Shown: piece by piece, positions 1-64,000 of the stretch
Position numbering within the stretch: the first letter of the stretch is position 1
Layout: each line of letters begins with the position of its first letter
IMG/VR virus record: IMGVR_UViG_3300043570_002836
Coordinates: 1-64,000 of that record
DNA: 64,000 bases
Direction: 5' to 3' (one strand)
Origin: a virus
Notes under the pieces: model-generated
The model's database searches: none
Seen by the model: the letters and a program-made list of their open reading frames with translations, nothing else
What the model was told of the DNA's origin: nothing
Made by a program: the position numbers and the translations under genes

Positions 1-1
1 T

Positions 2-604
2 GATACTCGTGGCACAGTTACTGAAGTTAATCAACAAACAGGTGAACAAAAACAAAGACCAATTAAACCTCACGAAACTGTTTGGGTTAAATACGAAGAA
101 ATTTTCACAGATAAGTACAAAATAATGGATGAAAAATATCGTAATCATTTATTTCAGTTTGAAGAGAATAAATATAATAGTGATATCGTTTTACCATATG
201 AACGTGTATGGACAAAACCTGTTACGTCATATGCAATGAACTACTCTAAATTTGACATATCATTGGCACCGATTAAAAATCACGTTTTCAACCGAGTTAA
301 ATCACAACTTAAAGTAATTGAGGCAGGGTTTTATAAGAAAGCGTTGATAGCATCTAATGTTGGTCCTTATACAATCGACTTGAAACATTCATTAAAAAAT
401 GGTAACTTTGTTGATGGTAACGCATTATTGGTCGATGAGGTAAAAAATCATAGTGATTGGTCAAAATTTGTTAAGAAGTTAGTTGACAACCCAAATATGA
501 TTATTGATATGGGTGAACGATTATATGAGACCGTTAAAGACAAATACGACTTGAGAAACGTTACTAAAGAAAGAGCTGAATTTTACAAATCTATAATTAA
601 ATAA
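2..604 (+). CDS. Glycosyltransferase, GT-B fold, C-terminal part (cut by window edge)
   Basis: The reading frame is open from the first bases of the window to the stop at 604, so the gene starts outside; an internal ATG at 125 is not the true start. The visible 200 residues look like the C-terminal nucleotide-sugar-binding half of a GT4-type glycosyltransferase: a segment reading KSQLKVIEAGFYKKALIASN, with the usual E-A-G and a following GPY, matches the donor-binding helix of that family. It is followed within 3 bases by an exonuclease gene and opens a + strand block rich in sugar genes. The acceptor cannot be told from this fragment. Confidence 0.6.
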   Translation, partial: DTRGTVTEVNQQTGEQKQRPIKPHETVWVKYEEIFTDKYKIMDEKYRNHLFQFEENKYNSDIVLPYERVWTKPVTSYAMNYSKFDISLAPIKNHVFNRVKSQLKVIEAGFYKKALIASNVGPYTIDLKHSLKNGNFVDGNALLVDEVKNHSDWSKFVKKLVDNPNMIIDMGERLYETVKDKYDLRNVTKERAEFYKSIIK

Positions 605-606
605 AA

Positions 607-1317
607 ATGATAAAAATACCAATTACAAAAATTTTATTCTTGGACATTGAGACGGTTGGAGCTTGTCCCGACTATGACTCATGTGCCGCTTTAGACACTG
701 ATATTGCTAATCAATTTGACAAATATTTTGATTGGTTTCAGAAAAGATTTCCTGAAGATGCCGCGGTAGAAATTGACCAAAAAAATTACATGTTTAAAAG
801 ACGTGCGGCATTAGTACCTGAATTCGCTAAAATCGTTTGTGTTAGTGTTGCGTTTGTTACTGACAAAGGTGAAACTAAAGCTCAAACATTTTCAGGTGGC
901 GATGAGAAAGAAGTTTTATTGGGGGTACAAAAATTACTTGATAGATGTGGAAAGTTAGATTTCTATCTATGTGGTCACAACTTAAAAAACTTCGATATTC
1001 CTATGTTGGCAAAACGTATGATTATTAATGGTTTATTACCACCATCAATCCTACCATCTTATGATACTAAACCTTGGGAGATTAAGGCAATCGACACAAA
1101 AGAAATTTGGCAATACGGGTCGTACACTTCAATTGGGTCTTTAGATTTAATGTGTACTTGTATGGAAGTACCATCACCAAAAGATGGTGAGGTTACTGGT
1201 GATAAGGTTCATGAAGCATATTGGGAAAAAAGTATGATAAAAGAAATTGCGGAATATTGTGAACGTGATGTTCAAGTATTAATTGATGTAATAAAAAAAT
1301 TAAAAGAATTAAAATGA
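607..1317 (+). CDS. Predicted 3'-5' exonuclease, PolB-exonuclease-like (DEDD)
   Basis: A 236-residue stand-alone exonuclease of the kind related to the proofreading domain of family B DNA polymerases. Exo I is seen as LFLDIETVG near residues 11-18 (catalytic D13, E15). Exo II is HNLKNFDIPML in the middle. Exo III is YCERDVQVL near the C-terminus. These are the metal ligands of RNase H-like DEDD exonucleases. The gene overlaps the next one (dUTPase) by 4 bases, so the two are probably translated together. A role in DNA replication, repair or nucleotide recycling is inferred. No polymerase domain is attached. Confidence 0.8.
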   Translation: MIKIPITKILFLDIETVGACPDYDSCAALDTDIANQFDKYFDWFQKRFPEDAAVEIDQKNYMFKRRAALVPEFAKIVCVSVAFVTDKGETKAQTFSGGDEKEVLLGVQKLLDRCGKLDFYLCGHNLKNFDIPMLAKRMIINGLLPPSILPSYDTKPWEIKAIDTKEIWQYGSYTSIGSLDLMCTCMEVPSPKDGEVTGDKVHEAYWEKSMIKEIAEYCERDVQVLIDVIKKLKELK

Positions 1318-1922
1318 CAAATCCTGAAAATTACGATTTTTATAATGAACGTATGAAAGAAATTGATGATATCATGAAAACTGATTTAGATGATGAAGAT
1401 ACTGAAGATTTTGATAGTATTTTAAATGAGTTAGGTGTTAATATTGATGACATTGAATCTGAGTTTAATGACTATGTTCCTAAACTTGAATTAGGTTACA
1501 CTAAACTACATGAAGATGCCGTCGAACCTAAATACAATTACGAAAGTGATTCGGGGTTTGATTTACATTCAACGGAAAAAATCGTTGTATCAGCATTTGG
1601 TAGAGTACTTGTGCCAACAGGTATTTCATTAGATATTAAAGATGGGTTTGAAGTTCAAGTTAGGTCTAAGAGTGGTTTAGCTTTAAACCAAGGGTTAATG
1701 TGTTTAAACTCACCTGGTACTGTGGATAACGGTTATACAGGTGAAGTTAAGGTAATCATTTTTAATACAAATAAAGAACCTTTTACTATCACTAAAGGTA
1801 TGAAGGTAGCACAAGCGGTGTTATGTCCCGTAGTTAACGGAAAATGGGTTGAATTGGTCCAAAAGGGTACTATCAAAAATAAAGAACGTGGAGAAAACGG
1901 GTTTGGTTCAACAGGAATTTAA
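1314..1922 (+). CDS. dut: dUTP diphosphatase with an acidic N-terminal extension
   Basis: Trimeric-type dUTPase, which hydrolyses dUTP to dUMP and pyrophosphate. Motif 1 is DSGFDLHS (about residues 79-86), motif 2 RSKSGLA, motif 3 SPGTVDNGYTGEV, motif 4 near MKVAQAV, and motif 5 RGENGFGSTG at the C-terminus, so all five are present. The first 55-60 residues are an acidic extension (many D and E) that ordinary dUTPases lack; its role is unknown. The start overlaps the exonuclease stop by 4 bases. Together the pair suggests control of uracil in phage DNA. Confidence 0.93.
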   Translation: MTNPENYDFYNERMKEIDDIMKTDLDDEDTEDFDSILNELGVNIDDIESEFNDYVPKLELGYTKLHEDAVEPKYNYESDSGFDLHSTEKIVVSAFGRVLVPTGISLDIKDGFEVQVRSKSGLALNQGLMCLNSPGTVDNGYTGEVKVIIFNTNKEPFTITKGMKVAQAVLCPVVNGKWVELVQKGTIKNKERGENGFGSTGI

Positions 1923-1932
1923 ATAAGTAAAA

Positions 1933-3435
1933 ATGATAACAATAATTTACTCAACACATAAAGATGAAGATTATAACGATAAGTTTAACGACCATCTTGT
2001 ATTAACATCAGGACTTCAGTGGGTAGAGATTTTACCCTATGTAAATCATAACGAATACTCATTATCCGAACTTTACAATAAAGGTATTAAAGAATCAAAG
2101 TACGATATTGTGGTATGTTGTCATAATGACATTAAACTTGAGAAAAATTGGGGTAAAAAATTATTAGAAGATTTTAATAACAACCCTGACTTTGCAATTA
2201 TTGGTAAAGCTGGTAGTTGTTATTTACCTGAATCAGGTGTTTATTGGGAACGACTTCATCAAACAATGGTTGGTCAAGTATACCATCACCCTGATGGACA
2301 AAAGAAATTTTTAAGTAAATATTCGCCTAAATTACCGTTTATTGTTCCTGTTGTAACTATTGATGGTTTATTTATGTCGTTTGACAAAACAAAGATAAAA
2401 CATAATTTTGATGAGACCATGGGACGTTTTCATTTTTATGACCATGGTTTTTGTTTACCAAATTACATTGATGGTGTTAAGATAGGTGTTACCTCATCAT
2501 TTGAAATTACTCATCAATCAGTTGGACAACCGAACCAAGAGTTTTATGATACAAAGGCAAAGTTTGTTGAGAAATATAAATCGGTATTACCTTTAGATTT
2601 AAAACCTGAATCAATATACGTCCCTGAAATTAAAGAAAAACAAATTAAAAATATTGGTAAAGTTGCGGTTATAATTCCCACAAAGAGTAAATTGAATTTA
2701 TTATTTGATTGTGTTGATTCATTTCACAAACACTGTAATTCATCATTGTATGATATTTTTATTGCCGATACAGGTTCATCAGTAGAGGAAACAGAATTAA
2801 TTAAAACAAGATATGAAAATACTAATGTTAAATTAATCGAATTCGATTATTATAATTTTGGTAAGATAAATAATGAAGTTGTAAAATACCATATTGGTAA
2901 TGAATACGAATTTATTTTGTTTTGTAACAATGATATTAAGTTGTTGAACAATGCGATTTATGGTATGTTGAAAGTCTTTAAAGAAAATACTAAGGTTGGA
3001 ACTGTTGGGGGTAGATTACATTTTGAAGATAAAACCATTCAGCATGATGGAATTATACTTTTTGTTGATAAAAGTAGTAATATCCGATTGAGTCATAAAA
3101 ATTTAACAAATTATTATAATTATTCGACAACCCTAACTAAGGAAACGGGTAATACAGGTGGGTTATTGATGATTAAAAAAGACATTTTTGAAAAATGTGG
3201 GTATTTTAATGAAAACTATATTAGTTGTTTTGAAGATGTTGAGTTAAATTTAAAATGTGTGACATTGGGGTTGACAAATTATTGTGATGGAAACATTGTT
3301 GCATATCATTATGAAGGTCAAACAAGAAATGAAGACGGTGAGAAAGAAACTAACGTTCAACAAGACTACGTAAATAATTTACTACCTTTTTTAATCAGAA
3401 ATCGTGATAAAATAAAACAGTGTGTACTGAATTAA
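1933..3435 (+). CDS. Two-domain glycosyltransferase, family 2 type
   Basis: A 500-residue protein with two glycosyltransferase-like halves. The N-terminal half (about 1-210) begins ITIIYSTHKDEDYND and has VVCCHNDIKL, a GT-A-like nucleotide-binding pattern. The C-terminal half (about 240-480) is a clearer family 2 domain: VAVIIPTKSK, IFIADTGSS, ILFCNNDIKL in place of DxD, then a glycine-rich acceptor loop (ETGNTGGLLM) and FEDVELNLKC. The cytoplasmic enzyme should move a sugar from a nucleotide donor to a glycan or protein. The neighbours are further sugar genes. Confidence 0.8.
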   Translation: MITIIYSTHKDEDYNDKFNDHLVLTSGLQWVEILPYVNHNEYSLSELYNKGIKESKYDIVVCCHNDIKLEKNWGKKLLEDFNNNPDFAIIGKAGSCYLPESGVYWERLHQTMVGQVYHHPDGQKKFLSKYSPKLPFIVPVVTIDGLFMSFDKTKIKHNFDETMGRFHFYDHGFCLPNYIDGVKIGVTSSFEITHQSVGQPNQEFYDTKAKFVEKYKSVLPLDLKPESIYVPEIKEKQIKNIGKVAVIIPTKSKLNLLFDCVDSFHKHCNSSLYDIFIADTGSSVEETELIKTRYENTNVKLIEFDYYNFGKINNEVVKYHIGNEYEFILFCNNDIKLLNNAIYGMLKVFKENTKVGTVGGRLHFEDKTIQHDGIILFVDKSSNIRLSHKNLTNYYNYSTTLTKETGNTGGLLMIKKDIFEKCGYFNENYISCFEDVELNLKCVTLGLTNYCDGNIVAYHYEGQTRNEDGEKETNVQQDYVNNLLPFLIRNRDKIKQCVLN

Positions 3436-3452
3436 TAAAATTAGAAGAATAT

Positions 3453-3707
3453 ATGGAAACAGTTGGTAATTTAATTGATAAATTAACAGTGACTAATATT
3501 AGAATTTGGATGGCTGAGGATATTAAACGAAATGTTAATGCCACCGACTCAGATATTGCTAAAGCGACTAAAGTAACAAATATTGCTAATCAACAAAGAA
3601 ACGATTTAATTCAAGAAATTGATGAAATGATTAATGATATTTTAATAAACCAAAAACCTCAAAAACTTTATAAACAAGGAAGTACTAAAATGTATGGAAA
3701 AGATTAA
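3453..3707 (+). CDS. Small helical protein of unknown function, DUF4254-like
   Basis: I chose the ATG at 3453; an in-frame GTG at 3420 would add 11 residues (including LIKLEEY) and overlap the upstream stop. The protein is predicted almost fully helical, with VGNLIDKLTVTNIRIWMAED near the start and a second helix with QQRNDLIQEIDEM. This resembles small proteins found in surface-polysaccharide clusters (DUF4254 type); I infer this from pattern only. It overlaps the next gene by 14 bases and sits between two glycosyltransferase-like genes, so a role in glycan assembly is plausible. Confidence 0.6.
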   Translation: METVGNLIDKLTVTNIRIWMAEDIKRNVNATDSDIAKATKVTNIANQQRNDLIQEIDEMINDILINQKPQKLYKQGSTKMYGKD

Positions 3708-4467
3708 TTTTATTTGTGGTGGAAAAACGGGAGATTTATTACATAACTTAATGGTTATTAAAACAATATGTGAATCTAATAACTTTAAAGGTGTTTTATA
3801 TATAACAAACAATGGAGGTTATGGTGGTGATTACTTCCATTTTGATATTGAGAAAACGTATGATGATTTAGAACCAATGATTATGTCTCAAGACTATATC
3901 GAATCATTCCATATTTTAATAGATGGGGAAAACATTGGTAATTTTATTAATTTAAATCAGTGGAGATGGTCTAAATTATTTTTTAAAAGTAATTGGATTG
4001 ACTTATTATGTGATAATTATCAAATTGACCCCCCAATAGAACCATGGATAAAATCAAATAAAATTGAAGGACTTGAAGAGACAATTTTAATTCATAGAAG
4101 CTTACATAGACACACACCTAATTTTCCTTGGGAAAAAATCGTTAATGACAATAGGTGTAAATTTATAACTAACATAAATTCAATAGAAGAATACGACTCA
4201 TTCCCATTTAAAGATAAAGTTGAATTACTGACTTGTAATACCTTTAATGATTTTGTACAATCAATTAACTCTTGTAAATTTTTCATCGGTAATATGTCAA
4301 CACCTTTAGCGATATCACATGGTTTAGGTAAACCTCATTTATGTGAATTATATAGTGTTGATGAAATACACTACATTGGTGATGAAAAATATGTTAAAGA
4401 CTATTTTTACATTTCACCAAGTGGTAATAATAACTTGGACGGAATTGATAGATATCTTAACTTATGA
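3694..4467 (+). CDS. GT9-like (heptosyltransferase-like) glycosyltransferase
   Basis: 257 residues with an N-terminal KINFICGGKTGDLLHNLMVI, like the G-x-GD-x-L-x-x-x-P start of ADP-heptose-type glycosyltransferases, and a C-terminal half with CKFFIGNMSTPLAISHGLGK, like the nucleotide-sugar site of GT9 enzymes (a G-x-(D/N)-(T/S) with nearby H-G-L-G-K). The protein is shorter than usual GT9 enzymes (about 320-350 residues). Its start overlaps the upstream gene and its stop overlaps the next start by 4 bases. The substrate is unknown. Confidence 0.6.
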   Translation: MEKINFICGGKTGDLLHNLMVIKTICESNNFKGVLYITNNGGYGGDYFHFDIEKTYDDLEPMIMSQDYIESFHILIDGENIGNFINLNQWRWSKLFFKSNWIDLLCDNYQIDPPIEPWIKSNKIEGLEETILIHRSLHRHTPNFPWEKIVNDNRCKFITNINSIEEYDSFPFKDKVELLTCNTFNDFVQSINSCKFFIGNMSTPLAISHGLGKPHLCELYSVDEIHYIGDEKYVKDYFYISPSGNNNLDGIDRYLNL

Positions 4468-5402
4468 AGAAAATTTTAATAACAGGTCCTTTAGGTCAAG
4501 ATGGTATAATATTAACTGAATTATTACAGGATAAGTATGAACTACATGGTGTATGTAGAATGACGTATTCCGTAAAAAAATTAAATGACCATAAAAAAAA
4601 TTATAATATTGATTTATGTATGTCTGAATTAACGGACATCGGATATGTTGATTTTTTAATTAAAAATCTGAATCCTGATATTGTCATAAACTTTGCGGGT
4701 GAAACTGATGTTATTAATCCGTGGTTGGATACTTATAAAACATTTGAACAAAATTATATTATCCCCTCAAATATTTTAGATTCAATCGTTAAACATAATA
4801 AAAACATATTTTTCTTTCAGGCGTCATCGTCATTAATGTATGGTAGGTCAGATGAAAAAATTATTACGGAAAATAGTAAATTCTCACCAATGTATCCTTA
4901 TGGAGTTTCTAAATTAACTACTCATAATTTAATTAATGAATATCGACACCAATACGGATTAAAATGTTCGTCAGGTATCTTTTTCAACCATGAGTCAAAT
5001 TATAGAAGTGATAAGTTCATTAGTAAAAAATTATCAACTTTAGTTAGTGAAATAATAAAAGGTAATACAACCAAAATAAAATTATATGATTTAAATTTTA
5101 ATAGGGATATTAGTCACGCCGAGGATTTTATGAGGGGAGTTGAATTAATTATTGAAAACGAAATAAATGATGATTTTATTTTTAGTAGTGGACATTTAAC
5201 AAATGTGCTTGAGTTCTCTAAAAAGTTTTTCTCTCTACATAATTTAAATTTTTATGACTATATTGATTATACCGATTCAGGAAATTACCCAAACGATTAC
5301 TCAATAATTGGTGATAATTCTAAATTAAAATCAATTGGTTGGGAACCAAAATATGATATTAATGGGTTAATAACTGATATGGTGAATAAAGAGATTATAT
5401 AA
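4464..5402 (+). CDS. NAD(P)-dependent epimerase/dehydratase, Gmd-like
   Basis: Extended short-chain dehydrogenase fold. The cofactor loop is ITGPLGQDG near residues 6-14, a GxxGxxG variant with the QDG seen in GDP-mannose 4,6-dehydratases. The catalytic S/T region is ASSSLMYG and the Tyr-Lys pair is in YPYGVSKL. It resembles the genuine Gmd encoded further down (9049-10035), including the N-H-E-S region, but is more divergent. The substrate is probably a nucleotide sugar; which one is unclear. It sits 5 bases upstream of the next glycosyltransferase-like gene. Confidence 0.75.
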   Translation: MKKILITGPLGQDGIILTELLQDKYELHGVCRMTYSVKKLNDHKKNYNIDLCMSELTDIGYVDFLIKNLNPDIVINFAGETDVINPWLDTYKTFEQNYIIPSNILDSIVKHNKNIFFFQASSSLMYGRSDEKIITENSKFSPMYPYGVSKLTTHNLINEYRHQYGLKCSSGIFFNHESNYRSDKFISKKLSTLVSEIIKGNTTKIKLYDLNFNRDISHAEDFMRGVELIIENEINDDFIFSSGHLTNVLEFSKKFFSLHNLNFYDYIDYTDSGNYPNDYSIIGDNSKLKSIGWEPKYDINGLITDMVNKEII

Positions 5403-5407
5403 CCAAT

Positions 5408-6328
5408 ATGAACGTAGCATTTATTAATCACACACAAAAACAATGTGGTGTTTATCAATATGGTAAACGTGTCTCGGACATACTAAAAACTGATGATAGA
5501 TATTCTTTAGAGTATATTGAATGTGATAGTTATGGGGAGTTTTCATCACAAATTAATGATAAACATTTTTCCCATATAATATACAATTGGCATCCATCGA
5601 CAATGTCATGGTTAAATATTGAAATTACCAATAGTTTTAAAGATAACTCGAAACAACTAATAGTATATCACGAAACTTCGTTACCAACTCATTTATCAGT
5701 TGATGGATTGATAATGACTGATTTATCCGAAAATAGAGAATTAAAACGGTTTTCCTTACCTAGACCAATTTATGAAATTGATTTACCTAACGTTAAAAAT
5801 GAAAAAATTAAAATTGGTAGTTTTGGGTTTGGGTTTAATAATAAAGGTTTTGAACGGATATGTGATGTGATAAATAAAAATTTTGATAACGCAATAATAC
5901 ATCTTCATATCACAAACGCATTTTTCGGTGATAAAAATAAAACCATATCTAACGGGGTAATTGATAGATGTAAATCGTTAATGAATGGTAAAACTAATGA
6001 ACTAATTATTACGACAGATTTCTTAGATAATCAAGATATTTTAAATTTTTTAAATGAGAATGATGTTAATATTTTCCTATATGACAATATGCCAGGGAGA
6101 GGGTTATCTTCAGTGATTGATTATGCGGTTAGTGTCAACACACCATTAATTGTGAATAATTCTAATATGTTTAGACATTTATTATCAGATAGACCAAGTA
6201 TATCAATTGATAATGATGATATTAAATCAATAATCGGACGTGGTAAAAAAGATTTGGTTTACTTCAGAGATAAATGGTGTAACTTAAATCTTAAAAATAA
6301 ATTTTTAGAAATTTTAAATGAAATATGA
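5408..6328 (+). CDS. GT4-like glycosyltransferase (divergent)
   Basis: 306 residues starting MNVAFINHTQKQCGVYQYG, the N-terminal acceptor-domain pattern of GT-B enzymes. The centre has KIGSFGFGFNNKGFERI, like the F-G-x-x-x-x-x-K-G-x-x-x-L donor-domain entry of GT4 enzymes. Toward the end is MPGRGLSSVIDYAVSVNTPL in place of the E-x-x-x-x-x-x-E/G motif. The similarity is structural in style, so the family call is an inference. It overlaps the following FkbM-type gene by 4 bases. Confidence 0.55.
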   Translation: MNVAFINHTQKQCGVYQYGKRVSDILKTDDRYSLEYIECDSYGEFSSQINDKHFSHIIYNWHPSTMSWLNIEITNSFKDNSKQLIVYHETSLPTHLSVDGLIMTDLSENRELKRFSLPRPIYEIDLPNVKNEKIKIGSFGFGFNNKGFERICDVINKNFDNAIIHLHITNAFFGDKNKTISNGVIDRCKSLMNGKTNELIITTDFLDNQDILNFLNENDVNIFLYDNMPGRGLSSVIDYAVSVNTPLIVNNSNMFRHLLSDRPSISIDNDDIKSIIGRGKKDLVYFRDKWCNLNLKNKFLEILNEI

Positions 6329-6933
6329 AATATTATTCACAATCAAACCAAGACAAATGGGTCGTAGAATTTCTAAATTTTAAAAAAAATGGGTATTTTA
6401 TCGAATTGGGAGCGTATGATGGTATACAAACAAGTAATACCTATTATATGGAAAAAAATTTAGAGTGGGATGGTATTTGTGTGGAAGCAAATCCTTCCGT
6501 GTATAAATTATTAGTTAAAAATCGAAAATCAAAAAACATTAACGTAGCGTTAACTGACTACGTAGGTGAATGTTTTTTTACCAATGATAAGATTACCACC
6601 GATGGTATTAAAGTACCTTGTAACACGTTAGAAAATATCTTAAATGAAAATGGGTGTCCAAAAGATATTGATTATTTATCAATAGATATTGAGGGATATG
6701 AGTATATCGTTCTTAAAGATTTTAATTTTAGTAATTGGAATATTAGTCTAATGACTGTTGAACATAACTTATATTGTGATGGTAATGACAGGAAGGATAA
6801 ACTTTATGAACTATTAACTAATAATGGTTTTACTAGAGTTGTTGAGGATGCCCCGTGTTTAGATACAAATCCGTCATACCACAATCAACCTTATGAGGAT
6901 TGGTACATAAATAATAAATTATTAAATAAATAA
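6325..6933 (+). CDS. FkbM-family SAM-dependent methyltransferase
   Basis: 202 residues with the FkbM (Methyltransf_21) pattern: a start with SQSNQDKWVVEFLN, motif I IELGAYDGIQTSNT, GICVEANPSVYKLL, and the family hallmark YLSIDIEGYEYIVL. The enzyme should transfer a methyl group from S-adenosylmethionine, typically to a sugar hydroxyl. It lies within the sugar block, overlaps the upstream gene by 4 bases and is 3 bases from the next methyltransferase. O-methylation of a phage-made or host glycan is inferred. Confidence 0.85.
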   Translation: MKYYSQSNQDKWVVEFLNFKKNGYFIELGAYDGIQTSNTYYMEKNLEWDGICVEANPSVYKLLVKNRKSKNINVALTDYVGECFFTNDKITTDGIKVPCNTLENILNENGCPKDIDYLSIDIEGYEYIVLKDFNFSNWNISLMTVEHNLYCDGNDRKDKLYELLTNNGFTRVVEDAPCLDTNPSYHNQPYEDWYINNKLLNK

Positions 6934-6936
6934 ATT

Positions 6937-8157
6937 ATGGAAGAATTATTTACGTTAGGGAACTTATATGTTTCCGACTTTTTAAAAGATGGTGAATCAC
7001 CAAGAGGTGGTTCTGTAGAAATGAAAATGATGTTAGAACCTGAAACGGGTTCTGTTAGATTAGAGAATATCGCACCATTAGATACAATGTACGGTAAATA
7101 TTGGTATAGGTCAGGTATTAATCACACAATGAAGAAAGAATTAAAGTCTATTGTTAATTCAATAACAGATGTTGTATCATTGAAAGAGAATGACTTATGG
7201 ATTGATATTGCGTGTAATGATGGAACATTATTGAGTTACGTTCCTGATAACTTAATTAAAGTTGGGATTGACCCTGTTGATGATTCATTTAAAAAAGAAT
7301 CTGAAAAACACTCTAATTTAATTATTCAGGATTATTTTTCATCAAAAGTATTCCAAGAATCTAAGTTTGGTAACCTTAAAGCTAAGGTTATTACAACAAT
7401 TGCAATGTTCTATGATTTAGAAGAACCTAAAAAATTTGTTAATGACATCGTTGAAGTTTTAGATGATAATGGTGTTTGGGTACTACAATTATCGTACACC
7501 CCATTAATGATTGAACAATTAGCATTTGATAATATATGTCATGAACATGTGTATTATTATTCGTTATTCAACATTCGAAAAATGTTTAAAGAGTGTGGGA
7601 TTGACGTTGTTGATGTTCAATTAAACGACACCAATGGTGGGTCTTTTAGAATTTATTGTATGAAAGAAACTGCCGATAAACGTAAATTTGGTACACAACC
7701 ATATCGTGACGTATGTAATTTTAGATTAAATTCTACGTTAGAGTATGAGAAAACATTAGGTTTAGACACCCCAAAAATTTGGTTAGATTTTTATGATAGA
7801 ATCAATGAACTAAAAGAAAAAACGGTTTCATTTATTAAAGAGGAGAAAGCCAAAGGTAAAGTTATATGGGGTTATGGTGCGTCAACCAAAGGAAACACAT
7901 TATTACAATATTTTGGGTTAGATAACACATTGATAGACGGAATTGCTGAAAGAAGTATTTATAAATTTGGATTAAAAACTGTGGGAACAAATATTCCTAT
8001 TTATTCTGAGGATGAAATGAGAAAGGCTAAACCCGACTATTTGTTGGTATTACCATGGCATTTCATTAACGAATTTATTGAACGAGAATCCGAATTTATA
8101 AACAGAGGAGGTAAGTTCATAGTACCTTGTCCATCTTTTGAAATAATTGGGTTATAA
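6937..8157 (+). CDS. Sugar C-methyltransferase-like protein, zinc cysteines lost
   Basis: 406 residues arranged like NDP-hexose C-methyltransferases: N-terminal region with LGNLYVSDFLKDG, SAM-binding DIACNDGTLLSYV, a CHEHVYYYSL segment, then a C-terminal domain with WGYGASTKGNTLLQYFG and a final VPCPSFEI. In characterised relatives the N-terminal part has four cysteines that bind zinc; here the equivalent positions carry no CxxC pair, so the zinc site seems lost. It is directly followed (1-base overlap) by GDP-fucose synthase, so a branched or methylated deoxysugar is a likely product. Confidence 0.75.
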   Translation: MEELFTLGNLYVSDFLKDGESPRGGSVEMKMMLEPETGSVRLENIAPLDTMYGKYWYRSGINHTMKKELKSIVNSITDVVSLKENDLWIDIACNDGTLLSYVPDNLIKVGIDPVDDSFKKESEKHSNLIIQDYFSSKVFQESKFGNLKAKVITTIAMFYDLEEPKKFVNDIVEVLDDNGVWVLQLSYTPLMIEQLAFDNICHEHVYYYSLFNIRKMFKECGIDVVDVQLNDTNGGSFRIYCMKETADKRKFGTQPYRDVCNFRLNSTLEYEKTLGLDTPKIWLDFYDRINELKEKTVSFIKEEKAKGKVIWGYGASTKGNTLLQYFGLDNTLIDGIAERSIYKFGLKTVGTNIPIYSEDEMRKAKPDYLLVLPWHFINEFIERESEFINRGGKFIVPCPSFEIIGL

Positions 8158-9068
8158 TGGAAAAGACTTTAGTTACAGGCGGATATGGATTAGTAGGTTC
8201 TGAATTTACGGGACCTAATTATATCCCATTATCATCAAGTGAATGTGATTTAAGAAATAGAAATGAAATTGATAGTATTTTAAATAAAATTAATTTCGAT
8301 TCAATAATACATTGTGCTGGTAGAGTTGGTGGTGTTGGAGGTAACATGAGTCGTAAAGGTGAATTTTTTCATGATAACATAATGATGAATACCAATGTTA
8401 TTGAATCGGCGAGAGTTCATGGTATTAAAAATTTGGTAGCATTTTTGTCCACATGTATATTTCCTAATCAGATTGATTATCCGTTATCCGAAAATAAAAT
8501 TCATTTAGGACCACCACATTTTTCAAATGATGCTTACGCATACGCTAAAAGAATGAGTGATATTCAAATACGTGCGTATAAAGAACAATATGGATTAAAT
8601 TATAAATCGGTAATACCAACAAACATATATGGTCCAAATGATAATTATGATATACAAGATGGACATGTTATTCCATCATTAATTCATAAATGTTATTTAG
8701 CTAAAGAAAATGATACCCCATTAGTTATTTGGGGTTCAGGAAAACCATTAAGAGAATTTATATTTAGTGGGGATGTTGCAAAATTAACTGAGTGGGTTTT
8801 GTATGAATATAATGAAACTGAACCGATAATTCTTTCGACATCGGATGAAATATCAATTAAAGAAGTTGTTACCATTATTACTGAAATTATGGATTTTAAT
8901 GGTGAGATTATTTACGACTCAACAAAACCTGATGGTCAATTTAGAAAACCTTCCAATAATTCCAAAATAAAAAAATACTTACCAGAATTCAAATTTACCC
9001 CACTTTATGATGGGTTAAAAGAAACAATAAACTATTTTATAGTTAATTATGAAAACATACGAAAATAA
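8157..9068 (+). CDS. fcl: GDP-L-fucose synthase
   Basis: Epimerase/reductase that turns GDP-4-keto-6-deoxymannose into GDP-L-fucose. The cofactor loop is TGGYGLVGS near residues 7-15. The family signature AGRVGGVGGN is at about 54-63, the catalytic serine region at LSTCIFP, and Tyr-Lys at AYAYAKRM. NIYGPNDNYD and WGSGKPLREFI also match the family. Length (303) is normal. The gene overlaps gmd by 20 bases. The two enzymes form the complete two-step route from GDP-mannose to GDP-fucose. Confidence 0.92.
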   Translation: MEKTLVTGGYGLVGSEFTGPNYIPLSSSECDLRNRNEIDSILNKINFDSIIHCAGRVGGVGGNMSRKGEFFHDNIMMNTNVIESARVHGIKNLVAFLSTCIFPNQIDYPLSENKIHLGPPHFSNDAYAYAKRMSDIQIRAYKEQYGLNYKSVIPTNIYGPNDNYDIQDGHVIPSLIHKCYLAKENDTPLVIWGSGKPLREFIFSGDVAKLTEWVLYEYNETEPIILSTSDEISIKEVVTIITEIMDFNGEIIYDSTKPDGQFRKPSNNSKIKKYLPEFKFTPLYDGLKETINYFIVNYENIRK

Positions 9069-10035
9069 AATTGCCCTTATAACGGGTATAAATGGACAAG
9101 ATGGTTCATATCTAACGGAATTTTTGTTAGATAAAGGTTATGAAGTTCACGGAACTTTAAAAAGGAATTCAGTATCTGAGAATCAAACCTCAAGATTGAA
9201 TGATGTCTATGATAGAATCAAACTTCATTATGCGGATATGACCGATTTATCATCATTAATTCGAGTTATCCAAGAAGTTAATCCTGATGAAATTTATAAT
9301 TTGGCTGCACAATCTCACGTTAGAATATCATTTGACCAACCGTTATACACCGCAAATGTAACGGGTATCGGTACGTTAAATTTATTAGAATCGGTTAAAC
9401 TAATTAAACCAAATACTAAAATTTATCAAGCATCATCATCTGAAATGTTTGGTAATAATATTGATGATGATGGTTATCAAAGAGAAACAACACAAATGAC
9501 ACCAGTATCACCATATGGTTGTGCTAAAGTGTTTAGTTACAATATATCAAGAAACTATAGAAATTCATACAATATGTTTGTGTCTAATGGTATTTTATTT
9601 AATCATGAATCACCAAGACGTGGGACTAATTTTGTAACTAATAAAGTTTGTAAAGAAGCTGTTAAAATCAAATTAGGTTTAACGGACAAACTTAAATTAG
9701 GTAATCTTGATGCGACAAGGGATTGGGGACACGCTAAAGATTATGTTGAGGCCATGTGGTTAATCTTACAACAAGATAAACCTGATGACTTTGTATGTTC
9801 TACAGGGATATCACATTCGGTGAAAGATTTATGTGAATATGTATTTAAAAAATTAGAGTTAGATTTTAATGAATATGTTACAATGGATGTAAAATTTTTA
9901 AGACCTGAAGAATTACGTGATTTAAAAGGTGATAGTTCGAAATTAAAAAAATTAACAGGATGGGAACATAAATATACGTTTGAAACTATGTTAGATGAAA
10001 TGATTGAATATTGGCTTGAATATTACAAACAATAA
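9049..10035 (+). CDS. gmd: GDP-mannose 4,6-dehydratase
   Basis: 328 residues with ALITGINGQDGSYLTEFLL as the NAD(P)-binding start, NLAAQSHVRISFDQP, the catalytic QASSSEMFG, Tyr-Lys in SPYGCAKVFSYN, and NHESPRRGTNFVT, all characteristic of Gmd. It converts GDP-mannose to GDP-4-keto-6-deoxymannose, which the overlapping fcl gene product would finish to GDP-fucose. It is the last gene of the first sugar block; PhoH starts 35 bases later. Donor sugar for the nearby glycosyltransferases is the likely purpose. Confidence 0.95.
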   Translation: MKTYENKIALITGINGQDGSYLTEFLLDKGYEVHGTLKRNSVSENQTSRLNDVYDRIKLHYADMTDLSSLIRVIQEVNPDEIYNLAAQSHVRISFDQPLYTANVTGIGTLNLLESVKLIKPNTKIYQASSSEMFGNNIDDDGYQRETTQMTPVSPYGCAKVFSYNISRNYRNSYNMFVSNGILFNHESPRRGTNFVTNKVCKEAVKIKLGLTDKLKLGNLDATRDWGHAKDYVEAMWLILQQDKPDDFVCSTGISHSVKDLCEYVFKKLELDFNEYVTMDVKFLRPEELRDLKGDSSKLKKLTGWEHKYTFETMLDEMIEYWLEYYKQ

Positions 10036-10070
10036 AGTATTATTTAAGTATAAAAATTAATTTATAAATT

Positions 10071-10811
10071 ATGGCTAGACCAAAAAAAGTGACTCCGCAG
10101 GCTGGTCCTTCGGTGAATGAGGAATCAACAAGACCACTCAATAAGAAAGACATTATTGGTAAAATCTTTAAACGAAAACCCAAAGAAAAATTTTTAACGG
10201 AAAACCAACGAAAGTATTTTGAAATTTTAAAACATAATCAGATTACAATTTGTACAGGTCCAGCGGGTGTTGGTAAGAGTTATGTGGCCATGAATGCCGC
10301 ATTAACCTTATTATATGACCCTGATAATAATTATGAAAAAATCATCATTGTACGACCAGCGGTTGAAGCCGAAGAAAAATTAGGTTCATTACCAGGTAAC
10401 GTAGAGGAAAAACTTGACCCATATATTTTCCCATCTTATTACCTGATGAATAAAATTATTGGTAAAGAATCTAAGGAAAAACTTAAAGAACTTGAATTTG
10501 TTGAAGTGTTTGCATTAGCATACATGAGAGGTATGAATATTGATAATTCGATATTAATCTTTGAGGAGGCTCAAAACTCAACACCTAATCAAATGAAATT
10601 GTTATTAACAAGGATTGGTTATAGTAGTAAATTCTTCATATCAGGTGACTTAGAACAAACGGATAGATACAAAGATAAAAAACAAACAGGACTTTGGGAT
10701 GCAATTCAGAAACTTAAAAACGTAAGTGAAATTGGTATTTTTGAATTTGGAAGTGAAGATATTGTCCGTAATCCATTAATTGGTAAAATATTAAATAGAT
10801 ACGAAGAATGA
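10071..10811 (+). CDS. phoH: PhoH-like P-loop ATPase
   Basis: 246-residue PhoH-family ATPase, common in T4-like and marine phages. Walker A is TGPAGVGKS at about residues 62-70. The family segment AEEKLGSLPGNVEEKL follows, Walker B is LIFEEAQNS, and the sensor is FISGDLEQTD. The N-terminus is basic (ARPKKVTPQ). Biochemical role in phages is unsettled; RNA helicase or nuclease-associated activities have been proposed for bacterial PhoH. Overlaps the next gene by 4 bases. Confidence 0.93.
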   Translation: MARPKKVTPQAGPSVNEESTRPLNKKDIIGKIFKRKPKEKFLTENQRKYFEILKHNQITICTGPAGVGKSYVAMNAALTLLYDPDNNYEKIIIVRPAVEAEEKLGSLPGNVEEKLDPYIFPSYYLMNKIIGKESKEKLKELEFVEVFALAYMRGMNIDNSILIFEEAQNSTPNQMKLLLTRIGYSSKFFISGDLEQTDRYKDKKQTGLWDAIQKLKNVSEIGIFEFGSEDIVRNPLIGKILNRYEE

Positions 10812-11401
10812 GAGTTGGTATTGAAATAAACGGTGTTTTAAGGAACACGTTAGATAAAATAGAACAAACGTATCAAAAGTTTTACATAGATAAAACTGAT
10901 GGTATTGATGAAGAAAATTCTTTTGGATATAAAATAACCACCCCATTTGATTCGTTGGAATTAAAAAACCATTTCTCGTTTCATACTGATGAAGAATTAT
11001 ATTCATTTCTATATGAGGAATTCCCAATGGAAATCTTTGGTCACGCACAATCATCTGAGTACACATCTTTCAACGATTTAAATGATGTGTACATAAAATT
11101 ACGTGATTATCATGATTTTCTTGTTGTTTCAGATGAGATTGGTAGGTCTAAACCAGCGTCACTATTCTTCCTATCAAAATTCGGTTGTCAATTAGAAAAG
11201 GTTAAATTTTATAGTAATTTGACAATTAATTCAATGTGGGACGAAGTTGATATTTTACTTACATCAAATCCCGCTTTATTATTAGAGTATCCGACCGATA
11301 AAATTGTAATAAAGTTTGAAACTGAATATAATAAAAATATATCAAGTACACATACTATTAAAACAATAAAAGATTTGGAAATTAAATTAAAAGAACTATA
11401 A
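10808..11401 (+). CDS. HAD-like protein, probably degenerate
   Basis: 197 residues. The start, MRVGIEINGVLRNT, aligns in style with the DxDGVL loop of 5'-nucleotidase-type HAD phosphatases, but both aspartates are replaced (E and N), so classical phosphatase chemistry is unlikely. Further on, DFLVVSDEIGRSKPASLFFL and DILLTSNPALL fall where HAD motifs II/III would lie. I infer a HAD-fold structural or regulatory protein. It overlaps phoH by 4 bases. Confidence 0.45.
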   Translation: MRVGIEINGVLRNTLDKIEQTYQKFYIDKTDGIDEENSFGYKITTPFDSLELKNHFSFHTDEELYSFLYEEFPMEIFGHAQSSEYTSFNDLNDVYIKLRDYHDFLVVSDEIGRSKPASLFFLSKFGCQLEKVKFYSNLTINSMWDEVDILLTSNPALLLEYPTDKIVIKFETEYNKNISSTHTIKTIKDLEIKLKEL

Positions 11402-11403
11402 AG

Positions 11404-11745
11404 ATGTTAAAAATTTTAAACGAGTACTACTATCTTGACTTAGACAAGATGGAAGAATTGGTCAACATACCAACTAAAGAAAAATCTGAAAGTGTAAAAT
11501 CTGAAAGTGTAAAATCTGAAGGTGTGAAATCTGAAGGTGATGATTCTGAGAATGAGGAACTTGATGGTATGACGCAACACATTAGTATTGTTAAATACGA
11601 TATGTTAAAAGTTATGATTGATGTGTTAATGACTGAAAGTGAAGAAGTCGATGAGAAATTAGGACCTAAAAGTACGGAAATTTCAATCCCATTTAAATTA
11701 GCGTTTAACACTCTTTTAAATAAAAAAATAATAAACAAATATTAA
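11404..11745 (+). CDS. Hypothetical protein with KSES/KSEG repeats
   Basis: 113 residues, not recognised. Residues about 21-45 contain a short tandem repeat, KSESV-KSESV-KSEGV-KSEGD, visible in the DNA as repeated aaatctgaa units at 11488-11540; such repeats change length easily. The C-terminal part is predicted helical with ISIPFKLAFNTLLNKKI. It lies between the HAD-like gene and a glycosyltransferase-like gene with 2-5 base gaps, so it is part of the same transcript. Confidence 0.6.
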   Translation: MLKILNEYYYLDLDKMEELVNIPTKEKSESVKSESVKSEGVKSEGDDSENEELDGMTQHISIVKYDMLKVMIDVLMTESEEVDEKLGPKSTEISIPFKLAFNTLLNKKIINKY

Positions 11746-11750
11746 ACAAT

Positions 11751-12815
11751 ATGAATCAAGAGAACATTTCAAAATTAGAAGTAGCTATTCAAAAAATGAA
11801 AGATAAACAATCGAGAGTTTATCTTTTAGTTCAAGACACTAAAGGTAATGCTACTGCATCGGTTGCGTATATTTACAGATTGGCGATGGCGTTACATAAG
11901 TCAGGGTATAATACTATTATATTACATGAGGAATCAGAATACTTTGGGGTATCTACATGGTTAGGACAAGAGTATATGGACGAATTACCACATCAATCAA
12001 TTAATGGTCAAAACTTAGAAGTATCACCTGAAGATTTTATTATCATTCCTGAGTTATACGGATATGTTATGAGTCAAATTAGTAAATTACCTTGTGGTAA
12101 AATTGTTTTATCTCAATCATATGATAGTATCCTTGAGACATTACAACCTGGTGAAACTTGGTCACAATTAGGTTTCTTTAAATGTATAACAACATCTGAA
12201 ACTCAAAAAGACTATATCACCAAATTAATGAGAAACGTATCAATTGATGTTTTGGAACCATACATTTCGGATATGTATTCTAAACCAACATTACCAGCAA
12301 AACCTATTGTTTCGGTATTAACTCGTGACCAAAGGGACACTATTAATTTAGTGAAAAGTTTTTACATCAAATTTCCACAATATAGATGGATAACTTTCCG
12401 TGATATGAGAAACTTAACTGAAAAACAATTTGCTGATGGTTTGAAAGATGTTTGTTTGTCAGTATGGATTGACGATATCAGTAGTTATGGTACATACCCA
12501 TTAGAGTCTATGAAAACAGGTGTTCCTGTGTTAGGACTAGTCCCTAATGTAGTGCCATCTTGGTTAAACGAAGGTAACGGATTATGGTCAAATAACAAAG
12601 TTCAAGTTGTTGATTTTGTTGCTGATTACTTACAAAGTTGGTTGGAAGATAACATTGATGAAAAAATTTATGGCGAAATGGATAAAACTGTTTCTGAATT
12701 ATCAACTAAAGAAAAATTCGATACTGAGGCGGTATCACTTATTGAAGGGTATATTAATACTCGTTTAACTTCGTTTGAAGAACAATTATCTAAACTAGAA
12801 ACAATTGAAGAATAA
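11751..12815 (+). CDS. GT-B-type glycosyltransferase-like protein
   Basis: 354 residues. An N-terminal domain begins RVYLLVQDTKGNATASVAYIY and has HKSGYNTIILHEE, a GT-B acceptor-domain style. The C-terminal domain has PIVSVLTRDQRDTINLVKSF and then CLSVWIDDISSYGTYPLESM, with K-T-G-V-P-V-L after it, like the E-x-x-x-x-G-x-P-V donor-site region of GT4 enzymes. The last 40 residues are probably a coiled helix. It forms a pair with the family 2 enzyme immediately downstream. Confidence 0.6.
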   Translation: MNQENISKLEVAIQKMKDKQSRVYLLVQDTKGNATASVAYIYRLAMALHKSGYNTIILHEESEYFGVSTWLGQEYMDELPHQSINGQNLEVSPEDFIIIPELYGYVMSQISKLPCGKIVLSQSYDSILETLQPGETWSQLGFFKCITTSETQKDYITKLMRNVSIDVLEPYISDMYSKPTLPAKPIVSVLTRDQRDTINLVKSFYIKFPQYRWITFRDMRNLTEKQFADGLKDVCLSVWIDDISSYGTYPLESMKTGVPVLGLVPNVVPSWLNEGNGLWSNNKVQVVDFVADYLQSWLEDNIDEKIYGEMDKTVSELSTKEKFDTEAVSLIEGYINTRLTSFEEQLSKLETIEE

Positions 12816-12816
12816 T

Positions 12817-13629
12817 ATGGAAAATGTAGAAAAATTTGATGTATCGGTTATTTTACCGATTAAAACTAATAAAACACTTAACTTTGAGGATTATTTCGTA
12901 AAATGTATTGAGTCACTTAAAATTCAAAAATTACCTGTTAATGAATTGGTAATTGTTTATGGTAACGACACAACTTTAGTTGATTATTTAAATTCTTATG
13001 ATTTTGGCGACATCAATGTTAAATTATTAGAGTGGACGGGTGAACCAAATTATGCGGCACAAGTTAACCATGGTGTTAATTCATCTGAATCAACTTGGGT
13101 ATCATTGTATGAATTTGATGATGAATATTCAACAATTTGGTTTAATAACGTTAAAAAGTATTCTGAAGCTTATCCTAATGTTGATGCGTTTTTACCAATC
13201 GTTGTTGATACTGACGATAAAGGAGTGTTTGCGGGGTTTACTAATGAAGCAACATTTGCGGCGAACTTCTCATCTGAAATGGGGGTATTGACTAATGAAA
13301 CTCTTCAAGACTATCAGAACTTTCAATTATCAGGAATGGTGATTAAAAAATCTAAGTTTATTGAGAACGGACTTATTAAACCATCGTTTAAATTAACATT
13401 TGGGTATGAGATGTTTTTACGATTAACTCAAAATGGTGTTAAAATTATGTCAATTCCAAAAATTGGATACAAACATATCAATTTACGTGAAGGTTCAATA
13501 TTTTGGAATTACAAAAATGGTGAACAACCTCTTACAAATGATGAGGTTAGGTTCTGGGTTGAGTCGGCGAAAAAAGAGTATTTCTTTATTAATGACAGAG
13601 ACATAAAATATGAAGTTCTTGAAGCTTAA
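12817..13629 (+). CDS. Glycosyltransferase family 2
   Basis: I take the ATG at 12817 (1 base after the previous stop) rather than an in-frame TTG at 12805. The protein has a GT2 start (DVSVILPIKTNK), NELVIVYGND, NYAAQVNHGV, and WVSLYEFDDEYS in the DxD region, then a later FLRLTQNGVKIM and YKHINLREGSIFW. About 270 residues, a normal size for a single-domain GT-A enzyme. The stop codon overlaps the start of the late sigma factor gene. Confidence 0.75.
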   Translation: MENVEKFDVSVILPIKTNKTLNFEDYFVKCIESLKIQKLPVNELVIVYGNDTTLVDYLNSYDFGDINVKLLEWTGEPNYAAQVNHGVNSSESTWVSLYEFDDEYSTIWFNNVKKYSEAYPNVDAFLPIVVDTDDKGVFAGFTNEATFAANFSSEMGVLTNETLQDYQNFQLSGMVIKKSKFIENGLIKPSFKLTFGYEMFLRLTQNGVKIMSIPKIGYKHINLREGSIFWNYKNGEQPLTNDEVRFWVESAKKEYFFINDRDIKYEVLEA

Positions 13630-14378
13630 TGATTGGAGACAATGGATTGACTGGAGATACAACTGTTGAGTTAAAAAAGAAAGGTAGGAAACCAAAACAA
13701 GCAAACTATTTTGATGTTCAGGAGGAATTAGCGGTAATAAATTTTTTATCCGCTGAGACCTACGAAGAAAAAAATAAAATTTATAATGAATTCCTAAAAA
13801 AACCTTTAGATAAGATGATTTCGTCAATTATTAGACGATACAAATTATACAGAAAAGATATGGACTTTTACGAAATCCATATAGACACTCACTCGTTTTT
13901 AATGACTAAAATTGATAAGTTTAAACCTGCAAAGGAAAAAAAAGCTTATTCTTATTTTGGAACAATATGTAAAAACTATTTAATGGGTCAAATTATTAAA
14001 GACCAAAAAGAAATGAACAGAAAGATTTCTTATGAAGATATCTCAAGTGATTTGGAAAATAGTGAACGATTCGCTTATTATATTGAGAAAGATACTTTAG
14101 ATTATGGGAGTGTTATTACTAAATTTTTAATCGAGCTGGAAACATTTATTCAGAATGAAAAATTATCTGAGAACGAAAGAAAGTTAGGTTTAGCCTTATA
14201 TGATTTGTTTGAGAATTATGAAAGTATTTTTATTGGTAATGATAATAATAAATTTAATAAAAATATCGTATTGTTATCTTTAAGAGAGATGACAAATCTA
14301 TCAACAAAAGAAATTAGAAGTTCTATGAAAAAGTTTAAATTAATCTATTTAAATCTAATACAGGACCTTATTAAATAA
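13629..14378 (+). CDS. gp55-like late-transcription sigma factor
   Basis: 249 residues with a divergent sigma-70 region 2: RRYKLYRKDMDFYEIH, then TKIDKFKPAKEKKAYSYFGT and CKNYLMGQIIKDQKEMNRK. The K-F-P-x-K-x-x-A-x-S-Y-F pattern matches phage T4 gp55-type factors, which steer host RNA polymerase to short late promoters. A C-terminal helical part (about 165-249) resembles a vestigial region 4. The gene stands at the boundary between the sugar block and the virion genes, and a repeated TATTTATA motif precedes many virion genes in this window. Assignment is by motif reading. Confidence 0.75.
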   Translation: MIGDNGLTGDTTVELKKKGRKPKQANYFDVQEELAVINFLSAETYEEKNKIYNEFLKKPLDKMISSIIRRYKLYRKDMDFYEIHIDTHSFLMTKIDKFKPAKEKKAYSYFGTICKNYLMGQIIKDQKEMNRKISYEDISSDLENSERFAYYIEKDTLDYGSVITKFLIELETFIQNEKLSENERKLGLALYDLFENYESIFIGNDNNKFNKNIVLLSLREMTNLSTKEIRSSMKKFKLIYLNLIQDLIK

Positions 14379-14403
14379 AATTTTTTACAAAATATTTATT
14401 ATT

Positions 14404-14772
14404 ATGGGAAGACCACCGAAAAAAGAAATTAATTTAACTAAAGAATCAATATTATCTTTGTTACAAGAAATCTATAATGAACTTGTTGAACAAAGAAATA
14501 CCGCAATTAGAATACAAAATAAAATGTTGGCAATGATGAAAGACCCTGAAGATATGACACTGATTGGTCCTGTCATTGAGAAACAACAAAAGATTATTAA
14601 CGACTGTGTTGAGAAAAAATTGTCCCTTTCAAAATTACAGTCAAGTATTTGGGAAAAATCGAATACCAATACCGAAAGTTTTTCAATATCGGACATTGAT
14701 ATGGATGACGATGTTATTAAAAGTTTAATTGAAAAAGATATCAAAACAGGTGGTGGGTCATATAAAATGTAA
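14404..14772 (+). CDS. Hypothetical protein following the late sigma factor
   Basis: 122 residues starting MGRPPKKEINLTKESI, mostly helical, with LLQEIYNELVEQRNTAIRIQ and a long helix to about residue 85, then an acidic loop (SDIDMDDDVIKSLIEKD). The position just after the sigma factor and before baseplate genes would fit a late co-activator or a small terminase subunit, but no diagnostic motif is seen. An AATATTTATT sequence lies just upstream (14391-14400), a variant of the late motif. Confidence 0.6.
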   Translation: MGRPPKKEINLTKESILSLLQEIYNELVEQRNTAIRIQNKMLAMMKDPEDMTLIGPVIEKQQKIINDCVEKKLSLSKLQSSIWEKSNTNTESFSISDIDMDDDVIKSLIEKDIKTGGGSYKM

Positions 14773-14786
14773 TATTTAATGTATCC

Positions 14787-16742
14787 ATGAAAGCATCAAT
14801 TAATAAAGAAGGAGCGTCAATAGATATAAAAGACGATTACAAAAAACTTGAAGGTCAGATTCAGTCGACTAAGACATATAATGATTTAAAGAAGCAATAT
14901 AAAAAGGCCTCAAAAAGTACGGGGTCTTCGTTAGAAAAATTTAGTGATAAATCTAAAATATTTTCGGAAAATATTGATTCGATTTCAGGTAAAACTAAAG
15001 CTTTTCAGAAAGAAATAAAAAATCAATTTGAGAAACTTTTAGATATTAATGAAGTAACGGGGTCAAAATCAATCAAGTATATTAAAACAAAATTAATATT
15101 AACGGTTAAAGATATTGAACCTCAAGTTTCTAAAATTTTATTAGAAGAGATATTAAAAGCGGTTGGTTGTGACCAACAACAAACTTACAATCCAGGCGTT
15201 CCTGTTTTAATTAGTGTTGCGTCGGTGGATTTAGGGGGACTATTAAAAACGTCACCATCAAGTAAGGTGGGTAGATTATTATACGAAAAAAAACCAATAT
15301 CAGTTCAAAACTCACCGTTTGCGATGAATAAACAGTTATTTGAACTAATCCAAAGTGGTAATCCATACTCAACATTTGCTGGAGGTAATTCATATATTGG
15401 TGAGTCTAAACAAGATTTACTTGATATAAGATATCATGATATTAATCCTGTGACAGGTATTGGTGGTGGATGGTTTGAGGTAACCCCTAAACAAAGAATT
15501 GATAAATTTGTAGGACAATTTCTTGCCGATTATTATAAAACTATTAAATTATTTGATGGTCATAATGTTTATACATGGTTAATGGAATTTTTGTCGGGGG
15601 CGATATCAATTAAGTTAAAAAATGACGATAAAAAAATTTCAGATTTAACATCGTTTCAGTTATTAATGCAAAGAATGTTAGGTTTATGTTTTGATGGCCG
15701 AACAGAAATTGATGTTAGCGGTAATGCCAAAGTATCACCATCTGATAATGTTGACGAATCTTTTTTTGAATTAAGTAATATTGATTTAAGATACATTGAA
15801 AACAAAGTAAATAATGTTAAAAAAGGTGTAATTGAATTTGAGGATTGTAATAATGTTAAGATACCTGTAAATACTGAAGGTATTTTAAGTGATTTGGATA
15901 AGATGATTTATGTTAAAGATGAGGATTTTATGAATATTGCGGCAACGTTACCGACAATAATGACTAACCCACCTGAAATACCAACAATTAATTTACCAAG
16001 TGCTGAAATATTTGATAAAGAATTCCTTAAACAATTAATAAACGGTTTAATAGCATCGTTATTATCCCCAAAAGTTATATTACCTATCATGGTTATGATT
16101 AAATCTATAGGTACTACGGTTAGTAATTCACTTGATAAAATAGATTCATATACGGCATTTTCTAAATATTTTAAAACTTTCATGATTAATATTGTTACCC
16201 GAATTGGTGCTTTATTTATTAAAACATTATTTAATATTATTAAAAAAGACCTTAAAAATTTAATTCTAACAGTTATTCAGGATGTTAATAAAGAAAAATC
16301 TGAAAAACATGCAGCGTTAATTTTAAAATTAACTAAAATATTGTTAACTGTTGCTGAGGTCTATAAATTAGTTGATGATTTTAGAAAATGTAAAAGTGTT
16401 GTGGATGAATTACTCAACATAATACAGATATGGACTACCAAGAAGGGTGCTCAAAAATCACAAATCCCGTTACCTATTTTATTTGCATCAAGATTAATGG
16501 ATGGATACTCTCAAACAAGGGCGTTTATAGGTACGATAGAGGAATTACAAAAACTAGGTATTCCGACAGGTGCTATGCCTGATGGTAGTCCTAATTTAAC
16601 GGTGTTATCAATGTTTTCACAATTAAAAGCATCCGCTGATGAGGAAAATTTAAATGGTAAAGTACAAATAGCAATTAACCCATTAACTGTGACACCATCA
16701 GGATTAACAATACCCGCAAGTGCGTTTGGAAAAAAATTATAA
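14787..16742 (+). CDS. Probable baseplate or tail structural protein
   Basis: 651 residues, not recognised with certainty. The N-terminal 90 residues are a charged coiled helix (STKTYNDLKKQYKKASK). The centre has GGGWFEVTPKQRIDKFVGQF, and a long hydrophobic-helical stretch (about 430-520) includes INGLIASLLSPKVILPIMVM and IVTRIGALFIKTLF. These may be membrane-active or buried helices. It is followed 2 bases later by a 69-residue coiled-coil gene and then the gp5-like baseplate protein, so a baseplate hub or wedge role is inferred from position. Confidence 0.55.
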   Translation: MKASINKEGASIDIKDDYKKLEGQIQSTKTYNDLKKQYKKASKSTGSSLEKFSDKSKIFSENIDSISGKTKAFQKEIKNQFEKLLDINEVTGSKSIKYIKTKLILTVKDIEPQVSKILLEEILKAVGCDQQQTYNPGVPVLISVASVDLGGLLKTSPSSKVGRLLYEKKPISVQNSPFAMNKQLFELIQSGNPYSTFAGGNSYIGESKQDLLDIRYHDINPVTGIGGGWFEVTPKQRIDKFVGQFLADYYKTIKLFDGHNVYTWLMEFLSGAISIKLKNDDKKISDLTSFQLLMQRMLGLCFDGRTEIDVSGNAKVSPSDNVDESFFELSNIDLRYIENKVNNVKKGVIEFEDCNNVKIPVNTEGILSDLDKMIYVKDEDFMNIAATLPTIMTNPPEIPTINLPSAEIFDKEFLKQLINGLIASLLSPKVILPIMVMIKSIGTTVSNSLDKIDSYTAFSKYFKTFMINIVTRIGALFIKTLFNIIKKDLKNLILTVIQDVNKEKSEKHAALILKLTKILLTVAEVYKLVDDFRKCKSVVDELLNIIQIWTTKKGAQKSQIPLPILFASRLMDGYSQTRAFIGTIEELQKLGIPTGAMPDGSPNLTVLSMFSQLKASADEENLNGKVQIAINPLTVTPSGLTIPASAFGKKL

Positions 16743-16744
16743 AA

Positions 16745-16954
16745 ATGGAAAAAGAACAAATAGATAAACTCGTCGATATTGTGAATGACTTTAAAAACCA
16801 TTCCAACAAAGATTTAATATTGGCTTTGGAAACATTAAATAAAGAATTTGAGACTACCAAAGAAACGGTTATTAAATTAACATATTATTTAGATAATTTA
16901 GAAAATAATTATAATACTATATTGAAAGAGTATAAAGATAGAACTAACACATAA
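16745..16954 (+). CDS. Small coiled-coil protein
   Basis: 69 residues, starting [20 protein letters not shown] and continuing as an almost unbroken heptad-rich helix to the end. No family recognised. It lies 2 bases after the large structural gene and 11 bases before the gp5-like gene, so it is co-transcribed with baseplate genes; a small baseplate or chaperone role is possible. Confidence 0.6.
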
Positions 16955-16965
16955 TTAAAATAGTC

Positions 16966-18603
16966 ATGACTGATAAAGGGGAGGTAGAAAGAATAATTTC
17001 GGAATATTTAAGGAAAAATAATACAAGTCAAATAATTTTTTGGGGGGTTGTTTTAGATAATAAAGACCCAATGATGTTGGGTAGAATACGTGTTGCTCCT
17101 AAAAATAAGAATGAAAGAGATACCTTAGCAGCTATAACTAATTGGGATGACAAAAAAGATAAATGGACATCTAAAGACCCCTTTGTATTTTTACCCTTAT
17201 TACCTTTTTTTATTAGTCAAACACCCAAGGTTGATGAGTACGTACATATAGTTTATTACAATAAAGATTTCCCCCAAGCAAATCAATTTTATATTCAAGG
17301 ACCATTCTCATCTCCGATGACAACCCCTTTTGAAAATTTTAATCCTGCTCAAAAATTTTTAGCCACGGGTGATAGATTAGCTGGTAGTGTATCAATTAAA
17401 AACCAAGATGGTTCCTACCAACAAGATTTTAGTATTGGGGTTTTTCCTGAGCCAGGTGATAACTCATTATTAGGTCGAGGTAGTGCGGATGTTATCGTTA
17501 AAGAAAATGAAGTTTTAATAAGAGCAGGTAAAACTAATAAATTAGATAAAACAGAATTACCTGTTGCAAACAGTAAACGGGCATTCTTACAATTATCAAA
17601 TTTTACTCAAGAAAAAGTTATCGAAAAATCAGAAAAATTTGGTAATTTTATAGAAAATGTTAAGTCAGTTAAAAAGATGGTTGTGTGGGATATTACCAAT
17701 TTGGAAAATACTTACGACGCGTTTAATGGTTCGGTTAGTATCTATAATGTTTTACCAAATAAAGTAACTAACACTCAAAATTTTAAATACGACACTATTA
17801 CTAAGATTTCTATCGGAACAAATTATGTTGGACCAATAGAAAAGTTTGAATTTAATGCCATGGGTATTGATGATATAACAACGTTAGTTAACAACGTTGC
17901 TCAAGGTGTTGTTATTGGTAATTTAAATATCTCAGGGTACACAACTAATTCACAATCAAATGTTGACCCAAAAGAATCATTTCCATTCATTGTAACCCCA
18001 TCTAAATTAACCTATGAACGAGGTTTTAATCAAAAATTTATCGTTATTAGTACTCAACAAGATGTGAATGAAATTAATAATTACGTTAAATTTAATACTA
18101 AAATAACACCTGTTGGTAATAATAATTATAATGGATGGTTTTTAGTGTGGGAAAACAAAAAAGATTATCCAGTAATTGGTGTTCAAAAAGAATTAAACAT
18201 TCAAACAGTTACACCGTTCACATTTAAAGACAATGACATTACTTATGGTGTTTTAGGTGGTCAAAAATTATACTTATTATCACATGATTCTTCAGGACCA
18301 AAAGGTGATATTGATTTGAGAAATACTTTATATGGTATAAATCAAGATAATTTTATTGGTGGAGTTGGTAGTAAAGGTGCTGAGGATAGTATTTTTGAAA
18401 AAACTTACCCAACTGTTAGGGGGGATGAGTTAATGAAACTTTTGATGAAAATGTTTGATTACGTTATTGGACACGTACATCCAATCGCAACTATGCCACC
18501 TGTTCCTGTGTCTTCAGGTAATGGTCAAACCACTTCTGAGATTTTGGCAATCCTCGCAGATTCACAAAATACTATCTTAAATCAAAATATTAGAATTAAT
18601 TGA
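16966..18603 (+). CDS. gp5-like baseplate hub/spike protein with OB fold
   Basis: 545 residues. The N-terminal 140 residues fit the OB domain of T4 gp5-type proteins: [20 protein letters not shown], then [20 protein letters not shown] and [10 protein letters not shown]. No lysozyme domain follows. The middle has a series of beta-rich segments. The C-terminus carries [20 protein letters not shown] and a P-rich [13 protein letters not shown], features common in phage baseplate spike-associated proteins. It probably sits on the central axis of the baseplate. A late-type TATTTATA follows immediately, for the next gene. Confidence 0.75.
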
Positions 18604-18611
18604 TATTTATA
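18604..18611 (+). promoter_or_regulatory. Putative late promoter TATTTATA
   Basis: Exact TATTTATA (within GATATTTATA) 14 bases upstream of the ATG at 18626. The same motif in the same orientation precedes at least ten other virion-type genes in the window. A transcript starting 6-7 bases further would have a very short leader. Confidence 0.5.
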
Positions 18612-18625
18612 TGTAAAACATTTAA

Positions 18626-20095
18626 ATGTCAATTAACAATTCATTCTTTAGCAGAAATAACACAATCATTTACAATAGCTTTGTCAACACGGGTAGAAAC
18701 CCTGTTACTGAGTTATTTTATGGTTCAGTAATCTCAACACAATATCCGATTAATTATAGTCGTTTTATTTTTGATTTGGATTTAGATTTATTAAAGGAGA
18801 AAGTTGCCGATGGTACAATTACAACTACTTGTACTGACGATATCAAACATACTTTGAGAATGATTAACACGTCAACATTTAATGACTTGTTAAACACAAC
18901 AACATCTCAAAGTAGAATGAGAGCAACATCTTTCGACTTAATTTTATTTAGAATTCCATTCATAGATAATGACCCTGATTTACCCCAACTTTGGGATGAG
19001 GGTGTTGGTTATGATTATGCCGATTTGGTTTACGAAATATCTAACGACAAAAATTTTTCAGATAGACCATCAAATTGGTATCAAACAACAACAATTGGAA
19101 CTTGGACCGAACCTGGAATTTACAATAATAAAAATCTAGGAGTTGTTAATTATACAGATTTATATATTGTTGATATCCAACATTTTGAATTTGGAAATGA
19201 AAATATCAGTTTCGATATGACTGATGAAATAAACTCGATATTAAATGGTTCATCAACAAATATTTCAGGTTGGGGTATTGCATTTAGACCTCAAGTTGAA
19301 AACTTATCAGGTTTAACTGAAAACTATGAAGTTCAGTTCTTTACAAGACACACCCAAACTTTTTATGAACCTTATTTAGAAACATCGTATAACGACCTAA
19401 TTGAGGATGACAGAAATTTATTTACACTTGGTAAAACGAATAAATTATATCTTTATTTGTTTGACAATGGAAATCCAATTAACTTGGACTTTAATCCGTA
19501 TGTCGATATTAATGATTCAAATGGTACACCCATTAATGGGTTAACAGGTTTAAATACTTGTCAAAGAGCTAAAGGGGTATATGAAGTTACAATACCAGCA
19601 TTAATTGGTTATAAAACACCATGTACGTTTTCGGATAAATGGTATAACATGAAATTGAATAATTTCCCAATACCTGAAATTATTAATGATTTTGTAATTC
19701 ACCCACTAAAAAGTTCAATTCAAATTGGAACCTCTTCTGTTGACCCTAAAGTTTATGGGTTTGATTTCTACGGAATTAAACAAGATGAGAAAATTTTTAA
19801 CAGTGATGTTAGAAAAGTTGGTGTGATAATTAAACAAGCCTATACAACCCAAAAGTTACTACAACATGTTGACGCTAGTTATCGTGTTTATGTTAGAGAA
19901 GGTCAGACTGAAGTTGAGGTTCAAGGGTGGACTAAAATTAGTAGAACACCTAATGAATATTACTTCATTTTTGACACTAGAGACAAAATTCCTAACGAAT
20001 ATTACTTAGACATCAAAGTTGTTAGTGGTGGTGAAATCAATACTTATAAACAACAAATAAAATTTCAAATTGTGAATGTCAAATATTTATTTTGA
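18626..20095 (+). CDS. Virion structural protein, probable baseplate/tail fibre component
   Basis: 489 residues, beta-rich. The first 20 residues (INNSFFSRNNTIIYNSFVNT) resemble the N-terminal attachment segments of baseplate-bound proteins. A region around 85-235 with SFDLILFRIPFID, SNWYQTTTIGTW and SFDMTDEINSILNG has the look of a jelly-roll/DNRLRE-like domain. The rest has strands ending in NEYYLDIKVVSGGEINT. It has its own late-type motif upstream and lies after the gp5-like gene. Function is inferred from position. Confidence 0.6.
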   Translation: MSINNSFFSRNNTIIYNSFVNTGRNPVTELFYGSVISTQYPINYSRFIFDLDLDLLKEKVADGTITTTCTDDIKHTLRMINTSTFNDLLNTTTSQSRMRATSFDLILFRIPFIDNDPDLPQLWDEGVGYDYADLVYEISNDKNFSDRPSNWYQTTTIGTWTEPGIYNNKNLGVVNYTDLYIVDIQHFEFGNENISFDMTDEINSILNGSSTNISGWGIAFRPQVENLSGLTENYEVQFFTRHTQTFYEPYLETSYNDLIEDDRNLFTLGKTNKLYLYLFDNGNPINLDFNPYVDINDSNGTPINGLTGLNTCQRAKGVYEVTIPALIGYKTPCTFSDKWYNMKLNNFPIPEIINDFVIHPLKSSIQIGTSSVDPKVYGFDFYGIKQDEKIFNSDVRKVGVIIKQAYTTQKLLQHVDASYRVYVREGQTEVEVQGWTKISRTPNEYYFIFDTRDKIPNEYYLDIKVVSGGEINTYKQQIKFQIVNVKYLF

Positions 20096-20103
20096 TATTT
20101 ATA
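20096..20103 (+). promoter_or_regulatory. Putative late promoter TATTTATA
   Basis: Exact TATTTATA within TTGATATTTATA, overlapping the 3' end of the preceding gene and 39 bases upstream of the ATG at 20143. Part of the family of late-type motifs described in the findings. Confidence 0.45.
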
Positions 20104-20142
20104 ATTAAAATAATCAGAAATGTACCTTAAAAACAAATTAAA

Positions 20143-20763
20143 ATGGAAAATTATATTATAAATGAATGTATTACTAATAATGTCCACATTCTTTCTTCGT
20201 CAGGGTTAACTTCGGGTGCCACAATAGAGTTTGATATTAGCGAGGCCCGATTTTGTGGTACTGTTGGGTCAGTAACAGGGGGCAGCGAAACTCCAAACAT
20301 AACCTTCATTCAACTATACGACGATTCTTGTGCGTGTTTAAGTGGTATTACAATATTAGATGAAACTTTAAATTTTAGCTTTACGCGATGTGGGAGATTT
20401 GGTACAGAGATTTCTATTGAAGCGACTAACTTTTGTAATGATTTTGGATTACCCACAACAGGTATTACTTATGGATTACAATTTGGGTCTGAAATACCAT
20501 TTTGTGCAACTTTTAATGGGTTAAGTTCAACGGGAACAACAAATTATTCATACGTTTCAGGACCCTTTTCAAATTGCGAAGATTGTGGACAAGAACCATC
20601 ACCAACGAGAAGTGCGAATGCTGAAACGGTAATATGTGAAGTTTGTAGTGGTGAAACCATTACATTATACCCACCACACGCACAATATAGTGACTCACAA
20701 AACAATATTGTGATACAAATGAATACAGTTGCGTTAGGTGGGGAAAATGGGTTAAATAATTAA
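20143..20763 (+). CDS. Fibre-like protein with shared C-terminal CxxC / GGENGLNN domain
   Basis: 206 residues. Residues 1-150 are a serine, threonine and cysteine-rich beta region (ten or so cysteines, such as DDSCACLSG and NCEDCGQ), not recognised. The last 48 residues contain VICEVCSGETITLYPPH, then NIVIQMNTVALGGENGLNN. The neighbouring protein (20768-22072) ends in a clearly homologous segment. This shared tail is probably a docking or trimerisation unit of two receptor-binding or decoration proteins. The CxxC could bind metal. Location in the virion is inferred. Confidence 0.6.
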   Translation: MENYIINECITNNVHILSSSGLTSGATIEFDISEARFCGTVGSVTGGSETPNITFIQLYDDSCACLSGITILDETLNFSFTRCGRFGTEISIEATNFCNDFGLPTTGITYGLQFGSEIPFCATFNGLSSTGTTNYSYVSGPFSNCEDCGQEPSPTRSANAETVICEVCSGETITLYPPHAQYSDSQNNIVIQMNTVALGGENGLNN

Positions 20764-20767
20764 AAAT

Positions 20768-22072
20768 ATGGGTACCGCAGGAAAAATTGATAATACATTC
20801 CCTCACGGATTATTATACGGGTTTGATAAAAATGTTCATGATGTTAAAATACAAAGTGATGGTAAAATATTAGTTGCTGGTGATTTTGAACATTATGATT
20901 ATAATGGAGTTATTAATTATTCACCATATTTATGTCGATTAAATGTCGATGGAACTTTTGATACAACGTTTGATATTACTGATGGTAGTGTAGGTTTAGA
21001 TAATTCGATTAAAACCATACATGTTCTTAGTAATGGTAAAATAATTGCTGGTGGTGAGTTCACTCAAATAATTAGAAACGGGATTACTTATAATTACTCA
21101 AATATTATTATGTTTAATACTGATGGGTCAATCAACACTTCATTTAATGTTGGAACGGGTTTTAATGATACTGTTGAAAAGATTGAGGAACTATATAATG
21201 GTAAAATAGTTGTTGGTGGTAGATTTACACAATATAGTGGTCAATCGTATAATTGTATAATACAACTTAATATTGACGGGTCAGTAGATACGTCTTTTAA
21301 TATTGGTACAGGTTTTAACGATACTATACCACATGTCACGGACATTATTAAAGATGGTAATGACTTATTAGTTGGTGGAACCTACACTAGTTATAATGGT
21401 ACCCCAACAAATGATATAACAAGATTATTATCAAATGGTGATATTGACACTTCATTTAATGCTGGGACAGGTTTTAATGGTCCTGTGTTTAGTATCGGTT
21501 TACAATCGACAGGTAAAATTATTGTTGGAGGTTATTTTACAGAATTTAATGGTATTGACCTACATTATGGTAATATTGTAAGATTAAATTCTGACGGGTC
21601 GTATTCCGATTCATTTGGATATGGTCTTGATAATATTGTTACCTCAATATGTGTTCAACCTAATGATAAGATTATTGCTGGTGGTTTTTTTGACAAATAT
21701 TATACATCATCAATTGATTTCATAGAATCAAAAAAATTAATTAAATTTTTATCCACCACAAATTTTGATAATAATTTTTATTTAGGGTACAGTTATAGTG
21801 ATGGAATCTATTCAGTAACACCCTATAATGGTGATGATTATTTATTTATTGGGGGTGAAATGAATTACCCACCATTTAATCATTTTGGTAAATTAGTAAA
21901 CGAGGCACCAATCCCTATTAGTGCTAACACGGAATACTTTATGTGTTCAATATGTTCGGGAGACACTAACACAATTACAGTACCACATCCAACATATTCA
22001 AATGGTATGGGACGTGATGTAATACAACTAAACGCAATCACCCTTGGTGGCGAAAATGGATTAAATAATTAA
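20768..22072 (+). CDS. Delta-60-repeat (beta-propeller-like) fibre protein
   Basis: 434 residues made of about seven repeats of the delta-60 (DUF5122-like) type, each with a core such as IQSDGKILVAGDF, LSNGKIIAGGEF, LYNGKIVVGGRF, LQSTGKIIVGGYF, followed by the L-N-x-D-G-x-x-D-x-x-F link. The repeats probably close into a propeller. The last 45 residues (MCSICSGDTNTITVPHP, then IQLNAITLGGENGLNN) match the tail of the gene before it. Such repeats are frequent in Bacteroidota surface proteins, so gene exchange with the host is possible. A receptor-binding role is inferred. Confidence 0.75.
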   Translation: MGTAGKIDNTFPHGLLYGFDKNVHDVKIQSDGKILVAGDFEHYDYNGVINYSPYLCRLNVDGTFDTTFDITDGSVGLDNSIKTIHVLSNGKIIAGGEFTQIIRNGITYNYSNIIMFNTDGSINTSFNVGTGFNDTVEKIEELYNGKIVVGGRFTQYSGQSYNCIIQLNIDGSVDTSFNIGTGFNDTIPHVTDIIKDGNDLLVGGTYTSYNGTPTNDITRLLSNGDIDTSFNAGTGFNGPVFSIGLQSTGKIIVGGYFTEFNGIDLHYGNIVRLNSDGSYSDSFGYGLDNIVTSICVQPNDKIIAGGFFDKYYTSSIDFIESKKLIKFLSTTNFDNNFYLGYSYSDGIYSVTPYNGDDYLFIGGEMNYPPFNHFGKLVNEAPIPISANTEYFMCSICSGDTNTITVPHPTYSNGMGRDVIQLNAITLGGENGLNN

Positions 22073-22074
22073 TT

Positions 22075-22482
22075 ATGAAAAAAATAGTAAGACTTTCGGA
22101 AACAGAACTCTCTAAATTAATTAAAAAAATGATTAATGAACAAGAAAGTTCACGATATATGTTTTTTTCTAATTTAGAACAAATGAAAAGACAATGTGAA
22201 ATTTTATTAGATATGGACGAAGAAGAAGTCAGTTCTATTTTGGAAAACGGTCACGATTGGGCTCAGGACCATATTGCTGAAGCAAAAAACAATATGGACC
22301 AAGTATTTGATTTCTTAATGAATGAAACTGAACGTGATAATTCTGAAATGGAAATGTCTGAAGATTCTAACACTCAAGAAGATGAAGCCTTAGCTATTAG
22401 TATGACTAACCCCAATTTAGGATTGGCGATGTCAACTAATGAAGGTAAAATAAGAACTAAAACTAGATTCAACCGTAAATAA
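22075..22482 (+). CDS. Acidic protein with capsid-leader-like N-terminus
   Basis: 135 residues. The N-terminus (MKKIVRLSETELSKLIKKMI, then NE-Q) belongs to a leader shared with proteins at 41409, 46569 and 54850. It ends in I-x-E, the pattern cut by T4-type prohead protease. The rest is acidic and helical (SNLEQMKRQCEILLDMDEEE) with a basic C-terminus (KIRTKTRFNRK). A protein packed in the head is inferred. It is the last + strand gene before a strong terminator at 22504. Confidence 0.65.
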   Translation: MKKIVRLSETELSKLIKKMINEQESSRYMFFSNLEQMKRQCEILLDMDEEEVSSILENGHDWAQDHIAEAKNNMDQVFDFLMNETERDNSEMEMSEDSNTQEDEALAISMTNPNLGLAMSTNEGKIRTKTRFNRK

Positions 22483-22503
22483 CGTTGTTCAGGTGTATAT
22501 TGT

Positions 22504-22530
22504 AAGGGGAATTAATTTTCCCCTTTTTTA
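22504..22530 (+). terminator. Rho-independent terminator
   Basis: AAGGGGAA - short loop - TTCCCCTT followed by T residues, 22 bases after the stop at 22482. It closes the + strand block of virion genes. Confidence 0.85.
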
Positions 22531-22553
22531 TGTCTATTTCTAAAATGTTTTCG

Positions 22554-22561
22554 TATATTTG
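22554..22561 (+). promoter_or_regulatory. Host-type promoter -7 box
   Basis: TATATTTG matches the Bacteroidota -7 element TAnnTTTG and lies 17 bases before the ATG at 22579. No clear TTG is seen at the expected -33 position, so the promoter may be weak. Confidence 0.5.
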
Positions 22562-22578
22562 TTTTAAATATAAGACGT

Positions 22579-22998
22579 ATGTTTGAGATAATTAGAAGAT
22601 TTTTTAGGAGAAATTATGTTAAATACCTGATTAATGTTAGGTACAGTAAATTGATTAGTGGTGGAAATGCCGAGGCTAATCAAAATGAAAGATTGTGTAA
22701 ATCAATTTGTTATAAATTGATAAATCAACCTGATTCAAAATTCTTAATTGCGCCAATCTCAGGAAAAAGGTATATTAAAAACTCTCGTTTAGAATTGTTT
22801 GTAATTCTTGATGACAGACGTATTAGTATTACTAACCATGTCTATCACTATGATGTGGTATTTACTGATAGAGATTTTGATAGAATAACAAAAATGTACG
22901 ATAATAAAACTGAGACTATTAGACAAGAATTTGAGAATGAAATGAAATCACAAATTCAAAGTTCGTTAGGTACTATTTTAAATAGACTTAATAATTAA
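22579..22998 (+). CDS. Hypothetical protein
   Basis: 139 residues, basic at the N-terminus (FEIIRRFFRRNYVKYLINVR), with a mixed alpha/beta centre (FLIAPISGKRYIKNSRLELF, VILDDRRISITNH) and a helical C-terminus. No family recognised. It has its own host-type -7 box upstream, lies behind a terminator, and converges on the - strand gene at 22995 with a 4-base overlap of stop codons. Confidence 0.65.
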   Translation: MFEIIRRFFRRNYVKYLINVRYSKLISGGNAEANQNERLCKSICYKLINQPDSKFLIAPISGKRYIKNSRLELFVILDDRRISITNHVYHYDVVFTDRDFDRITKMYDNKTETIRQEFENEMKSQIQSSLGTILNRLNN

Positions 22999-23621
22999 CG
23001 TTTGTTAATAAACTCTAATAAATAATTTTTAATTCTAACCTCAAAAGATTCGTTCTGTGAGGTTTTTTTGTTTGTTGTGGATGTGATACTTGACTTAGGT
23101 CGTTTAAAGAGATTCTCAACGATTAAATCGTCATTAATCTCAATCCATTCTTTAATTGTATGAACATCATGTGTTGGGACATCATATGTTCCGTCAGGTC
23201 CTTTTTCCCAAACACCGACAACACGTTTATTATTATTTTTTAATTTTTTTTGTTTGATAACTTTATTTAATTCGTTTTTAACAATTATGTTAAATGGTGA
23301 TAACAGAGTATTATTCCATTTTTTTAAACCTAATTCTATCGGACCACTATACTCACCAGCACTACCTTCCGAATTAGTCCCCTCAATAATGACTTCATCA
23401 ACATTAACCCATTCATTAACAGGAACAATCCCCAATTTGTTTTTACCTTTAGGAATTTTATTAATAATATTCCCTTCATAATCAGAAACAGAGTCAGTAA
23501 ATGGTGCTAATATATCTTTTTTAAACTTTCTTAATCCAGGTCGTAAAGGTGTGATATACGTTCCCCTCCCACCTGAACTCGTAGAGGTTGATTCATTAAT
23601 ATGGATTTTATCGTTTTTCAT
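22995..23621 (-). CDS. Hypothetical protein, possible virion component
   Basis: I place the start at the ATG whose first base is 23621 (MKNDKIHINESTSTSS); longer frames upstream run through the late-type motif and an isoleucine run and are unlikely. Of 208 residues, two regions share a pattern (TPLRPGLRKFKKDILAPFTD and GPIELGLKKWNNTLLSPFNI), which suggests an internal duplication of about 85 residues. The N-terminal HINES (I-N-E) could be a prohead protease site. The function is unknown. Confidence 0.65.
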   Translation of the reverse strand: MKNDKIHINESTSTSSGGRGTYITPLRPGLRKFKKDILAPFTDSVSDYEGNIINKIPKGKNKLGIVPVNEWVNVDEVIIEGTNSEGSAGEYSGPIELGLKKWNNTLLSPFNIIVKNELNKVIKQKKLKNNNKRVVGVWEKGPDGTYDVPTHDVHTIKEWIEINDDLIVENLFKRPKSSITSTTNKKTSQNESFEVRIKNYLLEFINKR

Positions 23622-23630
23622 GATTATAAT

Positions 23631-23638
23631 TATAAATA
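23631..23638 (-). promoter_or_regulatory. Putative late promoter TATTTATA
   Basis: Read on the minus strand: GATATTTATA, 9 bases upstream of the ATG at 23621. It lies in a 24-base gap between two divergent starts (23621 and 23646). Confidence 0.5.
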
Positions 23639-23645
23639 TCAATAC

Positions 23646-23909
23646 ATGTTTAAATTTATGGAACAAGAAGAATTATATGGTAAATTGTTTGACACAATAC
23701 CTCTTTATAGTGAAGAACACCTCGATTTATTATTACAAACATTATCTAAAGATGATGCTAGTCGAATCTTAATACACGCAGTTAAACAAGCGTTTCGTCA
23801 AAATATATATTCACTTGGGGAATGTGAAGTAATATCTAAATCAATTAGAGTTATCTCAAGAGTTGAACCTGAAGAAAAAAGTGATGAACAAAAAAAAGAC
23901 GGAGAGTAA
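23646..23909 (+). CDS. Small acidic hypothetical protein
   Basis: 87 residues from the ATG at 23646; a second ATG at 23658 (MEQEELYGKLF) is an equally possible start. Helical, with EEHLDLLLQTLSKDDASRIL and an AVKQAFRQNIYSLGECEVI segment, then a charged tail (EEKSDEQKKDGE). Not recognised. It is a lone + strand gene opposite a - strand neighbour and ends inside a terminator hairpin. Confidence 0.6.
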   Translation: MFKFMEQEELYGKLFDTIPLYSEEHLDLLLQTLSKDDASRILIHAVKQAFRQNIYSLGECEVISKSIRVISRVEPEEKSDEQKKDGE

Positions 23910-23921
23910 TTCCGTCTTTTT
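23894..23921. terminator. Bidirectional terminator between convergent genes
   Basis: AAAAGACGGA - 7-base loop - TCCGTCTTTT is a perfect 10-base-pair stem with A and T tracts on both sides, between the + gene ending at 23909 and the - gene ending at 23929. It can act in both directions. Confidence 0.85.
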
Positions 23922-23928
23922 AAAATTT

Positions 23929-24324
23929 TTAAGGATTTAAAGAAGTTGGTAAACCATTTGGTGACCTATTTGGTGAACCATTCGAGAAATAATCTTGTGC
24001 GGGTTTTAAACCGTATTTTGCTAAATCTGTAGGTGATATTTCGGGTGTTGTTGCCGCAGGTGCTACGGGTGTAGTTGCAGCAGGTTGTGTGGTTTTACCT
24101 TGTAAAGCGGCTTGTGCTGCGGCCAATGTTTTCGGTCCTAATTTACCATCGGGTACTAAACCTGATTGAAATTTAGTATTTAAATGGTCTTGTAACTGTT
24201 TAACTTTTTCGTTATAAACACCTGGTTGAATTGCGGTATCTAGAACTGATTGTTCAGTTATATAACTTTTGTGAAGTTTTGAAATATTTCTTCTCTCATC
24301 TTCGGTTAATATAAATCTATTCAT
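23929..24324 (-). CDS. Peptidoglycan-binding protein with capsid-leader-like N-terminus
   Basis: 131 residues. The first 24 (FILTEDERRNISKLHKSYIT, then E-Q) resemble the leader set and end in ITE. Residues about 38-75 form a peptidoglycan-binding repeat: VKQLQDHLNTKFQSGLVPDG followed by KLGPKTLAAAQAAL. The remainder is a proline/threonine/alanine linker and an N/P/S-rich tail. A cell-wall-binding protein carried in the particle, or attached to the tail, is inferred. It overlaps nothing; the next gene is 9 bases upstream. Confidence 0.7.
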   Translation of the reverse strand: MNRFILTEDERRNISKLHKSYITEQSVLDTAIQPGVYNEKVKQLQDHLNTKFQSGLVPDGKLGPKTLAAAQAALQGKTTQPAATTPVAPAATTPEISPTDLAKYGLKPAQDYFSNGSPNRSPNGLPTSLNP

Positions 24325-24333
24325 ATTTTTTAT

Positions 24334-25248
24334 TTATTGTTGTAGTTTAGTTAATAAAATGTCAATATCGGAATTTTTTAATTGACCTGTTCCTGTAGGA
24401 ACACCTAAAGTAGTTTGTAATTTAGTAATTCCCGCAAGTGTATTTTGAGTATATTGTTTTTTTCTATTAACTTGTTGAGTATTTTTTTTAGGTGTGGTAA
24501 CGGTTGACTCTGGTGTAGTTGTTTTAAATTCCGTAGCACAATCAAATGGTTCCCATCCTACATTACTCAAATTACCAGATGACAAAGTAGGATTTGACGT
24601 TGGTTGCTTTGTACCATCTTTCCAATATCTGAATTTAGCGTCAGCATAATATTGGTTTCCATCTGGGTTACTATACTTCGTAAGTCCATTTGATGGTATT
24701 AAACAAGGATATTTTGCTAATTCTGCGTTAGAAGATACCACGAGTTGTGTTCTCTTGGTAGCTGCCGCAGCAGTAGCTTTCGCCGCTTTATCAGCCGCTT
24801 GAGTAGTTGGAATAGTTGTATCATTACATATAGCGTCAAAATCATCTTGAACACCATATGGCCAATTTTCCCCCCAATATTTAATTTTTGATGTAGTCGT
24901 CTGGAGAATTTTACTCGAACACCAATATCTAATAGTTCCCGTATTGTCTTGAAGAACCTGACCCGTAAAGTCATCAACGAATTGATATTTCACATTAGCG
25001 GCAATTAAATTGTTTATAGATTCTTTTTTAAATACTGTTGATTTAAATAGTTTTAATTCCCAATTTACATTATTATCGTCACCACTTTTAACTTCACAGT
25101 CAATATTTGAATAAAGAGTAAGTGTTCCCTTAGAATTATCGACTTTGGAGAAATATTCCATCAAATATTGTGATTTGGTTCTTGATTCGTGTAACGAAAG
25201 AATTCTTAGAACTTCTTCCGATTTTATTTCAAATAAATTTTTTTTCAT
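24334..25248 (-). CDS. Hypothetical protein, possible virion protein
   Basis: 304 residues. The N-terminus (KKNLFEIKSEEVLRILSLHE, then SR) is leader-like and lysine-rich. The centre is beta-rich with tryptophans (IRYWCSSKILQ, IKYWGENWPYGVQDDFDAIC). An alanine-rich linker and a C-terminal YTQNTLAGITKLQTTLGVPT with LLTKLQQ resemble a degenerate peptidoglycan-binding unit. A late-type motif lies 14 bases upstream. It forms a pair with the wall-binding protein downstream. Confidence 0.6.
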   Translation of the reverse strand: MKKNLFEIKSEEVLRILSLHESRTKSQYLMEYFSKVDNSKGTLTLYSNIDCEVKSGDDNNVNWELKLFKSTVFKKESINNLIAANVKYQFVDDFTGQVLQDNTGTIRYWCSSKILQTTTSKIKYWGENWPYGVQDDFDAICNDTTIPTTQAADKAAKATAAAATKRTQLVVSSNAELAKYPCLIPSNGLTKYSNPDGNQYYADAKFRYWKDGTKQPTSNPTLSSGNLSNVGWEPFDCATEFKTTTPESTVTTPKKNTQQVNRKKQYTQNTLAGITKLQTTLGVPTGTGQLKNSDIDILLTKLQQ

Positions 25249-25262
25249 AAAAAATGTTTTAT

Positions 25263-25270
25263 TATAAATA
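25263..25270 (-). promoter_or_regulatory. Putative late promoter TATTTATA
   Basis: On the minus strand TTGATATTTATAATAAAAC lies 14 bases before the ATG at 25248. Confidence 0.55.
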
Positions 25271-25310
25271 TCAATAAATGATAAAAATTCAGTTTATTTG
25301 TATAAAAAAA

Positions 25311-25337
25311 AAAAGGTCAGATTTCTCTGACCTTTTT
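25311..25337 (-). terminator. Terminator after the major capsid gene
   Basis: AAAAGGTCAG - 6-base loop - CTGACCTTTT with flanking A and T tracts, 21 bases beyond the capsid gene stop. Confidence 0.85.
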
Positions 25338-25358
25338 CAAGATTTATTTAAGTTTTGA

Positions 25359-27194
25359 TTATCTCAATTCTTTTAAATCAAATGTACGTACTCCGTCAAC
25401 TGTAACACGAGCGTAGAAACGGTTATTAACCATTTTCTTAGCGTAACGTGTCATAATACCTTTAATAGGTGTGAAGTTGAATGGGTTGTACATTGTTGGA
25501 GTTAATTGTAATGGTACATACGGTGCGTAGATGTAACCTGTGTCTAACAATGACGTTCCTTTGTGACCAATCAAGATTTGGTTAGCTGGGAAGTAAGGGT
25601 CACGGTAAACTTGGTAACGACCTGCTAATGTACCAACTCTTTCAATACCCATGTTGTATTGGTCTTGCTCAGGAGACGCGTTAGATACGTGGAAGTATTC
25701 TAAATCGTCAAAGATAGCTGAAACCTCAGAAGAAACAACAATCCAGTTAGCTCCACCTCTCAATGTAGATTTGTGGATTTGTGCTGACAATTGGTTGATT
25801 GCAGTAATCAAAGTTTGGTTCCAATCTTTTTGAGTGTAAGAAGTTGTTTGAGAAAGTCTTCTCCATCCGTTGTAATCCCAACGTAGATTCCAAGCCGCTC
25901 CTTTACGTAAATCACGTAAAATCTCACGGTCAATCTCAGCAGCTACTTGTTCAGATAACAATGCAGTTAACTCAGCCTCAGCGTCGATGTTATGGAAAGC
26001 CGCAACGTCTTGAGCTAACTCAGGAGACCATTGTGCTCTTAATTTTCTTTCAGTAACAGATACTGTAACAGAATCCAAGTCGAAAGAAACCTCACCGATT
26101 TTGTCTTCGAATTCTAATTCTTCGTAACGTCTGAATACCGCAGTAATCGCTTCAGCATCTAAAGTTTCAATCAATGTTCCGTTGTATCCGTCAATAGACT
26201 CAGCGTCACATGTAGGACAAACAGGACAAGATAAATCAACTTCTAAATAAATACATCCGTCAGCACTACAAACATTTTTGAATGAACCACCGTTTCCTGT
26301 ACTTGGCCATACTGTATTTACAGTGTTACCGTATTGAACGATACCTTTACCATATTGTTGAGTAACAACTCTGAACAATAATGGAATAGAATCTCCATCA
26401 GCATTTACGATAGTATCACAAGCTGAACCACCTGAAATTACTAATAATGATGGGTCAGCAACTAAACGTAAATCAGCTAAGAAAGTTTCACTATCCATTT
26501 CGTTACCGTCAGGACCGATTAATTTTCCAGCTCCATTATCTGCGAAACCACACATTTTAACAATAAGTTTTCTAACGTTTTTACCATCGTAAGTAGTACC
26601 TGTGTAATCAGTTAATCCACCATTTGCCCATACTTGAACATCTGTAGTAGCAGTAACTGCTGACCAACGACCTTTAGAATAATCGAATAAACCTGCTGGG
26701 TCTAAACCTGGCTCAGTTCCTTCGTAGAATAAATCATAAAGATTTTTCTTGTAACCACCTGTTGCATCAGTATAACCATCATTTTGATTTGTTGGTCCAT
26801 TAGGTGCTCCGATTGGTGCGTAGTGGTCACCTGATTGATTAGCAGTACCACCGTCATATCCTTGGATTTTTGGTACGAAGAAGAACAATTTACCGATTGG
26901 TAAGTTCATTGCTTGTACAGAAACGATATCATTCGCTAATAATTTAGAGAATACACGTCTAACGATTGGGAAAACAACAGTTTCAAAAGAACCTGATGAC
27001 CCTTCAGAAGTCGCTTCATTGATTAAGTGAGATGCTTGGTTCTCATATAATTGAGCCACGTTCTCTTTAAGATGTCCTTTAAGACCATCTAGGAATCCTA
27101 ATCTATCCCATTTGTTAATTGTATCTTCTTTGATAACTTTAAGGTGTTTTAACCCGATGTTACCTACAAGACCTGATTCTAATAATGCTCCCAT
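25359..27194 (-). CDS. Major capsid protein, gp23-like
   Basis: 611 residues. A typical gp23 start region is followed by a likely prohead-protease site: residues 55-61 read SHLINE-A, cleavage expected after E60. After that come FETVVFPIVRRVFSKLLAND and VSVQAMNLPIGKLFFFVPKI, the N-arm/P-domain pattern of T4-type capsid proteins. The C-terminal half has VQLTPTMYNPFNFTPIKGIM-like strands and ends RVTVDGVRTFDLKELR. An insertion near residues 305-330 holds five cysteines (C309, C314, C323, C326, C329), unusual for gp23. It follows the scaffold gene, as in T4. Confidence 0.93.
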   Translation of the reverse strand: MGALLESGLVGNIGLKHLKVIKEDTINKWDRLGFLDGLKGHLKENVAQLYENQASHLINEATSEGSSGSFETVVFPIVRRVFSKLLANDIVSVQAMNLPIGKLFFFVPKIQGYDGGTANQSGDHYAPIGAPNGPTNQNDGYTDATGGYKKNLYDLFYEGTEPGLDPAGLFDYSKGRWSAVTATTDVQVWANGGLTDYTGTTYDGKNVRKLIVKMCGFADNGAGKLIGPDGNEMDSETFLADLRLVADPSLLVISGGSACDTIVNADGDSIPLLFRVVTQQYGKGIVQYGNTVNTVWPSTGNGGSFKNVCSADGCIYLEVDLSCPVCPTCDAESIDGYNGTLIETLDAEAITAVFRRYEELEFEDKIGEVSFDLDSVTVSVTERKLRAQWSPELAQDVAAFHNIDAEAELTALLSEQVAAEIDREILRDLRKGAAWNLRWDYNGWRRLSQTTSYTQKDWNQTLITAINQLSAQIHKSTLRGGANWIVVSSEVSAIFDDLEYFHVSNASPEQDQYNMGIERVGTLAGRYQVYRDPYFPANQILIGHKGTSLLDTGYIYAPYVPLQLTPTMYNPFNFTPIKGIMTRYAKKMVNNRFYARVTVDGVRTFDLKELR

Positions 27195-27235
27195 TTTTAG
27201 TTTTTTGTTTTTATTTTATTTGTTTATTTTATTTT

Positions 27236-28777
27236 TTATCTTAATTTTGTCATTAAATCTTTCATTCTCAAGAATTGAGGATTTTCGTAAGTTTTTGACT
27301 CAATTAAGTTAACCGCTGAACCTGTTGATGGAACTTTATTTAAATTTCTCTCAATAGATTCGTTCATTGGTTGTGTTTTAGTATTTGATAATTCGTCTTT
27401 AATAACTTGGTACAAATTTTTAGATTCTTTAATTGTTTCTACAGTATCAAATCTTTTTAGAATATTAATTTTTTCATTCTTAGTTGTAGTGTGTTCAGTG
27501 AACAAACGTGTAGCGTACGCTAAGTTTGAATTGAATACTGCAACTTCAGTTAATTTATTTCTAAATACATTTAATGCTTGTCTGTATTCTTCATTTTTTT
27601 CTCTTAATACTTTTACTTCACTACTATTAACGTTTTCAAGGTTAAGATTTCTGTTAGGTGTAATTCCTTTTCTCAAACCACGTCCTGATTTAGAACCATT
27701 TCCGTAAGTACGAGCAGCTTCTTTAGTTTCAACCTTTTTAGTTTTTGGTTTTAGTTTAAATTCACCGTCTAAGTTTTCACCATCTTTGTAAGAAAATCCT
27801 TTTTTCGCACTTCCTGTTCCCATAGTTGTGTTAGCTGTTTTTTTCACAGTTTTCCATCCACCTTCTTGGTTAGGTTTTGCTGAATAGATTTTTTTCTTAT
27901 TTGGGTTACCCAAACCTAATCCTTTTGATTTGAAAGATTTTGCTTCCATAACTGAATCTAAGTCGTAAGATTCAACTTCTTCTTCGTCTTCGAACTCTTC
28001 GTCCAACTCATAAGATTCTTCTTCGTCTTCATCTTCCATTTCTTCTTCGTCTTCATCTTCCATTTCATCTTCATCATCCATTTCTATTTCGTAAACGATA
28101 TCGTCTTCGTCCATTTCCTCTTCGTCATCTCCCAAATCTACGATGTCTTCATCGTCTTCTTCATATTGTTCGTTAGTTGAGAAAACTTTGTCAATAATAC
28201 TTTTTACGTCTTCGTCATCATTGTCATCGTCACTAGAGAATTCAAACTCATCATCTTCATCTTCATCTTCATATTCGAACTCGTAAAGTTCGTCTTCAGA
28301 TTCATAATCGAATCCTTCTTCTGATTCTTGTACAATCATATATTCTTTGTTAGTTTTATTATCTTTTAAACTGATGTTATTAGAATTGTCTTTTTGAACA
28401 ATGATTTCATCATCAGGACCCATCAATTGAAATACACGTAGTACTTCATCAGTGTCCTCTTCACCTGTTAAATCAATAACTGGTTCTTCTTCATCATCCA
28501 TAAATTCTGAGTCCATCTCATCATCTTCAAGATTATCAGTTTCATCATCTTCCATGTCATCCAACTCAACGTCCGATTCCATATCATCTAATTCCACATC
28601 TGTGTCTTCAATCTCGTCACCTTCTTCATCTTGTTCCGTTAGAGATTCTTTTACTAATTGATTGATTTCTTCTTTCATAGTTGACTGAAGTATTCCTTTT
28701 GCGTTTTCGGCTACAACATCCTCCAAATTCTTAATTTGGATTATTGCTTCTTCTACCAAAGATTTTTTGTTTTCCAT
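27236..28777 (-). CDS. Prohead core scaffold protein, gp22-like
   Basis: 513 residues placed directly before the capsid gene, as gp22 is in T4. About residues 50-280 are extremely acidic, with long runs of D and E broken by short hydrophobic pieces (VLRVFQLMGPDDEIIVQKDN). A basic part follows (SFKSKGLGLGNPNKKK), and the C-terminal 130 residues are helical (VKVLREKNEEYRQALNVFRN, ending PQFLRMKDLMTKLR). Early LxE-type sites (ESLTE-Q) and later ones suggest breakdown by the prohead protease. Length is about twice T4 gp22 because of the acidic middle. Confidence 0.75.
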   Translation of the reverse strand: MENKKSLVEEAIIQIKNLEDVVAENAKGILQSTMKEEINQLVKESLTEQDEEGDEIEDTDVELDDMESDVELDDMEDDETDNLEDDEMDSEFMDDEEEPVIDLTGEEDTDEVLRVFQLMGPDDEIIVQKDNSNNISLKDNKTNKEYMIVQESEEGFDYESEDELYEFEYEDEDEDDEFEFSSDDDNDDEDVKSIIDKVFSTNEQYEEDDEDIVDLGDDEEEMDEDDIVYEIEMDDEDEMEDEDEEEMEDEDEEESYELDEEFEDEEEVESYDLDSVMEAKSFKSKGLGLGNPNKKKIYSAKPNQEGGWKTVKKTANTTMGTGSAKKGFSYKDGENLDGEFKLKPKTKKVETKEAARTYGNGSKSGRGLRKGITPNRNLNLENVNSSEVKVLREKNEEYRQALNVFRNKLTEVAVFNSNLAYATRLFTEHTTTKNEKINILKRFDTVETIKESKNLYQVIKDELSNTKTQPMNESIERNLNKVPSTGSAVNLIESKTYENPQFLRMKDLMTKLR

Positions 28778-28799
28778 TTACTGTTTGGTTATTTTTTTA

Positions 28800-28807
28800 T
28801 ATAAATA
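28800..28807 (-). promoter_or_regulatory. Putative late promoter TATTTATA
   Basis: Minus-strand TATTTATA 22 bases upstream of the scaffold gene start at 28777. Confidence 0.5.
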
Positions 28808-28848
28808 GTCTCAAATAATAAAAAAGTCAGTTTTTAATATTCAAACAA

Positions 28849-29850
28849 TTATATATTTGATTTTAATTTTTTAATTTTATCAAGTTCAATTTTGATTAAA
28901 TCCTCTAAAGCTTGTTTTTTATATAACAAATTATCTAATCTTCTTTGACTTGTATTAAATAATTGTTTAACTTCATCCTGTTTATTTAAATTATATTTGT
29001 TATACATTTTAGGTTTTTTTTCAGATTTAAATTCTATATTAGTCATTAACCATGGTTCATAAAAATTAATATAGTCATCTGATGTTTGTACAATTCTTCT
29101 TTTTTCATTTGAGAATGCGATATATTCTGATTTTGAGTAATTAACTAAAAATAGGATGTCAACATTTTTTTCAGAATACTTACTTATTTTAATTCTTGTT
29201 TTAACTCTAAAAAACGTATCTCCTTCGTGTTTGTCAACATAACTGTTTATTGATTCAAATGGTTTAACCTGAACGTGATATTGGTTACCATTAATTTCGA
29301 CTGATATATCTTTACCTTCCAAAGTATCTCTCCTATCACCTGAACAAAATCTTTTTAAAATTGCATTATCACCAAAATAATTTTTTAACGCGTCCATACT
29401 GAACATTTCGTTTCTATTACCTTTATCTATGGTTTCTTGATTTAATGAAACTAATTTAGTGGTATAACCATTTTTACCAATGTCTTTAAAAAGTTTTTCA
29501 CCATTATCAGACATCCATTGTATAAATTTTTTTTCAGAATATTCCTCATCACCAATTTCTTCTAAAAATCTTTTAACTAATTCATCACGTACTATTGTGT
29601 TAGTGTCAAATCGGTTTACTATTGACCATTCATCTTGACCTTCTAAATGGGGGTATAAATAAATGACCCCTTCATTGGTTTCACAATTATTATCGGGATT
29701 TTGAATCTTACCCCAAAAATTAGTTCCTTGATAAATATTTTTTAAGGTTTCTCTAATAGCCACGGCAACGTTATCGGATTTTGATTTCCATTCATTTAAT
29801 AACTGTTGTTTAATTTCGTTTAATAAAAAAGAATTATTATTATATTTCAT
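28849..29850 (-). CDS. Possible PD-(D/E)xK-like nuclease inside the head gene block
   Basis: The ATG at 29850 (MKYNNNSFLLNEIKQQ) is preferred because an upstream in-frame ATG would be encoded by the late-type promoter motif. 333 residues. A central segment, GKDISVEINGNQYHVQVKPF, has a D ... Q-x-K arrangement like the core of restriction-endonuclease-fold nucleases, with GNRNEMFSMDALKNYFGDN ahead of it. The N-terminus carries L-L-N-E twice (residues about 8-19), a fit to prohead-protease sites. No such gene occupies this place in T4. Nuclease activity is an inference. Confidence 0.5.
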   Translation of the reverse strand: MKYNNNSFLLNEIKQQLLNEWKSKSDNVAVAIRETLKNIYQGTNFWGKIQNPDNNCETNEGVIYLYPHLEGQDEWSIVNRFDTNTIVRDELVKRFLEEIGDEEYSEKKFIQWMSDNGEKLFKDIGKNGYTTKLVSLNQETIDKGNRNEMFSMDALKNYFGDNAILKRFCSGDRRDTLEGKDISVEINGNQYHVQVKPFESINSYVDKHEGDTFFRVKTRIKISKYSEKNVDILFLVNYSKSEYIAFSNEKRRIVQTSDDYINFYEPWLMTNIEFKSEKKPKMYNKYNLNKQDEVKQLFNTSQRRLDNLLYKKQALEDLIKIELDKIKKLKSNI

Positions 29851-29854
29851 GTTA

Positions 29855-29862
29855 TATAAATA
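29855..29862 (-). promoter_or_regulatory. Putative late promoter TATTTATA
   Basis: Minus-strand GAATATTTATATAAC ends only 4 bases before the ATG at 29850, so a transcript from it would be nearly leaderless or would start inside the gene. It also shows that the longer frame at 29874 is not the real start. Confidence 0.45.
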
Positions 29863-29876
29863 TTCATTAAACAAAA

Positions 29877-29900
29877 AAAGGAGGGTAAAAACCCTCCTTT
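29877..29900 (-). terminator. Terminator
   Basis: AAAGGAGGGT - AAAA - ACCCTCCTTT with A/T tracts, 22 bases after the stop of the small gene at 29923. It separates the prohead protease transcript from the nuclease-like gene. Confidence 0.85.
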
Positions 29901-29922
29901 AAAAATTATCGTTGAAAAAAAC

Positions 29923-30138
29923 TTAGTCTATCACCTCATCAATTTTACTTTCAACAATACCAGTTATTCTCCAATCCATAGTATAGTTCTCATACACTTT
30001 GGTTACTTTCGCCTCAACATCAGTTGGTGAATAACCAAGAACTAATTTCTCTTCTCTCATTTTTTTTACTTTACCTGATTCTGTATCTAACAAATCAGAA
30101 CAGATTTTTGCTACGAAATATTTTTCTCCTTGTTCCAT
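29923..30138 (-). CDS. DUF4494-like small protein
   Basis: 71 residues: EKYFVAKICSDLLDTESGKV, KMREEKLVLGYSPTDVEAKV, then ITGIVESKIDEVI. The pattern of strand, basic turn, Y-S-x-x-D-x-E-A-x-V and a final I-x-x-S-x-I-x-E-V resembles DUF4494, a family known mainly from Bacteroidota and their phages. Function unknown. It lies 13 bases downstream of the prohead protease gene and is followed by a terminator. Confidence 0.6.
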   Translation of the reverse strand: MEQGEKYFVAKICSDLLDTESGKVKKMREEKLVLGYSPTDVEAKVTKVYENYTMDWRITGIVESKIDEVID

Positions 30139-30151
30139 ATTTTTTAATAAT

Positions 30152-30880
30152 TTAATTTCCTAAATAATCGGATAATCTTTTCATTAAGTCAAGTGATTTA
30201 TTACCGTTGTCTGAAACTTCAGTATTAGACCTCATTTTCTTTTCTTCCTCAAGATTCTCATCGTACTTAAATTTATCTTCAGGATTATTGAAAAGATAAG
30301 CACCTGGTGTAGATGGTGATGATACCAAGTCAAAACAAATTAATTCAAAATCGTCTTGTACTTCATTTTTTTCACCAACCTTTTTAAGTGAACCAACACC
30401 TCTTGATGAAATACCTAACGTAACGCCTTGTCTAAGGTAGTTTGCTGCCATATCACCTTTAGTTGATACAATCCCTCTCTCGTGGAAACCTGGACTTGTT
30501 AGAAGTTGTAATTTACCAATAAGGACATTACCTTCCCACCATATTTCGGTAATCATGTGAGATACACGGTCCAAATCTATCAAAGAAGATTCGGGGTGGT
30601 TTAATTCAGATAAAGACACCCCTTTTTCTATCAATTTTTTATAATTTTCGGCTTCACGTTCTAAAATACGTTTAGGATAGATTCTACCATTTCTATTTGG
30701 TGTGTCATACTTCTGTAGTACGGCATAAAATTCGAATGGTTTAGAATAGTCTAAAAAACCTTTAGACTCCTGTATCACACTTAAATTATGTTTGTCTTTT
30801 GGGGATATATATCCTGCATCATATTCTATAAGAATTCCCTTTTTACCGATATCGGTTGGGCTTAATATTTTTAAATCCAT
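30152..30880 (-). CDS. Prohead maturation protease, gp21-like
   Basis: 242 residues. T4-type prohead protease (serine peptidase). VSLSELNHPESSLIDLDRVS holds the likely catalytic histidine (H95). LGISSRGVGSLKKV holds the likely catalytic serine (S148 or S149). A downstream ELICFDLVSSPSTPGAYLF is typical for the family. Substrates should be scaffold, capsid and leader-bearing proteins at (I/L)xE sites, several of which can be seen here. It lies between the portal side and the scaffold/capsid genes, as in T4. Confidence 0.9.
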   Translation of the reverse strand: MDLKILSPTDIGKKGILIEYDAGYISPKDKHNLSVIQESKGFLDYSKPFEFYAVLQKYDTPNRNGRIYPKRILEREAENYKKLIEKGVSLSELNHPESSLIDLDRVSHMITEIWWEGNVLIGKLQLLTSPGFHERGIVSTKGDMAANYLRQGVTLGISSRGVGSLKKVGEKNEVQDDFELICFDLVSSPSTPGAYLFNNPEDKFKYDENLEEEKKMRSNTEVSDNGNKSLDLMKRLSDYLGN

Positions 30881-30903
30881 CTTAAATGTTTATTTAATAA
30901 ATA

Positions 30904-31371
30904 TTAAACACTTTCGGTTTGGTACTCTTCTTCTAGTTTTTTACTTTTAGTTAGTGTGAAATTAAAATAATCGTTATTATTAAAATTCTCATCGTAGATT
31001 CTTGTTACGATATTTTTTAGATTTTCTTTTATCTCTTTTGATTTAAAATCAAGTTCTTCTTCGTTTAAGAAAAAATTGATTTCTAAGTTCATAAATGATT
31101 TTTTACCTAATGTTAAACCACTTGACCGTAAGTCTAAATCCACAATAAAACTGTCATCAAATAACACTTTGTCTAATGTTTCATAAACGGAATGTTTAAC
31201 GGCTCGGCTTAAATTTAAAACGACTCTTGTCCAATTCTCAGGTTCATTTATTGGTTCGACCCATGTTTGTAAATTTAAGTACAATGATTTGAAATTAATT
31301 GAGTCTACAGTACCATATACAATTTTAGATGTGTTGAATCCCTGTATTTTTGAGGTTTTCCCCTTTTTCAT
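30904..31371 (-). CDS. Hypothetical protein of the head gene block
   Basis: 155 residues, basic start (KKGKTSKIQGFNTSKIVYG), then beta-strand rich: VDSINFKSLYLNLQTWVEPI, WTRVVLNLSRAVKHSV, FIVDLDLRSSGLTLGK. It lies between a + strand bS21 gene and the prohead protease. Similar small proteins occur near gp20/gp21 genes of T4-like phages, but I do not recognise a named family. Confidence 0.6.
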   Translation of the reverse strand: MKKGKTSKIQGFNTSKIVYGTVDSINFKSLYLNLQTWVEPINEPENWTRVVLNLSRAVKHSVYETLDKVLFDDSFIVDLDLRSSGLTLGKKSFMNLEINFFLNEEELDFKSKEIKENLKNIVTRIYDENFNNNDYFNFTLTKSKKLEEEYQTESV

Positions 31372-31412
31372 TATTTTTCATATTATAATCGTTTATTTTT
31401 TTAAAATATAAG

Positions 31413-31420
31413 TATATTTA
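31413..31420 (+). promoter_or_regulatory. Probable promoter of the bS21 gene
   Basis: TATATTTA, a near match to TAnnTTTG, 25 bases before the ATG at 31446. It is the only + strand signal in this part, fitting independent (probably early) expression of bS21. The -33 TTG is not clear. Confidence 0.4.
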
Positions 31421-31445
31421 CCTTTATAGTCAAAAAAGTAAAAAT

Positions 31446-31640
31446 ATGCTAATAGTTAAAGTTGATAAGAACTCAAATATTGAGAAAGCCCTAAAAGAAT
31501 ATAAGGGAAAAATAATCAGAACAAGACAGAGTTCTAAATTAAACGAAAGAAAAGAATTTATAAAAACTTCCGTAAAAAAAAGAAACGTACTCAACAAAGC
31601 TAAGTACGTTCAAAAAAATTATAAAGATAAATCTAATTAA
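31446..31640 (+). CDS. rpsU: Small ribosomal subunit protein bS21, phage-encoded
   Basis: 64 residues. MLIVKVDKNSNIEKALKEYK, then a K-I-I-R-T-R core, LNERKEFIKTSVKKRN, and a C-terminal LNKAKYVQKNYKD. This matches bS21 of Bacteroidota in length and in the conserved I-x-x-A-L-K-x-(F/Y)-K, R-x-x-F-x-K-x-S-V-x-R-R and A-x-Y-V-Q-K positions. bS21 sits on the 30S platform next to the anti-Shine-Dalgarno end of 16S rRNA. Phage versions could replace the host protein and change which mRNAs are started. It is the single + strand gene inside the - strand head block, with a tail-to-tail 4-base overlap with 31637. Confidence 0.88.
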   Translation: MLIVKVDKNSNIEKALKEYKGKIIRTRQSSKLNERKEFIKTSVKKRNVLNKAKYVQKNYKDKSN

Positions 31641-32353
31641 AGATTCTCGTTCAATCCTTTTAGTTTGAAATAAGTTAATTTATCGTATTTCTCAGATTCG
31701 ATTTTACTAATCGTTTCATTAATTTGTTTACCTGTTTCGTAATCAGTGTTATCTCTTTTTAAAGAAGTTAATTTAGATATTACTGATGATTTTAACGGCT
31801 CGAAATTTTCAATTAACGTTTTATCATCTTGTGATAAAAGACTAAACAATTCTTTTTTATCTGATTCATTTAAATTATCCAAATAATCAGTAATTGTTCT
31901 GTTAGCAATTGAAACCATTGAACTAATTGGAATTTTAGCAAATTCTTTTTGAACTGTTGGTTTTTTCTTTAACGATTCAGATATTAGCTTTTTACTGTTA
32001 ATTCTTGACTCAATGGTTAATATATTATCCGAAAACAAATCATCAATGTGTTGGTATTGGTTTGTCGTTTTAATATTACCAACCCAATTTTTTAAAGTTG
32101 TTAAATCGTTTAAACTAACCTTACCAACTACTTTGTGGTAATTAGAAATAGACTCATTAATATATGTCTCAACGATTGATTCATTGATACCTTTATTAGA
32201 TGTTAAATCATCATACAAGTAATATAATTTACTAATATTTTTATTTTCCAAAACATATTTCTTAAAGTTAGATAACTCTTGTTTAAATGTTTTTTTACTA
32301 TATGACTCAGACAATAATGTCTCTATTTTTGATTTTAATATTCCGAATTTCAT
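31637..32353 (-). CDS. Possible prohead core / internal head protein
   Basis: 238 residues, lysine, serine and leucine rich and predicted helical. It occupies the place of T4 genes 67/68 (core proteins) between portal and protease. The N-terminus (KFGILKSKIETLLSESYSKK) ends in L-S-E, and further (L/I)-x-E sites recur (LISES, INESI, LNESD, LNENL), which fits a protein digested by the prohead protease. A late-type motif lies 13 bases upstream. Role inferred from position and sites. Confidence 0.55.
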   Translation of the reverse strand: MKFGILKSKIETLLSESYSKKTFKQELSNFKKYVLENKNISKLYYLYDDLTSNKGINESIVETYINESISNYHKVVGKVSLNDLTTLKNWVGNIKTTNQYQHIDDLFSDNILTIESRINSKKLISESLKKKPTVQKEFAKIPISSMVSIANRTITDYLDNLNESDKKELFSLLSQDDKTLIENFEPLKSSVISKLTSLKRDNTDYETGKQINETISKIESEKYDKLTYFKLKGLNENL

Positions 32354-32366
32354 AATTTGTTTTCTA

Positions 32367-32374
32367 TATAAATA
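32367..32374 (-). promoter_or_regulatory. Putative late promoter TATTTATA
   Basis: Minus-strand GATATTTATATAG 13 bases upstream of the ATG at 32353, overlapping the 3' end region of the portal gene. Confidence 0.5.
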
Positions 32375-34210
32375 TCAACGATTTAGAAGTTTATCTAATT
32401 GGGTTTCAATATCACCCAAAGAATTTCTTGCCTTAGATAAATCAATAAAAGAGTCATCCTCAGTTAGACTATCACTTTCTAATAATATTTTTAAATTATC
32501 TTTTTTATCAATTGATTCAGGTGTTAGACCCGCGTCACCACCTGGTACAGGACCTGGAGGTGCTGGAGGACCTTCCATTCCACCACCCATGTCGGGAGCT
32601 CCCATATCACCGCCTGGCGCTGGCGGAGGAGTTGTTGTGGCATTTTGAGTACCACCTGATTTAGTTGCGTACAATTTGTCGATATTATCAAATAAACCTG
32701 TATGAGTGATAATTGTTGCCGTATTAACTAATTCAGCACCGACTGCTCTTTCAATTCTTTGTTGTTGTAAATCAAGTTTAATTTCATCATCTGAGAAACC
32801 TAAAATATGTTTTTTAGCCCATGACGCTGAAACAGGTGCGATACCTTCTTGTGCTGGCATTACCGCATCTTTGTATAATAACATTTTTTCTTTCCAAATG
32901 TCAATTTTTAATAAATCGGCTTGTGAAGAAGGATTAGTTAAACTTAATGTAAAGTTAGATAATTCATCCTCAAATCCTAATAAAAATAAATGGATAATCG
33001 CGATTTTATTCATCTCAGCAATCATACATTTCTGTATTTTATTAATAGTTCTTGCAAAACGAATATCCATTAATGATAAGTCTTTACCACCACCGACAGG
33101 TTCCTCAAATCCTAAGAATGCTTTTGGTACACGTAATGCCGTTAATAATTTCTTTTGGATGTATTCGATATCGGCAATCTCACCTAAGTTCTGAGCGCCT
33201 GGTAATGTTTCGATTGGGGATGCTTGTGCGGGGTCACGTACAGGAATAAAATAATCTTGGTCAACCGCCATTTGGTTAAACCTCATATCAACATTACCTG
33301 TTGCTGAGTCAACAACTTGACTTCTTTTGAATTTGTTAGCAACACGTTGTACGTATGGTTCAACATCTTTATCATCCATGTTACCAACGAATACTTTAAA
33401 TACACGTCTTTCAGGTGCTCTTGATGTACGATAAATCAACATCGCATCCTCAGATAACAATAACTGTTTCCAAATACGTCTTGCTTTTTCTAACATTGAA
33501 GTACCATAAGGAAGTTTTCTATCATCCCCCAATAAACGGAAGTGAGCGATTTCCCATGTGTTAAATTCCATGTCTTTAACTTTCCATTTGAATCTTAAAC
33601 CTTTGTTTTCAATTGGTTCATCAACATTTGCTGATTTGGCAGCCATACCTCTTTCCAAACGTTCAATCTCGATGTTTGGTAATTGCATACAACCAATAAT
33701 ACCTTTTTCAGTATCTAACTTTAAGTAAACAAAGTTATCCCCATACTTACATGTGTTTCTTGTCCACATAGGTAAGTTGGTATTGATATCTAAAGCGTTA
33801 TTAAATAAATCGGTTAGAATTGATTTAATACGTTTAGATTCTGAGTATATTTGTAACATGTAACCATTTTGGTCAACTGTTGTAGATTCCTCACCGTAGA
33901 TGTCTAATGCTGCAGAAATCTCAGGAGTGTACTCCATTGATTCGTAATCATAAAATGACGCCAAACGTGTTGGTTCATAATAAACGGCTTGTGTGTATAG
34001 ATTACTTTCAATTTTAGACCATTGGTTAGCTAAAAAATAAGTTTGTTGTGCTTGTAATTTTTCCCTATCATAATCGTCCTTTGAAGTTGTTTTTAACAAC
34101 TCTTTTTTGTCAAATTTATATGTGGGATAATCTTGATTTAATAATGAGTTTGGACCAAACGCGTGTGATAAACGTTGCCAAACTGTCAGATTATTTTGTT
34201 TATTTTCCAT
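32375..34210 (-). CDS. Portal vertex protein, gp20-like
   Basis: 611 residues. T4-type portal: an N-terminal LNQDYPTYKFDKKELLKTTS, ASFYDYESMEYTPEISAALD (very characteristic), DNFVYLKLDTEKGIIGCMQL, GTSMLEKARRIWKQLLLSED, YRTSRAPERRVFKVFVGNMD and KAFLGFEEPVGGGKDLSLMD. The C-terminal 100 residues are a proline/glycine-rich stretch (PPPAPGGDMGAPDMGGGMEG) and an acidic helix. Twelve copies would form the DNA entry channel. It follows the terminase gene as in T4. Confidence 0.93.
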   Translation of the reverse strand: MENKQNNLTVWQRLSHAFGPNSLLNQDYPTYKFDKKELLKTTSKDDYDREKLQAQQTYFLANQWSKIESNLYTQAVYYEPTRLASFYDYESMEYTPEISAALDIYGEESTTVDQNGYMLQIYSESKRIKSILTDLFNNALDINTNLPMWTRNTCKYGDNFVYLKLDTEKGIIGCMQLPNIEIERLERGMAAKSANVDEPIENKGLRFKWKVKDMEFNTWEIAHFRLLGDDRKLPYGTSMLEKARRIWKQLLLSEDAMLIYRTSRAPERRVFKVFVGNMDDKDVEPYVQRVANKFKRSQVVDSATGNVDMRFNQMAVDQDYFIPVRDPAQASPIETLPGAQNLGEIADIEYIQKKLLTALRVPKAFLGFEEPVGGGKDLSLMDIRFARTINKIQKCMIAEMNKIAIIHLFLLGFEDELSNFTLSLTNPSSQADLLKIDIWKEKMLLYKDAVMPAQEGIAPVSASWAKKHILGFSDDEIKLDLQQQRIERAVGAELVNTATIITHTGLFDNIDKLYATKSGGTQNATTTPPPAPGGDMGAPDMGGGMEGPPAPPGPVPGGDAGLTPESIDKKDNLKILLESDSLTEDDSFIDLSKARNSLGDIETQLDKLLNR

Positions 34211-34267
34211 ATAGTAATTTTAAATCTATTTATCAATAATTAAATAGTAACTCGTAATCAATAAATA

Positions 34268-36034
34268 TTATCTACGACCAAATAACCACCCATAAGTTTC
34301 ATAATCATTTCGACTTGGGTTATATCCATTCGATTGTCTCATTCTATCTTGATAATGTGGTATAACGGGATTAAAATCTAAGGTTTTACTAGCTTCCTCA
34401 TTATCACTAACAGTCCAAGATTCTAACATTGATTTTGTTAATTCGGTTACTTTTGTTAAATTACTGAAAGATGATTCGCCAACATAAGTAGCCATTGCGA
34501 TAGACATAAGTAAATCGTCATGTCGTCCTTTTTGGTGGTCAGGTCTACCATTAATGTAAATGAACGTATCCATTTCATTGTACAAACGATGACTATATAT
34601 TTTAAAATCGTGTCTCATCGCCTCTTCATATGATGCGATAATCTGAACACGTTTATTATTAAAGTTAATTCCTGGTATCTTCTCTGCAGATTTTGGATTA
34701 TATTTCCAAGTGTTACCTAATTCAACACCATCAACATATAAATCTTTATATCCTAATTCCTGTAATTTACGTGATGTGGATACTCCCATACCACCCGTGA
34801 TATCTATTACGATATAGGCTGAATACATATTGGCCCATTTATAACATATTTCAGCCATAGTGTCAGGAGGTAATTTACCGACAAATTCTGCAACTTGTTC
34901 ACGAGTATCAAAATCGACTAATTGAAATGAACTAAAATCCTCACTATCCCCACGACTGACATCGACACCCATAATGTATTTATGGCCAATAACAGGGTCC
35001 TTCCAAATCCATAATTGATTACCCAACATTTTATTTTGAGGTTCAACCAAATAATTCTCACGGATTTTTTGCATTAATCTTGAGTCAAATACGTTATCCC
35101 CTGAACTAAGGAAGTTACACTCTAACTCTTGAGAAACTTTACGTTTGTCGTATTTAAGTTTTTTAACCATTCTTTCAAACCAATCAGAACATGGTTTGTG
35201 CCCATCCTTAATTAATTCTTTAGCAACCTCAAAATCTCTCTCTAAAAATGGTTTGTCAGCCCAACTAATAATTTTGGTTGGGTCATATTCTTCTTTATTT
35301 AAAAGATAATGAATAGCATCATCAGTTTTAACAAAATATAAGTCGCTAGTATAACGAGGGTCACGATACCAATACATTTCCGTAATTTTGAAATCATTCA
35401 TATTACGTAACGCTTGGTCATAAATCTCATAGTAAATTGGGTCATTACCGTTAGGTGTTGATACCACAATTACTTTACCCCCTGTAGATAGGGACGCCAT
35501 ACAGGCAGACCAAAAGTCACTGTCGGCTTCGATAAACGCTGCCTCATCAAATACAAGTATTGTTGGAGTAAATCCACGTAAAGCATCCTTAGATGTTGCA
35601 ACCGCTTTAACCTCACAACTATTTGTTAATTTCCAATGTTTGGTAGATTTTTTATTTGGGTCAATTCCGACATTAGTCCATGACGGCCATTGAGTTACAA
35701 ACAACCTAATCTTATTCGCCATCTCGATTGATGTATCAAGTTTGTTGGCAATAATAAGAATTTTCTCAGGTTTTTCTTTTTTAGCAAAAGCTAATTTTTT
35801 TGATATCCAAGCGGCGGTAACTGTTGATACGCCCGCTTGTCGATATTTTAAGGCAATGTTCTCATTATAATCTTCATAATCCTGTAACAATTTGATTTGG
35901 TCAGGGAATAATTCTAGTGGAACAAATTTTGATACTGTGTTATCGTATGTTTGTAGATACGTTCTTAAAGCGTATGAGGTGTCCCTCATACACTTTACGT
36001 ATTCTAGTAATATTTGTTCTTTAGTTAATGACAT
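34268..36034 (-). CDS. Terminase large subunit, gp17-like
   Basis: 588 residues. ATPase half: adenine region FPDQIKLLQDYEDYNENIAL, Walker A variant RQAGVST at 65-71, Walker B ILVFDEAAF (D163, E164), motif III VVSTPNG. Nuclease half: IMGVDVSRGDSEDFSSFQLV with the first catalytic aspartate, YIVIDITGGMG, and a late KGRHDDLLMSIAMA aspartate pair. It pumps DNA through the portal. Starts 3 bases after the preceding gene, and a late-type variant AATAAATA (read on +) lies near the portal start. Confidence 0.95.
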   Translation of the reverse strand: MSLTKEQILLEYVKCMRDTSYALRTYLQTYDNTVSKFVPLELFPDQIKLLQDYEDYNENIALKYRQAGVSTVTAAWISKKLAFAKKEKPEKILIIANKLDTSIEMANKIRLFVTQWPSWTNVGIDPNKKSTKHWKLTNSCEVKAVATSKDALRGFTPTILVFDEAAFIEADSDFWSACMASLSTGGKVIVVSTPNGNDPIYYEIYDQALRNMNDFKITEMYWYRDPRYTSDLYFVKTDDAIHYLLNKEEYDPTKIISWADKPFLERDFEVAKELIKDGHKPCSDWFERMVKKLKYDKRKVSQELECNFLSSGDNVFDSRLMQKIRENYLVEPQNKMLGNQLWIWKDPVIGHKYIMGVDVSRGDSEDFSSFQLVDFDTREQVAEFVGKLPPDTMAEICYKWANMYSAYIVIDITGGMGVSTSRKLQELGYKDLYVDGVELGNTWKYNPKSAEKIPGINFNNKRVQIIASYEEAMRHDFKIYSHRLYNEMDTFIYINGRPDHQKGRHDDLLMSIAMATYVGESSFSNLTKVTELTKSMLESWTVSDNEEASKTLDFNPVIPHYQDRMRQSNGYNPSRNDYETYGWLFGRR

Positions 36035-36037
36035 ACA

Positions 36038-37696
36038 TTAATCCTCGTCCATCCAAGACATGTCATCGTCAGAATCATCGTCTTCGTCTTCGTCAGGTTT
36101 ATTACCATATTGTTTTTTAGTCATATATGATGGGTTTTGGTCCATTTGTTTTCTAAGACTTCTTGATTTTTCAACCAAACTACCGATATAATTCTCAGCA
36201 AATTCAGGGTCTTCTAAACCTAATGTAAATAATGACTTAGTTAATTTAAATAATTTATCTTTATTTTCGTTAGATAAAAATTTAAGTAAAAACGGTGTTA
36301 ATTCTCTTTGTTCATTCACATCACTTACAACTCTGTTAAAAATTTTGTAAAATTCAATGTAAAATTTTTCACTGTATACCAAATCGTATGCTTCAACTTC
36401 TAATGAAGTGGCAGCTTTTTTAGTAAGTTCTCGTTGTCCTTTATCTTTAGGTCCACCAGCTGATGTAAAGAACATGATAACACCTTTAATTAATTCGTGA
36501 ACTAATAATGGTAATGTTGATGCTCTTGCCTCAATAGTAAAAGGACCATTAGCTTTTTTAGGTTCTTGTGATGGGGTTCTTTCAGGTTCTTGAGATGGTT
36601 TTCTTTTAGGTTCTTCTGAATCATCAGAATCTTCAGAATCATCAGATGATTTACTTTTAGGTTGTTCAGAATCTTCGGGTGGTTTAACTTGGATTTGACC
36701 AATTTGTCCTCCACCTGAATTACCAACATTCCCGATGTCATCAAATAACCAATACATATGTAACATAATTGGTTGTATAACATTTGATATTTGGATAATT
36801 CTCTCACCACCAGGTAGTTCTGAAATTTTATCAGCACAAATTTCATATGCGTTTGAGTAGTATAATGACATACCTCTTCTGAACATATTAATAATCATTC
36901 GTCTTGATACCTCATCAGAAAATTCGTTCTTAGCTTTCTCAACAGTTGATGGTGAAATTTTAAAAGTTGACTCAACAGATTCTTTAACTTTTTCTTCATC
37001 AAAATCAACACCTGCAGATTCGATATCACGTTTTAAATCTTCAATTTGTTGTTGTTTTTCAGCGTCGATGTCGGCAAATTTTTCGGCAATTTCCTCATCA
37101 GAAAAATTCTCAACTTTTGCTTTCATTCCTTGAAGTTGTTTTAAAAACCCTGTTGTAAGTTTACCATCCAATTTCAATTTAGCATTAAAGAACTCTCTAT
37201 CAATACCCATCGCTTTTTCAACTGATTCTGCTGCAATTTCTTCAATCTCATCTTTGTTTCTCATTTGTAGTGAAATTAATTCACCCATCAAGTCACCAAC
37301 AACACCCATGAAAACACGGAATGCGTTTTGAGAATCGGTTTTAAGATTTTGGTTAGCAATTGTCAAACGTCTATCAATACCTGAATTTCTACCCAATAAT
37401 TCTTCTAAACGAACTATTGAATCTTTAAATGCCATTGAAGTAAAGAAATCAACTTGTGCTTGAGTTAAACCAAATTTACTAAGTGGTAATTCACCTCTTT
37501 CAATTTTACCTTGTAAATTTCTACTTGGTCTACCACCACCAACTTCAGACCCAAATGTCATTGGGGCTTCATTAATTTCTTTTTTAACTCTTTCTAAAAG
37601 ATATTTTTCATCTCTAGTTAAACCTTCACTAACTAATTTTCTTTCTAAAGTTTTTTTAACTTTAAAATATTTTTCCATGTTTTTGTTTAAGCTCAT
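36038..37696 (-). CDS. Hypothetical protein, possible head or internal protein
   Basis: 552 residues, mostly helical, not recognised. An early I-N-E-A site (KKEINEAPMTFGSEVGGG) closely recalls the processing site of the capsid protein in this window (LINE-A). Residues about 340-385 are a low-complexity serine, proline, glutamate and lysine linker (SKSSDDSEDSDDSEEPKRKP). The C-terminus is very acidic (DEDEDDDSDDDMSWMDED). It is directly upstream of the terminase gene (3 bases), a place held by tail genes in T4, so the order differs here. Confidence 0.6.
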   Translation of the reverse strand: MSLNKNMEKYFKVKKTLERKLVSEGLTRDEKYLLERVKKEINEAPMTFGSEVGGGRPSRNLQGKIERGELPLSKFGLTQAQVDFFTSMAFKDSIVRLEELLGRNSGIDRRLTIANQNLKTDSQNAFRVFMGVVGDLMGELISLQMRNKDEIEEIAAESVEKAMGIDREFFNAKLKLDGKLTTGFLKQLQGMKAKVENFSDEEIAEKFADIDAEKQQQIEDLKRDIESAGVDFDEEKVKESVESTFKISPSTVEKAKNEFSDEVSRRMIINMFRRGMSLYYSNAYEICADKISELPGGERIIQISNVIQPIMLHMYWLFDDIGNVGNSGGGQIGQIQVKPPEDSEQPKSKSSDDSEDSDDSEEPKRKPSQEPERTPSQEPKKANGPFTIEARASTLPLLVHELIKGVIMFFTSAGGPKDKGQRELTKKAATSLEVEAYDLVYSEKFYIEFYKIFNRVVSDVNEQRELTPFLLKFLSNENKDKLFKLTKSLFTLGLEDPEFAENYIGSLVEKSRSLRKQMDQNPSYMTKKQYGNKPDEDEDDDSDDDMSWMDED

Positions 37697-37704
37697 CTTA
37701 TAAA

Positions 37705-38580
37705 TTATTTAATCATTCTATTTTTTTTAACTTGTCCCATAAAAAATCTAAATCCGTCAGATTTTGCTTCAGGGTCATCAGATGGGTCTGGGTCATCAAA
37801 AGGGTCAAAATCAGGTTTTGGTGTAATTGTCGGTGCTGGTTTTGTACCAGGTTTAGGTAATACTTCAGGATTTCTAGCTTCAGGGTCGTCAGATGGGTCT
37901 GGGTCATCAAAAGGGTCAAAATCAGGTTTAGGTGTGATTGTTGGTGCAGGTTTTGTACCAGGTTCAGGTAAAACTTCAGGTGACTCCATAATAGTTCTAA
38001 TGAAATCTTTCTTAGTCATTTTAGGAAAAATCGAATTTTCAATAATTTGTGAAAATTCATCTTCTAAAATACTTTCCCATTTTAAACTTGGTTTAATGTC
38101 GGCAATTTTATTACCCATGTTTTTGTTTGATGCTTTACCAATCATATCCATATAACCACCTTCTTTAGTTTCCACTTTTTTAGGTAATCCTTTATGTTTA
38201 GTTGATGCAAAATCTTTAACGTCTTTCTTAGACATTTCTTTAGCGGCTTCACCCGCTTTACCTTTTTTAGGTGTTTTACCTTTTTGCATACTTCTAACAA
38301 CACCAAAAAATTCTTGTTGTTTTTTAGATACTGATTTTTCATTTACTTCATCTTCACGAATTTCTTCTTCATATGTTACAAAAGGTTTTTTTTCGGATTT
38401 TGCTTTATTAATTGAAACCATATCAGTTTTTGGTATGTTCAATGTTTGTTCTTTAACAGTTTTTCTCTGTTTAACCAATCTTACGTGTAAGTGATTAATT
38501 TGAGATTCGTTAAGAGACATAACCAAAGATGGTTTTAACCCATAACCAATTAAGCTCAATTTTTTTTCGTTAGTTTTCAT
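37705..38580 (-). CDS. Hypothetical protein with two tandem 37-residue proline/aspartate repeats
   Basis: Start chosen at ATG 38580 (MKTNEKKLSLIGYGL); an ATG at 38598 would lengthen the overlap with the upstream gene. 291 residues. A leader-like LVMSLNESQINHLHVRLVKQ lies near the N-terminus, then lysine-rich sequence (GKTPKKGKAGEAAKEMSKKD). The C-terminal third has two near-identical units starting PEVLP and containing KPAPTITPKPDFDPFDDPDP. The basic centre with an acidic tail fits a DNA-associated head protein, but the function is unknown. Confidence 0.6.
   Translation of the reverse strand: MKTNEKKLSLIGYGLKPSLVMSLNESQINHLHVRLVKQRKTVKEQTLNIPKTDMVSINKAKSEKKPFVTYEEEIREDEVNEKSVSKKQQEFFGVVRSMQKGKTPKKGKAGEAAKEMSKKDVKDFASTKHKGLPKKVETKEGGYMDMIGKASNKNMGNKIADIKPSLKWESILEDEFSQIIENSIFPKMTKKDFIRTIMESPEVLPEPGTKPAPTITPKPDFDPFDDPDPSDDPEARNPEVLPKPGTKPAPTITPKPDFDPFDDPDPSDDPEAKSDGFRFFMGQVKKNRMIK
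37759..37980 (-). repeat. Tandem repeat, 2 x 111 bases, in frame
   Basis: Two adjacent 111-base units encode 37 residues each; the protein copies differ at E/K after PEVLP and at the last residues (EARN versus EAKS). On the + strand the phrase gggtctgggtcatcaaaagg occurs in both copies. The unit is a multiple of three, so copy changes keep the frame. Confidence 0.85.
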
Positions 38581-38980
38581 ATACAACTTTTTTTTCAAAT
38601 TCTAAAACGATATCACGTTCATATAATTTATCTTTAACTTTTTGTTCTTCATCACCAAAGTTAAACACTAATCGTTTTTTATAATTAAAGTCAATGTCAT
38701 CATTTTCTTTTTCCCAACACAATGCGATAATACCATCCATTGAATCGGTCATACAAAAATAATCAGAATTTTGAATAACCTCCATTTCTATGGTATCATT
38801 TTTTAAAACTCCGACTTTCTTAATTAATTCTAAACTTGGAGGACTTGGGTATCCATTAGATGGTTTGGACTCCCAAGATTCTCCCCAGATTTCTTCCAAA
38901 GTATCTGAGAAAATAAATTCGTAAATATTATCTCCCTTATAGTTTGGCCCTAATTCATTGACATATATCAAATAACTCAT
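38570..38980 (-). CDS. Hypothetical protein
   Basis: 136 residues with YLIYVNELGPNYKGDNIYEF, TLEEIWGESWESKPSNGYPS and CMTDSMDGIIALCWEKEND. A compact alpha/beta protein is likely. Similar proteins are common in T4-like phages near structural genes, but I cannot name a family. The start overlaps the stop of the gene upstream by 4 bases, and its stop overlaps the gene downstream, so translation is coupled. Confidence 0.65.
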   Translation of the reverse strand: MSYLIYVNELGPNYKGDNIYEFIFSDTLEEIWGESWESKPSNGYPSPPSLELIKKVGVLKNDTIEMEVIQNSDYFCMTDSMDGIIALCWEKENDDIDFNYKKRLVFNFGDEEQKVKDKLYERDIVLEFEKKVVYEN

Positions 38981-40302
38981 AGTAATTTAAAACCACCTTT
39001 AGTCGATACTTTTAATCTTTTATCTTCAACTTCAAACACGATGTCTTTACCAACTGTTTTACCTACTAATTTAGCCGTAGGGTATTTGCTTAAAACTTTA
39101 GCTGACGCTGCCTCTTGAGATTTACTCTCAGAAAGTTTTTGTATTTTATTAAATGTAGTTTCTTTTCTTTGTACGTTTTCTTTAACCAATTTTTTTGTTG
39201 GTTTAAAATATTTACCTAATACTCTATCAACACTTGATTCAGAAAAAAGACTTTCAATCATGTCCTCAACTTGGAATGATTCGTCATCACTCATTTCATC
39301 GTGGTGAATTCTTCTACGTCTCGAACCTCTTGGTTTGAAATCTTCTTCTTCATCTTCTTCATCATCATCAAAGTTAAATCCTTCGGCCATTTCAGGTTCA
39401 GGTACTGCAGGTACTTCAGGTTCTAATTCTTCACCTTCTTCATCACCCATTTCATCACCCATTTCAGGTTCTTCCATATCCATGTCCATATCATCACCTT
39501 CTTCGTCATCACCAAGACCTTCCAATTTGTCTAAGATATCTTCTTTATCTTCTTCTTCTAAGTTATTTAAATCTAAAGCCGATAATACAGAATTGATAAC
39601 GTACTTAATATCTTTTGATGGCATTTCATTTTCTTCGTCAGATAAAAACGTTCTAATTTTTTGTCCTAATTTTCCTGTGATTTTTTGAATTGATTTAAAA
39701 GTAACAACTTCATCCTCATCATCTTCAGGTTCTTCCATGTCCATATCGTCTTCCATATCCATATCCATGTCTTCATCACCCATTTCAGGTTCAGGTAACT
39801 CTTCACCTTCAGGAGAAGGAATTGCCGAAGGGTCGGGAGCAGGTGCGGGTGCGGGAGCTGGTACAGGTGCGGGAGCTGGAGCGGGTGCCGCTTGTTCATC
39901 AGTTTCACCACCACCTGAATTTAATTTTAAATAATATTTCATTTCCTCATCTTCACTTTCAAACAAAGAAACGTTTTTGTCGTAACCTTCGTTAACATTC
40001 ACTTCTTTAGCGATTAAGTTTAATCTTTTAAATGCTTGTGAATATGAAGAATAGTATTTTCTATTTTTCATCGGTTCAATATAATCAGTCGATTCGTTCA
40101 AACCTTTTTTGATTACATATCCGTTACGCTCTTTATCAATACGATAAGTATTTCCATCCGCCAAAGTAATAGTGTACTCAACAGACTTATCTTCATTTAG
40201 AGGTTTTGGTATATTCTCTTTATATCTCGCAATTTCCATAATACGATTTATTTTAGCTAAACCTTCTAGTTTTTCACTACCAATTGGTCTTATTTTTCCC
40301 AT
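38977..40302 (-). CDS. Acidic low-complexity protein, possible internal head protein
   Basis: 441 residues. Residues about 60-115 have a folded look (YTITLADGNTYRIDKERNGY). Then an alanine-proline repeat region (about 140-160) and two stretches rich in M, D and E (EDMDMDMEDDMDMEEPEDDE). A basic patch (RGSRRRRIHHDE) and a C-terminal domain with LSKYPTAKLVGKTVGKDIVF follow. It has LNES and VSLFES sites of (L)-x-E type. The charge pattern resembles the scaffold protein of this phage. A late-type motif precedes it. Confidence 0.6.
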   Translation of the reverse strand: MGKIRPIGSEKLEGLAKINRIMEIARYKENIPKPLNEDKSVEYTITLADGNTYRIDKERNGYVIKKGLNESTDYIEPMKNRKYYSSYSQAFKRLNLIAKEVNVNEGYDKNVSLFESEDEEMKYYLKLNSGGGETDEQAAPAPAPAPVPAPAPAPAPDPSAIPSPEGEELPEPEMGDEDMDMDMEDDMDMEEPEDDEDEVVTFKSIQKITGKLGQKIRTFLSDEENEMPSKDIKYVINSVLSALDLNNLEEEDKEDILDKLEGLGDDEEGDDMDMDMEEPEMGDEMGDEEGEELEPEVPAVPEPEMAEGFNFDDDEEDEEEDFKPRGSRRRRIHHDEMSDDESFQVEDMIESLFSESSVDRVLGKYFKPTKKLVKENVQRKETTFNKIQKLSESKSQEAASAKVLSKYPTAKLVGKTVGKDIVFEVEDKRLKVSTKGGFKLL

Positions 40303-40330
40303 CTTATTTTTTTTTAAAAATTATTTTATA

Positions 40331-40338
40331 TATAAATA
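40331..40338 (-). promoter_or_regulatory. Putative late promoter TATTTATA
   Basis: Minus-strand CATATTTATATATAAAATA, 28 bases upstream of the ATG at 40302. Confidence 0.5.
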
Positions 40339-40379
40339 TGTAATCAAATAGAAATGTTAATTAATTCTATTTAATGGCG

Positions 40380-41132
40380 TTAATATCTAAACTCTTTTAA
40401 CGTAAGTTTTTTATCCGTTAGTTCATCTTTTAAATTTCTTATTTTTTCTAAATACCCATTTCTTCTTAGTACTTTGAAGACCAAATTTTCTTCGGAATAT
40501 TCACCATCTTTTTGTAATCCACAAGTACGGTATTTTCTAAGTTTTTCATTATACTTATCAATCAGTTTTTTGGACTCATCAAAATCTTCATCTTTAACAT
40601 TATCAACAAGATTATCAATGATGTTCATCCATTGTTGTGATTTTGATTTAATTTTACCGTGATTGATATCAACAGTTTCACTAACAGGTGTCTCAACCCA
40701 TTCGTCATTTAAGATTGAATATTTAGCGATACTCTTAACCTCATTTACCATAGACTCATCTTCAACATATAATTCAACTTCATAACCATAGATTGTGATA
40801 TCGTGTTTTTTATTATAAATTGTTTTCTTTAATTTGAATAAGTCCTCATATAAAGGTTTTTCTGAATTATTAAATTGTGAAAAATCCGCTAAGATATGTA
40901 TATCAACATCTGAGTAATCGGACCAATTATAATTTGCCAATGAACCTGACATTATAATATCAGATATTACAAGATTCACATCTAAAAATTCAATAAAATC
41001 ATTACCAATTTTTAATAATCGTTCTCTAACTTTTGGTTTCATGGTATAACTACCATTTGTTTTTTCCCAAATGTCAGTATTTAAAGTTTCCTTTAATTTG
41101 AAACTTTTTAATATTTTACGAAAGTCACTCAT
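40380..41132 (-). CDS. Predicted nucleotidyltransferase
   Basis: 250 residues. The Pol-beta-type nucleotidyltransferase signature is seen at about residues 60-80: IIMSGSLANYNWSDYSDVDI, i.e. G-S ... (S)D-x-D, the metal- and nucleotide-binding core. A third carboxylate is likely in the strand around YGYEVELYVEDE. The rest is helical. Such enzymes add nucleotides to RNA, proteins or small molecules; the target is unknown. Variant late motifs (TATTTATC and TATTTATTA on the minus strand) lie just upstream. Confidence 0.7.
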   Translation of the reverse strand: MSDFRKILKSFKLKETLNTDIWEKTNGSYTMKPKVRERLLKIGNDFIEFLDVNLVISDIIMSGSLANYNWSDYSDVDIHILADFSQFNNSEKPLYEDLFKLKKTIYNKKHDITIYGYEVELYVEDESMVNEVKSIAKYSILNDEWVETPVSETVDINHGKIKSKSQQWMNIIDNLVDNVKDEDFDESKKLIDKYNEKLRKYRTCGLQKDGEYSEENLVFKVLRRNGYLEKIRNLKDELTDKKLTLKEFRY

Positions 41133-41162
41133 CAGTAATAAATACTTGATAAATATAATTTA

Positions 41163-41405
41163 TTACAGTTTTTTGAATTTATATACTTTCGCAATTTTAC
41201 CACTAAAAAATTTACCCTGAGATTCTGAAGTTCTCATTTGCGTAAATAATTGATGAGGTACGTCTAAATACTCATATCGAATACCTGTGTTAAATTCAAT
41301 AATTAAATGTTTGGTTGCGGTATCGTATTCCGCTCTTTTAAAATTACTTGATTTAACTTCACAAATTATTTTAGTTCCGATGATTTCTTCTTTTAAAATT
41401 GACAT
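41163..41405 (-). CDS. KTSC-domain protein
   Basis: 80 residues: SSNFKRAEYDTATKHLIIEF, then GIRYEYLDVPHQLFTQM and SQGKFFSGKIAKVYKF. This is the KTSC fold (about 60 residues), found alone or next to lysyl-tRNA synthetase and RNA-linked domains; its exact role is unknown. It lies 3 bases downstream of the leader-bearing gene at 41409, in the same transcript as the nucleotidyltransferase. Confidence 0.8.
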   Translation of the reverse strand: MSILKEEIIGTKIICEVKSSNFKRAEYDTATKHLIIEFNTGIRYEYLDVPHQLFTQMRTSESQGKFFSGKIAKVYKFKKL

Positions 41406-41408
41406 AAG

Positions 41409-41846
41409 TTAAGCTATTTTAGTTAATGTTGCGGAATAATCACCTTCAACACCTTTTATTTCCCCAACACCCGCAAGTGTAAATTGGCTAGCTTTTGTTT
41501 TTGCGGCTTGAACCATTTTATTAATTTGGTTTTGGTCAAGTTTAAATAATTTATCTGTATTATCTTTCGCCCAAACCATTCCTTTACTATCTTTCCATAT
41601 TGCAACAACACCAATACCTCCTTTATAAACACTGAAACCTAACTTTGTAACATTCACGGCAACTTTATATTTAGTCTTAACACCATTGTATTCCAACGAT
41701 AATGGACCACCACTTGATGTGTTTGTCGGAGATATTTTAACGTTATTAACAACAACTTGTTCCATTAATGGTTTTTTCGATTCTTCAATAACTCTTTTGA
41801 CAATTCTATTTAAATCAGACTCAGTTAATCTTATTACTTTTTTCAT
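41409..41846 (-). CDS. Hypothetical protein with capsid-leader-like N-terminus
   Basis: Start at 41846 gives KKVIRLTESDLNRIVKRVIE as the first helix, in register with its relatives; an ATG at 41855 adds MKK. The leader ends in I-E-E before S-K. The mature part (about 120 residues) has beta strands (VKISPTNTSSGGPLSLEYNG, FSVYKGGIGVVAIWKDSKGM) and a final VEGDYSATLTKIA. No family recognised. A protein delivered into the head and trimmed by the prohead protease is inferred. Confidence 0.65.
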   Translation of the reverse strand: MKKVIRLTESDLNRIVKRVIEESKKPLMEQVVVNNVKISPTNTSSGGPLSLEYNGVKTKYKVAVNVTKLGFSVYKGGIGVVAIWKDSKGMVWAKDNTDKLFKLDQNQINKMVQAAKTKASQFTLAGVGEIKGVEGDYSATLTKIA

Positions 41847-41951
41847 TTTTTTCATTTTTTTATTATAGTGTTTTATGGTATTAAAACATCAATTTATTTT
41901 ATGATTGAGTTTTAATAATAATTATCCTATAATTAATAAAAAAACAAAAAT

Positions 41952-43988
41952 ATGATTGAATCTGTAGAAAATAGTGGTAAAGGTAAAAAAGGTGATTCAT
42001 CAACTCCTGTTTTAGATAACTTTAGTCGTGATTTAATTAAATTGGCTGAGGAGGGTAAATTAGACCCTGTAATCGGTCGTGATAGGGAGATTAATAGAAT
42101 CGCCCAAATTTTATCAAGACGTAAGAAAAATAACCCAATTATTATTGGTGAACCAGGTTGTGGTAAAACTGCGATAGTTGAGGGATTGGCGATTAAAATT
42201 TACAACAACGAATGTCCAAGAAATTTAATGGATAAAAAAATCGTATCGTTAGATATGACTTCAATTGTTGCAGGTACAAAGTATCGTGGTCAGTTCGAGG
42301 AAAGGATGAAAGTAATTATTGAAGAATTACAAACAAACCCAAACATTATTGTATTCATTGATGAGATACATACAATTGTTGGTGCTGGTAATTCATCAGG
42401 TTCAATGGATGCGTCTAATATCTTTAAACCCGCATTAGCAAGGGGTGAGATTCAATGTGTCGGAGCAACAACATTAGATGAATACCGTAAAAACTTTGAG
42501 AAAGACGGAGCGTTAGAAAGACGTTTCCAAAAAGTTATTGTTGACCCAGCGACCAAAGAAGAAACTTTTGAAATTCTTAAAAACGCTAAAGACAAATATG
42601 AAAATTACCACAAAGTAGTTTATAGTGATGAGGTATTAACATTGTGTGTTGATTTGGCGGAAAGATATATTACGGATAGAGAATTTCCTGATAAGGCGTT
42701 TGACATCTTAGATGAGGTTGGGGCTCGTAGTCAAGTTGAAGTTAAAATTCCTGATGAAATTGAGAAACTTAAATTAGAAGCTCTTGATATTAAACAAGAA
42801 AAATTGGATGTTGTAAAACGTCAAGATTACGAAGAGGCCGCTAATCTAAGAGATAAAGAAAAACGTATTCTAAACAAATTAGAAACTGAGAAAAAGAAAT
42901 TTGAGGAAGAACTAAATCAACAACGTAAAGAAATTAGTACTGAACTTGTTTATGACGTAGTTTCAAACATGACCAAAATTCCAATTTCTAAATTAAACGC
43001 TGATGAGACAAAATCATTAAGTGAAATGGAAGGTAATTTAAATGATAAAGTTATTGGTCAACCTGAAGCGGTTTCCAAAATTGCTAAATCAATTAGACGA
43101 AATCGTTTAGGGATTAAGGACCCGAACAAACCAATTGGCTCATTTATTTTCCTTGGTTCAACAGGTGTTGGTAAAACTCACTTAGCAAAACAATTAGCCA
43201 AACAAATTTTTGGTACTGAAGATGCGTTAATCAGAATTGATATGTCGGAATATCAAGAGAAACATAATATCTCAAGATTAATCGGTTCACCTCCAGGATA
43301 TGTTGGTCACGAAGAAGGGGGACAATTAACCGAACAAGTTAAAAACAAACCTTACTCAGTGATTTTATTTGATGAGGTTGAGAAAGCGAACAAAGATATT
43401 TTCTCAACATTACTTCAAGTACTAGATGATGGTCACTTGACAGATAGTTTAGGTAGAAAGATTAATTTCAAAAACTGTGTAATCATTATGACTTCAAATA
43501 TTGGGGTTAGAAAATTACAAGATTTTGGAACAGGTATCGGATTTGGAACATCGGCAAAAACTTATGTTGAAGAAGAACAAAAACGTGATATGTTGAAAAA
43601 AGAACTTCAGAAGTTTTTCGCTCCTGAATTCTTAAACCGTATTGATGAGATTGTTGTATTCAAAAGTTTAAATCGTGAGGATGTTAAGAAAATAGTTCTA
43701 TTGGAAGTTGAAAGATTACAAAAACGTTTAACAGGATTAAAATACAACTTCACATTTGACGAATCCGTTATTGATTTAATTTCTGAGGTTGGTTACGATG
43801 AAATATACGGTGCAAGACCTTTGAAAAGAGCTATCCAAGATAAGATTGAGGATTATATCTCAGAAGAAGTGTTGAAGGGTACTTTAGTGGAGAATGTTTT
43901 ATACCGATTAATTGTGATTGATAAAGAAGTTAAAATTGAAGAAGATAAACCTGTAAAAAAAGGTAGAAAGAAAAAGGGGGTTGAATAA
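41952..43988 (+). CDS. ClpC-like AAA+ unfoldase lacking the N-terminal Clp domain
   Basis: 678 residues. Two AAA+ modules: first Walker A GEPGCGKT (66-73) and Walker B VFIDEIH; second Walker A GSTGVGKT (402-409) and Walker B ILFDEVE. Between them is a short UVR-type middle region (KRQDYEEAANLRDKEKR, about 289-305), as in ClpC. The N-terminal repeat domain that loads adaptors and substrates is missing; only about 20 residues precede the first module. An I-G-F at 529-531, where ClpC/ClpA carry their ClpP-docking tripeptide, suggests it can use the host ClpP. No ClpP is encoded here. A strong terminator follows. Confidence 0.92.
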   Translation: MIESVENSGKGKKGDSSTPVLDNFSRDLIKLAEEGKLDPVIGRDREINRIAQILSRRKKNNPIIIGEPGCGKTAIVEGLAIKIYNNECPRNLMDKKIVSLDMTSIVAGTKYRGQFEERMKVIIEELQTNPNIIVFIDEIHTIVGAGNSSGSMDASNIFKPALARGEIQCVGATTLDEYRKNFEKDGALERRFQKVIVDPATKEETFEILKNAKDKYENYHKVVYSDEVLTLCVDLAERYITDREFPDKAFDILDEVGARSQVEVKIPDEIEKLKLEALDIKQEKLDVVKRQDYEEAANLRDKEKRILNKLETEKKKFEEELNQQRKEISTELVYDVVSNMTKIPISKLNADETKSLSEMEGNLNDKVIGQPEAVSKIAKSIRRNRLGIKDPNKPIGSFIFLGSTGVGKTHLAKQLAKQIFGTEDALIRIDMSEYQEKHNISRLIGSPPGYVGHEEGGQLTEQVKNKPYSVILFDEVEKANKDIFSTLLQVLDDGHLTDSLGRKINFKNCVIIMTSNIGVRKLQDFGTGIGFGTSAKTYVEEEQKRDMLKKELQKFFAPEFLNRIDEIVVFKSLNREDVKKIVLLEVERLQKRLTGLKYNFTFDESVIDLISEVGYDEIYGARPLKRAIQDKIEDYISEEVLKGTLVENVLYRLIVIDKEVKIEEDKPVKKGRKKKGVE

Positions 43989-44000
43989 CCCCCCTTTTTT
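43971..44000. terminator. Bidirectional terminator between clpC-like gene and peptidase gene
   Basis: AAAAAGGGGGTT - GAAT - AACCCCCCTTTTTT. The stem starts inside the last codons of the + gene, and the reverse gene ends at 44011. Confidence 0.85.
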
Positions 44001-44010
44001 ATTACATTTA

Positions 44011-44826
44011 TTATCCGAGTATAGGGATATTTTTCTTTATAAACGGATAATAATTGTTACCCAAAGATTCAATCATTTCCTTACCCGTTTTAATTCCGTT
44101 ATAAACGTCCTCAATAACAACGTATTCATTTTTTGTGTGGTAATCGTAATAACCAATAGCATAATTGATACAGGAGAAATCAAATTGTTTCTTTAATGCG
44201 TAAACATCCGTGTATGGGTGTGATTGGTACTCGTTACGACCCTCAAATCCTTCAGTCAATACTTTGTCACACTTGTCAAAGAAATCACCCTTACGGTCAA
44301 ATAATTGAACTCCCATACAATACTCACTAACCATTAAGTTGCCAGGTGCGTCAAATTGGATTGCGTATCCAACATTTTCGAAAAACTCAGGGTCAGCATT
44401 TCTTGAACCGTGACAACCTGTTTCCTCAGATACGAAGAACGCAACTTTAAGATTTGGTAATTCTTTTAGTAATTCCAAACAAGCGAATACCCCACATTTA
44501 TCATCACCACCAATACCTGTTGGATTACCTGAATTATTGTAAGCCTTTAACGCTGGTTTTAATTGACCTTGTTCGTTAGGTAAACTTTCTTCTCTAACGT
44601 TGATAGTGTCAATATTATGAACCGTGTCAGTATGAGCAACAACACAAGGGAAATACTCAACCTCATCAGTTTGTTTCGTTACATAGATGTTATTCATATC
44701 ATCTAAGTAATATTCGAAGTTGTTCTCAGTCAACCATTTTTCTAAGAAGTCAACCATTAGTCCTTCTTTATAAGTTTTTGTCGGTACTGATAAAACTTCT
44801 TTTAGTAAATTAAAATCTCTTTCCAT
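44011..44826 (-). CDS. Zinc-dependent aminopeptidase of the M20/M28/M42 group
   Basis: 271 residues. Metal and catalytic motifs are clear: VVAHTDTVHN (H-x-D), TGIGGDDKCGVFACLELL (the D-D pair and G-x-x-A motif), and VSEETGCHGSRN (the E-E catalytic pair). Later YDYHTKNEYVV supplies the final histidine. Probably a cytoplasmic exopeptidase that trims short peptides. It faces the ClpC-like gene tail to tail and lies 1.3 kb from the tmRNA gene. A role in clearing peptides from protein breakdown is an inference from this context. Confidence 0.85.
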   Translation of the reverse strand: MERDFNLLKEVLSVPTKTYKEGLMVDFLEKWLTENNFEYYLDDMNNIYVTKQTDEVEYFPCVVAHTDTVHNIDTINVREESLPNEQGQLKPALKAYNNSGNPTGIGGDDKCGVFACLELLKELPNLKVAFFVSEETGCHGSRNADPEFFENVGYAIQFDAPGNLMVSEYCMGVQLFDRKGDFFDKCDKVLTEGFEGRNEYQSHPYTDVYALKKQFDFSCINYAIGYYDYHTKNEYVVIEDVYNGIKTGKEMIESLGNNYYPFIKKNIPILG

Positions 44827-44866
44827 ATTGTAAATGTACGGAAAGTTTATTAATAATAAAATATTT

Positions 44867-46009
44867 TTAAAATTTATTATTGACCCCTAATAAATTTTTA
44901 TTAAAGTTTGACTCTAACTGTTCTCTAATAATTTTTCTGATTTTTTTATTTTCGAATAATTTATAATTCTCAATAAACGTTGGGAAATCCTCAAAACTAA
45001 TTTTTCTAGCCTCCTGAGAACCTCCTGAATTTGAACGTACAATTATTGTTACACCATTAACAACATTAACATTTTTAATTGTGAACGAATATCCTTCCAT
45101 TGTCGGGATTGGATACCAATTAACACCATTATGTTTAACATGGGGTAATTTTTTGATGTATTTCATAATTCGTTCATAACCTTCAAAATCAGCGTCACCA
45201 TCTTCAAACGATGATTCAACCTTTTCAAGAACTCTTTTTAAATAATAATTAACATCTTTATTATACGTATCTCTATCAAAATTTTGACATCCAACGTTCC
45301 AAACATCTTCACTATAATTACCAAAACTTCTATCTAAATTAGTTATTAATTTTTCAATTAATTCTTTGATTGATAAATTTTGAGAATCTGTTTCTTCATA
45401 TAACCTTACTAAATTAGAAGCGATTGTAACATATTCAGTTAATAATTCTTTTTCAACAATGTTATACGGTTCTAAGATATTAGATAATTCGCTTTTAACC
45501 AAGTCAACCAACCCATTTTCCATACATTCATTATACCTATTTTGATATTCGGTAATCATATTACTAACGTCATAACCCCACTCTTTATCATGGTCAAGTA
45601 AAAAGTGAGAAATTCCACCATCGTCATCAATACCTTCAACATTAGGACTGTATTTAATAAGTTCTTTTAAAATACCCCTATTCTCCTCATCAAATTGACC
45701 AAAGTGATATCCTTCTTTAAAATCATCTTCAGCACTATCCCAACTAAGATATTCTCGTGGTTCACGATAATAATAACTATGAATGTTTAGCAACTCGATG
45801 GCGTCCTCCATATCATACTCACTTAAATCATCAATTAGTTTAAGGAATTCTCTTTCCTCAAATGTCAATTTAATAAATGTTTTACCTGGACTATTTTGGT
45901 TAAAGTGTTTAACTTCCATATTATCACCAACTTCGACATCATTCTCGTATTCACCGTCAACAATTGATTTCAATACTATATATTCGTCAGAAAATTCACT
46001 TTCATCCAT
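44867..46009 (-). CDS. Hypothetical acidic protein
   Basis: 380 residues, not recognised. The first 250 are acidic and helical (FLKLIDDLSEYDMEDAIELL, LLTEYVTIASNLVRLYEETD). The last 100 have a strand-rich piece (WYPIPTMEGYSFTIKNVNVV, TIIVRSNSGGSQEARKISFE) that ends KKIRKIIREQLESNF, a helix resembling the leader helices but placed at the C-terminus. A late-type motif 18 bases upstream groups it with virion genes. Confidence 0.6.
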   Translation of the reverse strand: MDESEFSDEYIVLKSIVDGEYENDVEVGDNMEVKHFNQNSPGKTFIKLTFEEREFLKLIDDLSEYDMEDAIELLNIHSYYYREPREYLSWDSAEDDFKEGYHFGQFDEENRGILKELIKYSPNVEGIDDDGGISHFLLDHDKEWGYDVSNMITEYQNRYNECMENGLVDLVKSELSNILEPYNIVEKELLTEYVTIASNLVRLYEETDSQNLSIKELIEKLITNLDRSFGNYSEDVWNVGCQNFDRDTYNKDVNYYLKRVLEKVESSFEDGDADFEGYERIMKYIKKLPHVKHNGVNWYPIPTMEGYSFTIKNVNVVNGVTIIVRSNSGGSQEARKISFEDFPTFIENYKLFENKKIRKIIREQLESNFNKNLLGVNNKF

Positions 46010-46027
46010 TTTAGAAACTTTTTTTTA

Positions 46028-46035
46028 TATAAATA
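46028..46035 (-). promoter_or_regulatory. Putative late promoter TATTTATA
   Basis: Minus-strand GTATATTTATATAAAAAAAG, 18 bases upstream of the ATG at 46009; back to back with the host-type promoter of the tmRNA gene. Confidence 0.5.
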
Positions 46036-46045
46036 TACTCAGAGC

Positions 46046-46075
46046 TTGGTCTTTTCATTTTTTCCCCTATATTTG
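46046..46075 (+). promoter_or_regulatory. Host-type promoter of the tmRNA gene
   Basis: TTG at 46046-46048, 19 bases, then TATATTTG at 46068-46075: a full match to the Bacteroidota housekeeping consensus. The expected transcription start is about 46082, some 26 bases before the mature RNA. Confidence 0.75.
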
Positions 46076-46107
46076 TATTAATAAACAACGAAAGTTCTTT
46101 GATTTAT

Positions 46108-46491
46108 GGGGATAACTTGGAATTGACTGGCATTGTTAATTATTCGGGGCACGCAGTGAGAAGATTCCTATCACTTAAATCTATGGTGTCAAATTTCAAA
46201 CGGAGACGTTTTAGACAAAATGGAAGTTATCGGATTAATCCGTACTTCTGAAGTTACTGTAGCCTAATAGCAAACGGAAACGCGGGTCGGTGAGCATATA
46301 ACCAAGGAACAGAAGCTCTTACAAAGACGGAAAAACGATTGAGTCCGTAAATCGAATTGTCCATTGGTTGTTAGTTTACGATGGTGAAGAACAAACTTAC
46401 TATTTTTGGAACATTAGAAAATGTTATCCTAAGCGTGTAGTCCTTAGTCTTTAAGGTGTACAAGACGCGGGTTCGACTCCCGCTATCTCCA
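46108..46491 (+). ncRNA. ssrA: Phage-encoded transfer-messenger RNA
   Basis: The tRNA-like ends pair exactly: 5' GGGGATA (46108-46114) with 3' TATCTCC (46484-46490), discriminator A at 46491, and a perfect T-arm GCGGG-TTCGACT-CCCGC. CCA is not encoded. The upstream part keeps the CACTTAAATCT stretch seen in Bacteroidota tmRNAs. By comparison with those RNAs, the resume codon is GGA at 46202. The reading frame then gives a 21-residue tag starting GDVLDKME and ending TSEVTVA, followed by TAA TAG (46265-46270). That is about twice the usual length and lacks the usual LAA end. It would rescue stalled ribosomes and mark the products. Confidence 0.9.
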
Positions 46492-46517
46492 CTTTTAACC
46501 CTATCTCCACACAAATA

Positions 46518-46548
46518 AAAAACCCCACTCTTTTTAGGATGGGGTTTT
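46518..46548. terminator. Terminator after tmRNA (bidirectional)
   Basis: AAAACCCCA ... TGGGGTTTT stem with a T-rich loop, between the tmRNA end and the convergent - strand gene ending at 46569. Confidence 0.8.
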
Positions 46549-46568
46549 AATGTTTTATTATGGTAAAG

Positions 46569-47222
46569 TTATTTAATTCCTCCTTGTTGAAGTAATTTAC
46601 CAAATGATTTCATATCTTTAAATGCCGCATTTTTTATTTGACTAACATCAGTTTTTGCATATCTTTCCGCTTGATTAAATGCTTGTGTGAAATTTTTAGC
46701 GTCACCACGAGCTGCCGCGATTGACATATTTTTAATAACACCCGCTGGTGAAGTACTAATTAACGCTTTTAATGATTGTTTACCTGTATTAGTACTTAAC
46801 ACACCAAATAATGGACTTGTTTTACTAATAATTTTTTTCCAAGTATCATCACCCGATAGTAAGGAGTATAATGGCCCTAATAACACATTTCCAACAGTAC
46901 TAGATAAACTTTGTTCATCCATTCCACGTCTTGTTCTTACTTTGAACGGTTTACTATGTTTGTCTTTATACGTATCAAACATTTTTCTACCTGAATCACC
47001 TTTACCAAACCATTTAGTATCATGACCATGTTTAGAATCTAAACTATCAAAATCATCAAATTCTTCTTCATCAAAATCATCACCCATATCATCAACTCTA
47101 GTAAATCTATCGTCTTTATCATACCATTCTTCGTCATCAAAAGAACCATATTTACTTTCACTAATCACTCTTTTAACTATTCTCATCAAATCTGATTCTG
47201 TTAATCTTATTACTTTTTTCAT
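46569..47222 (-). CDS. Hypothetical protein with capsid-leader-like N-terminus
   Basis: 217 residues. The first 22 (KKVIRLTESDLMRIVKRVIS, then E-S) are almost identical to the leader of the gene at 41409, ending in I-S-E. The mature part begins with an acidic stretch (EEWYDKDDRFTRVDDMGDDF), a basic middle, and an amphipathic or hydrophobic C-terminal half (SSTVGNVLLGPLYSLLSGDD, GVLSTNTGKQSLKALISTSP). It could be a membrane-active protein injected with the DNA; this is speculative. Confidence 0.65.
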   Translation of the reverse strand: MKKVIRLTESDLMRIVKRVISESKYGSFDDEEWYDKDDRFTRVDDMGDDFDEEEFDDFDSLDSKHGHDTKWFGKGDSGRKMFDTYKDKHSKPFKVRTRRGMDEQSLSSTVGNVLLGPLYSLLSGDDTWKKIISKTSPLFGVLSTNTGKQSLKALISTSPAGVIKNMSIAAARGDAKNFTQAFNQAERYAKTDVSQIKNAAFKDMKSFGKLLQQGGIK

Positions 47223-47255
47223 ATAAATCGTTTTTTAATAAATATATTATAAAAT

Positions 47256-47286
47256 AAAAAAACCCCTCCGTTGAAGAAGGGGTTTT
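47256..47286 (-). terminator. Terminator
   Basis: AAAAACCCCT ... AGGGGTTTT hairpin with T/A tracts, 18 bases beyond the stop of the gene at 47304. Confidence 0.8.
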
Positions 47287-47303
47287 AATGTTTTATTTAA
47301 AGA

Positions 47304-48056
47304 CTACGCCACCTCCGCAGCCTTTGATTTTTTTAATTTTACCCATATTGATTTATCCGTTCTTAAATTTTCGTAATCAAATAATAAAAATACTGATGTC
47401 GGTTCAAGAGTTAAATCATAACTATATGATGTAGTATAATAATTTGCGGTGTATTCACCATCTGAGAATGATACTTTATTGTAATCAATATTGGTTAATA
47501 CAGTATCACCGATTAATTCAGATATCACACCTATTTTAACGTAGATATCACTTTTTTCTGATAACACCTCAACATTAGTATTTTTAACAATAGTTAAAGT
47601 TGCGGGATATAATAATGACCCATTTAATGTTTCTTTAAGGTCAACAAATGTTTTTGTCAATCTAATTTTAGCCTCAAGTTCTCTTTGTAATGAGTCTTCT
47701 AATTCTTTATTTAATTCATTACTGTCTTTTTGTAACTGAGCAAGTTGGGCAGAATTTACTTTTATAGTACGATTATTTTCATTTATCGTACCCACAATCT
47801 CACTAGCTCTTTTTTTATAAGAATCCATTAATTTCTCTCTATCAGGAGTATTTCCTTCTCTTTCAATTAAAATCTGTAATACAGACGTTAATACTTGTAA
47901 TTCTTCATTTTCAGTTGATAAAGAAGAATTAGATAACGTTAATTTACGGATTATACTTTCTTTTTGTTTTGAGCTAATAACGTTTAACTTAATTTCCGCG
48001 ATAATTTCTTTAGATGGTCTTGCGTCTGGTGCTTTAATTGGACTTGAATCTGACAT
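47304..48056 (-). CDS. Coiled-coil hypothetical protein, probable virion protein
   Basis: 250 residues. The N-terminal 140 residues are a long coiled coil (KLTLSNSSLSTENEELQVLT, AQLAQLQKDSNELNKELEDS). The C-terminal 100 residues are a beta domain (YPATLTIVKNTNVEVLSEKS, GEYTANYYTTSYSYDLTLEP). A fibrous stalk with a globular head is the likely form. A late-type variant (TATTTATTATAAT on the minus strand) lies about 33 bases upstream. Not recognised by family. Confidence 0.6.
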   Translation of the reverse strand: MSDSSPIKAPDARPSKEIIAEIKLNVISSKQKESIIRKLTLSNSSLSTENEELQVLTSVLQILIEREGNTPDREKLMDSYKKRASEIVGTINENNRTIKVNSAQLAQLQKDSNELNKELEDSLQRELEAKIRLTKTFVDLKETLNGSLLYPATLTIVKNTNVEVLSEKSDIYVKIGVISELIGDTVLTNIDYNKVSFSDGEYTANYYTTSYSYDLTLEPTSVFLLFDYENLRTDKSIWVKLKKSKAAEVA

Positions 48057-48110
48057 TTTTATGTTTTTTAGTTTTTATTTGTTTATTATAATAAATATCT
48101 TAAAAACTAA

Positions 48111-48136
48111 AAATCCCACTTTTTAGGGTGGGATTT
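48111..48136 (-). terminator. Terminator of the large structured RNA
   Basis: On the minus strand AAATCCCAC - CCTAAAAA - GTGGGATTT, followed by TTAGTTTTT. It ends the transcription unit that starts near 49121. Confidence 0.8.
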
Positions 48137-48161
48137 ACTTTACTTTTTATCAATGTGTTGT

Positions 48162-48232
48162 AGCATCGGACTGGAATCGAACCTGCTTGAGTCGGCTTAT
48201 GAGACCGATGAAATACCTTACCTCCCCCCTGC
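48162..48232 (-). tRNA. tRNA-like domain with CAU loop, degenerate
   Basis: Anticodon arm TCGGT-CTCATAA-GCCGA is intact (CAT). The T-arm GCAGG-TTCGATT-CCAGT has one mismatch, and the acceptor GCAGGGG/CCGATGC has two central mismatches, though TAGCA/TGCTA beyond it can pair. It is either a decayed tRNA-Met or the tRNA-like end of the large RNA. Confidence 0.45.
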
Positions 48233-49121
48233 TATATATAAAAAAACGTTGAGATTACACGTATTATTGAGAACCTTTGGAAGGATTATTGTTTCCCTTC
48301 GTATCCACTTTCTTTTGAAAAGTATTCCTCAGTGTCGGTTTTTTAGGTGAACCACTCCTTGAGACATCAACTACTCTCTCATTACTTAACTCTCTTCGAG
48401 AATGCCTTCCCGACTAATCCTTGCGAGATTAGAGGTATTTGGTAAGAATATAGGTCAACTTGCGGTATTCCTATGCAATGAACAACTCATTACTATGTAG
48501 ACACCTTTCGTTGATATCTGACGGACACTTTTGCTTTATAGTTATAAATGTTACTTCATTTCCTTAAAGTTTTTTGTGTTGTGGATGAATCAAAGCAGTG
48601 GTCCGTCTTTCAGATTCGTCGTCTTTTGAACAACGAAATACCAAACTACTCTGTGAAGTATCCCTACCTCAATATTTTAAGATTACTTCGAGATTATTCT
48701 TTTGGTAAAGAATTATCAAGGAAAATTTCAGCACCACCTGTTTGTTTTCATACCTTTCGGTTTTAAGCCACCTTTTATAATGGAATACGCAATAATAAAA
48801 TTGGATAATCTTATTTTTCACAAAATTCCTACGAGTTATTCCTATTAGAGTTCCCTCCTCAATCTGATGACCCACATCACCAAATCATATAACCACTTTC
48901 TCTACATCGTTGACCTCGATACTAAAGGTTATACGGTATCCCGCTTGTGTACTCGACCTCGGTTTCCCAAGACGCAAATCATTTACACTCATGACTCACT
49001 TTATCCTACTTTCGTAGTTTATTTTATGGACTATACACGGCCCAATATCTTTATCAGTTTCATTACTTACTCCTGAACGGATAATCAATTTTTCAAAGAA
49101 CGTCTCGGACATTTCCGATTT
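48162..49121 (-). ncRNA. Candidate large structured RNA, about 1 kb, with tRNA-like 3' end
   Basis: No credible gene is found in either strand, base composition is less AT-rich than around it, and the stretch has its own tandem host-type promoters (49128-49158 and 49240-49269) and terminator (48111-48136). Many hairpins can be read: TCGGA-AATG-TCCGA at the very 5' end (49105-49118), CTAC-GAAA-GTAG (49006-49017), CGG-GATA-CCG, TGATG-TGGGT-CATCA, CC-GAAA-GG, CTAATC around C-GCAA-G (48414-48432). GNRA loops are strikingly frequent. The 3' end resembles a tRNA. It recalls giant phage RNAs such as GOLLD and ROOL, often near tRNA genes; homology was not tested. Confidence 0.65.
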
Positions 49122-49127
49122 GTTTTA

Positions 49128-49158
49128 CAAAGTTACGACTTTACTTTTGTTTTGTCAA
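49128..49158 (-). promoter_or_regulatory. Host-type promoter P2 of the large RNA
   Basis: Minus strand: TTG (49158-49156), 20 bases, TAACTTTG (49135-49128), followed by TAAAACAAAT. Predicted start near 49121. Confidence 0.75.
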
Positions 49159-49239
49159 GTACCTTGTGAACTTTTTTTTGAGGTTTAGGAAACTCAACGT
49201 TTTATAACAGATTGTCAACCTTTCCCTCATTTGTTTTAC

Positions 49240-49269
49240 AAACTTACGACATTCATATTTGTTTGTCAA
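49240..49269 (-). promoter_or_regulatory. Host-type promoter P1 of the large RNA
   Basis: Minus strand: TTG (49269-49267), 19 bases, TAAGTTTG (49247-49240), followed by TAAAACAAAT. Nearly a copy of P2 about 112 bases downstream, including CTTGACAAA and GTCGTAA. Confidence 0.75.
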
Positions 49270-49288
49270 GCGATTTGTAAAACTTTTT

Positions 49289-49444
49289 TTAAATTTTTTC
49301 TAAGTAAACTTCGAATGTACCATATTGTGTAGCTCTTGCTTGAGCAAACATTACATTTGGAGTCCAAAGTAACGCTCCGTTATCTGTGCGATAACCGTAC
49401 AATACATTCTCATCGTTTTCTTGGTCAACTACTTTTTCTGACAT
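49289..49444 (-). CDS. Small hypothetical protein (51 residues)
   Basis: From ATG at 49444: MSEKVVDQENDENVLYGYRT, then an A-L-L-W-T-P-N-V-M-F segment and a C-terminal TFEVYLEKI. Normal phage codon use and an A-rich upstream region support it. A late-type variant (AATATTTATT on the minus strand, near 49511-49520) lies upstream. The promoters of the large RNA begin just beyond its stop. Function unknown. Confidence 0.65.
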   Translation of the reverse strand: MSEKVVDQENDENVLYGYRTDNGALLWTPNVMFAQARATQYGTFEVYLEKI

Positions 49445-49547
49445 TTGAAAAGAATTAAAGGGTTAATAAAAAAAGAACTGTTTGTTTCTAATTGTTTTAC
49501 AAATGTATGTAATAAATATTGATTAGAAAAGCGAAAACAGTTATTTA

Positions 49548-50105
49548 TTAGAATAATTTTTTCATTCGATTAATTTCCTCTTTAATTAATGTCGATTTCT
49601 CTTCGATTTCCTGTTCATTTAAATCTTTTGATTTTAAGTTTAATGCCCCTTGGGCGAATGTTACAGGCGATAAGAATATTTTTAATAGACCTTTTAATAC
49701 GTCATCCTTAGATTTATATTCTTCATCATTACCGTGAGATTCAGTGTCTTTAGATTTAAAATTAGATGAATTAACACCACCACTAATTAAATCTTCTACA
49801 TTAACATTAGGTGAAATATCAAATGTGAATTTACCATTTTTGGTTTGACCAATTTGTCTTCCTTGGTGAACAATCTGACTATTTGTGACAGTTGGATAAA
49901 ATCCTTCTAATGTACTGACCCATTTATCACTTCCTATTTTGTGAGTAATTTCAACCGAGTCATGTCCTATTTTAGTAACTTTACCTTCATATGGACTAAC
50001 AATATTATCACCACTCTTAGTGGTGAATTTAAGTTTACTTTTATTTAAAAATGAAGTTCCTTCAGGAGTTCCATTAGGACATGGGTTTTCAAATTTTATA
50101 TTCAT
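49548..50105 (-). CDS. M23/LytM-like protein, probably inactive
   Basis: 185 residues. A LytM-type beta core can be followed: KSGDNIVSPYEGKVTKIGHD, VEITHKIGSDKWVSTLEGF, IVHQGRQIGQT. The metal-binding H-x-x-x-D and H-x-H residues of active M23 endopeptidases are not all present (only one IxH is kept). The C-terminal 45 residues end EEINRMKKLF, similar to the C-terminus of the endolysin next door. It overlaps the endolysin stop by 4 bases. A wall-binding lysis helper or virion protein is inferred. Confidence 0.6.
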   Translation of the reverse strand: MNIKFENPCPNGTPEGTSFLNKSKLKFTTKSGDNIVSPYEGKVTKIGHDSVEITHKIGSDKWVSTLEGFYPTVTNSQIVHQGRQIGQTKNGKFTFDISPNVNVEDLISGGVNSSNFKSKDTESHGNDEEYKSKDDVLKGLLKIFLSPVTFAQGALNLKSKDLNEQEIEEKSTLIKEEINRMKKLF

Positions 50106-50725
50106 TTCATTAAATTTTTAATCCTTTTAATATCTTCTTGAACATTGGCAAAACCTTTAGCTAAATCATCCAACCCTAAATTAGTTGACAAAACACCTTT
50201 TAATAAATTTTTACCTTCCTCCTTATAATCTGTGGATGATGAACTACTTGATGATGAATTATTATCTGATGACCCACTTGATTCAGGTGAGTCGGTTGTT
50301 GTGTTTGTGGCATTTGAACCCATATTTTTAGAGCTTTGTTTGTGTTCCCAATGCCAAGGTTCTCTTGGTATAGTTGTAAACCCATACGTTGCCGCATTCT
50401 TTTTTAACCACTCAAGGGCGTTACCTTTACCTACCTTAAAATTTAAATCAACGGCACCACCCCATCCATGGTTAGATGTACCAGGTTGTGCGGCTAATCC
50501 CCCTTTAGAATATAAACCTTTTCTTTTTACTAAATCTTTTTGAGTTTCTAAAGTTCGATATGAATCAGTTACGCCCCATTCAACACCTTCAGCTTTAGCT
50601 GCGGCAACCATTTTAAGATAAGCAACTGATGCTTCAGAATTTAATTTATGATTACCACCGATGGATATTAAATAACTACCATTTAATAACCCATTTGACG
50701 CTTCGTTTAAATTAGTTCTATTCAT
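50102..50725 (-). CDS. M15-type peptidase, probable endolysin
   Basis: 207 residues. A peptidase M15 (VanY/L-Ala-D-Glu-type) domain spans about 15-130: EGVEWGVTDSYRTLETQKDL, GTSNHGWGGAVDLNF with the H-x-x-G-x-A-x-D zinc motif, and PWHWEHKQ with the final catalytic E and zinc H. A serine-rich linker (SSGSSDNNSSSSSSSS) follows and the C-terminus is a short helix (ANVQEDIKRIKNLMK). It should cut peptidoglycan stem peptides at lysis. Neighbours are the M23-like and GAF-like genes. Confidence 0.85.
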   Translation of the reverse strand: MNRTNLNEASNGLLNGSYLISIGGNHKLNSEASVAYLKMVAAAKAEGVEWGVTDSYRTLETQKDLVKRKGLYSKGGLAAQPGTSNHGWGGAVDLNFKVGKGNALEWLKKNAATYGFTTIPREPWHWEHKQSSKNMGSNATNTTTDSPESSGSSDNNSSSSSSSSTDYKEEGKNLLKGVLSTNLGLDDLAKGFANVQEDIKRIKNLMK

Positions 50726-50726
50726 A

Positions 50727-51326
50727 TTAATATGTCATTAACACACCACCTAAAGCGGATGCGTGTTTTTCAAGTTCGTTTATTGAATGTTGACTTAAAT
50801 TCATTTTTTGTTTGGTATAATCTAAACCTAAAGTTCCAATGAATTTGTCATCAATGGTCTTTATTGCAAATAAATACCCTGATTTACAATCTGTGGTTTC
50901 AGCAACATACTTTAGACCAAATGTAGCAATTGATTCGTCTTTATAATCGGGTATAATGATTTTATTATTATCTAATAATTCATTGATTGATTTACTGAAT
51001 AAATTAACAGGGATATTTCTAAAATTAGTTTGTATTGAAGTAACATTAACATTAACTGTTTCATATATAACACTGAATTTAGCAATTGATTTACCTGTAG
51101 GGTAAAAATTACCACCATTGTGAAATTGGGTAATCCAAACTCTATCGGCCTTAAATTCTTCACGAATTTCATCAATACTATGTGTAACTAATTCACTCAC
51201 TTTTAAAGTTTCTTTAATCATATCAGGTTTTGACTTTCTCTTATCTAAATAGGTCTTTAATAGAACTAAAACAACAGGACCAAGAATACCCGTTAAAAAC
51301 GCAACAACAATTTCCTTACTCATCAA
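50727..51326 (-). CDS. Membrane-anchored GAF-domain-like protein
   Basis: 199 residues. An N-terminal transmembrane segment (VAFLTGILGPVVLVLLKTYL, residues about 7-26) is followed by a basic stop (DKRKSK). The soluble part looks like a GAF fold: RVWITQFHNGGNFYPTGKSI near its start, CKSGYLFAIKTIDDKFIGTL and a final LNELEKHASALGG-type helix. One base separates it from the endolysin gene, so a holin or lysis-timing role with small-molecule sensing is possible but unproven. Confidence 0.6.
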   Translation of the reverse strand: MMSKEIVVAFLTGILGPVVLVLLKTYLDKRKSKPDMIKETLKVSELVTHSIDEIREEFKADRVWITQFHNGGNFYPTGKSIAKFSVIYETVNVNVTSIQTNFRNIPVNLFSKSINELLDNNKIIIPDYKDESIATFGLKYVAETTDCKSGYLFAIKTIDDKFIGTLGLDYTKQKMNLSQHSINELEKHASALGGVLMTY

Positions 51327-51338
51327 TAATTTTTATTT

Positions 51339-51346
51339 TATAAATA
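51339..51346 (-). promoter_or_regulatory. Putative late promoter TATTTATA
   Basis: Minus-strand GATATTTATAAAAT, 12 bases upstream of the start at 51326. It would drive the lysis genes late. Confidence 0.55.
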
Positions 51347-51360
51347 TCTCTGAACATAAA

Positions 51361-51384
51361 AAAAAGTCCCGAAGGACTTCTTTT
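51361..51384 (-). terminator. Terminator at the end of the RNA ligase gene
   Basis: AAAAGTCC - CGAA - GGACTTCTTTT, a short GC stem with tetraloop and T tract, overlapping the stop of the ligase gene. Confidence 0.75.
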
Positions 51385-52417
51385 ATTTCTCGTTAAGTAA
51401 GAATTGATTACTAATGGATTTAAAACTTATTGTTCTATCGTAAGAACGAACAACAACACCTTCTCGTCCAAAATTAGAATTTAAGTTAGAAGGACTTTCG
51501 GCGTATTCTAACATATTGTCAATTGAATTAGGTAAATCAAAATCAAAATCTAATATTGGCACTGTAGTTAATCCAAATTTTTGAGTTATCTCAGTAAATT
51601 GTAAGAATGGGATGTTTTCTTGTGTATCAATATTGAACCCGTTGAAAAATCTTACAGTCTGTCCTTTAATTTTGTAAGGATTACCTTGAACACCTTCACC
51701 AATTAATTCACCTTGTAAACATACGTTAAATCCTAATGTTTTTAACTTATCCTCAAGTTCTAACTCTCTAGCAACTTTCCAAAATGTATTATCATCAGTT
51801 TCAAGTAATTCTAAGTTACGGGAACATACACTAAACACCTCATCTTTCACGTAGAATGTTGCTGAAGAACCATCTAACTTTTCAGTCACGTAAAACTTCA
51901 TCCCCAATTTATTTTGGGTTCTGTATTTTTCGTAATCAGACGCCAAATTTTGAACTCTTTCTTCATCAGTCTTACGGATGAAAGATGGGAACAAACCTTT
52001 AACTTTACCAGCCAAAGATGCTGGAATTGGTGGTTCGTATTTAACAATGTCCAACATTTCAGTAACATCTAACCCTTCAAATGGGGTTACGTTAATGTTT
52101 GCATCAGGTGGGTTTAATACTACAATAGGTAAAATCAAACCTTGAGATACTTGACCTCGTAATCTTATAGTTTTCAAACGGAAACCTTCTTGGTCACCCA
52201 TTTTTTTGAATGAAGTTTTTCTTAAAAATTCAAATTCTTCACGAATTGGTAAGAACGAATCTACTTCACAGTAAACAATTAAATCACCTACTTTGTGATT
52301 CACATCTTTAGCAACAACAACTTTCCATCCGTCAATTGTTGCAAGTTCGATTTTATCGGCCCCCTCAATTGGTTGGATGTTACTTATTTTTCTAACGGTT
52401 GCTAATTTTCTTTCCAT
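51383..52417 (-). CDS. RNA ligase with N-terminal OB-like domain
   Basis: 344 residues. The nucleotidyltransferase core has motif I TEKLDGSS (nucleophile lysine K180), VCSRNLELLE (motif III area), LQGELIGEGVQ (motif IIIa/IV) and GREGVVVRSY with a following SFKSIS (motif V). The N-terminal 140 residues form an added domain (ATVRKISNIQPIEGADKIEL, WKVVVAKDVNHKVGDLIVYC) of the type found in Deinococcus-like Rnl5 ligases, which seal nicks 3'-OH/5'-P in RNA. A role in repairing cut tRNAs fits the large tRNA set. Confidence 0.88.
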   Translation of the reverse strand: MERKLATVRKISNIQPIEGADKIELATIDGWKVVVAKDVNHKVGDLIVYCEVDSFLPIREEFEFLRKTSFKKMGDQEGFRLKTIRLRGQVSQGLILPIVVLNPPDANINVTPFEGLDVTEMLDIVKYEPPIPASLAGKVKGLFPSFIRKTDEERVQNLASDYEKYRTQNKLGMKFYVTEKLDGSSATFYVKDEVFSVCSRNLELLETDDNTFWKVARELELEDKLKTLGFNVCLQGELIGEGVQGNPYKIKGQTVRFFNGFNIDTQENIPFLQFTEITQKFGLTTVPILDFDFDLPNSIDNMLEYAESPSNLNSNFGREGVVVRSYDRTISFKSISNQFLLNEK

Positions 52418-52598
52418 TTGTTATTTCATTAAATTCGTTAATACCTCTACGTCTAAGGTCCCTATATTGGGATATCATAAAATTACTAATTTTATCGGGA
52501 TTATGTTCATGTAAGTCCAACATTTTTTGTGCACTTGATACATCATCTAAAAAATCCAATAATTGGTATTTTACATACTTGTCATTTCCCACTACCAT
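52392..52598 (-). CDS. Small helical hypothetical protein
   Basis: 68 residues: VGNDKYVKYQLLDFLDDVSS, then HEHNPDKISNFMISQYRDLR and a basic end. Overlaps the zinc-finger-like gene upstream (17 bases) and the ligase gene downstream (26 bases), so it is clearly in the same transcript. Not recognised. Confidence 0.6.
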   Translation of the reverse strand: MVVGNDKYVKYQLLDFLDDVSSAQKMLDLHEHNPDKISNFMISQYRDLRRRGINEFNEITNGKKISNR

Positions 52599-52755
52599 AA
52601 CATTCTAATTTTTTATCTTTTACATTCCACAAGTCTTTAACCCCTTCCGTCATATGACAATTGTGTTTCTTTTCCATTCTTTTTCCGAACTCCACAATCA
52701 TATCATTATGACGATTACGAATAAAATGGGGACATTCTTTACAAGGTTTTTTCAT
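52582..52755 (-). CDS. Small cysteine/histidine protein, DUF6283-like
   Basis: 57 residues, from ATG 52755. MKKPCKECPHFIRNRHNDMI gives a C-x2-C at 5-8, then KKHNCHMTEGVKDLW with C33-H34, and ECYGSGK at the end. The C-x2-C ... C-H spacing resembles small phage zinc-binding proteins (C-x-x-C-P-F ... C-H). Three bases separate it from the metallophosphoesterase gene. Function unknown. Confidence 0.65.
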   Translation of the reverse strand: MKKPCKECPHFIRNRHNDMIVEFGKRMEKKHNCHMTEGVKDLWNVKDKKLECYGSGK

Positions 52756-52758
52756 AAT

Positions 52759-53427
52759 TTACCCAACAACATTTAACATTTCATCAGTGTGGTGGTCCTT
52801 TTCAATCTCTGAATGGATTGGTTGTTTATTTAGCAACGGAACCAACTCTCTCATCAGGTGGTATGGTCTAAATTCTAAGTGACCATCAATACCAGCATCA
52901 ATTCGTTTTCCTTTACCCAACCTTTTATTGTTAGGTAAGTGACAGTGACCGTGTAAGTGCATTGCACCTTTACGTAAGTTATTCCACGAGTCAATCGGGT
53001 AGTGCATCAATTGAATTTCTATTTTACCGATTTTTAATGTGTTATAGTGTGACACACTTGTAAATAATTCTTGAACCTCATCACGGTTATTTTCAATATG
53101 GTGGTCGTGGTTTCCAAGGATTAAATGTATGTTTTTACATATAACTCTATCTCTGAATTTTTGAATAGATTCAAATCCCCCAAAAGACCAATCACCTAAG
53201 TGTATTAAAATATCATCCTCTTTAACAATACTGTTAATGTTGTTAACAATAGTATCATTCATTAAATCCAAATTTTTGAAATCACGAGTTTCGTTAATTG
53301 GAACTGAACCATCAGGTTTTCTCCAACTAGTAGTCCCACGACAAATGTTCGCATGATTGTAGTGTGTGTCCGATGTTACCCAAACATCAGGAAATTCTCC
53401 TTTTTTATTTGCTATAATTTTAATCAT
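52759..53427 (-). CDS. Calcineurin-like metallophosphoesterase
   Basis: 222 residues. Metal motifs: VWVTSDTHYNHANI (D-x-H), LIHLGDWSFGG (G-D), LILGNHDHHI (G-N-H-D/E), MHYPI and LHGHCH (G-H-x-H). The enzyme should hydrolyse phosphomonoesters or diesters. In a transcript that also has RNA ligase and a cyclic-phosphate-type receiver protein, processing of RNA ends is an attractive but unproven role. Its start overlaps the upstream gene by 4 bases. Confidence 0.88.
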   Translation of the reverse strand: MIKIIANKKGEFPDVWVTSDTHYNHANICRGTTSWRKPDGSVPINETRDFKNLDLMNDTIVNNINSIVKEDDILIHLGDWSFGGFESIQKFRDRVICKNIHLILGNHDHHIENNRDEVQELFTSVSHYNTLKIGKIEIQLMHYPIDSWNNLRKGAMHLHGHCHLPNNKRLGKGKRIDAGIDGHLEFRPYHLMRELVPLLNKQPIHSEIEKDHHTDEMLNVVG

Positions 53428-53912
53428 GTTAATTCTAATTCTCTTTGTTTATACCATTCAGGGACTTCTCTATTTTTCCACACCGCAAACCCTGATTTAG
53501 CTCCTGTGTAATAATTTCTATACGATTCAACAACACTATCTACTTTATACTCATCAGGCATTGCCTTTGGGGGGTTGGTAAATCCTTTGTCAACTATGTT
53601 TGGTTTCATTTTTAAACACCATTCAATAACTTCTTGAGATTTATGTCTCTTACCATAACGATATGTGTATTCATAACATAATTCCAACCCCAACTCACAC
53701 AAATACAAATAGTTAGATAACGATTCTCTCGACCATATCGCACTTGGATGATTTTTGTGAGATAATTTATACGGTATCTCAGATTGTGTTTCAACAACGT
53801 GATGAACACCACATAAAAGTTGTGCGGTCTCAAGTATCATTTTAACTACGTGCTTATCACAATGATATTCCGCACATTTCTTGACATCAAAATCCAATAT
53901 AAAAACGTTCAT
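53424..53912 (-). CDS. Conserved phage protein (HCDKHVVKM family)
   Basis: 162 residues beginning MNVFILDFDVKKCAEYHCDK, then HVVKMILETAQLLCGVHHVV, LSHKNHPSAIWSRESLSNYL and MPDEYKVDSVVESYRNYYTG. The pattern is widespread in T4-like and other phages and is sometimes labelled pyrimidine-dimer DNA glycosylase. The conserved H-C-D-K-H, N-H-P-x-x-x-W and Y-R-N-Y-Y support a DNA- or nucleotide-processing enzyme, but the exact activity is not established from sequence alone. Confidence 0.7.
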   Translation of the reverse strand: MNVFILDFDVKKCAEYHCDKHVVKMILETAQLLCGVHHVVETQSEIPYKLSHKNHPSAIWSRESLSNYLYLCELGLELCYEYTYRYGKRHKSQEVIEWCLKMKPNIVDKGFTNPPKAMPDEYKVDSVVESYRNYYTGAKSGFAVWKNREVPEWYKQRELELT

Positions 53913-53934
53913 GTTGCTAATATAATAAAAATTA

Positions 53935-54405
53935 TTAAACGGTGTGTTCTATTTTTACTCTTACACAAGTTTGGTCCTGACCCTCATTCATTAAGAAGTT
54001 ATTAATATAACCCATAATGTTTGCTGACCCGATTGGGTTTGCTGAGTGAACAACAACTTCAGGAAATCTGACAGGTGTTTGTTTTTTATCAAATCTACTC
54101 ATTGTTAAACGTTTTGGGTATTTATCGTAGAATTCGTTAACCATCCATTTAGCAACATCGTATCCTGTTTTTTCTTCGATGTTATCGTAATTTAATTTGT
54201 AATTTTTAGATACGTTATTGAAGTACTCCTGCATTGCGGTATCACCTAAATCGTGGTCTAATGAAATTAATGAAATGTTAGTCATACCAACTTTATTCAC
54301 CAAGTTAACAAACTCGTGAAAATTTCTTACTACTAACCAATCTTTATCGACAGGTGTACGGACATCGTCTAGGTAAATCCTCACCTTATTTAAATTTTCT
54401 CCCAT
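53935..54405 (-). CDS. Cyclic-phosphate-processing receiver-like (cREC) protein
   Basis: 156 residues: RIYLDDVRTPVDKDWLVVRN, FHEFVNLV, ISLISLDHDLGD, TGYDVAKWMVNEFY and PEVVVHSANPIGSANIMGYI. This is the receiver-like domain with LDD, SLDHDLG and HSANP motifs that comparative genomics has linked to RNA repair with ligases and phosphatases (predicted handling of 2',3'-cyclic phosphate ends). Two bases or fewer do not separate it from others, but it lies in the same - strand series as RNA ligase and metallophosphoesterase. Catalytic role is predicted, not shown. Confidence 0.7.
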   Translation of the reverse strand: MGENLNKVRIYLDDVRTPVDKDWLVVRNFHEFVNLVNKVGMTNISLISLDHDLGDTAMQEYFNNVSKNYKLNYDNIEEKTGYDVAKWMVNEFYDKYPKRLTMSRFDKKQTPVRFPEVVVHSANPIGSANIMGYINNFLMNEGQDQTCVRVKIEHTV

Positions 54406-54439
54406 ATTAAATTTTTATATTGTTTTTCTTTTTGTCTTA

Positions 54440-54805
54440 TTATTTAGAATTTTTATTTAATTTAATTAAAGTGAATAATTGAACAATAACGATTAAAATG
54501 ATGTTTAAGATAAAAAGTGGGATTCCTATTACAAAGATAATAAGATTAGTAGTTTGATAATCATAACCATAATCGTCCCCGATGTAGTTGATTAAATCAC
54601 AACACCAAGTGAATACATTTAAGTTATATTCTGGTTTAAGGTCAGATAGGATACTGAAAAACTCAAAATAAGAGTTATAAACTTCGTGATTTTTTAAGTA
54701 ATAAGGGTTTGCAACAGATAAATCGTTACCTAATAAAACAAATAATAAATAAAATACAATCCAAAATGTGATTGATAAAAAGTAAAGTGTCTTAACAGTT
54801 CTCAT
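54440..54805 (-). CDS. Small membrane protein with two transmembrane segments
   Basis: 121 residues. Hydrophobic segments at about 8-28 (LYFLSITFWIVFYLLFVLLG) and 90-112 (IIFVIGIPLFILNIILIVIV), with a polar, tyrosine-rich loop between (YLKNHEVYNSYFEFFSILSD) holding a C-C pair. The two-helix layout could fit a holin or a membrane-modifying protein. A host-type -7 box TATATTTG precedes it, so early expression is likely, which argues against a late holin. Confidence 0.6.
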   Translation of the reverse strand: MRTVKTLYFLSITFWIVFYLLFVLLGNDLSVANPYYLKNHEVYNSYFEFFSILSDLKPEYNLNVFTWCCDLINYIGDDYGYDYQTTNLIIFVIGIPLFILNIILIVIVQLFTLIKLNKNSK

Positions 54806-54826
54806 AGTTCCAAAGTTTAGTTAAGA

Positions 54827-54834
54827 CAAATATA
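54827..54834 (-). promoter_or_regulatory. Host-type promoter -7 box
   Basis: Minus-strand TATATTTG, 21 bases before the ATG at 54805; followed by TCTTAACT. The -33 TTG is not clear. Confidence 0.5.
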
Positions 54835-54849
54835 CTAAAATTTTACATA

Positions 54850-55986
54850 TTACGCATAATCGCTTTGATTTAATTCAATATTAATTTTTGGTTTGTTATT
54901 CAACCCATCATCAGGGTGTTCAAGATAACCTAATTGTCGAATAGATAAATAATACCCAACATTATTGTCATTTTTAATTTTCCATATCTTTTCAGGGTAA
55001 GATAGACCTTCTAATTCTTTGGGTGTGGTTTTAATATCGTCAATTTTTTTAAAATCATAAATATCCGTAACATAAAATTTATCACCAACTTTTTTATAAG
55101 AAAAACGGCCTAAAGTGGTTGCGACCATAAATTTAGGGTTAGCAAATAAAGTATTCAAAATCATATCACTCGATTTAGTACCTCCAGGTCCAAACCATTC
55201 TTTTTCGATACCACCACCATAATCAACATACTCAACACTACCATAAGTTGTTTTACCTGTTCGTTTAATAGCATTATTAATAGTACTCATAATTATGGTT
55301 TTTTGAGGTCCTGTAAAATCATCAGTGGATAAATCACGAGCAAAAAATAATTCAGCAACATTAGGGAATAACTTTCTAAAATATGATTTAAGACCTTTTT
55401 TGATAGGACTAAATGCGGGAAATAAAGGGCTTGATAAAACGGCTAAAATATTCGCCCAAGAAGACCAAGAGGGTCCAGAATTTTTTGATTTTAATTCGTT
55501 AATATAGTCAGTTTTAAATTTGGCGTAAGACGATTTTGTAATGTTATCCATAACACCCGTTTTATTAGTTGGGATTATGGAATTATTATACCAACCTTTA
55601 TGGGTTTTATTCATCCATAATTGAAATCCTTTTAAAAAGTCAACATTTTTTTTCGACTTATTATTAGTCGTATCTTTTGTTTTTAATTTATCAATATAGT
55701 CTTTAATTTTGCCGTGTAATATTGTAATTGCTTTAGGATTATTAGTTAAATCAACCCATTTTACCCCATTTTTATTTTTTGCAAACCAAACACCTTTTAA
55801 TAATTTATAATCATAGGTTTTGTCAAAATTAGTATAAACACCATCATTAATATTTTTAAGATATTTATCATAAAAACTTTGATTATCGTTTTTAAAATAA
55901 TTTGAAGATGGTGATAGTTGTTCAGATAAAATATTTTTGACTAATGTTAATAATTGATTCTCGTTTAGACGTATTATTTTTTTCAT
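54850..55986 (-). CDS. Hypothetical protein with capsid-leader-like N-terminus
   Basis: 378 residues. Leader: KKIIRLNENQLLTLVKNILS then E-Q, ending in L-S-E. The mature part is basic and aromatic (YDKYLKNINDGVYTNFDKTY, LKGFQLWMNKTHKGWYNNSI), with a hydrophobic middle (SWANILAVLSSPLFPAFSPI) and beta segments later (FMVATTLGRFSYKKVGDKFY). The late-type motif lies 14 bases upstream. A protein carried in the capsid is inferred; function unknown. Confidence 0.65.
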   Translation of the reverse strand: MKKIIRLNENQLLTLVKNILSEQLSPSSNYFKNDNQSFYDKYLKNINDGVYTNFDKTYDYKLLKGVWFAKNKNGVKWVDLTNNPKAITILHGKIKDYIDKLKTKDTTNNKSKKNVDFLKGFQLWMNKTHKGWYNNSIIPTNKTGVMDNITKSSYAKFKTDYINELKSKNSGPSWSSWANILAVLSSPLFPAFSPIKKGLKSYFRKLFPNVAELFFARDLSTDDFTGPQKTIIMSTINNAIKRTGKTTYGSVEYVDYGGGIEKEWFGPGGTKSSDMILNTLFANPKFMVATTLGRFSYKKVGDKFYVTDIYDFKKIDDIKTTPKELEGLSYPEKIWKIKNDNNVGYYLSIRQLGYLEHPDDGLNNKPKINIELNQSDYA

Positions 55987-56000
55987 AAAAATTTCTTTAT

Positions 56001-56008
56001 TATAAATA
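56001..56008 (-). promoter_or_regulatory. Putative late promoter TATTTATA
   Basis: Minus-strand TGTATTTATAATAAAG, 14 bases upstream of the ATG at 55986. Confidence 0.5.
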
Positions 56009-56047
56009 CATTTTAAATGAAAAAAAAGCGTAAGGAATAGAATAAAG

Positions 56048-56154
56048 TTATTAATACAGGTTTCGAACCTGTGAGTCCCCGTGTATAGGTATCATACATA
56101 CCACATTCCCAGACTTTATGTATGCTCAACCATAAGCCACTCGGTCAATTAATG
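56048..56154 (-). tRNA. tRNA-like element, anticodon not assignable
   Basis: Perfect T-arm ACAGG-TTCGAAA-CCTGT, acceptor CATTAAT/ATTAATA (one C-A mismatch), D-arm GACC ... GGTT with GAGTGG in the loop. Between D- and T-arms about 55 bases form a 7-8 bp helix CATACAT/ATGTATG with an 18-base loop or, alternatively, GGTAT-GTATG-ATACC, instead of a normal anticodon arm. It could be a tRNA with an insertion or a different tRNA-like RNA. Confidence 0.4.
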
Positions 56155-56368
56155 AACCTCCCCTGAGATTACGGAGAGTAGATATTCTCAGTTTTTCTTA
56201 TACAAAACCCAACGCGTCTTACCGCTTAAAAATCAACCATTACGTCGGAGTGAGGATGGTGTTCCACACTATTAACCCAACGACCCCCTTTACAAATCCT
56301 AATGAGGTATCAGATATATCATTGTTTAAGTAACGATACCAAATCTACTGAGTTTCTCGAACTCATTG
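56155..56368 (-). other. Gene-free, hairpin-rich spacer
   Basis: No ORF or canonical tRNA. Minus-strand pairings include GAGTT-CGAGA-AACTC just after tRNA-Ala, GTGT-GGA-ACAC, and CTGAGA ... TCTCAG around 56165-56195. A piece reading AAGCGGTAAGACGCG looks like a tRNA D-arm but lacks the rest of a tRNA. It may be a structured RNA joined to the tRNA-like element downstream. Confidence 0.35.
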
Positions 56369-56443
56369 TGGAGACAGTGGGAATCAAACCCACCCCACGG
56401 TGAATGCAAATCACCATCGCCAAGTCTTGGAACATTTGCCCCC
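56369..56443 (-). tRNA. tRNA-Ala(TGC)
   Basis: Acceptor GGGGGCA/TGTCTCC with the alanine identity pair G3-U70; anticodon arm GGTGA-TTTGCAT-TCACC; T-arm GTGGG-TTTGATT-CCCAC. The D-arm is unusual (CCAA ... TTGG, no GG). CCA not encoded. Confidence 0.85.
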
Positions 56444-56453
56444 ATTTTATTTG

Positions 56454-56526
56454 AGCGGGTGGAGGTAATCGAAACCTCGTCCTTAGATTGGAAGTCTAAT
56501 ATAATAAGCCACTATACGACACCCGC
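56454..56526 (-). tRNA. tRNA-Gly(TCC)
   Basis: Acceptor GCGGGTG/CACCCGC, anticodon arm TTAGA-CTTCCAA-TCTAA, discriminator U as in bacterial tRNA-Gly. CCA not encoded. Confidence 0.92.
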
Positions 56527-56612
56527 AAATTTGGGTAGAATCAGACGCGTTCTGTCTACCGAGACCTCATCGTTAATGAATTACTTCATCAGAGCGTACT
56601 GAGACACTATTG

Positions 56613-56692
56613 TGAACCTGGAGGGAGTCGAACCCTCAACCATATGGACTTCGGCTTAAACGAAGCGTGTTTACCAATTTCACCACAGGTCC
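56613..56692 (-). tRNA. tRNA-Leu(TAA)
   Basis: Acceptor GGACCTG/CAGGTTC, anticodon arm CTTCG-TTTAAGC-CGAAG, extended variable arm, T-arm GAGGG-TTCGACT-CCCTC. Confidence 0.9.
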
Positions 56693-56698
56693 ATTTTG

Positions 56699-56771
56699 TA
56701 GTCCTATCAGGATTCGAACCTGAATCAAAGAGGTAGAAGCTCTTTATGTTAATCCCTTACACCATAGAACC
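56699..56771 (-). tRNA. tRNA-Arg(TCT)
   Basis: Acceptor GGTTCTA/TAGGACT, anticodon arm AAGAG-CTTCTAC-CTCTT, T-arm TCAGG-TTCGAAT-CCTGA. Serves AGA, a common codon in this AT-rich genome. Confidence 0.92.
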
Positions 56772-56780
56772 AAATTGTTG

Positions 56781-56852
56781 AGGGCTGGGGGAATTTCGAA
56801 ATCCCGACCTTTCGATTAACAGTCGAAGGCTCTTCCTCTGAGCTACCAACCC
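56781..56852 (-). tRNA. tRNA-Asn(GTT)
   Basis: Acceptor GGGTTGG/CCAGCCC, D-arm TAGCTCAGAGGAAGAGC, anticodon arm TTCGA-CTGTTAA-TCGAA. Confidence 0.9.
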
Positions 56853-56866
56853 TTATATTTGTTTTG

Positions 56867-56939
56867 AGGTCTCTAACGGATTCGAACCGTTATCCCTGGG
56901 TTACAAAGCCAGAATAATAAGCCATTATACTAAGAGACC
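56867..56939 (-). tRNA. tRNA-Thr(TGT)
   Basis: Acceptor GGTCTCT/AGAGACC, anticodon arm CTGGC-TTTGTAA-CCCAG (one C-C mismatch next to the loop), T-arm AACGG-TTCGAAT-CCGTT. Confidence 0.88.
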
Positions 56940-57158
56940 AATTTGTGATTACTCCTTGGGTGTTTCATCACATTTACGTGAATGGAGTGGCCAAACTCAC
57001 TAACAACACGGACATTAGTTTTTAACAAAATAACTATCGTCAAAAATCGTCAGTTTTTATCAACCAAAACTGAATAAACGGACTGTCGTATTTGTTAACA
57101 CTATTTAAGTGCGTGTTACCTACGTTCACAATCAGAACCCTACTTGTTTACACTCCCG
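56940..57158 (-). other. Gene-free spacer between tRNA-Asp and tRNA-Thr
   Basis: No ORF or tRNA fits. Pairings seen: CAGTTTT ... AAAACTG (7 bp, around 57052-57073), GTGAT ... ATCAC near 56945-56970, and AACAC ... GTGTT near 57099-57117. Possibly a small RNA or processed leader of tRNA-Thr; unsupported beyond that. Confidence 0.35.
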
Positions 57159-57230
57159 CGGTCTATGAGAGAATCGAACTCTCAGCACATCCGTGACAGG
57201 GATGTATGTTAACCATTACACTAATAGACC
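57159..57230 (-). tRNA. tRNA-Asp(GTC)
   Basis: Acceptor GGTCTAT/ATAGACC, discriminator G, anticodon arm CATCC-CTGTCAC-GGATG, T-arm GAGAG-TTCGATT-CTCTC. Confidence 0.93.
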
Positions 57231-57236
57231 TTTAGT

Positions 57237-57305
57237 AGCGGATTCAGGACTCGAACCTGGCCTCGGGGTTATGAGCCCCACGTGCTACCATTTACACTAA
57301 ACCGC
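57237..57305 (-). tRNA. tRNA-Met(CAT), initiator-like anticodon stem
   Basis: Acceptor GCGGTTT/AATCCGC (one T-T mismatch), anticodon arm TGGGG-CTCATAA-CCCCG. The three G-C pairs next to the loop are typical of initiator tRNA, but the first acceptor pair is G-C, whereas initiators are mismatched there. Confidence 0.85.
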
Positions 57306-57312
57306 GATGTGT

Positions 57313-57382
57313 ATTCCCACGGAGAATCGAACTCCGATTTTATGGATGAAAACCATAGGTCCTAACCGTTAGACGATGGGAA
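57313..57382 (-). tRNA. tRNA-Glu(TTC)
   Basis: Acceptor TTCCCAT/GTGGGAA, D-arm GTCTAACGGTTAGGAC, anticodon arm TATGG-TTTTCAT-CCATA, T-arm CGGAG-TTCGATT-CTCCG. Confidence 0.9.
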
Positions 57383-57397
57383 CGTTTAATTGTCTTA

Positions 57398-57428
57398 CAA
57401 ATCTAAGTATTTACTTTTGATTATACAA
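57398..57428 (-). promoter_or_regulatory. Host-type promoter within the tRNA array
   Basis: Minus strand: TTG (57428-57426), 20 bases, TAGATTTG (57405-57398), then TAAGACAA. It lies 16 bases upstream of tRNA-Glu. Confidence 0.75.
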
Positions 57429-57450
57429 GACCTTTTTAATTTTTTTTCTG

Positions 57451-57524
57451 TGGTCCAGATAGGATTCGAACCTATGACCTTCGCTTTATGAGAGCGCCGC
57501 TCTAACCACCTGAGCTACAGAACC
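57451..57524 (-). tRNA. tRNA-Met or tRNA-Ile2 (CAT)
   Basis: Acceptor GGTTCTG/CTGGACC (one mismatch), D-arm TAGCTCAGGTGGTTAGAGC, anticodon arm CGCT-CTCATAA-AGCG, T-arm ATAGG-TTCGAAT-CCTAT. Elongator-like; lysidine modification to read AUA cannot be judged. Confidence 0.85.
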
Positions 57525-57529
57525 TTATG

Positions 57530-57602
57530 TACCCCCAACAGGATTCGAACCTGTAAAAAATAGTTCCTAAAACTATCGTGTCTACCTTTCCACCATAGGG
57601 GC
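57530..57602 (-). tRNA. tRNA-Leu(TAG) with short variable loop
   Basis: Acceptor GCCCCTA/TGGGGGT, anticodon arm ATAGT-TTTAGGA-ACTAT, T-arm ACAGG-TTCGAAT-CCTGT. Only about five T residues lie between anticodon arm and T-arm, although bacterial tRNA-Leu has a long variable arm. Confidence 0.8.
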
Positions 57603-57652
57603 GTTTACTTCTATTCCAATACGTCAATGAACTCTTGTTCTGTTTTGTCTGA

Positions 57653-57683
57653 CAAATCTAATACTTTTATTTTGATTTGCCAA
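57653..57683 (-). promoter_or_regulatory. Host-type promoter of the downstream tRNA run
   Basis: Minus strand: TTTG with TTG at 57683-57681, 20 bases, TAGATTTG (57660-57653), then TCAGACA. It reads into tRNA-Leu(TAG) and the tRNAs beyond. Confidence 0.75.
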
Positions 57684-57693
57684 ACTTAGGTCA

Positions 57694-57728
57694 TAAAAAA
57701 AACCCCTCTCTTTTGGAGAAGGGTTTCA
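57694..57728 (-). terminator. Terminator
   Basis: Minus strand AAACCCTTCTC - CAAAA - GAGAGGGGTTTTTTTT, downstream of the methyltransferase gene and just before the next tRNA promoter. The stretch 57729-57892 between it and the gene has no supported feature. Confidence 0.85.
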
Positions 57729-57892
57729 TTTAAATTTTATCTTAATGAATTAACACACCTACTCCGATACACAAGGATTGTCCCCCTCCGTTCTCGCATT
57801 TAAAAGTATGTTATTCAAATTTTGCATTACTATGTCGTTTTTTATTAAATATATTGTACTTCTTGAAAAGTTCAATAGTTTATGAAAAAAAA

Positions 57893-58450
57893 TTATTTTT
57901 TTATGAATACGTATATAGTATTTGTACCATAATTAGTTGATGAGGTAAACCCATCTTTAAAATATTCTTTATTTGTCCAAGATTCTTTGAATGATTTTCT
58001 AGAGATAACTAAACAATCTGTAGGTATCATATTATAAATTTCGGCATCAATATTATTGGGGAATAACGTATTATCCATGTAGATTACTGTGGCATCAGAA
58101 ATATCACAATTTAAAATATTGTCATTAATAAATGAAATATTATCATTTTTGATATTATGAGTTTCCATTAACTTTAATGATGTTTCGTATCGTTCACGAC
58201 TATACTCAATACCACAAGATTTTTTGGGGTTATATTCCACCCCAATATGGATTACTATTTTCCCAATACCTGAACCTAAGTCATAAAATACCGTATCATC
58301 ATTAAAATGTGTTTTGTATTTGTTAACTATTTCGTTAATTGAATCGTAACCTGTTTCTCCATAACCTTCTGACCCGACAATATTAACATCAAATTCTGTT
58401 TTATTGTGGATGTTATATGAATTAAAATTATATAATGTTTCTATCGACAT
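57893..58450 (-). CDS. SAM-dependent methyltransferase, DOT1/class I type
   Basis: Start at ATG 58450 (MSIETLYNFNSYNIHNKTEF); longer frames run into tRNA-Tyr. 185 residues. Motif I is VFYDLGSGIGKIVIHIGVEY, preceded by GYGETGYDSINEIVNKY, then CGIEYSRERYETSLKL (acidic residue binding the ribose), and motif IV DATVIYMDNTLFP with D-N. The E-T-x-x-x-S-I-x-x-I and D-L-G-S-G-x-G pattern resembles DOT1-like and ribosomal-protein methyltransferases. Target unknown. It lies 14 bases behind tRNA-Tyr, so both may be cut from one transcript. Confidence 0.8.
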   Translation of the reverse strand: MSIETLYNFNSYNIHNKTEFDVNIVGSEGYGETGYDSINEIVNKYKTHFNDDTVFYDLGSGIGKIVIHIGVEYNPKKSCGIEYSRERYETSLKLMETHNIKNDNISFINDNILNCDISDATVIYMDNTLFPNNIDAEIYNMIPTDCLVISRKSFKESWTNKEYFKDGFTSSTNYGTNTIYVFIKK

Positions 58451-58464
58451 ATTGGTAAATTTTG

Positions 58465-58545
58465 TGGGAGTGGAGGGATTCGAACCCCCACGCAATAAAG
58501 ACCTGATTTACAGTCAGGCGAGCCAGCCAGTTGCTCAACACTCCC
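58465..58545 (-). tRNA. tRNA-Tyr(GTA), copy 1
   Basis: Acceptor GGGAGTG/CACTCCC, anticodon arm CCTGA-CTGTAAA-TCAGG, long variable arm, T-arm GGGGG-TTCGAAT-CCCTC. Differs from copy 2 (59156) at one base in the D region. Confidence 0.93.
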
Positions 58546-58584
58546 AAGTTAGGAAAGAGGAAGATGGTTTGTACGTCTTTTATT

Positions 58585-59079
58585 TTAGACCTCCAAATTT
58601 TTATTAAATAAGACATCACCTTCTTTCATATATTCTTTTTTCACTTTTTCAATCAAGGATTTCAAAGCGGAGTTACCTTGTGTTGTTTTTTTAAGGTCTT
58701 CAAGTTTAGGACTACCTTTAAAACTAATCTTAGTATAAGACGTTCCGTTTTCTTTACCCCATACAATGTTAGTTAAACACAACTTGTCAATTTTCTTTTG
58801 CTCCTTTTCTTTTTCTTTCTCGAATAGAATATCATCAATAACTGAATCAAGTGTTCGTGAATAACCAAACTCTTTTGGTAAAGTTTTACAGAAGTTATAA
58901 ACCTCATCTAAAACTTTAGACATACCTTCATTTAAAGGTTGGATATTTGTATTACCACCGTGTCCGTCATTTTGAGCGTATGCCGTTTTTTTACCGTTTA
59001 TAAAAACATCAGCCATGAAACAAGTAGTTTCTTCGCTAAACATTTTGTTAATCTTTACATTTTTAAGTTCTATTTTCAT
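58585..59079 (-). CDS. Hypothetical protein within the tRNA array
   Basis: 164 residues: KIELKNVKINKMFSEETTCF, MADVFINGKKTAYAQNDGHG, then NTNIQPL and a charged helix (LFEKEKEKEQKKIDKLCLTN). An alpha/beta fold of the type found alone in many phages; no named family recognised. It has a strong host-type promoter (59100-59130) and lies between the two tRNA-Tyr copies. Confidence 0.65.
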   Translation of the reverse strand: MKIELKNVKINKMFSEETTCFMADVFINGKKTAYAQNDGHGGNTNIQPLNEGMSKVLDEVYNFCKTLPKEFGYSRTLDSVIDDILFEKEKEKEQKKIDKLCLTNIVWGKENGTSYTKISFKGSPKLEDLKKTTQGNSALKSLIEKVKKEYMKEGDVLFNKNLEV

Positions 59080-59099
59080 ATTGTTTTTTTTTTGTCTTA

Positions 59100-59130
59100 C
59101 AAATCTACAATTTTAATTTAGTTCTCACAA
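59100..59130 (-). promoter_or_regulatory. Host-type promoter
   Basis: Minus strand: TTG (59130-59128), 20 bases, TAGATTTG (59107-59100), then TAAGACAAA. Drives the gene starting at 59079 and probably tRNA-Tyr copy 1. Confidence 0.75.
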
Positions 59131-59155
59131 TAGTTTTTTTATTTTTTTTTTTAAG

Positions 59156-59236
59156 TGGGAGTGGAGGGATTCGAACCCCCACGCAATAAAGACCTGATTT
59201 ACAGTCAGGCGAGCCAGCCAATTGCTCAACACTCCC
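59156..59236 (-). tRNA. tRNA-Tyr(GTA), copy 2
   Basis: Same structure as copy 1 (GGGAGTG/CACTCCC, GTA loop CTGTAAA, long variable arm), with one base difference. Confidence 0.93.
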
Positions 59237-59241
59237 AAAAC

Positions 59242-59305
59242 ATATCGTAGATTGTCCTTCACAATTTAACGGCGGGTTTGAACTTAATCAACTCTCCTAC
59301 GATAT
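59242..59305 (-). ncRNA. Predicted small three-way-junction RNA in tRNA spacer
   Basis: ATATCGTAG (59242-59250) pairs perfectly with CTACGATAT (59297-59305). Inside are ATTGT-CCTTC-ACAAT (59251-59265) and TTGA-ACTTAA-TCAA. No ORF. It could be a processing element or a small RNA. Confidence 0.45.
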
Positions 59306-59308
59306 TTG

Positions 59309-59380
59309 CACACCACCAAGGACTCGAACCCTGACCAAATGGGTTGGAACCATTTATGCTAGCCATTACACCAATGATGC
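59309..59380 (-). tRNA. tRNA-Trp(CCA)
   Basis: Acceptor GCATCAT/GTGGTGT, discriminator G, anticodon arm AATGG-TTCCAAC-CCATT, T-arm CAGGG-TTCGAGT-CCTTG. Confidence 0.9.
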
Positions 59381-59404
59381 GAATAATGAAACTTTGTTTC
59401 ATTG

Positions 59405-59478
59405 AGGACAGAGAGAGGTTCGAACTCTCGAATAATGGATTTGCAGTCCACCCCCTTAGACCACTCAGGCATCTGTCC
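59405..59478 (-). tRNA. tRNA-Cys(GCA)
   Basis: Acceptor GGACAGA/TCTGTCC, anticodon arm TGGA-CTGCAAA-TCCA, T-arm GAGAG-TTCGAAC-CTCTC, discriminator U as usual for tRNA-Cys. Its 5' end overlaps the stop of the gene upstream by 14 bases. Confidence 0.92.
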
Positions 59479-59872
59479 TTGAATTTACCATTTTAACTAA
59501 GACATCAACTAATATTACATTGTCGATACCCTCAATTAAGATTGGATTTTTTGTTTTCCCGTTTTCGATTAAATTACCTACTCCCATGTAAAACTTACAA
59601 TCAGTACTAATATTTGTTTTGTACATAATTGCGTTATACGCTTTTTGTTTTAATCTATCACTTCTAAATGTTGTTGTCAAATCTATGAAGATATCAACCC
59701 CGTCAATTGTTGTTTTAAAATCAAAATCAATAATTTGTTTTTTACCTAATGAGTTAATGAAAAATGGTTTTTCTTTATTTAACATTTTTTTTAACCCCGT
59801 TAATAATTCAAACTTGTCTTCTAATGACTTTCCATTCAGACATTTTTCTTGGTTAGTTTTACTGTGTGTCAT
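59465..59872 (-). CDS. Hypothetical protein, restriction-endonuclease-fold-like
   Basis: 135 residues. The centre, KKQIIDFDFKTTIDGVDIFI followed by D-L-T-T-T-F-R-S-D-R-L-K-Q-K-A, recalls nuclease folds of the PD-(D/E)xK group (D ... D-x-T), but the usual E-x-K is not seen, so activity is doubtful. The last 10 residues are encoded partly by the 5' part of tRNA-Cys, with the TGA stop in its D-arm, so mRNA and tRNA compete or the tRNA is cut from the message. Confidence 0.55.
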   Translation of the reverse strand: MTHSKTNQEKCLNGKSLEDKFELLTGLKKMLNKEKPFFINSLGKKQIIDFDFKTTIDGVDIFIDLTTTFRSDRLKQKAYNAIMYKTNISTDCKFYMGVGNLIENGKTKNPILIEGIDNVILVDVLVKMVNSRTDA

Positions 59873-59888
59873 AGTCGTAATGTTTTTA

Positions 59889-59990
59889 AATATTAAGTCG
59901 CGGGGAATCCATCTGCCGCTTATTACTAGAATCTTGTGGTTTACTTACTATAGTTCATACCGTTACCACTAGGAAACCCAACTTAATATT
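59889..59990 (-). ncRNA. Predicted branched RNA or decayed tRNA closed by a 10-bp stem
   Basis: AATATTAAGT (59889-59898) pairs with ACTTAATATT (59981-59990), enclosing 82 bases, a tRNA-like size. Inside, on the minus strand, GTGGT ... ACCAC and GCGG ... CCGC form two arms. A GTGGTAACGG piece recalls a D-loop, but no T-arm or anticodon arm fits a tRNA. It lies in the leader of the gene at 59872. Confidence 0.45.
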
Positions 59991-59993
59991 TTG

Positions 59994-60065
59994 TAGCCCC
60001 TGTAGGACTCGAACCTACACTATTTTGTATGTAAAACAAACACTTTTCCTTTAAGTTAAGGAGCT
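59994..60065 (-). tRNA. tRNA-Val(TAC)
   Basis: Acceptor AGCTCCT/AGGGGCT, anticodon arm TTTGT-TTTACAT-ACAAA, T-arm GTAGG-TTCGAGT-CCTAC. Starts with A rather than the usual G. Confidence 0.88.
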
Positions 60066-60073
60066 AATTATTG

Positions 60074-60148
60074 TGTCCCCGACAGGAATCGAACCTGTGA
60101 CCCTTCCATTAAAAGTGGAATGCTCTAAACCAACTGAGCTACGAGGAC
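60074..60148 (-). tRNA. tRNA-Lys(TTT)
   Basis: Acceptor GTCCTCG/CGGGGAC, D-arm TAGCTCAGTTGGTTTAGAGC, anticodon arm TTCCA-CTTTTAA-TGGAA, T-arm ACAGG-TTCGATT-CCTGT. Confidence 0.94.
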
Positions 60149-60159
60149 ATTTTTTTAAG

Positions 60160-60233
60160 TCGGAATGGTAGGGTTCGAACCTACGACCTTTCACGTATCA
60201 GGCGAATGCTCTAACCAACTGAGCTACATTCCG
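60160..60233 (-). tRNA. tRNA-Ile(GAT)
   Basis: Acceptor CGGAATG/CATTCCG, D-arm TAGCTCAGTTGGTTAGAGC, anticodon arm TTCGC-CTGATAC-GTGAA, T-arm GTAGG-TTCGAAC-CCTAC. Confidence 0.92.
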
Positions 60234-60243
60234 TTATTTTTGG

Positions 60244-60315
60244 TCGGGGTAGCAGGTGTCGAACCTGCCGCCTCTTGGTCCCAAACCAAGCGTCTCTCCC
60301 CAAGACTATACCCCG
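60244..60315 (-). tRNA. tRNA-Pro(TGG)
   Basis: Acceptor CGGGGTA/TACCCCG, anticodon arm CTTGG-TTTGGGA-CCAAG, T-arm GCAGG-TTCGACA-CCTGC. It abuts the stop of the gene at 60316. Confidence 0.92.
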
Positions 60316-60711
60316 TTATTTTGTTTTTAAGATATCCCCCAACTTCTTTACACGATTTTTGAAAGTTGTGTTGTAGAACTTTTCAAAATCTTGTTTAAGG
60401 TAGTTGAATCTGATATCACACCCATTTTTTAATTCTTTGTATGTGGAACCCCAATTCATCCCATCATTTACCATATCAATAACCAAGATTCCTACAGATA
60501 AGTTAGTAACATTCCCAACCCATATTGATATCTTCAATTCAGGGTTATATAAACCTCTACCATAAGATTCACCTCTTGGGTCAATAACAAAACCTCTTTT
60601 TTTGAACTCATCTAAAATGAAAGTTACCATTTCAGGTTTTAAACCTGATTGAATAGATTTAATCTCGTTATTTAATCCTTGAACTTTAGTTATTTTGTCT
60701 GTAGTTGTCAT
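60316..60711 (-). CDS. Hypothetical protein within the tRNA array
   Basis: 131 residues, starting MTTTDKITKVQGLNNEIKSI, with a helix to about 45, then FVIDPRGESYGRGLYNPELK and strands (ISIWVGNVTNLSVGILVIDM), ending KNRVKKLGDILKTK. Not recognised. It has a near-consensus host-type promoter (60740-60770) almost identical to that of the gene at 58585, so both are likely expressed early with the tRNAs. Confidence 0.65.
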   Translation of the reverse strand: MTTTDKITKVQGLNNEIKSIQSGLKPEMVTFILDEFKKRGFVIDPRGESYGRGLYNPELKISIWVGNVTNLSVGILVIDMVNDGMNWGSTYKELKNGCDIRFNYLKQDFEKFYNTTFKNRVKKLGDILKTK

Positions 60712-60739
60712 ATGTATGGGTTTATCGTTGTTTGTCTTA

Positions 60740-60770
60740 CAAATCTACGAAATCATTTCCATTCTCACAA
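60740..60770 (-). promoter_or_regulatory. Host-type promoter
   Basis: Minus strand: TTG (60770-60768) followed by TGAGAA, 20-base spacer, TAGATTTG (60747-60740), then TAAGACAAAC. Confidence 0.75.
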
Positions 60771-60791
60771 CACTTTTGTTATTTTTTTTTG

Positions 60792-60862
60792 TACCGAGTA
60801 TGGGTTTCGAACCCACTTGACCATCCTTATGAGAGATAGTTCTTTTCCTTTAAGCCTCGGTG
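60792..60862 (-). tRNA. tRNA-Met or tRNA-Ile2 (CAT), third CAT species
   Basis: Acceptor ACCGAGG/ACTCGGT (last pair mismatched), anticodon arm TATCT-CTCATAA-GGATG with two G-U pairs, T-arm GTGGG-TTCGAAA-CCCAT. Its D-arm is poor in G (CTTAAAGGAAAAG). Confidence 0.8.
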
Positions 60863-60869
60863 TTTCTGC

Positions 60870-60956
60870 GGAAGATGTAGGGTTCGAACCTACGCATCAT
60901 ATTTCAGACCTACTTGTTTAGCAAACAAGCCTCTTTACCGATTTGAGTAATCTTCC
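60870..60956 (-). tRNA. tRNA-Ser(GCT)
   Basis: Acceptor GGAAGAT/ATCTTCC, discriminator G, anticodon arm CTTGT-TTGCTAA-ACAAG, long variable arm, T-arm GTAGG-TTCGAAC-CCTAC. Confidence 0.92.
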
Positions 60957-60962
60957 AAATTA

Positions 60963-60980
60963 TACCGACCTAGCTCGGTA
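60963..60980 (-). other. Hairpin in tRNA spacer
   Basis: TACCGA-CCTAGC-TCGGTA, a perfect 6-bp stem between tRNA-Arg(ACG) and tRNA-Ser(GCT), without a T tract, so more likely a processing or stability element than a terminator. Confidence 0.5.
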
Positions 60981-60996
60981 TCACACATCGGATACG

Positions 60997-61068
60997 TAGT
61001 CCCCCAAGGACTCGAACCTTGACAATAACATCCGTAGTGTTAAGTGCTATCCATTACACCAAGGAACC
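60997..61068 (-). tRNA. tRNA-Arg(ACG)
   Basis: Acceptor GGTTCCT/GGGGACT, anticodon arm TAACA-CTACGGA-TGTTA, T-arm CAAGG-TTCGAGT-CCTTG. Reading CGN codons would need A-to-I editing at position 34 by a host enzyme. Confidence 0.9.
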
Positions 61069-61070
61069 AA

Positions 61071-61109
61071 ATTATTAGGTCAGGACCTAATAATCACTCA
61101 TTATTAGGT
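61071..61109 (-). repeat. Three-armed inverted/direct repeat (mutually exclusive hairpins)
   Basis: ATTATTAGGT (61071-61080), its complement ACCTAATAAT (61085-61094), and ATTATTAGGT again (61100-61109). The middle arm can pair perfectly with either outer arm (loops of 4 and 5 bases), a switch-like arrangement between tRNA-Arg(ACG) and tRNA-His. Confidence 0.8.
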
Positions 61110-61124
61110 TTTAACCTTATATTG

Positions 61125-61199
61125 GGAGTATAGTGAGATTTGAACTCACCCTATTATCACCACAAAATAACGTGCTCAACCACTGACACTATATACTCC
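61125..61199 (-). tRNA. tRNA-His(GTG)
   Basis: Extra 5' G (-1) opposite C73, acceptor GAGTATA/TATACTC, anticodon arm TTATT-TTGTGGT-GATAA, T-arm GTGAG-TTCAAAT-CTCAC. The G-1:C73 pair is the histidine identity mark. Confidence 0.9.
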
Positions 61200-61206
61200 A
61201 TAAAAA

Positions 61207-61272
61207 CCCCACTTCATCAGCTTAACGGACTGACTGCCATATCGGAGGTGGGGGTATCCTGTTAATTCAGGA
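61207..61272 (-). other. Hairpin-rich spacer between tRNA-Phe and tRNA-His
   Basis: CCCCAC (61207-61212) pairs with GTGGGG (61248-61253) around a 35-base branched loop, next to TCCTG-TTAATT-CAGGA (61257-61272). No ORF or tRNA. On the minus strand the first stem is followed by TTTTT, so it could also stop transcription. Confidence 0.45.
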
Positions 61273-61277
61273 CCTCG

Positions 61278-61350
61278 TGGGACAGGAGAGAATCGAACTC
61301 TCATTGCTTGTTCTTCAAACAAGTGCCTTGACCAACTTGGCAACTGACCC
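61278..61350 (-). tRNA. tRNA-Phe(GAA)
   Basis: Acceptor GGGTCAG/CTGTCCC, anticodon arm CTTGT-TTGAAGA-ACAAG, T-arm GAGAG-TTCGATT-CTCTC. Confidence 0.92.
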
Positions 61351-61359
61351 AATTTATTG

Positions 61360-61432
61360 TTGTCCCACAAGGGTTCGAACCTCGACTCTTCTGTACCAAA
61401 AACAGACGTGTTGCCAATTACACTATAGGACA
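61360..61432 (-). tRNA. tRNA-Gln(TTG)
   Basis: Acceptor TGTCCTA/TGGGACA (U1-A72, as usual for tRNA-Gln), anticodon arm TCTGT-TTTTGGT-ACAGA, T-arm CGAGG-TTCGAAC-CCTTG. Confidence 0.92.
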
Positions 61433-61438
61433 GTGAGA

Positions 61439-61564
61439 TTACTTTTGTAATCTTTTTAATAATTTTTTAATTAACTTAAATTTGATTTTAATCCCTTTAG
61501 GTTCTTGTCTCAAAAACACTCGACTTGATTCGAATGTTCCTGTTAATACTTCTTTTCTTTTCAT
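61439..61564 (-). CDS. Very small basic protein (41 residues)
   Basis: From ATG 61564: MKRKEVLTGTFESSRVFLRQ, then a basic helix (KFKLIKKLLKRLQK). Between tRNA-Ser(TGA) and tRNA-Gln; A-rich start context. A real gene is plausible because the sequence has a folded-then-basic layout and no T-tract, but the short length leaves doubt. Confidence 0.45.
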   Translation of the reverse strand: MKRKEVLTGTFESSRVFLRQEPKGIKIKFKLIKKLLKRLQK

Positions 61565-61583
61565 AATTTATTTTTCTTTTTTG

Positions 61584-61666
61584 CGGAAGACAGAGGAATC
61601 GAACCCCTAAAGCTTTTACACCCAGCTGATTTCAAGTCAGTGTCCTCGTCCATTCGGGCGCCTTCC
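61584..61666 (-). tRNA. tRNA-Ser(TGA)
   Basis: Acceptor GGAAGGC/GTCTTCC, discriminator G, anticodon arm CTGA-CTTGAAA-TCAG, long variable arm, T-arm TAGGG..CCTCT region with TTCGATT loop. First tRNA of the array. Confidence 0.9.
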
Positions 61667-61709
61667 GTATTTTTATCTTTACCAATATGTCAAAGAACTT
61701 TTCATTTTA

Positions 61710-61717
61710 CAAAGTTA
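61710..61717 (-). promoter_or_regulatory. Host-type -7 box upstream of the tRNA array
   Basis: Minus-strand TAACTTTG followed by TAAAATGAA, about 44 bases before tRNA-Ser(TGA). The -33 TTG is not clear. Confidence 0.5.
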
Positions 61718-61753
61718 CATTTTTTATTTTGTAACTTCCTAATTTTTATTCCA

Positions 61754-61787
61754 TAAAAAAACCCCCGAACTTTTGGTTCAGGGGTCT
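61754..61787 (-). terminator. Terminator before the tRNA array
   Basis: ACCCC(C)GAAC - TTTT - GGTTCAGGGGT with an A tract on the + side (T tract on the minus strand). It separates the small-gene transcript at 61.8-62.4 kb from the tRNA array. Confidence 0.8.
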
Positions 61788-61811
61788 TACTAAATTAATA
61801 TACGTTTATAT

Positions 61812-61931
61812 TTAACTTAATATGTTTTCTGAACCATATGACATGCTAAACCACATCGGATACGATACGCAACAAACGCGAATCTGTTTCGATGGACTTA
61901 CTTGTTTAATATGTTGTTCAGTTGCTCTCAT
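61812..61931 (-). CDS. Possible very small protein (39 residues)
   Basis: From ATG 61931: MRATEQHIKQVSPSKQIRVC, then C-V-S-Y-P-M-W-F-S-M-S-Y-G-S. It is the only frame after a strong host-type promoter and before a terminator. The unit could instead be a small RNA, because parts of it can pair (for example ACATATT with AATATGT). Confidence 0.4.
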   Translation of the reverse strand: MRATEQHIKQVSPSKQIRVCCVSYPMWFSMSYGSENILS

Positions 61932-61957
61932 TTTTTTTATTCTTTAATATATATCTA

Positions 61958-61987
61958 CAAATTTAGTAAAAGTTTGTTGAATGTCAA
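61958..61987 (-). promoter_or_regulatory. Host-type promoter
   Basis: Minus strand: TTG (61987-61985), 19 bases, TAAATTTG (61965-61958). It lies inside the 3' end side of the upstream gene block and reads into 61812-61931. Confidence 0.65.
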
Positions 61988-62001
61988 TGTTTTTTTAAAT
62001 T

Positions 62002-62184
62002 TTAACTGTTTTTCCACTCTTTCCAATAGTCAAATTCTTTTAAATTTTCTAAAAATTGTTTCTCAACCATTACATAGTTACTTGAGTTTTCCATTTCAGA
62101 TAACATATTGAAAAATTGTTGTCCATCTAATGACTCGGCAAACTGTCTATGTTCTTCTTCTAATATTTCGTGAAATCTTCCCAT
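62002..62184 (-). CDS. Small helical acidic protein
   Basis: 60 residues: MGRFHEILEEEHRQFAESLD, then QQFFNMLSEMENSSNYVMVE and FLENLKEFDYWKEWKNS. Almost fully helical. The start lies just after the stop of the gene at 62186, so both are translated from one message. Not recognised. Confidence 0.65.
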   Translation of the reverse strand: MGRFHEILEEEHRQFAESLDGQQFFNMLSEMENSSNYVMVEKQFLENLKEFDYWKEWKNS

Positions 62185-62185
62185 C

Positions 62186-62365
62186 TTATATTTTCTTTAC
62201 GTGGTATTCGTGACCTGAATCAGAATTTGTTTGAAAGATGTCTTTCATTGTTTCAGCTTCATTTTCGGTTTCAAATTCCCAAACCTCAATATCAGTGTTT
62301 AATAAAATAACAGGTAAACTTTTTCCTGTTTTTTTGTTTTTTACGTTTTTGATAATTACATACAT
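62186..62365 (-). CDS. Small hypothetical protein (59 residues)
   Basis: From ATG 62365: MYVIIKNVKNKKTGKSLPVI, LLNTDIEVWEFETENEAETM, then a DIFQTNSDSGHEYHVKKI end. A small beta-alpha-beta fold of the kind seen in single-domain phage proteins of unknown role. A strong host-type promoter (62385-62415) precedes it. Confidence 0.7.
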   Translation of the reverse strand: MYVIIKNVKNKKTGKSLPVILLNTDIEVWEFETENEAETMKDIFQTNSDSGHEYHVKKI

Positions 62366-62384
62366 AGTCTCGATATTTTTTTTA

Positions 62385-62415
62385 CAAATCTAATAACAAT
62401 TTAGATATTAAACAA
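62385..62415 (-). promoter_or_regulatory. Host-type promoter
   Basis: Minus strand: TTG (62415-62413), 20 bases, TAGATTTG (62392-62385), then TAAAAAAAA. Drives the two small genes at 62002-62365. Confidence 0.75.
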
Positions 62416-62417
62416 CT

Positions 62418-64000
62418 TTAAAATCTGTTTTTTTTCTTACCACCAAACATTCTTAAATTTTGTTCGGCTAACGTACCCTTCTTTAATTCAAAGATTTCAT
62501 TTCGGTTAAGGGGTTTATTAACTTGTTTTGGTTTTTCATCCTTAGATGGATGATAAATATCTTTTCGGTTTTGGATGTTATTGATTAAATCGTAATTTAT
62601 TTTGGCGTTTTCTTGTTTTGGTTTAACATTTAATTTGAGAACATTGGTTAATAAATTTTCAATTTTATCCTTAACTATGTTGAATTCGGATAAATTTGAC
62701 GAGTTAATTACTTCAATTGTTATTTCTTTAAATTTTTCGGTAATTAACTCGGATAATGGTCCAAAATCTTTTTTTGTTTTACTAATTTTTGAATAATTAC
62801 TTCTAATTTTTGACGACATATTAGTGTCAGGATGTTGTGTTAAACTATTTGGATGAATACGTCGATAAAACCCAATTTTTTTAGTGTGGGTTAATTTTAC
62901 TTTATTTTTATATAATCGACCCATTAAATCGGAATCAGCCGCACATCTCCACCCCTCAAATCCATTCATATTTAAAAATAAGTTTTTATTAATACCGAAT
63001 ACACCTTCACCGTATGTGTTAGTTGTGGTGATGGTTTTATTAATTCCTTTAACGTCACCTTTAAAATCTAAATACATAGGTTTAATTAAGTCATGCGTAC
63101 TTTTTTTGGCCATGATATCTTGTATTAATTGTTCTGTCATAATATCGTCAGAATCAAAAAATAAAATATAATTAGATTTACTAATTTTAGTTAAACTATT
63201 TTTAATAATATATGGACCAACATTTTTTTCAAAGTATTGAAAACTTATTCGACTATCAAAACTATTATTTTTCACATATTCTAATGTTTTTTTACAACCA
63301 TCAATTCCGATGAAGATTTCACATTCAAGGTTTTTGATAGACTTAATTATGGATTGTAACGTTTCATCAAGGAATTCAACATTGTCGAATGTTGGTAATA
63401 TAATTGTTATTTCTTTCTCTTCATTTTTAATATCGAATTCATTAACTATTTTATCAATAAACAACAAATCTTTATATACCAATATGTTTTCGTTATTTTT
63501 ATCATTTCCGATAACTATAACTTTATCACCATGTGACCATTTTTGTAAATTTTCCAAAATTACAACTGAAAAATCTTTTTTAGTTTTATCAACATTAAAT
63601 AAAATTTTACTACCTATTTTCTCTTTAAAGTTATTTTCTAAATACGTTAAATGGTGCATGTTCATTCGTGAAATTAAGTACTTATTCTCAACCATTTTTC
63701 TTGCAGGGTCAGAAAGAACCGAACTATAAATATGTCTACCGTATTTTCTATCATCTATCTTATATATTGATGGTACATAAAGTTTATCTTCTAAAAAATA
63801 GTATTTATCACTTTTATAATATGTAATTATTGGTGAATATAATGTATCAATATTATTAAGTTTCATTAAATTCACCTCCTCTCTTAGTTGACGGTCATTA
63901 TAACATTCATCATTATCTAAAGTCATAATATATTCACAATTCACCGATTTACATTTTTCTAAACCCAAATTTCTTTTATCAATCATACCATCAATTTTAT
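62418..64000 (-). CDS. Glycosyltransferase family 2, two-domain (N-terminus outside window)
   Basis: The frame is open to the window edge; the visible start reads K-I-D-G, then MIDKRNLGLEKCKSVNCEYI and M-T-L-D-N-D-E, the middle of a first GT2 domain with its D-x-D equivalent, so roughly 70 residues lie outside. A second GT2 domain covers about residues 190-400: ITIILPTFDNVEFLDETLQS, EIFIGIDGCKKTLEYV, NYILFFDSDDIMTEQ, GEGVFGINKNLFLNMNGFEG, AADSDLMGRLYKN. The last 130 residues are basic and unstructured, ending L-A-E-Q-N-L-R-M-F-G-G-K-K-K. Acceptor unknown. Confidence 0.85.
   Translation of the reverse strand, partial: KIDGMIDKRNLGLEKCKSVNCEYIMTLDNDECYNDRQLREEVNLMKLNNIDTLYSPIITYYKSDKYYFLEDKLYVPSIYKIDDRKYGRHIYSSVLSDPARKMVENKYLISRMNMHHLTYLENNFKEKIGSKILFNVDKTKKDFSVVILENLQKWSHGDKVIVIGNDKNNENILVYKDLLFIDKIVNEFDIKNEEKEITIILPTFDNVEFLDETLQSIIKSIKNLECEIFIGIDGCKKTLEYVKNNSFDSRISFQYFEKNVGPYIIKNSLTKISKSNYILFFDSDDIMTEQLIQDIMAKKSTHDLIKPMYLDFKGDVKGINKTITTTNTYGEGVFGINKNLFLNMNGFEGWRCAADSDLMGRLYKNKVKLTHTKKIGFYRRIHPNSLTQHPDTNMSSKIRSNYSKISKTKKDFGPLSELITEKFKEITIEVINSSNLSEFNIVKDKIENLLTNVLKLNVKPKQENAKINYDLINNIQNRKDIYHPSKDEKPKQVNKPLNRNEIFELKKGTLAEQNLRMFGGKKKNRF

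Follow-up and report, generated by a model that had tools for sequence, protein, structure and literature searches.

The phage bS21 gene at 31446-31640 (+) is a known phage gene to which two features are added here: it is without the regulatory Shine-Dalgarno (SD) sequence of its host counterpart, and its coding sequence (CDS) has a dual use, since its minus strand also carries the predicted terminator of the head operon. The gene lies in a 64,000-nucleotide stretch of DNA from a lake-type Bacteroidota phage (positions 1 to 64,000 of IMG/VR virus record IMGVR_UViG_3300043570_002836), referred to as the window. Of all ribosomal proteins, bS21 is the one most often encoded by viruses. The Bacteroidota case provides a clean assay, as rpsU is essentially the only host message of Flavobacteriales that depends on ribosomes without bS21. 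An SD-led host rpsU set against an SD-less phage bS21 makes the idea that the phage retunes the ribosome a question that can be tested with reporters. The embedded terminator is a clear case of a single DNA segment bound by two constraints: one strand codes for a ribosomal protein, and the other for a putative stop of transcription.

An old Bacteroidota-type bS21 gene

The gene encodes a protein of 64 residues (MLIVKVDKNSNIEKALKEYKGKIIRTRQSSKLNERKEFIKTSVKKRNVLNKAKYVQKNYKDKSN; ATG to TAA) with Tyr at position 54. The protein matched PF01165 (Ribosomal_S21) with 27.7 bits (E = 2.3e-6; Pfam gathering cut-off 27) and the NCBI equivalog TIGR00030 with 17.7 bits, which is under the cut-off of 28.95; by profile score it is a member of the S21 family, beneath equivalog level. 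The nearest solved chain was Flavobacterium johnsoniae bS21 (7jil_z, E = 3.2e-8), followed by the Bacteroidota-type bS21 chain 9i5v. As both alignments span residues 1-57, the start codon and length are right, and the description of the protein as full length and of Bacteroidota type in the first-pass annotation was borne out. The aromatic residue at position 54, which stacks on the anti-SD, is likewise of Bacteroidota type. In an alignment-based count of 37 distinct phage proteins, 31 had Tyr and five had His at this position (36/37 Tyr or His).

The phage protein shares its length, fold family, Tyr54, K40, S42, R46, K51 and A52 with F. johnsoniae bS21 (7JIL; PMC9976891). However, identity is 41% and residues 21-28 of the N-terminal helix are changed in the phage. 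The N-terminal half of phage bS21 is consistently unlike that of host bS21 at positions 21, 23, 24, 27 and 28 (R21, F23, D24, G27 and T28 changed), with the signature K-[I/V]-I-K-T-[R/K]-Q in phages and K-F-D/E-K-T-G in hosts. Judged from its sequence, phage bS21 is likely to be ribosomal.

Relatives were encoded at 80 viral loci, with identity down to 47%, and median pairwise dN/dS was approximately 0.095 (64-residue family members), showing that the open reading frame does not arise by chance. It is the single bS21 gene in the linear 96.5-kb virus record that includes the window. Phylogeny against host and phage versions had been proposed as a check. In a tree of 105 sequences all phage bS21s formed one group (support 99/97), beside the Bacteroidota bS21s yet separate from them, although with 64 columns many forks were unresolved. 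Recent acquisition from the present host is unsupported, as at this resolution the phage bS21s form one clade apart from hosts; the same separate clustering was found by Chen et al. 2022 (PMC9723584). bS21 is an old, maintained phage gene. One paralog from a Muricauda contig (L096, long branch, weak placement) fell inside the phage group. This SD-less, phage-like bS21 (L096:3001-3195) is on an apparently chromosomal contig of Muricauda sp. CP2A, where it is flanked by regulator-like ORFs and a sigma-70-like gene, and is possibly a phage-derived host paralog.

Position and promoter in the head block

bS21 is the sole plus-strand gene within a T4-like head block and is flanked on either side by minus-strand genes; the earlier description of a lone plus-strand gene was exact in coordinates and strand. 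On the convergent side are bS21_CN of Chen et al. (31637-32353, -), the portal protein (32375-34210, -; phrog_213) and the terminase large subunit (34268-36034, -; phrog_2). bS21_CN is a 238-residue protein with no named relative; its all-helical model (pLDDT 85, pTM 0.54) had no named match in PDB or viral structures. The stop codons of bS21 and bS21_CN overlap, in TTAA at 31637-31640. On the divergent side are a gene for a 155-residue protein without a Pfam or PHROG match (30904-31371, -), the prohead protease (30152-30880, -; phrog_207) and the major capsid protein of the Gp23 family (25359-27194, -; PF07068, 249 bits). In 65 of the 80 viral loci bS21 has these neighbours around it and invariably lies on the strand opposite to theirs; the remaining 15 loci belong to different phages.

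This arrangement, with bS21 on the opposite strand between two hypothetical genes inside the TerL-portal-protease-MCP block, is that of clades a-e of Chen et al. 2022 (PMC9723584), who described it in 47 lake phages with predicted Bacteroidetes hosts. The core finding of a phage bS21 in the head block, and the general idea of retuning, are therefore already known. Also shared with those clades are a Bacteroidota-type bS21, an aromatic residue 54 and many tRNA genes. Their complete genomes are 293-331 kb, whereas the window record is a linear 96.5-kb fragment likened to them by gene order and bS21.

There are 23 tRNA genes in the window (56453-61432), covering nearly all amino acids, with two CAT anticodons and two tRNA-Tyr; tRNA-Ala was not found among them. 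By inspection only, a 623-residue phage ORF (L163:1306-3177; record approximately 80.8-82.7 kb) reads as full-length DnaK, and further on is an FKBP-like isomerase ORF (L163:10772-11197).

bS21 has a putative promoter of its own, consisting of a conserved upstream element, GTTTATT (31391-31397, +), and a conserved host-like -7 box, TATATTTA (31413-31420, +). The combination GTTTATT-N-TATATTT[A/G] occurred ahead of bS21 in 24 of 29 distinct upstream regions and in 0 shuffles. The host promoter consensus is TTTG/TAnnTTTG (PMC6847099). A strict host sigma promoter was rejected: TAnnTTTG was present in 3/29, not above shuffled sequence, and only the looser TATATTT[A/G] is conserved. Of the host-type promoter suggested previously, the conserved element stands and the strict consensus does not; the putative box is host-like, but without the final G in most relatives.

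The first-pass annotation also considered that the promoter sets bS21 apart from the genes around it. A late box, ATATTTAT, was enriched about 20-fold upstream of window genes (14 hits against 0.7 expected); it precedes the genes for the protease, the convergent neighbour (box at 32368-32375, -) and the portal, but is absent upstream of bS21. The promoter does not distinguish bS21 from every neighbour, however: the divergent gene shares the same 74-nt region, where TTGAC[T/A]-N17-TAnnTT is found on the other strand in 21/29 loci (0.02 in shuffles); in the window this is TTGACT-N17-TATATT (31405-31433, -), a putative promoter for the 30904-31371 gene that overlaps the bS21 promoter region. bS21 would occupy, on the plus strand, the space that separates two minus-strand transcription units, its promoter region overlapping the promoter of the next unit. 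The late box lies approximately 20-27 nt before many start codons (genes 24334, 30152, 31637, 44867, 46569, 50727 and others). Its core, TATTTATA, is the reverse complement of TATAAATA, which we take to be the T4 late motif.

A conserved, predicted antisense terminator within the bS21 coding sequence

An antisense stem-loop of 13 bp with a 3-nt loop lies within the bS21 CDS (31583-31611, -), 26 nt past the stop codon of the convergent gene; a U tract, CUUUUUUUU on the RNA (31574-31582, -), comes immediately after it. No other terminator-like structure was seen around bS21, and on the plus strand none that could serve bS21 was found nearby in the window. The minus-strand RNA folds at -14.6 kcal/mol (z = -5.0) and the plus strand at -7.1 kcal/mol. 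The features expected of an intrinsic terminator, namely a GC-containing stem-loop, a U tract directly after it and a position just past a stop codon, are all present, and termination here is predicted from them. All other strong terminator-like hairpins of the window are intergenic and, with one exception, are 8-23 nt after a same-strand stop, so that the bS21 hairpin is the only strong one inside a gene.

In 23 distinct CDS of the family the minus strand forms all 13 pairs. With random synonymous codons, given each protein and phage codon usage, the probability of this was about 1e-4 or less for most CDS and about 2e-3 in the Met48/His54 type (L011/L012), although, as the site was chosen after being seen, weight rests on conservation and compensatory changes and not on the null probability alone. 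In 15 distinct rows 195/195 cells pair, with two pairs changed on both sides, compared with 31-46% for slid controls. Non-Watson-Crick cells number 34, and every one of them is a G-U pair when read on the minus strand but a mismatch when read on the plus strand, identifying the minus-strand RNA as the molecule under selection. Rare codons are used in the stem, for example CTC (1% of Leu codons).

When codons 48 and 54 were left free in a scan of IMG/VR, 11 site variants were obtained, in which only the combinations GTA/TAC, GTG/CAC, ATG/CAT and GCA/TAC occurred, ATG/CAT in two backgrounds. GTA and GCA at codon 48 thus go with Tyr at residue 54, whereas GTG and ATG go with His. Across these aligned variants, Tyr54/His54 variation is coupled to the hairpin through compensatory changes at codons 48 and 54. 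Chen et al. 2022 (PMC9723584) noted Tyr, His and Phe at position 54 and read the Tyr/His variation as a conservative change at the contact with the anti-SD (ASD).

In four more distant relatives with the same gene order (L070, L072, L076 and L079), a minus-strand hairpin (-14 to -17 kcal/mol) and its T tract are found where bS21 ends or shortly past it, in the space separating bS21 from the convergent gene. Where this space is closed and the stops overlap, the terminator is inside bS21. It is not universal, since the syntenic loci L029, L044, L047-L057 and L059 have neither an embedded nor a nearby strong terminator. With a stem that covaries across the family, the last third of the bS21 CDS probably doubles as the terminator of the terminase-portal-bS21_CN unit. 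Terminators at or inside the end of a convergent gene are known from overlapping or bidirectional terminators and noncontiguous operons (PMC1852404, PMC7154746); here the stem falls entirely within the CDS of a ribosomal protein, and it covaries with the identity of a functional residue. Compared with F. johnsoniae rpsU, the embedded antisense hairpin is a feature of the phage family. Both it and the covariation of codons 48 and 54 are new, being absent from Chen et al. 2022.

That the hairpin works instead in bS21 mRNA, or is a by-product of protein sequence, is very improbable. The stem is wholly within coding sequence, there is a weaker plus-strand hairpin (-7.1 kcal/mol) and the U tract also provides Lys-Lys-Arg codons. 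Against this, the 34 non-Watson-Crick cells are G-U only on the minus strand, codons as rare as CTC are used (synonymous null about 1e-4), the 26-nt distance from a same-strand stop resembles that of other terminators, and relatives have the same function outside the CDS. Read-through of the head transcript could also give antisense repression of bS21, with bS21 and head genes reciprocally regulated as in a noncontiguous operon or excludon (PMC7154746). The opposite-strand gene in a conserved block, the overlapping stops and the overlapping divergent promoters all suit such a scheme, but the two minus-strand units are delimited by a separate promoter and by a terminator that is strong and conserved, and Chen et al. 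found bS21 and its neighbour at similar levels, making it improbable. With an antisense terminator as the preferred reading, the convergent transcript would be expected to extend over about one third of bS21. This bears on the statement, made without strand information, that bS21 'may be transcribed together' with its neighbour (Chen et al. 2022, PMC9723584). Strandless RNA-seq coverage of phage bS21 may partly derive from the neighbouring head transcript.

Phage bS21 leaders are without the SD of host rpsU

For each gene, the 22 nt ahead of the start were paired with AUCACCUCCUUUCU, which we take to be the Flavobacterium 16S tail. Among host rpsU leaders 49/80 paired at -12 kcal/mol or stronger (median -17.6), including all nine from named Flavobacterium, and the SD in rpsU of Flavobacteriaceae is 9-13 bp. 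None of 35 distinct phage bS21 leaders reached -7 kcal/mol (median +0.6). The window bS21 leader paired at -1.0 kcal/mol, far from the -13 kcal/mol or stronger of an extended SD (McNutt et al. 2023); the F. johnsoniae rpsU leader, in contrast, has the SD of 9-13 bp.

The missing SD may simply be the default of this phage and need not be a special adaptation, since other genes in the window are also without one: 2/62 window leaders had an SD at -7 kcal/mol or stronger, compared with 7/62 in a mock window, in agreement with the earlier observation that genes of this phage lack SD sites. Phage leaders are A-rich, as are host leaders. Even if it is a default, the absence of an SD removes the feedback that controls the host copy. 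In many Flavobacteriales, according to the available text of McNutt et al. (PMC9976891), host rpsU has an extended SD and is autoregulated, being preferentially translated by bS21-less ribosomes, in which the anti-SD is free. That text discusses phage bS21 in general terms and does not report phage leaders, and the contrast is not treated in Chen et al. 2022 (PMC9723584). The SD-less leader of phage bS21, as against the SD-controlled host version, is thus new.

Approximately 31 of the 80 host rpsU leaders are without an extended SD, mainly those of Bacteroidales and some marine Flavobacteriia. If the phage host belongs to such a lineage, there is no autoregulation to escape. Loci without an extended SD include L087-L091, L098, L108, L110, L112, L119, L130 and L147, some of which are close relatives of SD-bearing ones, and this suggests that autoregulation of rpsU was lost in some host lineages.

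Possible role of bS21 in infected cells

The first-pass annotation proposed that a phage bS21, by helping to hide the anti-SD, could retune host ribosomes toward phage messages. This does not follow. Host messages are also SD-less (PMC6847099; PMC9976891), phage and host leaders are alike A-rich and the phage protein keeps Tyr54, the residue that stacks on the anti-SD; hiding the anti-SD cannot therefore favour phage messages in general, and was rejected as the sole discriminator between phage and host. ASD locking puts at a disadvantage only those messages that depend on a free anti-SD, and in Flavobacteriales this means essentially rpsU.

The best explanation as a whole, which we regard as probable, is that late in infection phage bS21 occupies the place of bS21 on the 30S subunits of the host. 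The analogy is with bS21 of Pelagibacter phage HTVC008M, which is also phage-encoded and under purifying selection and for which entry into E. coli ribosomes has been demonstrated (Mizuno et al. 2019, PMC6375957), although its host is of a different phylum. As it needs no free anti-SD, phage bS21 would be translated by ordinary bS21-replete ribosomes and so would escape the autoregulation of the host, where bS21 is made by bS21-less ribosomes only. As phage bS21 accumulated, ribosomes would stay replete and the anti-SD locked, which would sustain initiation on SD-less messages, phage and host alike, and at the same time repress host rpsU. Ribosomes would then drift from host to phage bS21. The most economical mechanism would thus be replacement of host bS21 by an SD-independent copy that represses host rpsU. 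Any further preference for phage messages would need the divergent N-terminal half (R21, F23, D24, G27 and T28 changed) and not ASD hiding. The joint reading is put forward tentatively and at well short of even confidence: a copy outside the SD-dependent feedback shuts off host rpsU and so yields phage-bS21 ribosomes, while its CDS is constrained by the terminator and residue 54 switches between Tyr and His with the hairpin.

Phage bS21 might do nothing beyond maintenance: once host synthesis is shut down, it would simply be the spare part with which 30S subunits stay complete, showing no message bias and no targeting of rpsU. The chance of this is close to even. Tyr54 and the C-terminal contacts are kept, the gene is under purifying selection, and ribosomes with C-terminally truncated bS21 have lower activity on SD-less mRNA (PMC9976891); the 23 tRNA genes and the downstream ORFs resembling DnaK and FKBP on inspection also fit general support of translation. 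A pure spare part, however, has no need of an N-terminal half that differs consistently at positions 21, 23, 24, 27 and 28. That difference is central to the selective takeover envisaged by Chen et al. 2022, in which the divergent N-terminal helix recruits phage over host messages, and it carries the consistent signature K-[I/V]-I-K-T-[R/K]-Q (host K-F-D/E-K-T-G). Lake metatranscriptomes, in which bS21 was highly transcribed and was expressed late together with structural genes, point the same way (PMC9723584). But window leaders are SD-less and A-rich, like those of F. johnsoniae (PMC6847099), with no phage-specific mRNA feature found in them, and the published RNA mapping is without strand while about a third of the bS21 CDS is predicted to lie under the convergent transcript. 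Selective takeover seems rather unlikely.

In a different phage lineage bS21 is on the strand of its neighbours (L060:5763-6014, L062:5753-6004, L074:5766-6014, L075:5744-6004 and L080:93-362). There it is directly preceded by a small protein with the C-terminus [F/Y]E..E[E/D]Y.KC..L, a motif common to further small proteins of these loci, none of which had a Pfam or PHROG family above cut-off. The end of the small-protein gene usually overlaps the bS21 start by 4-14 nt, and in several of these loci a DnaJ-like gene is ahead of the pair.
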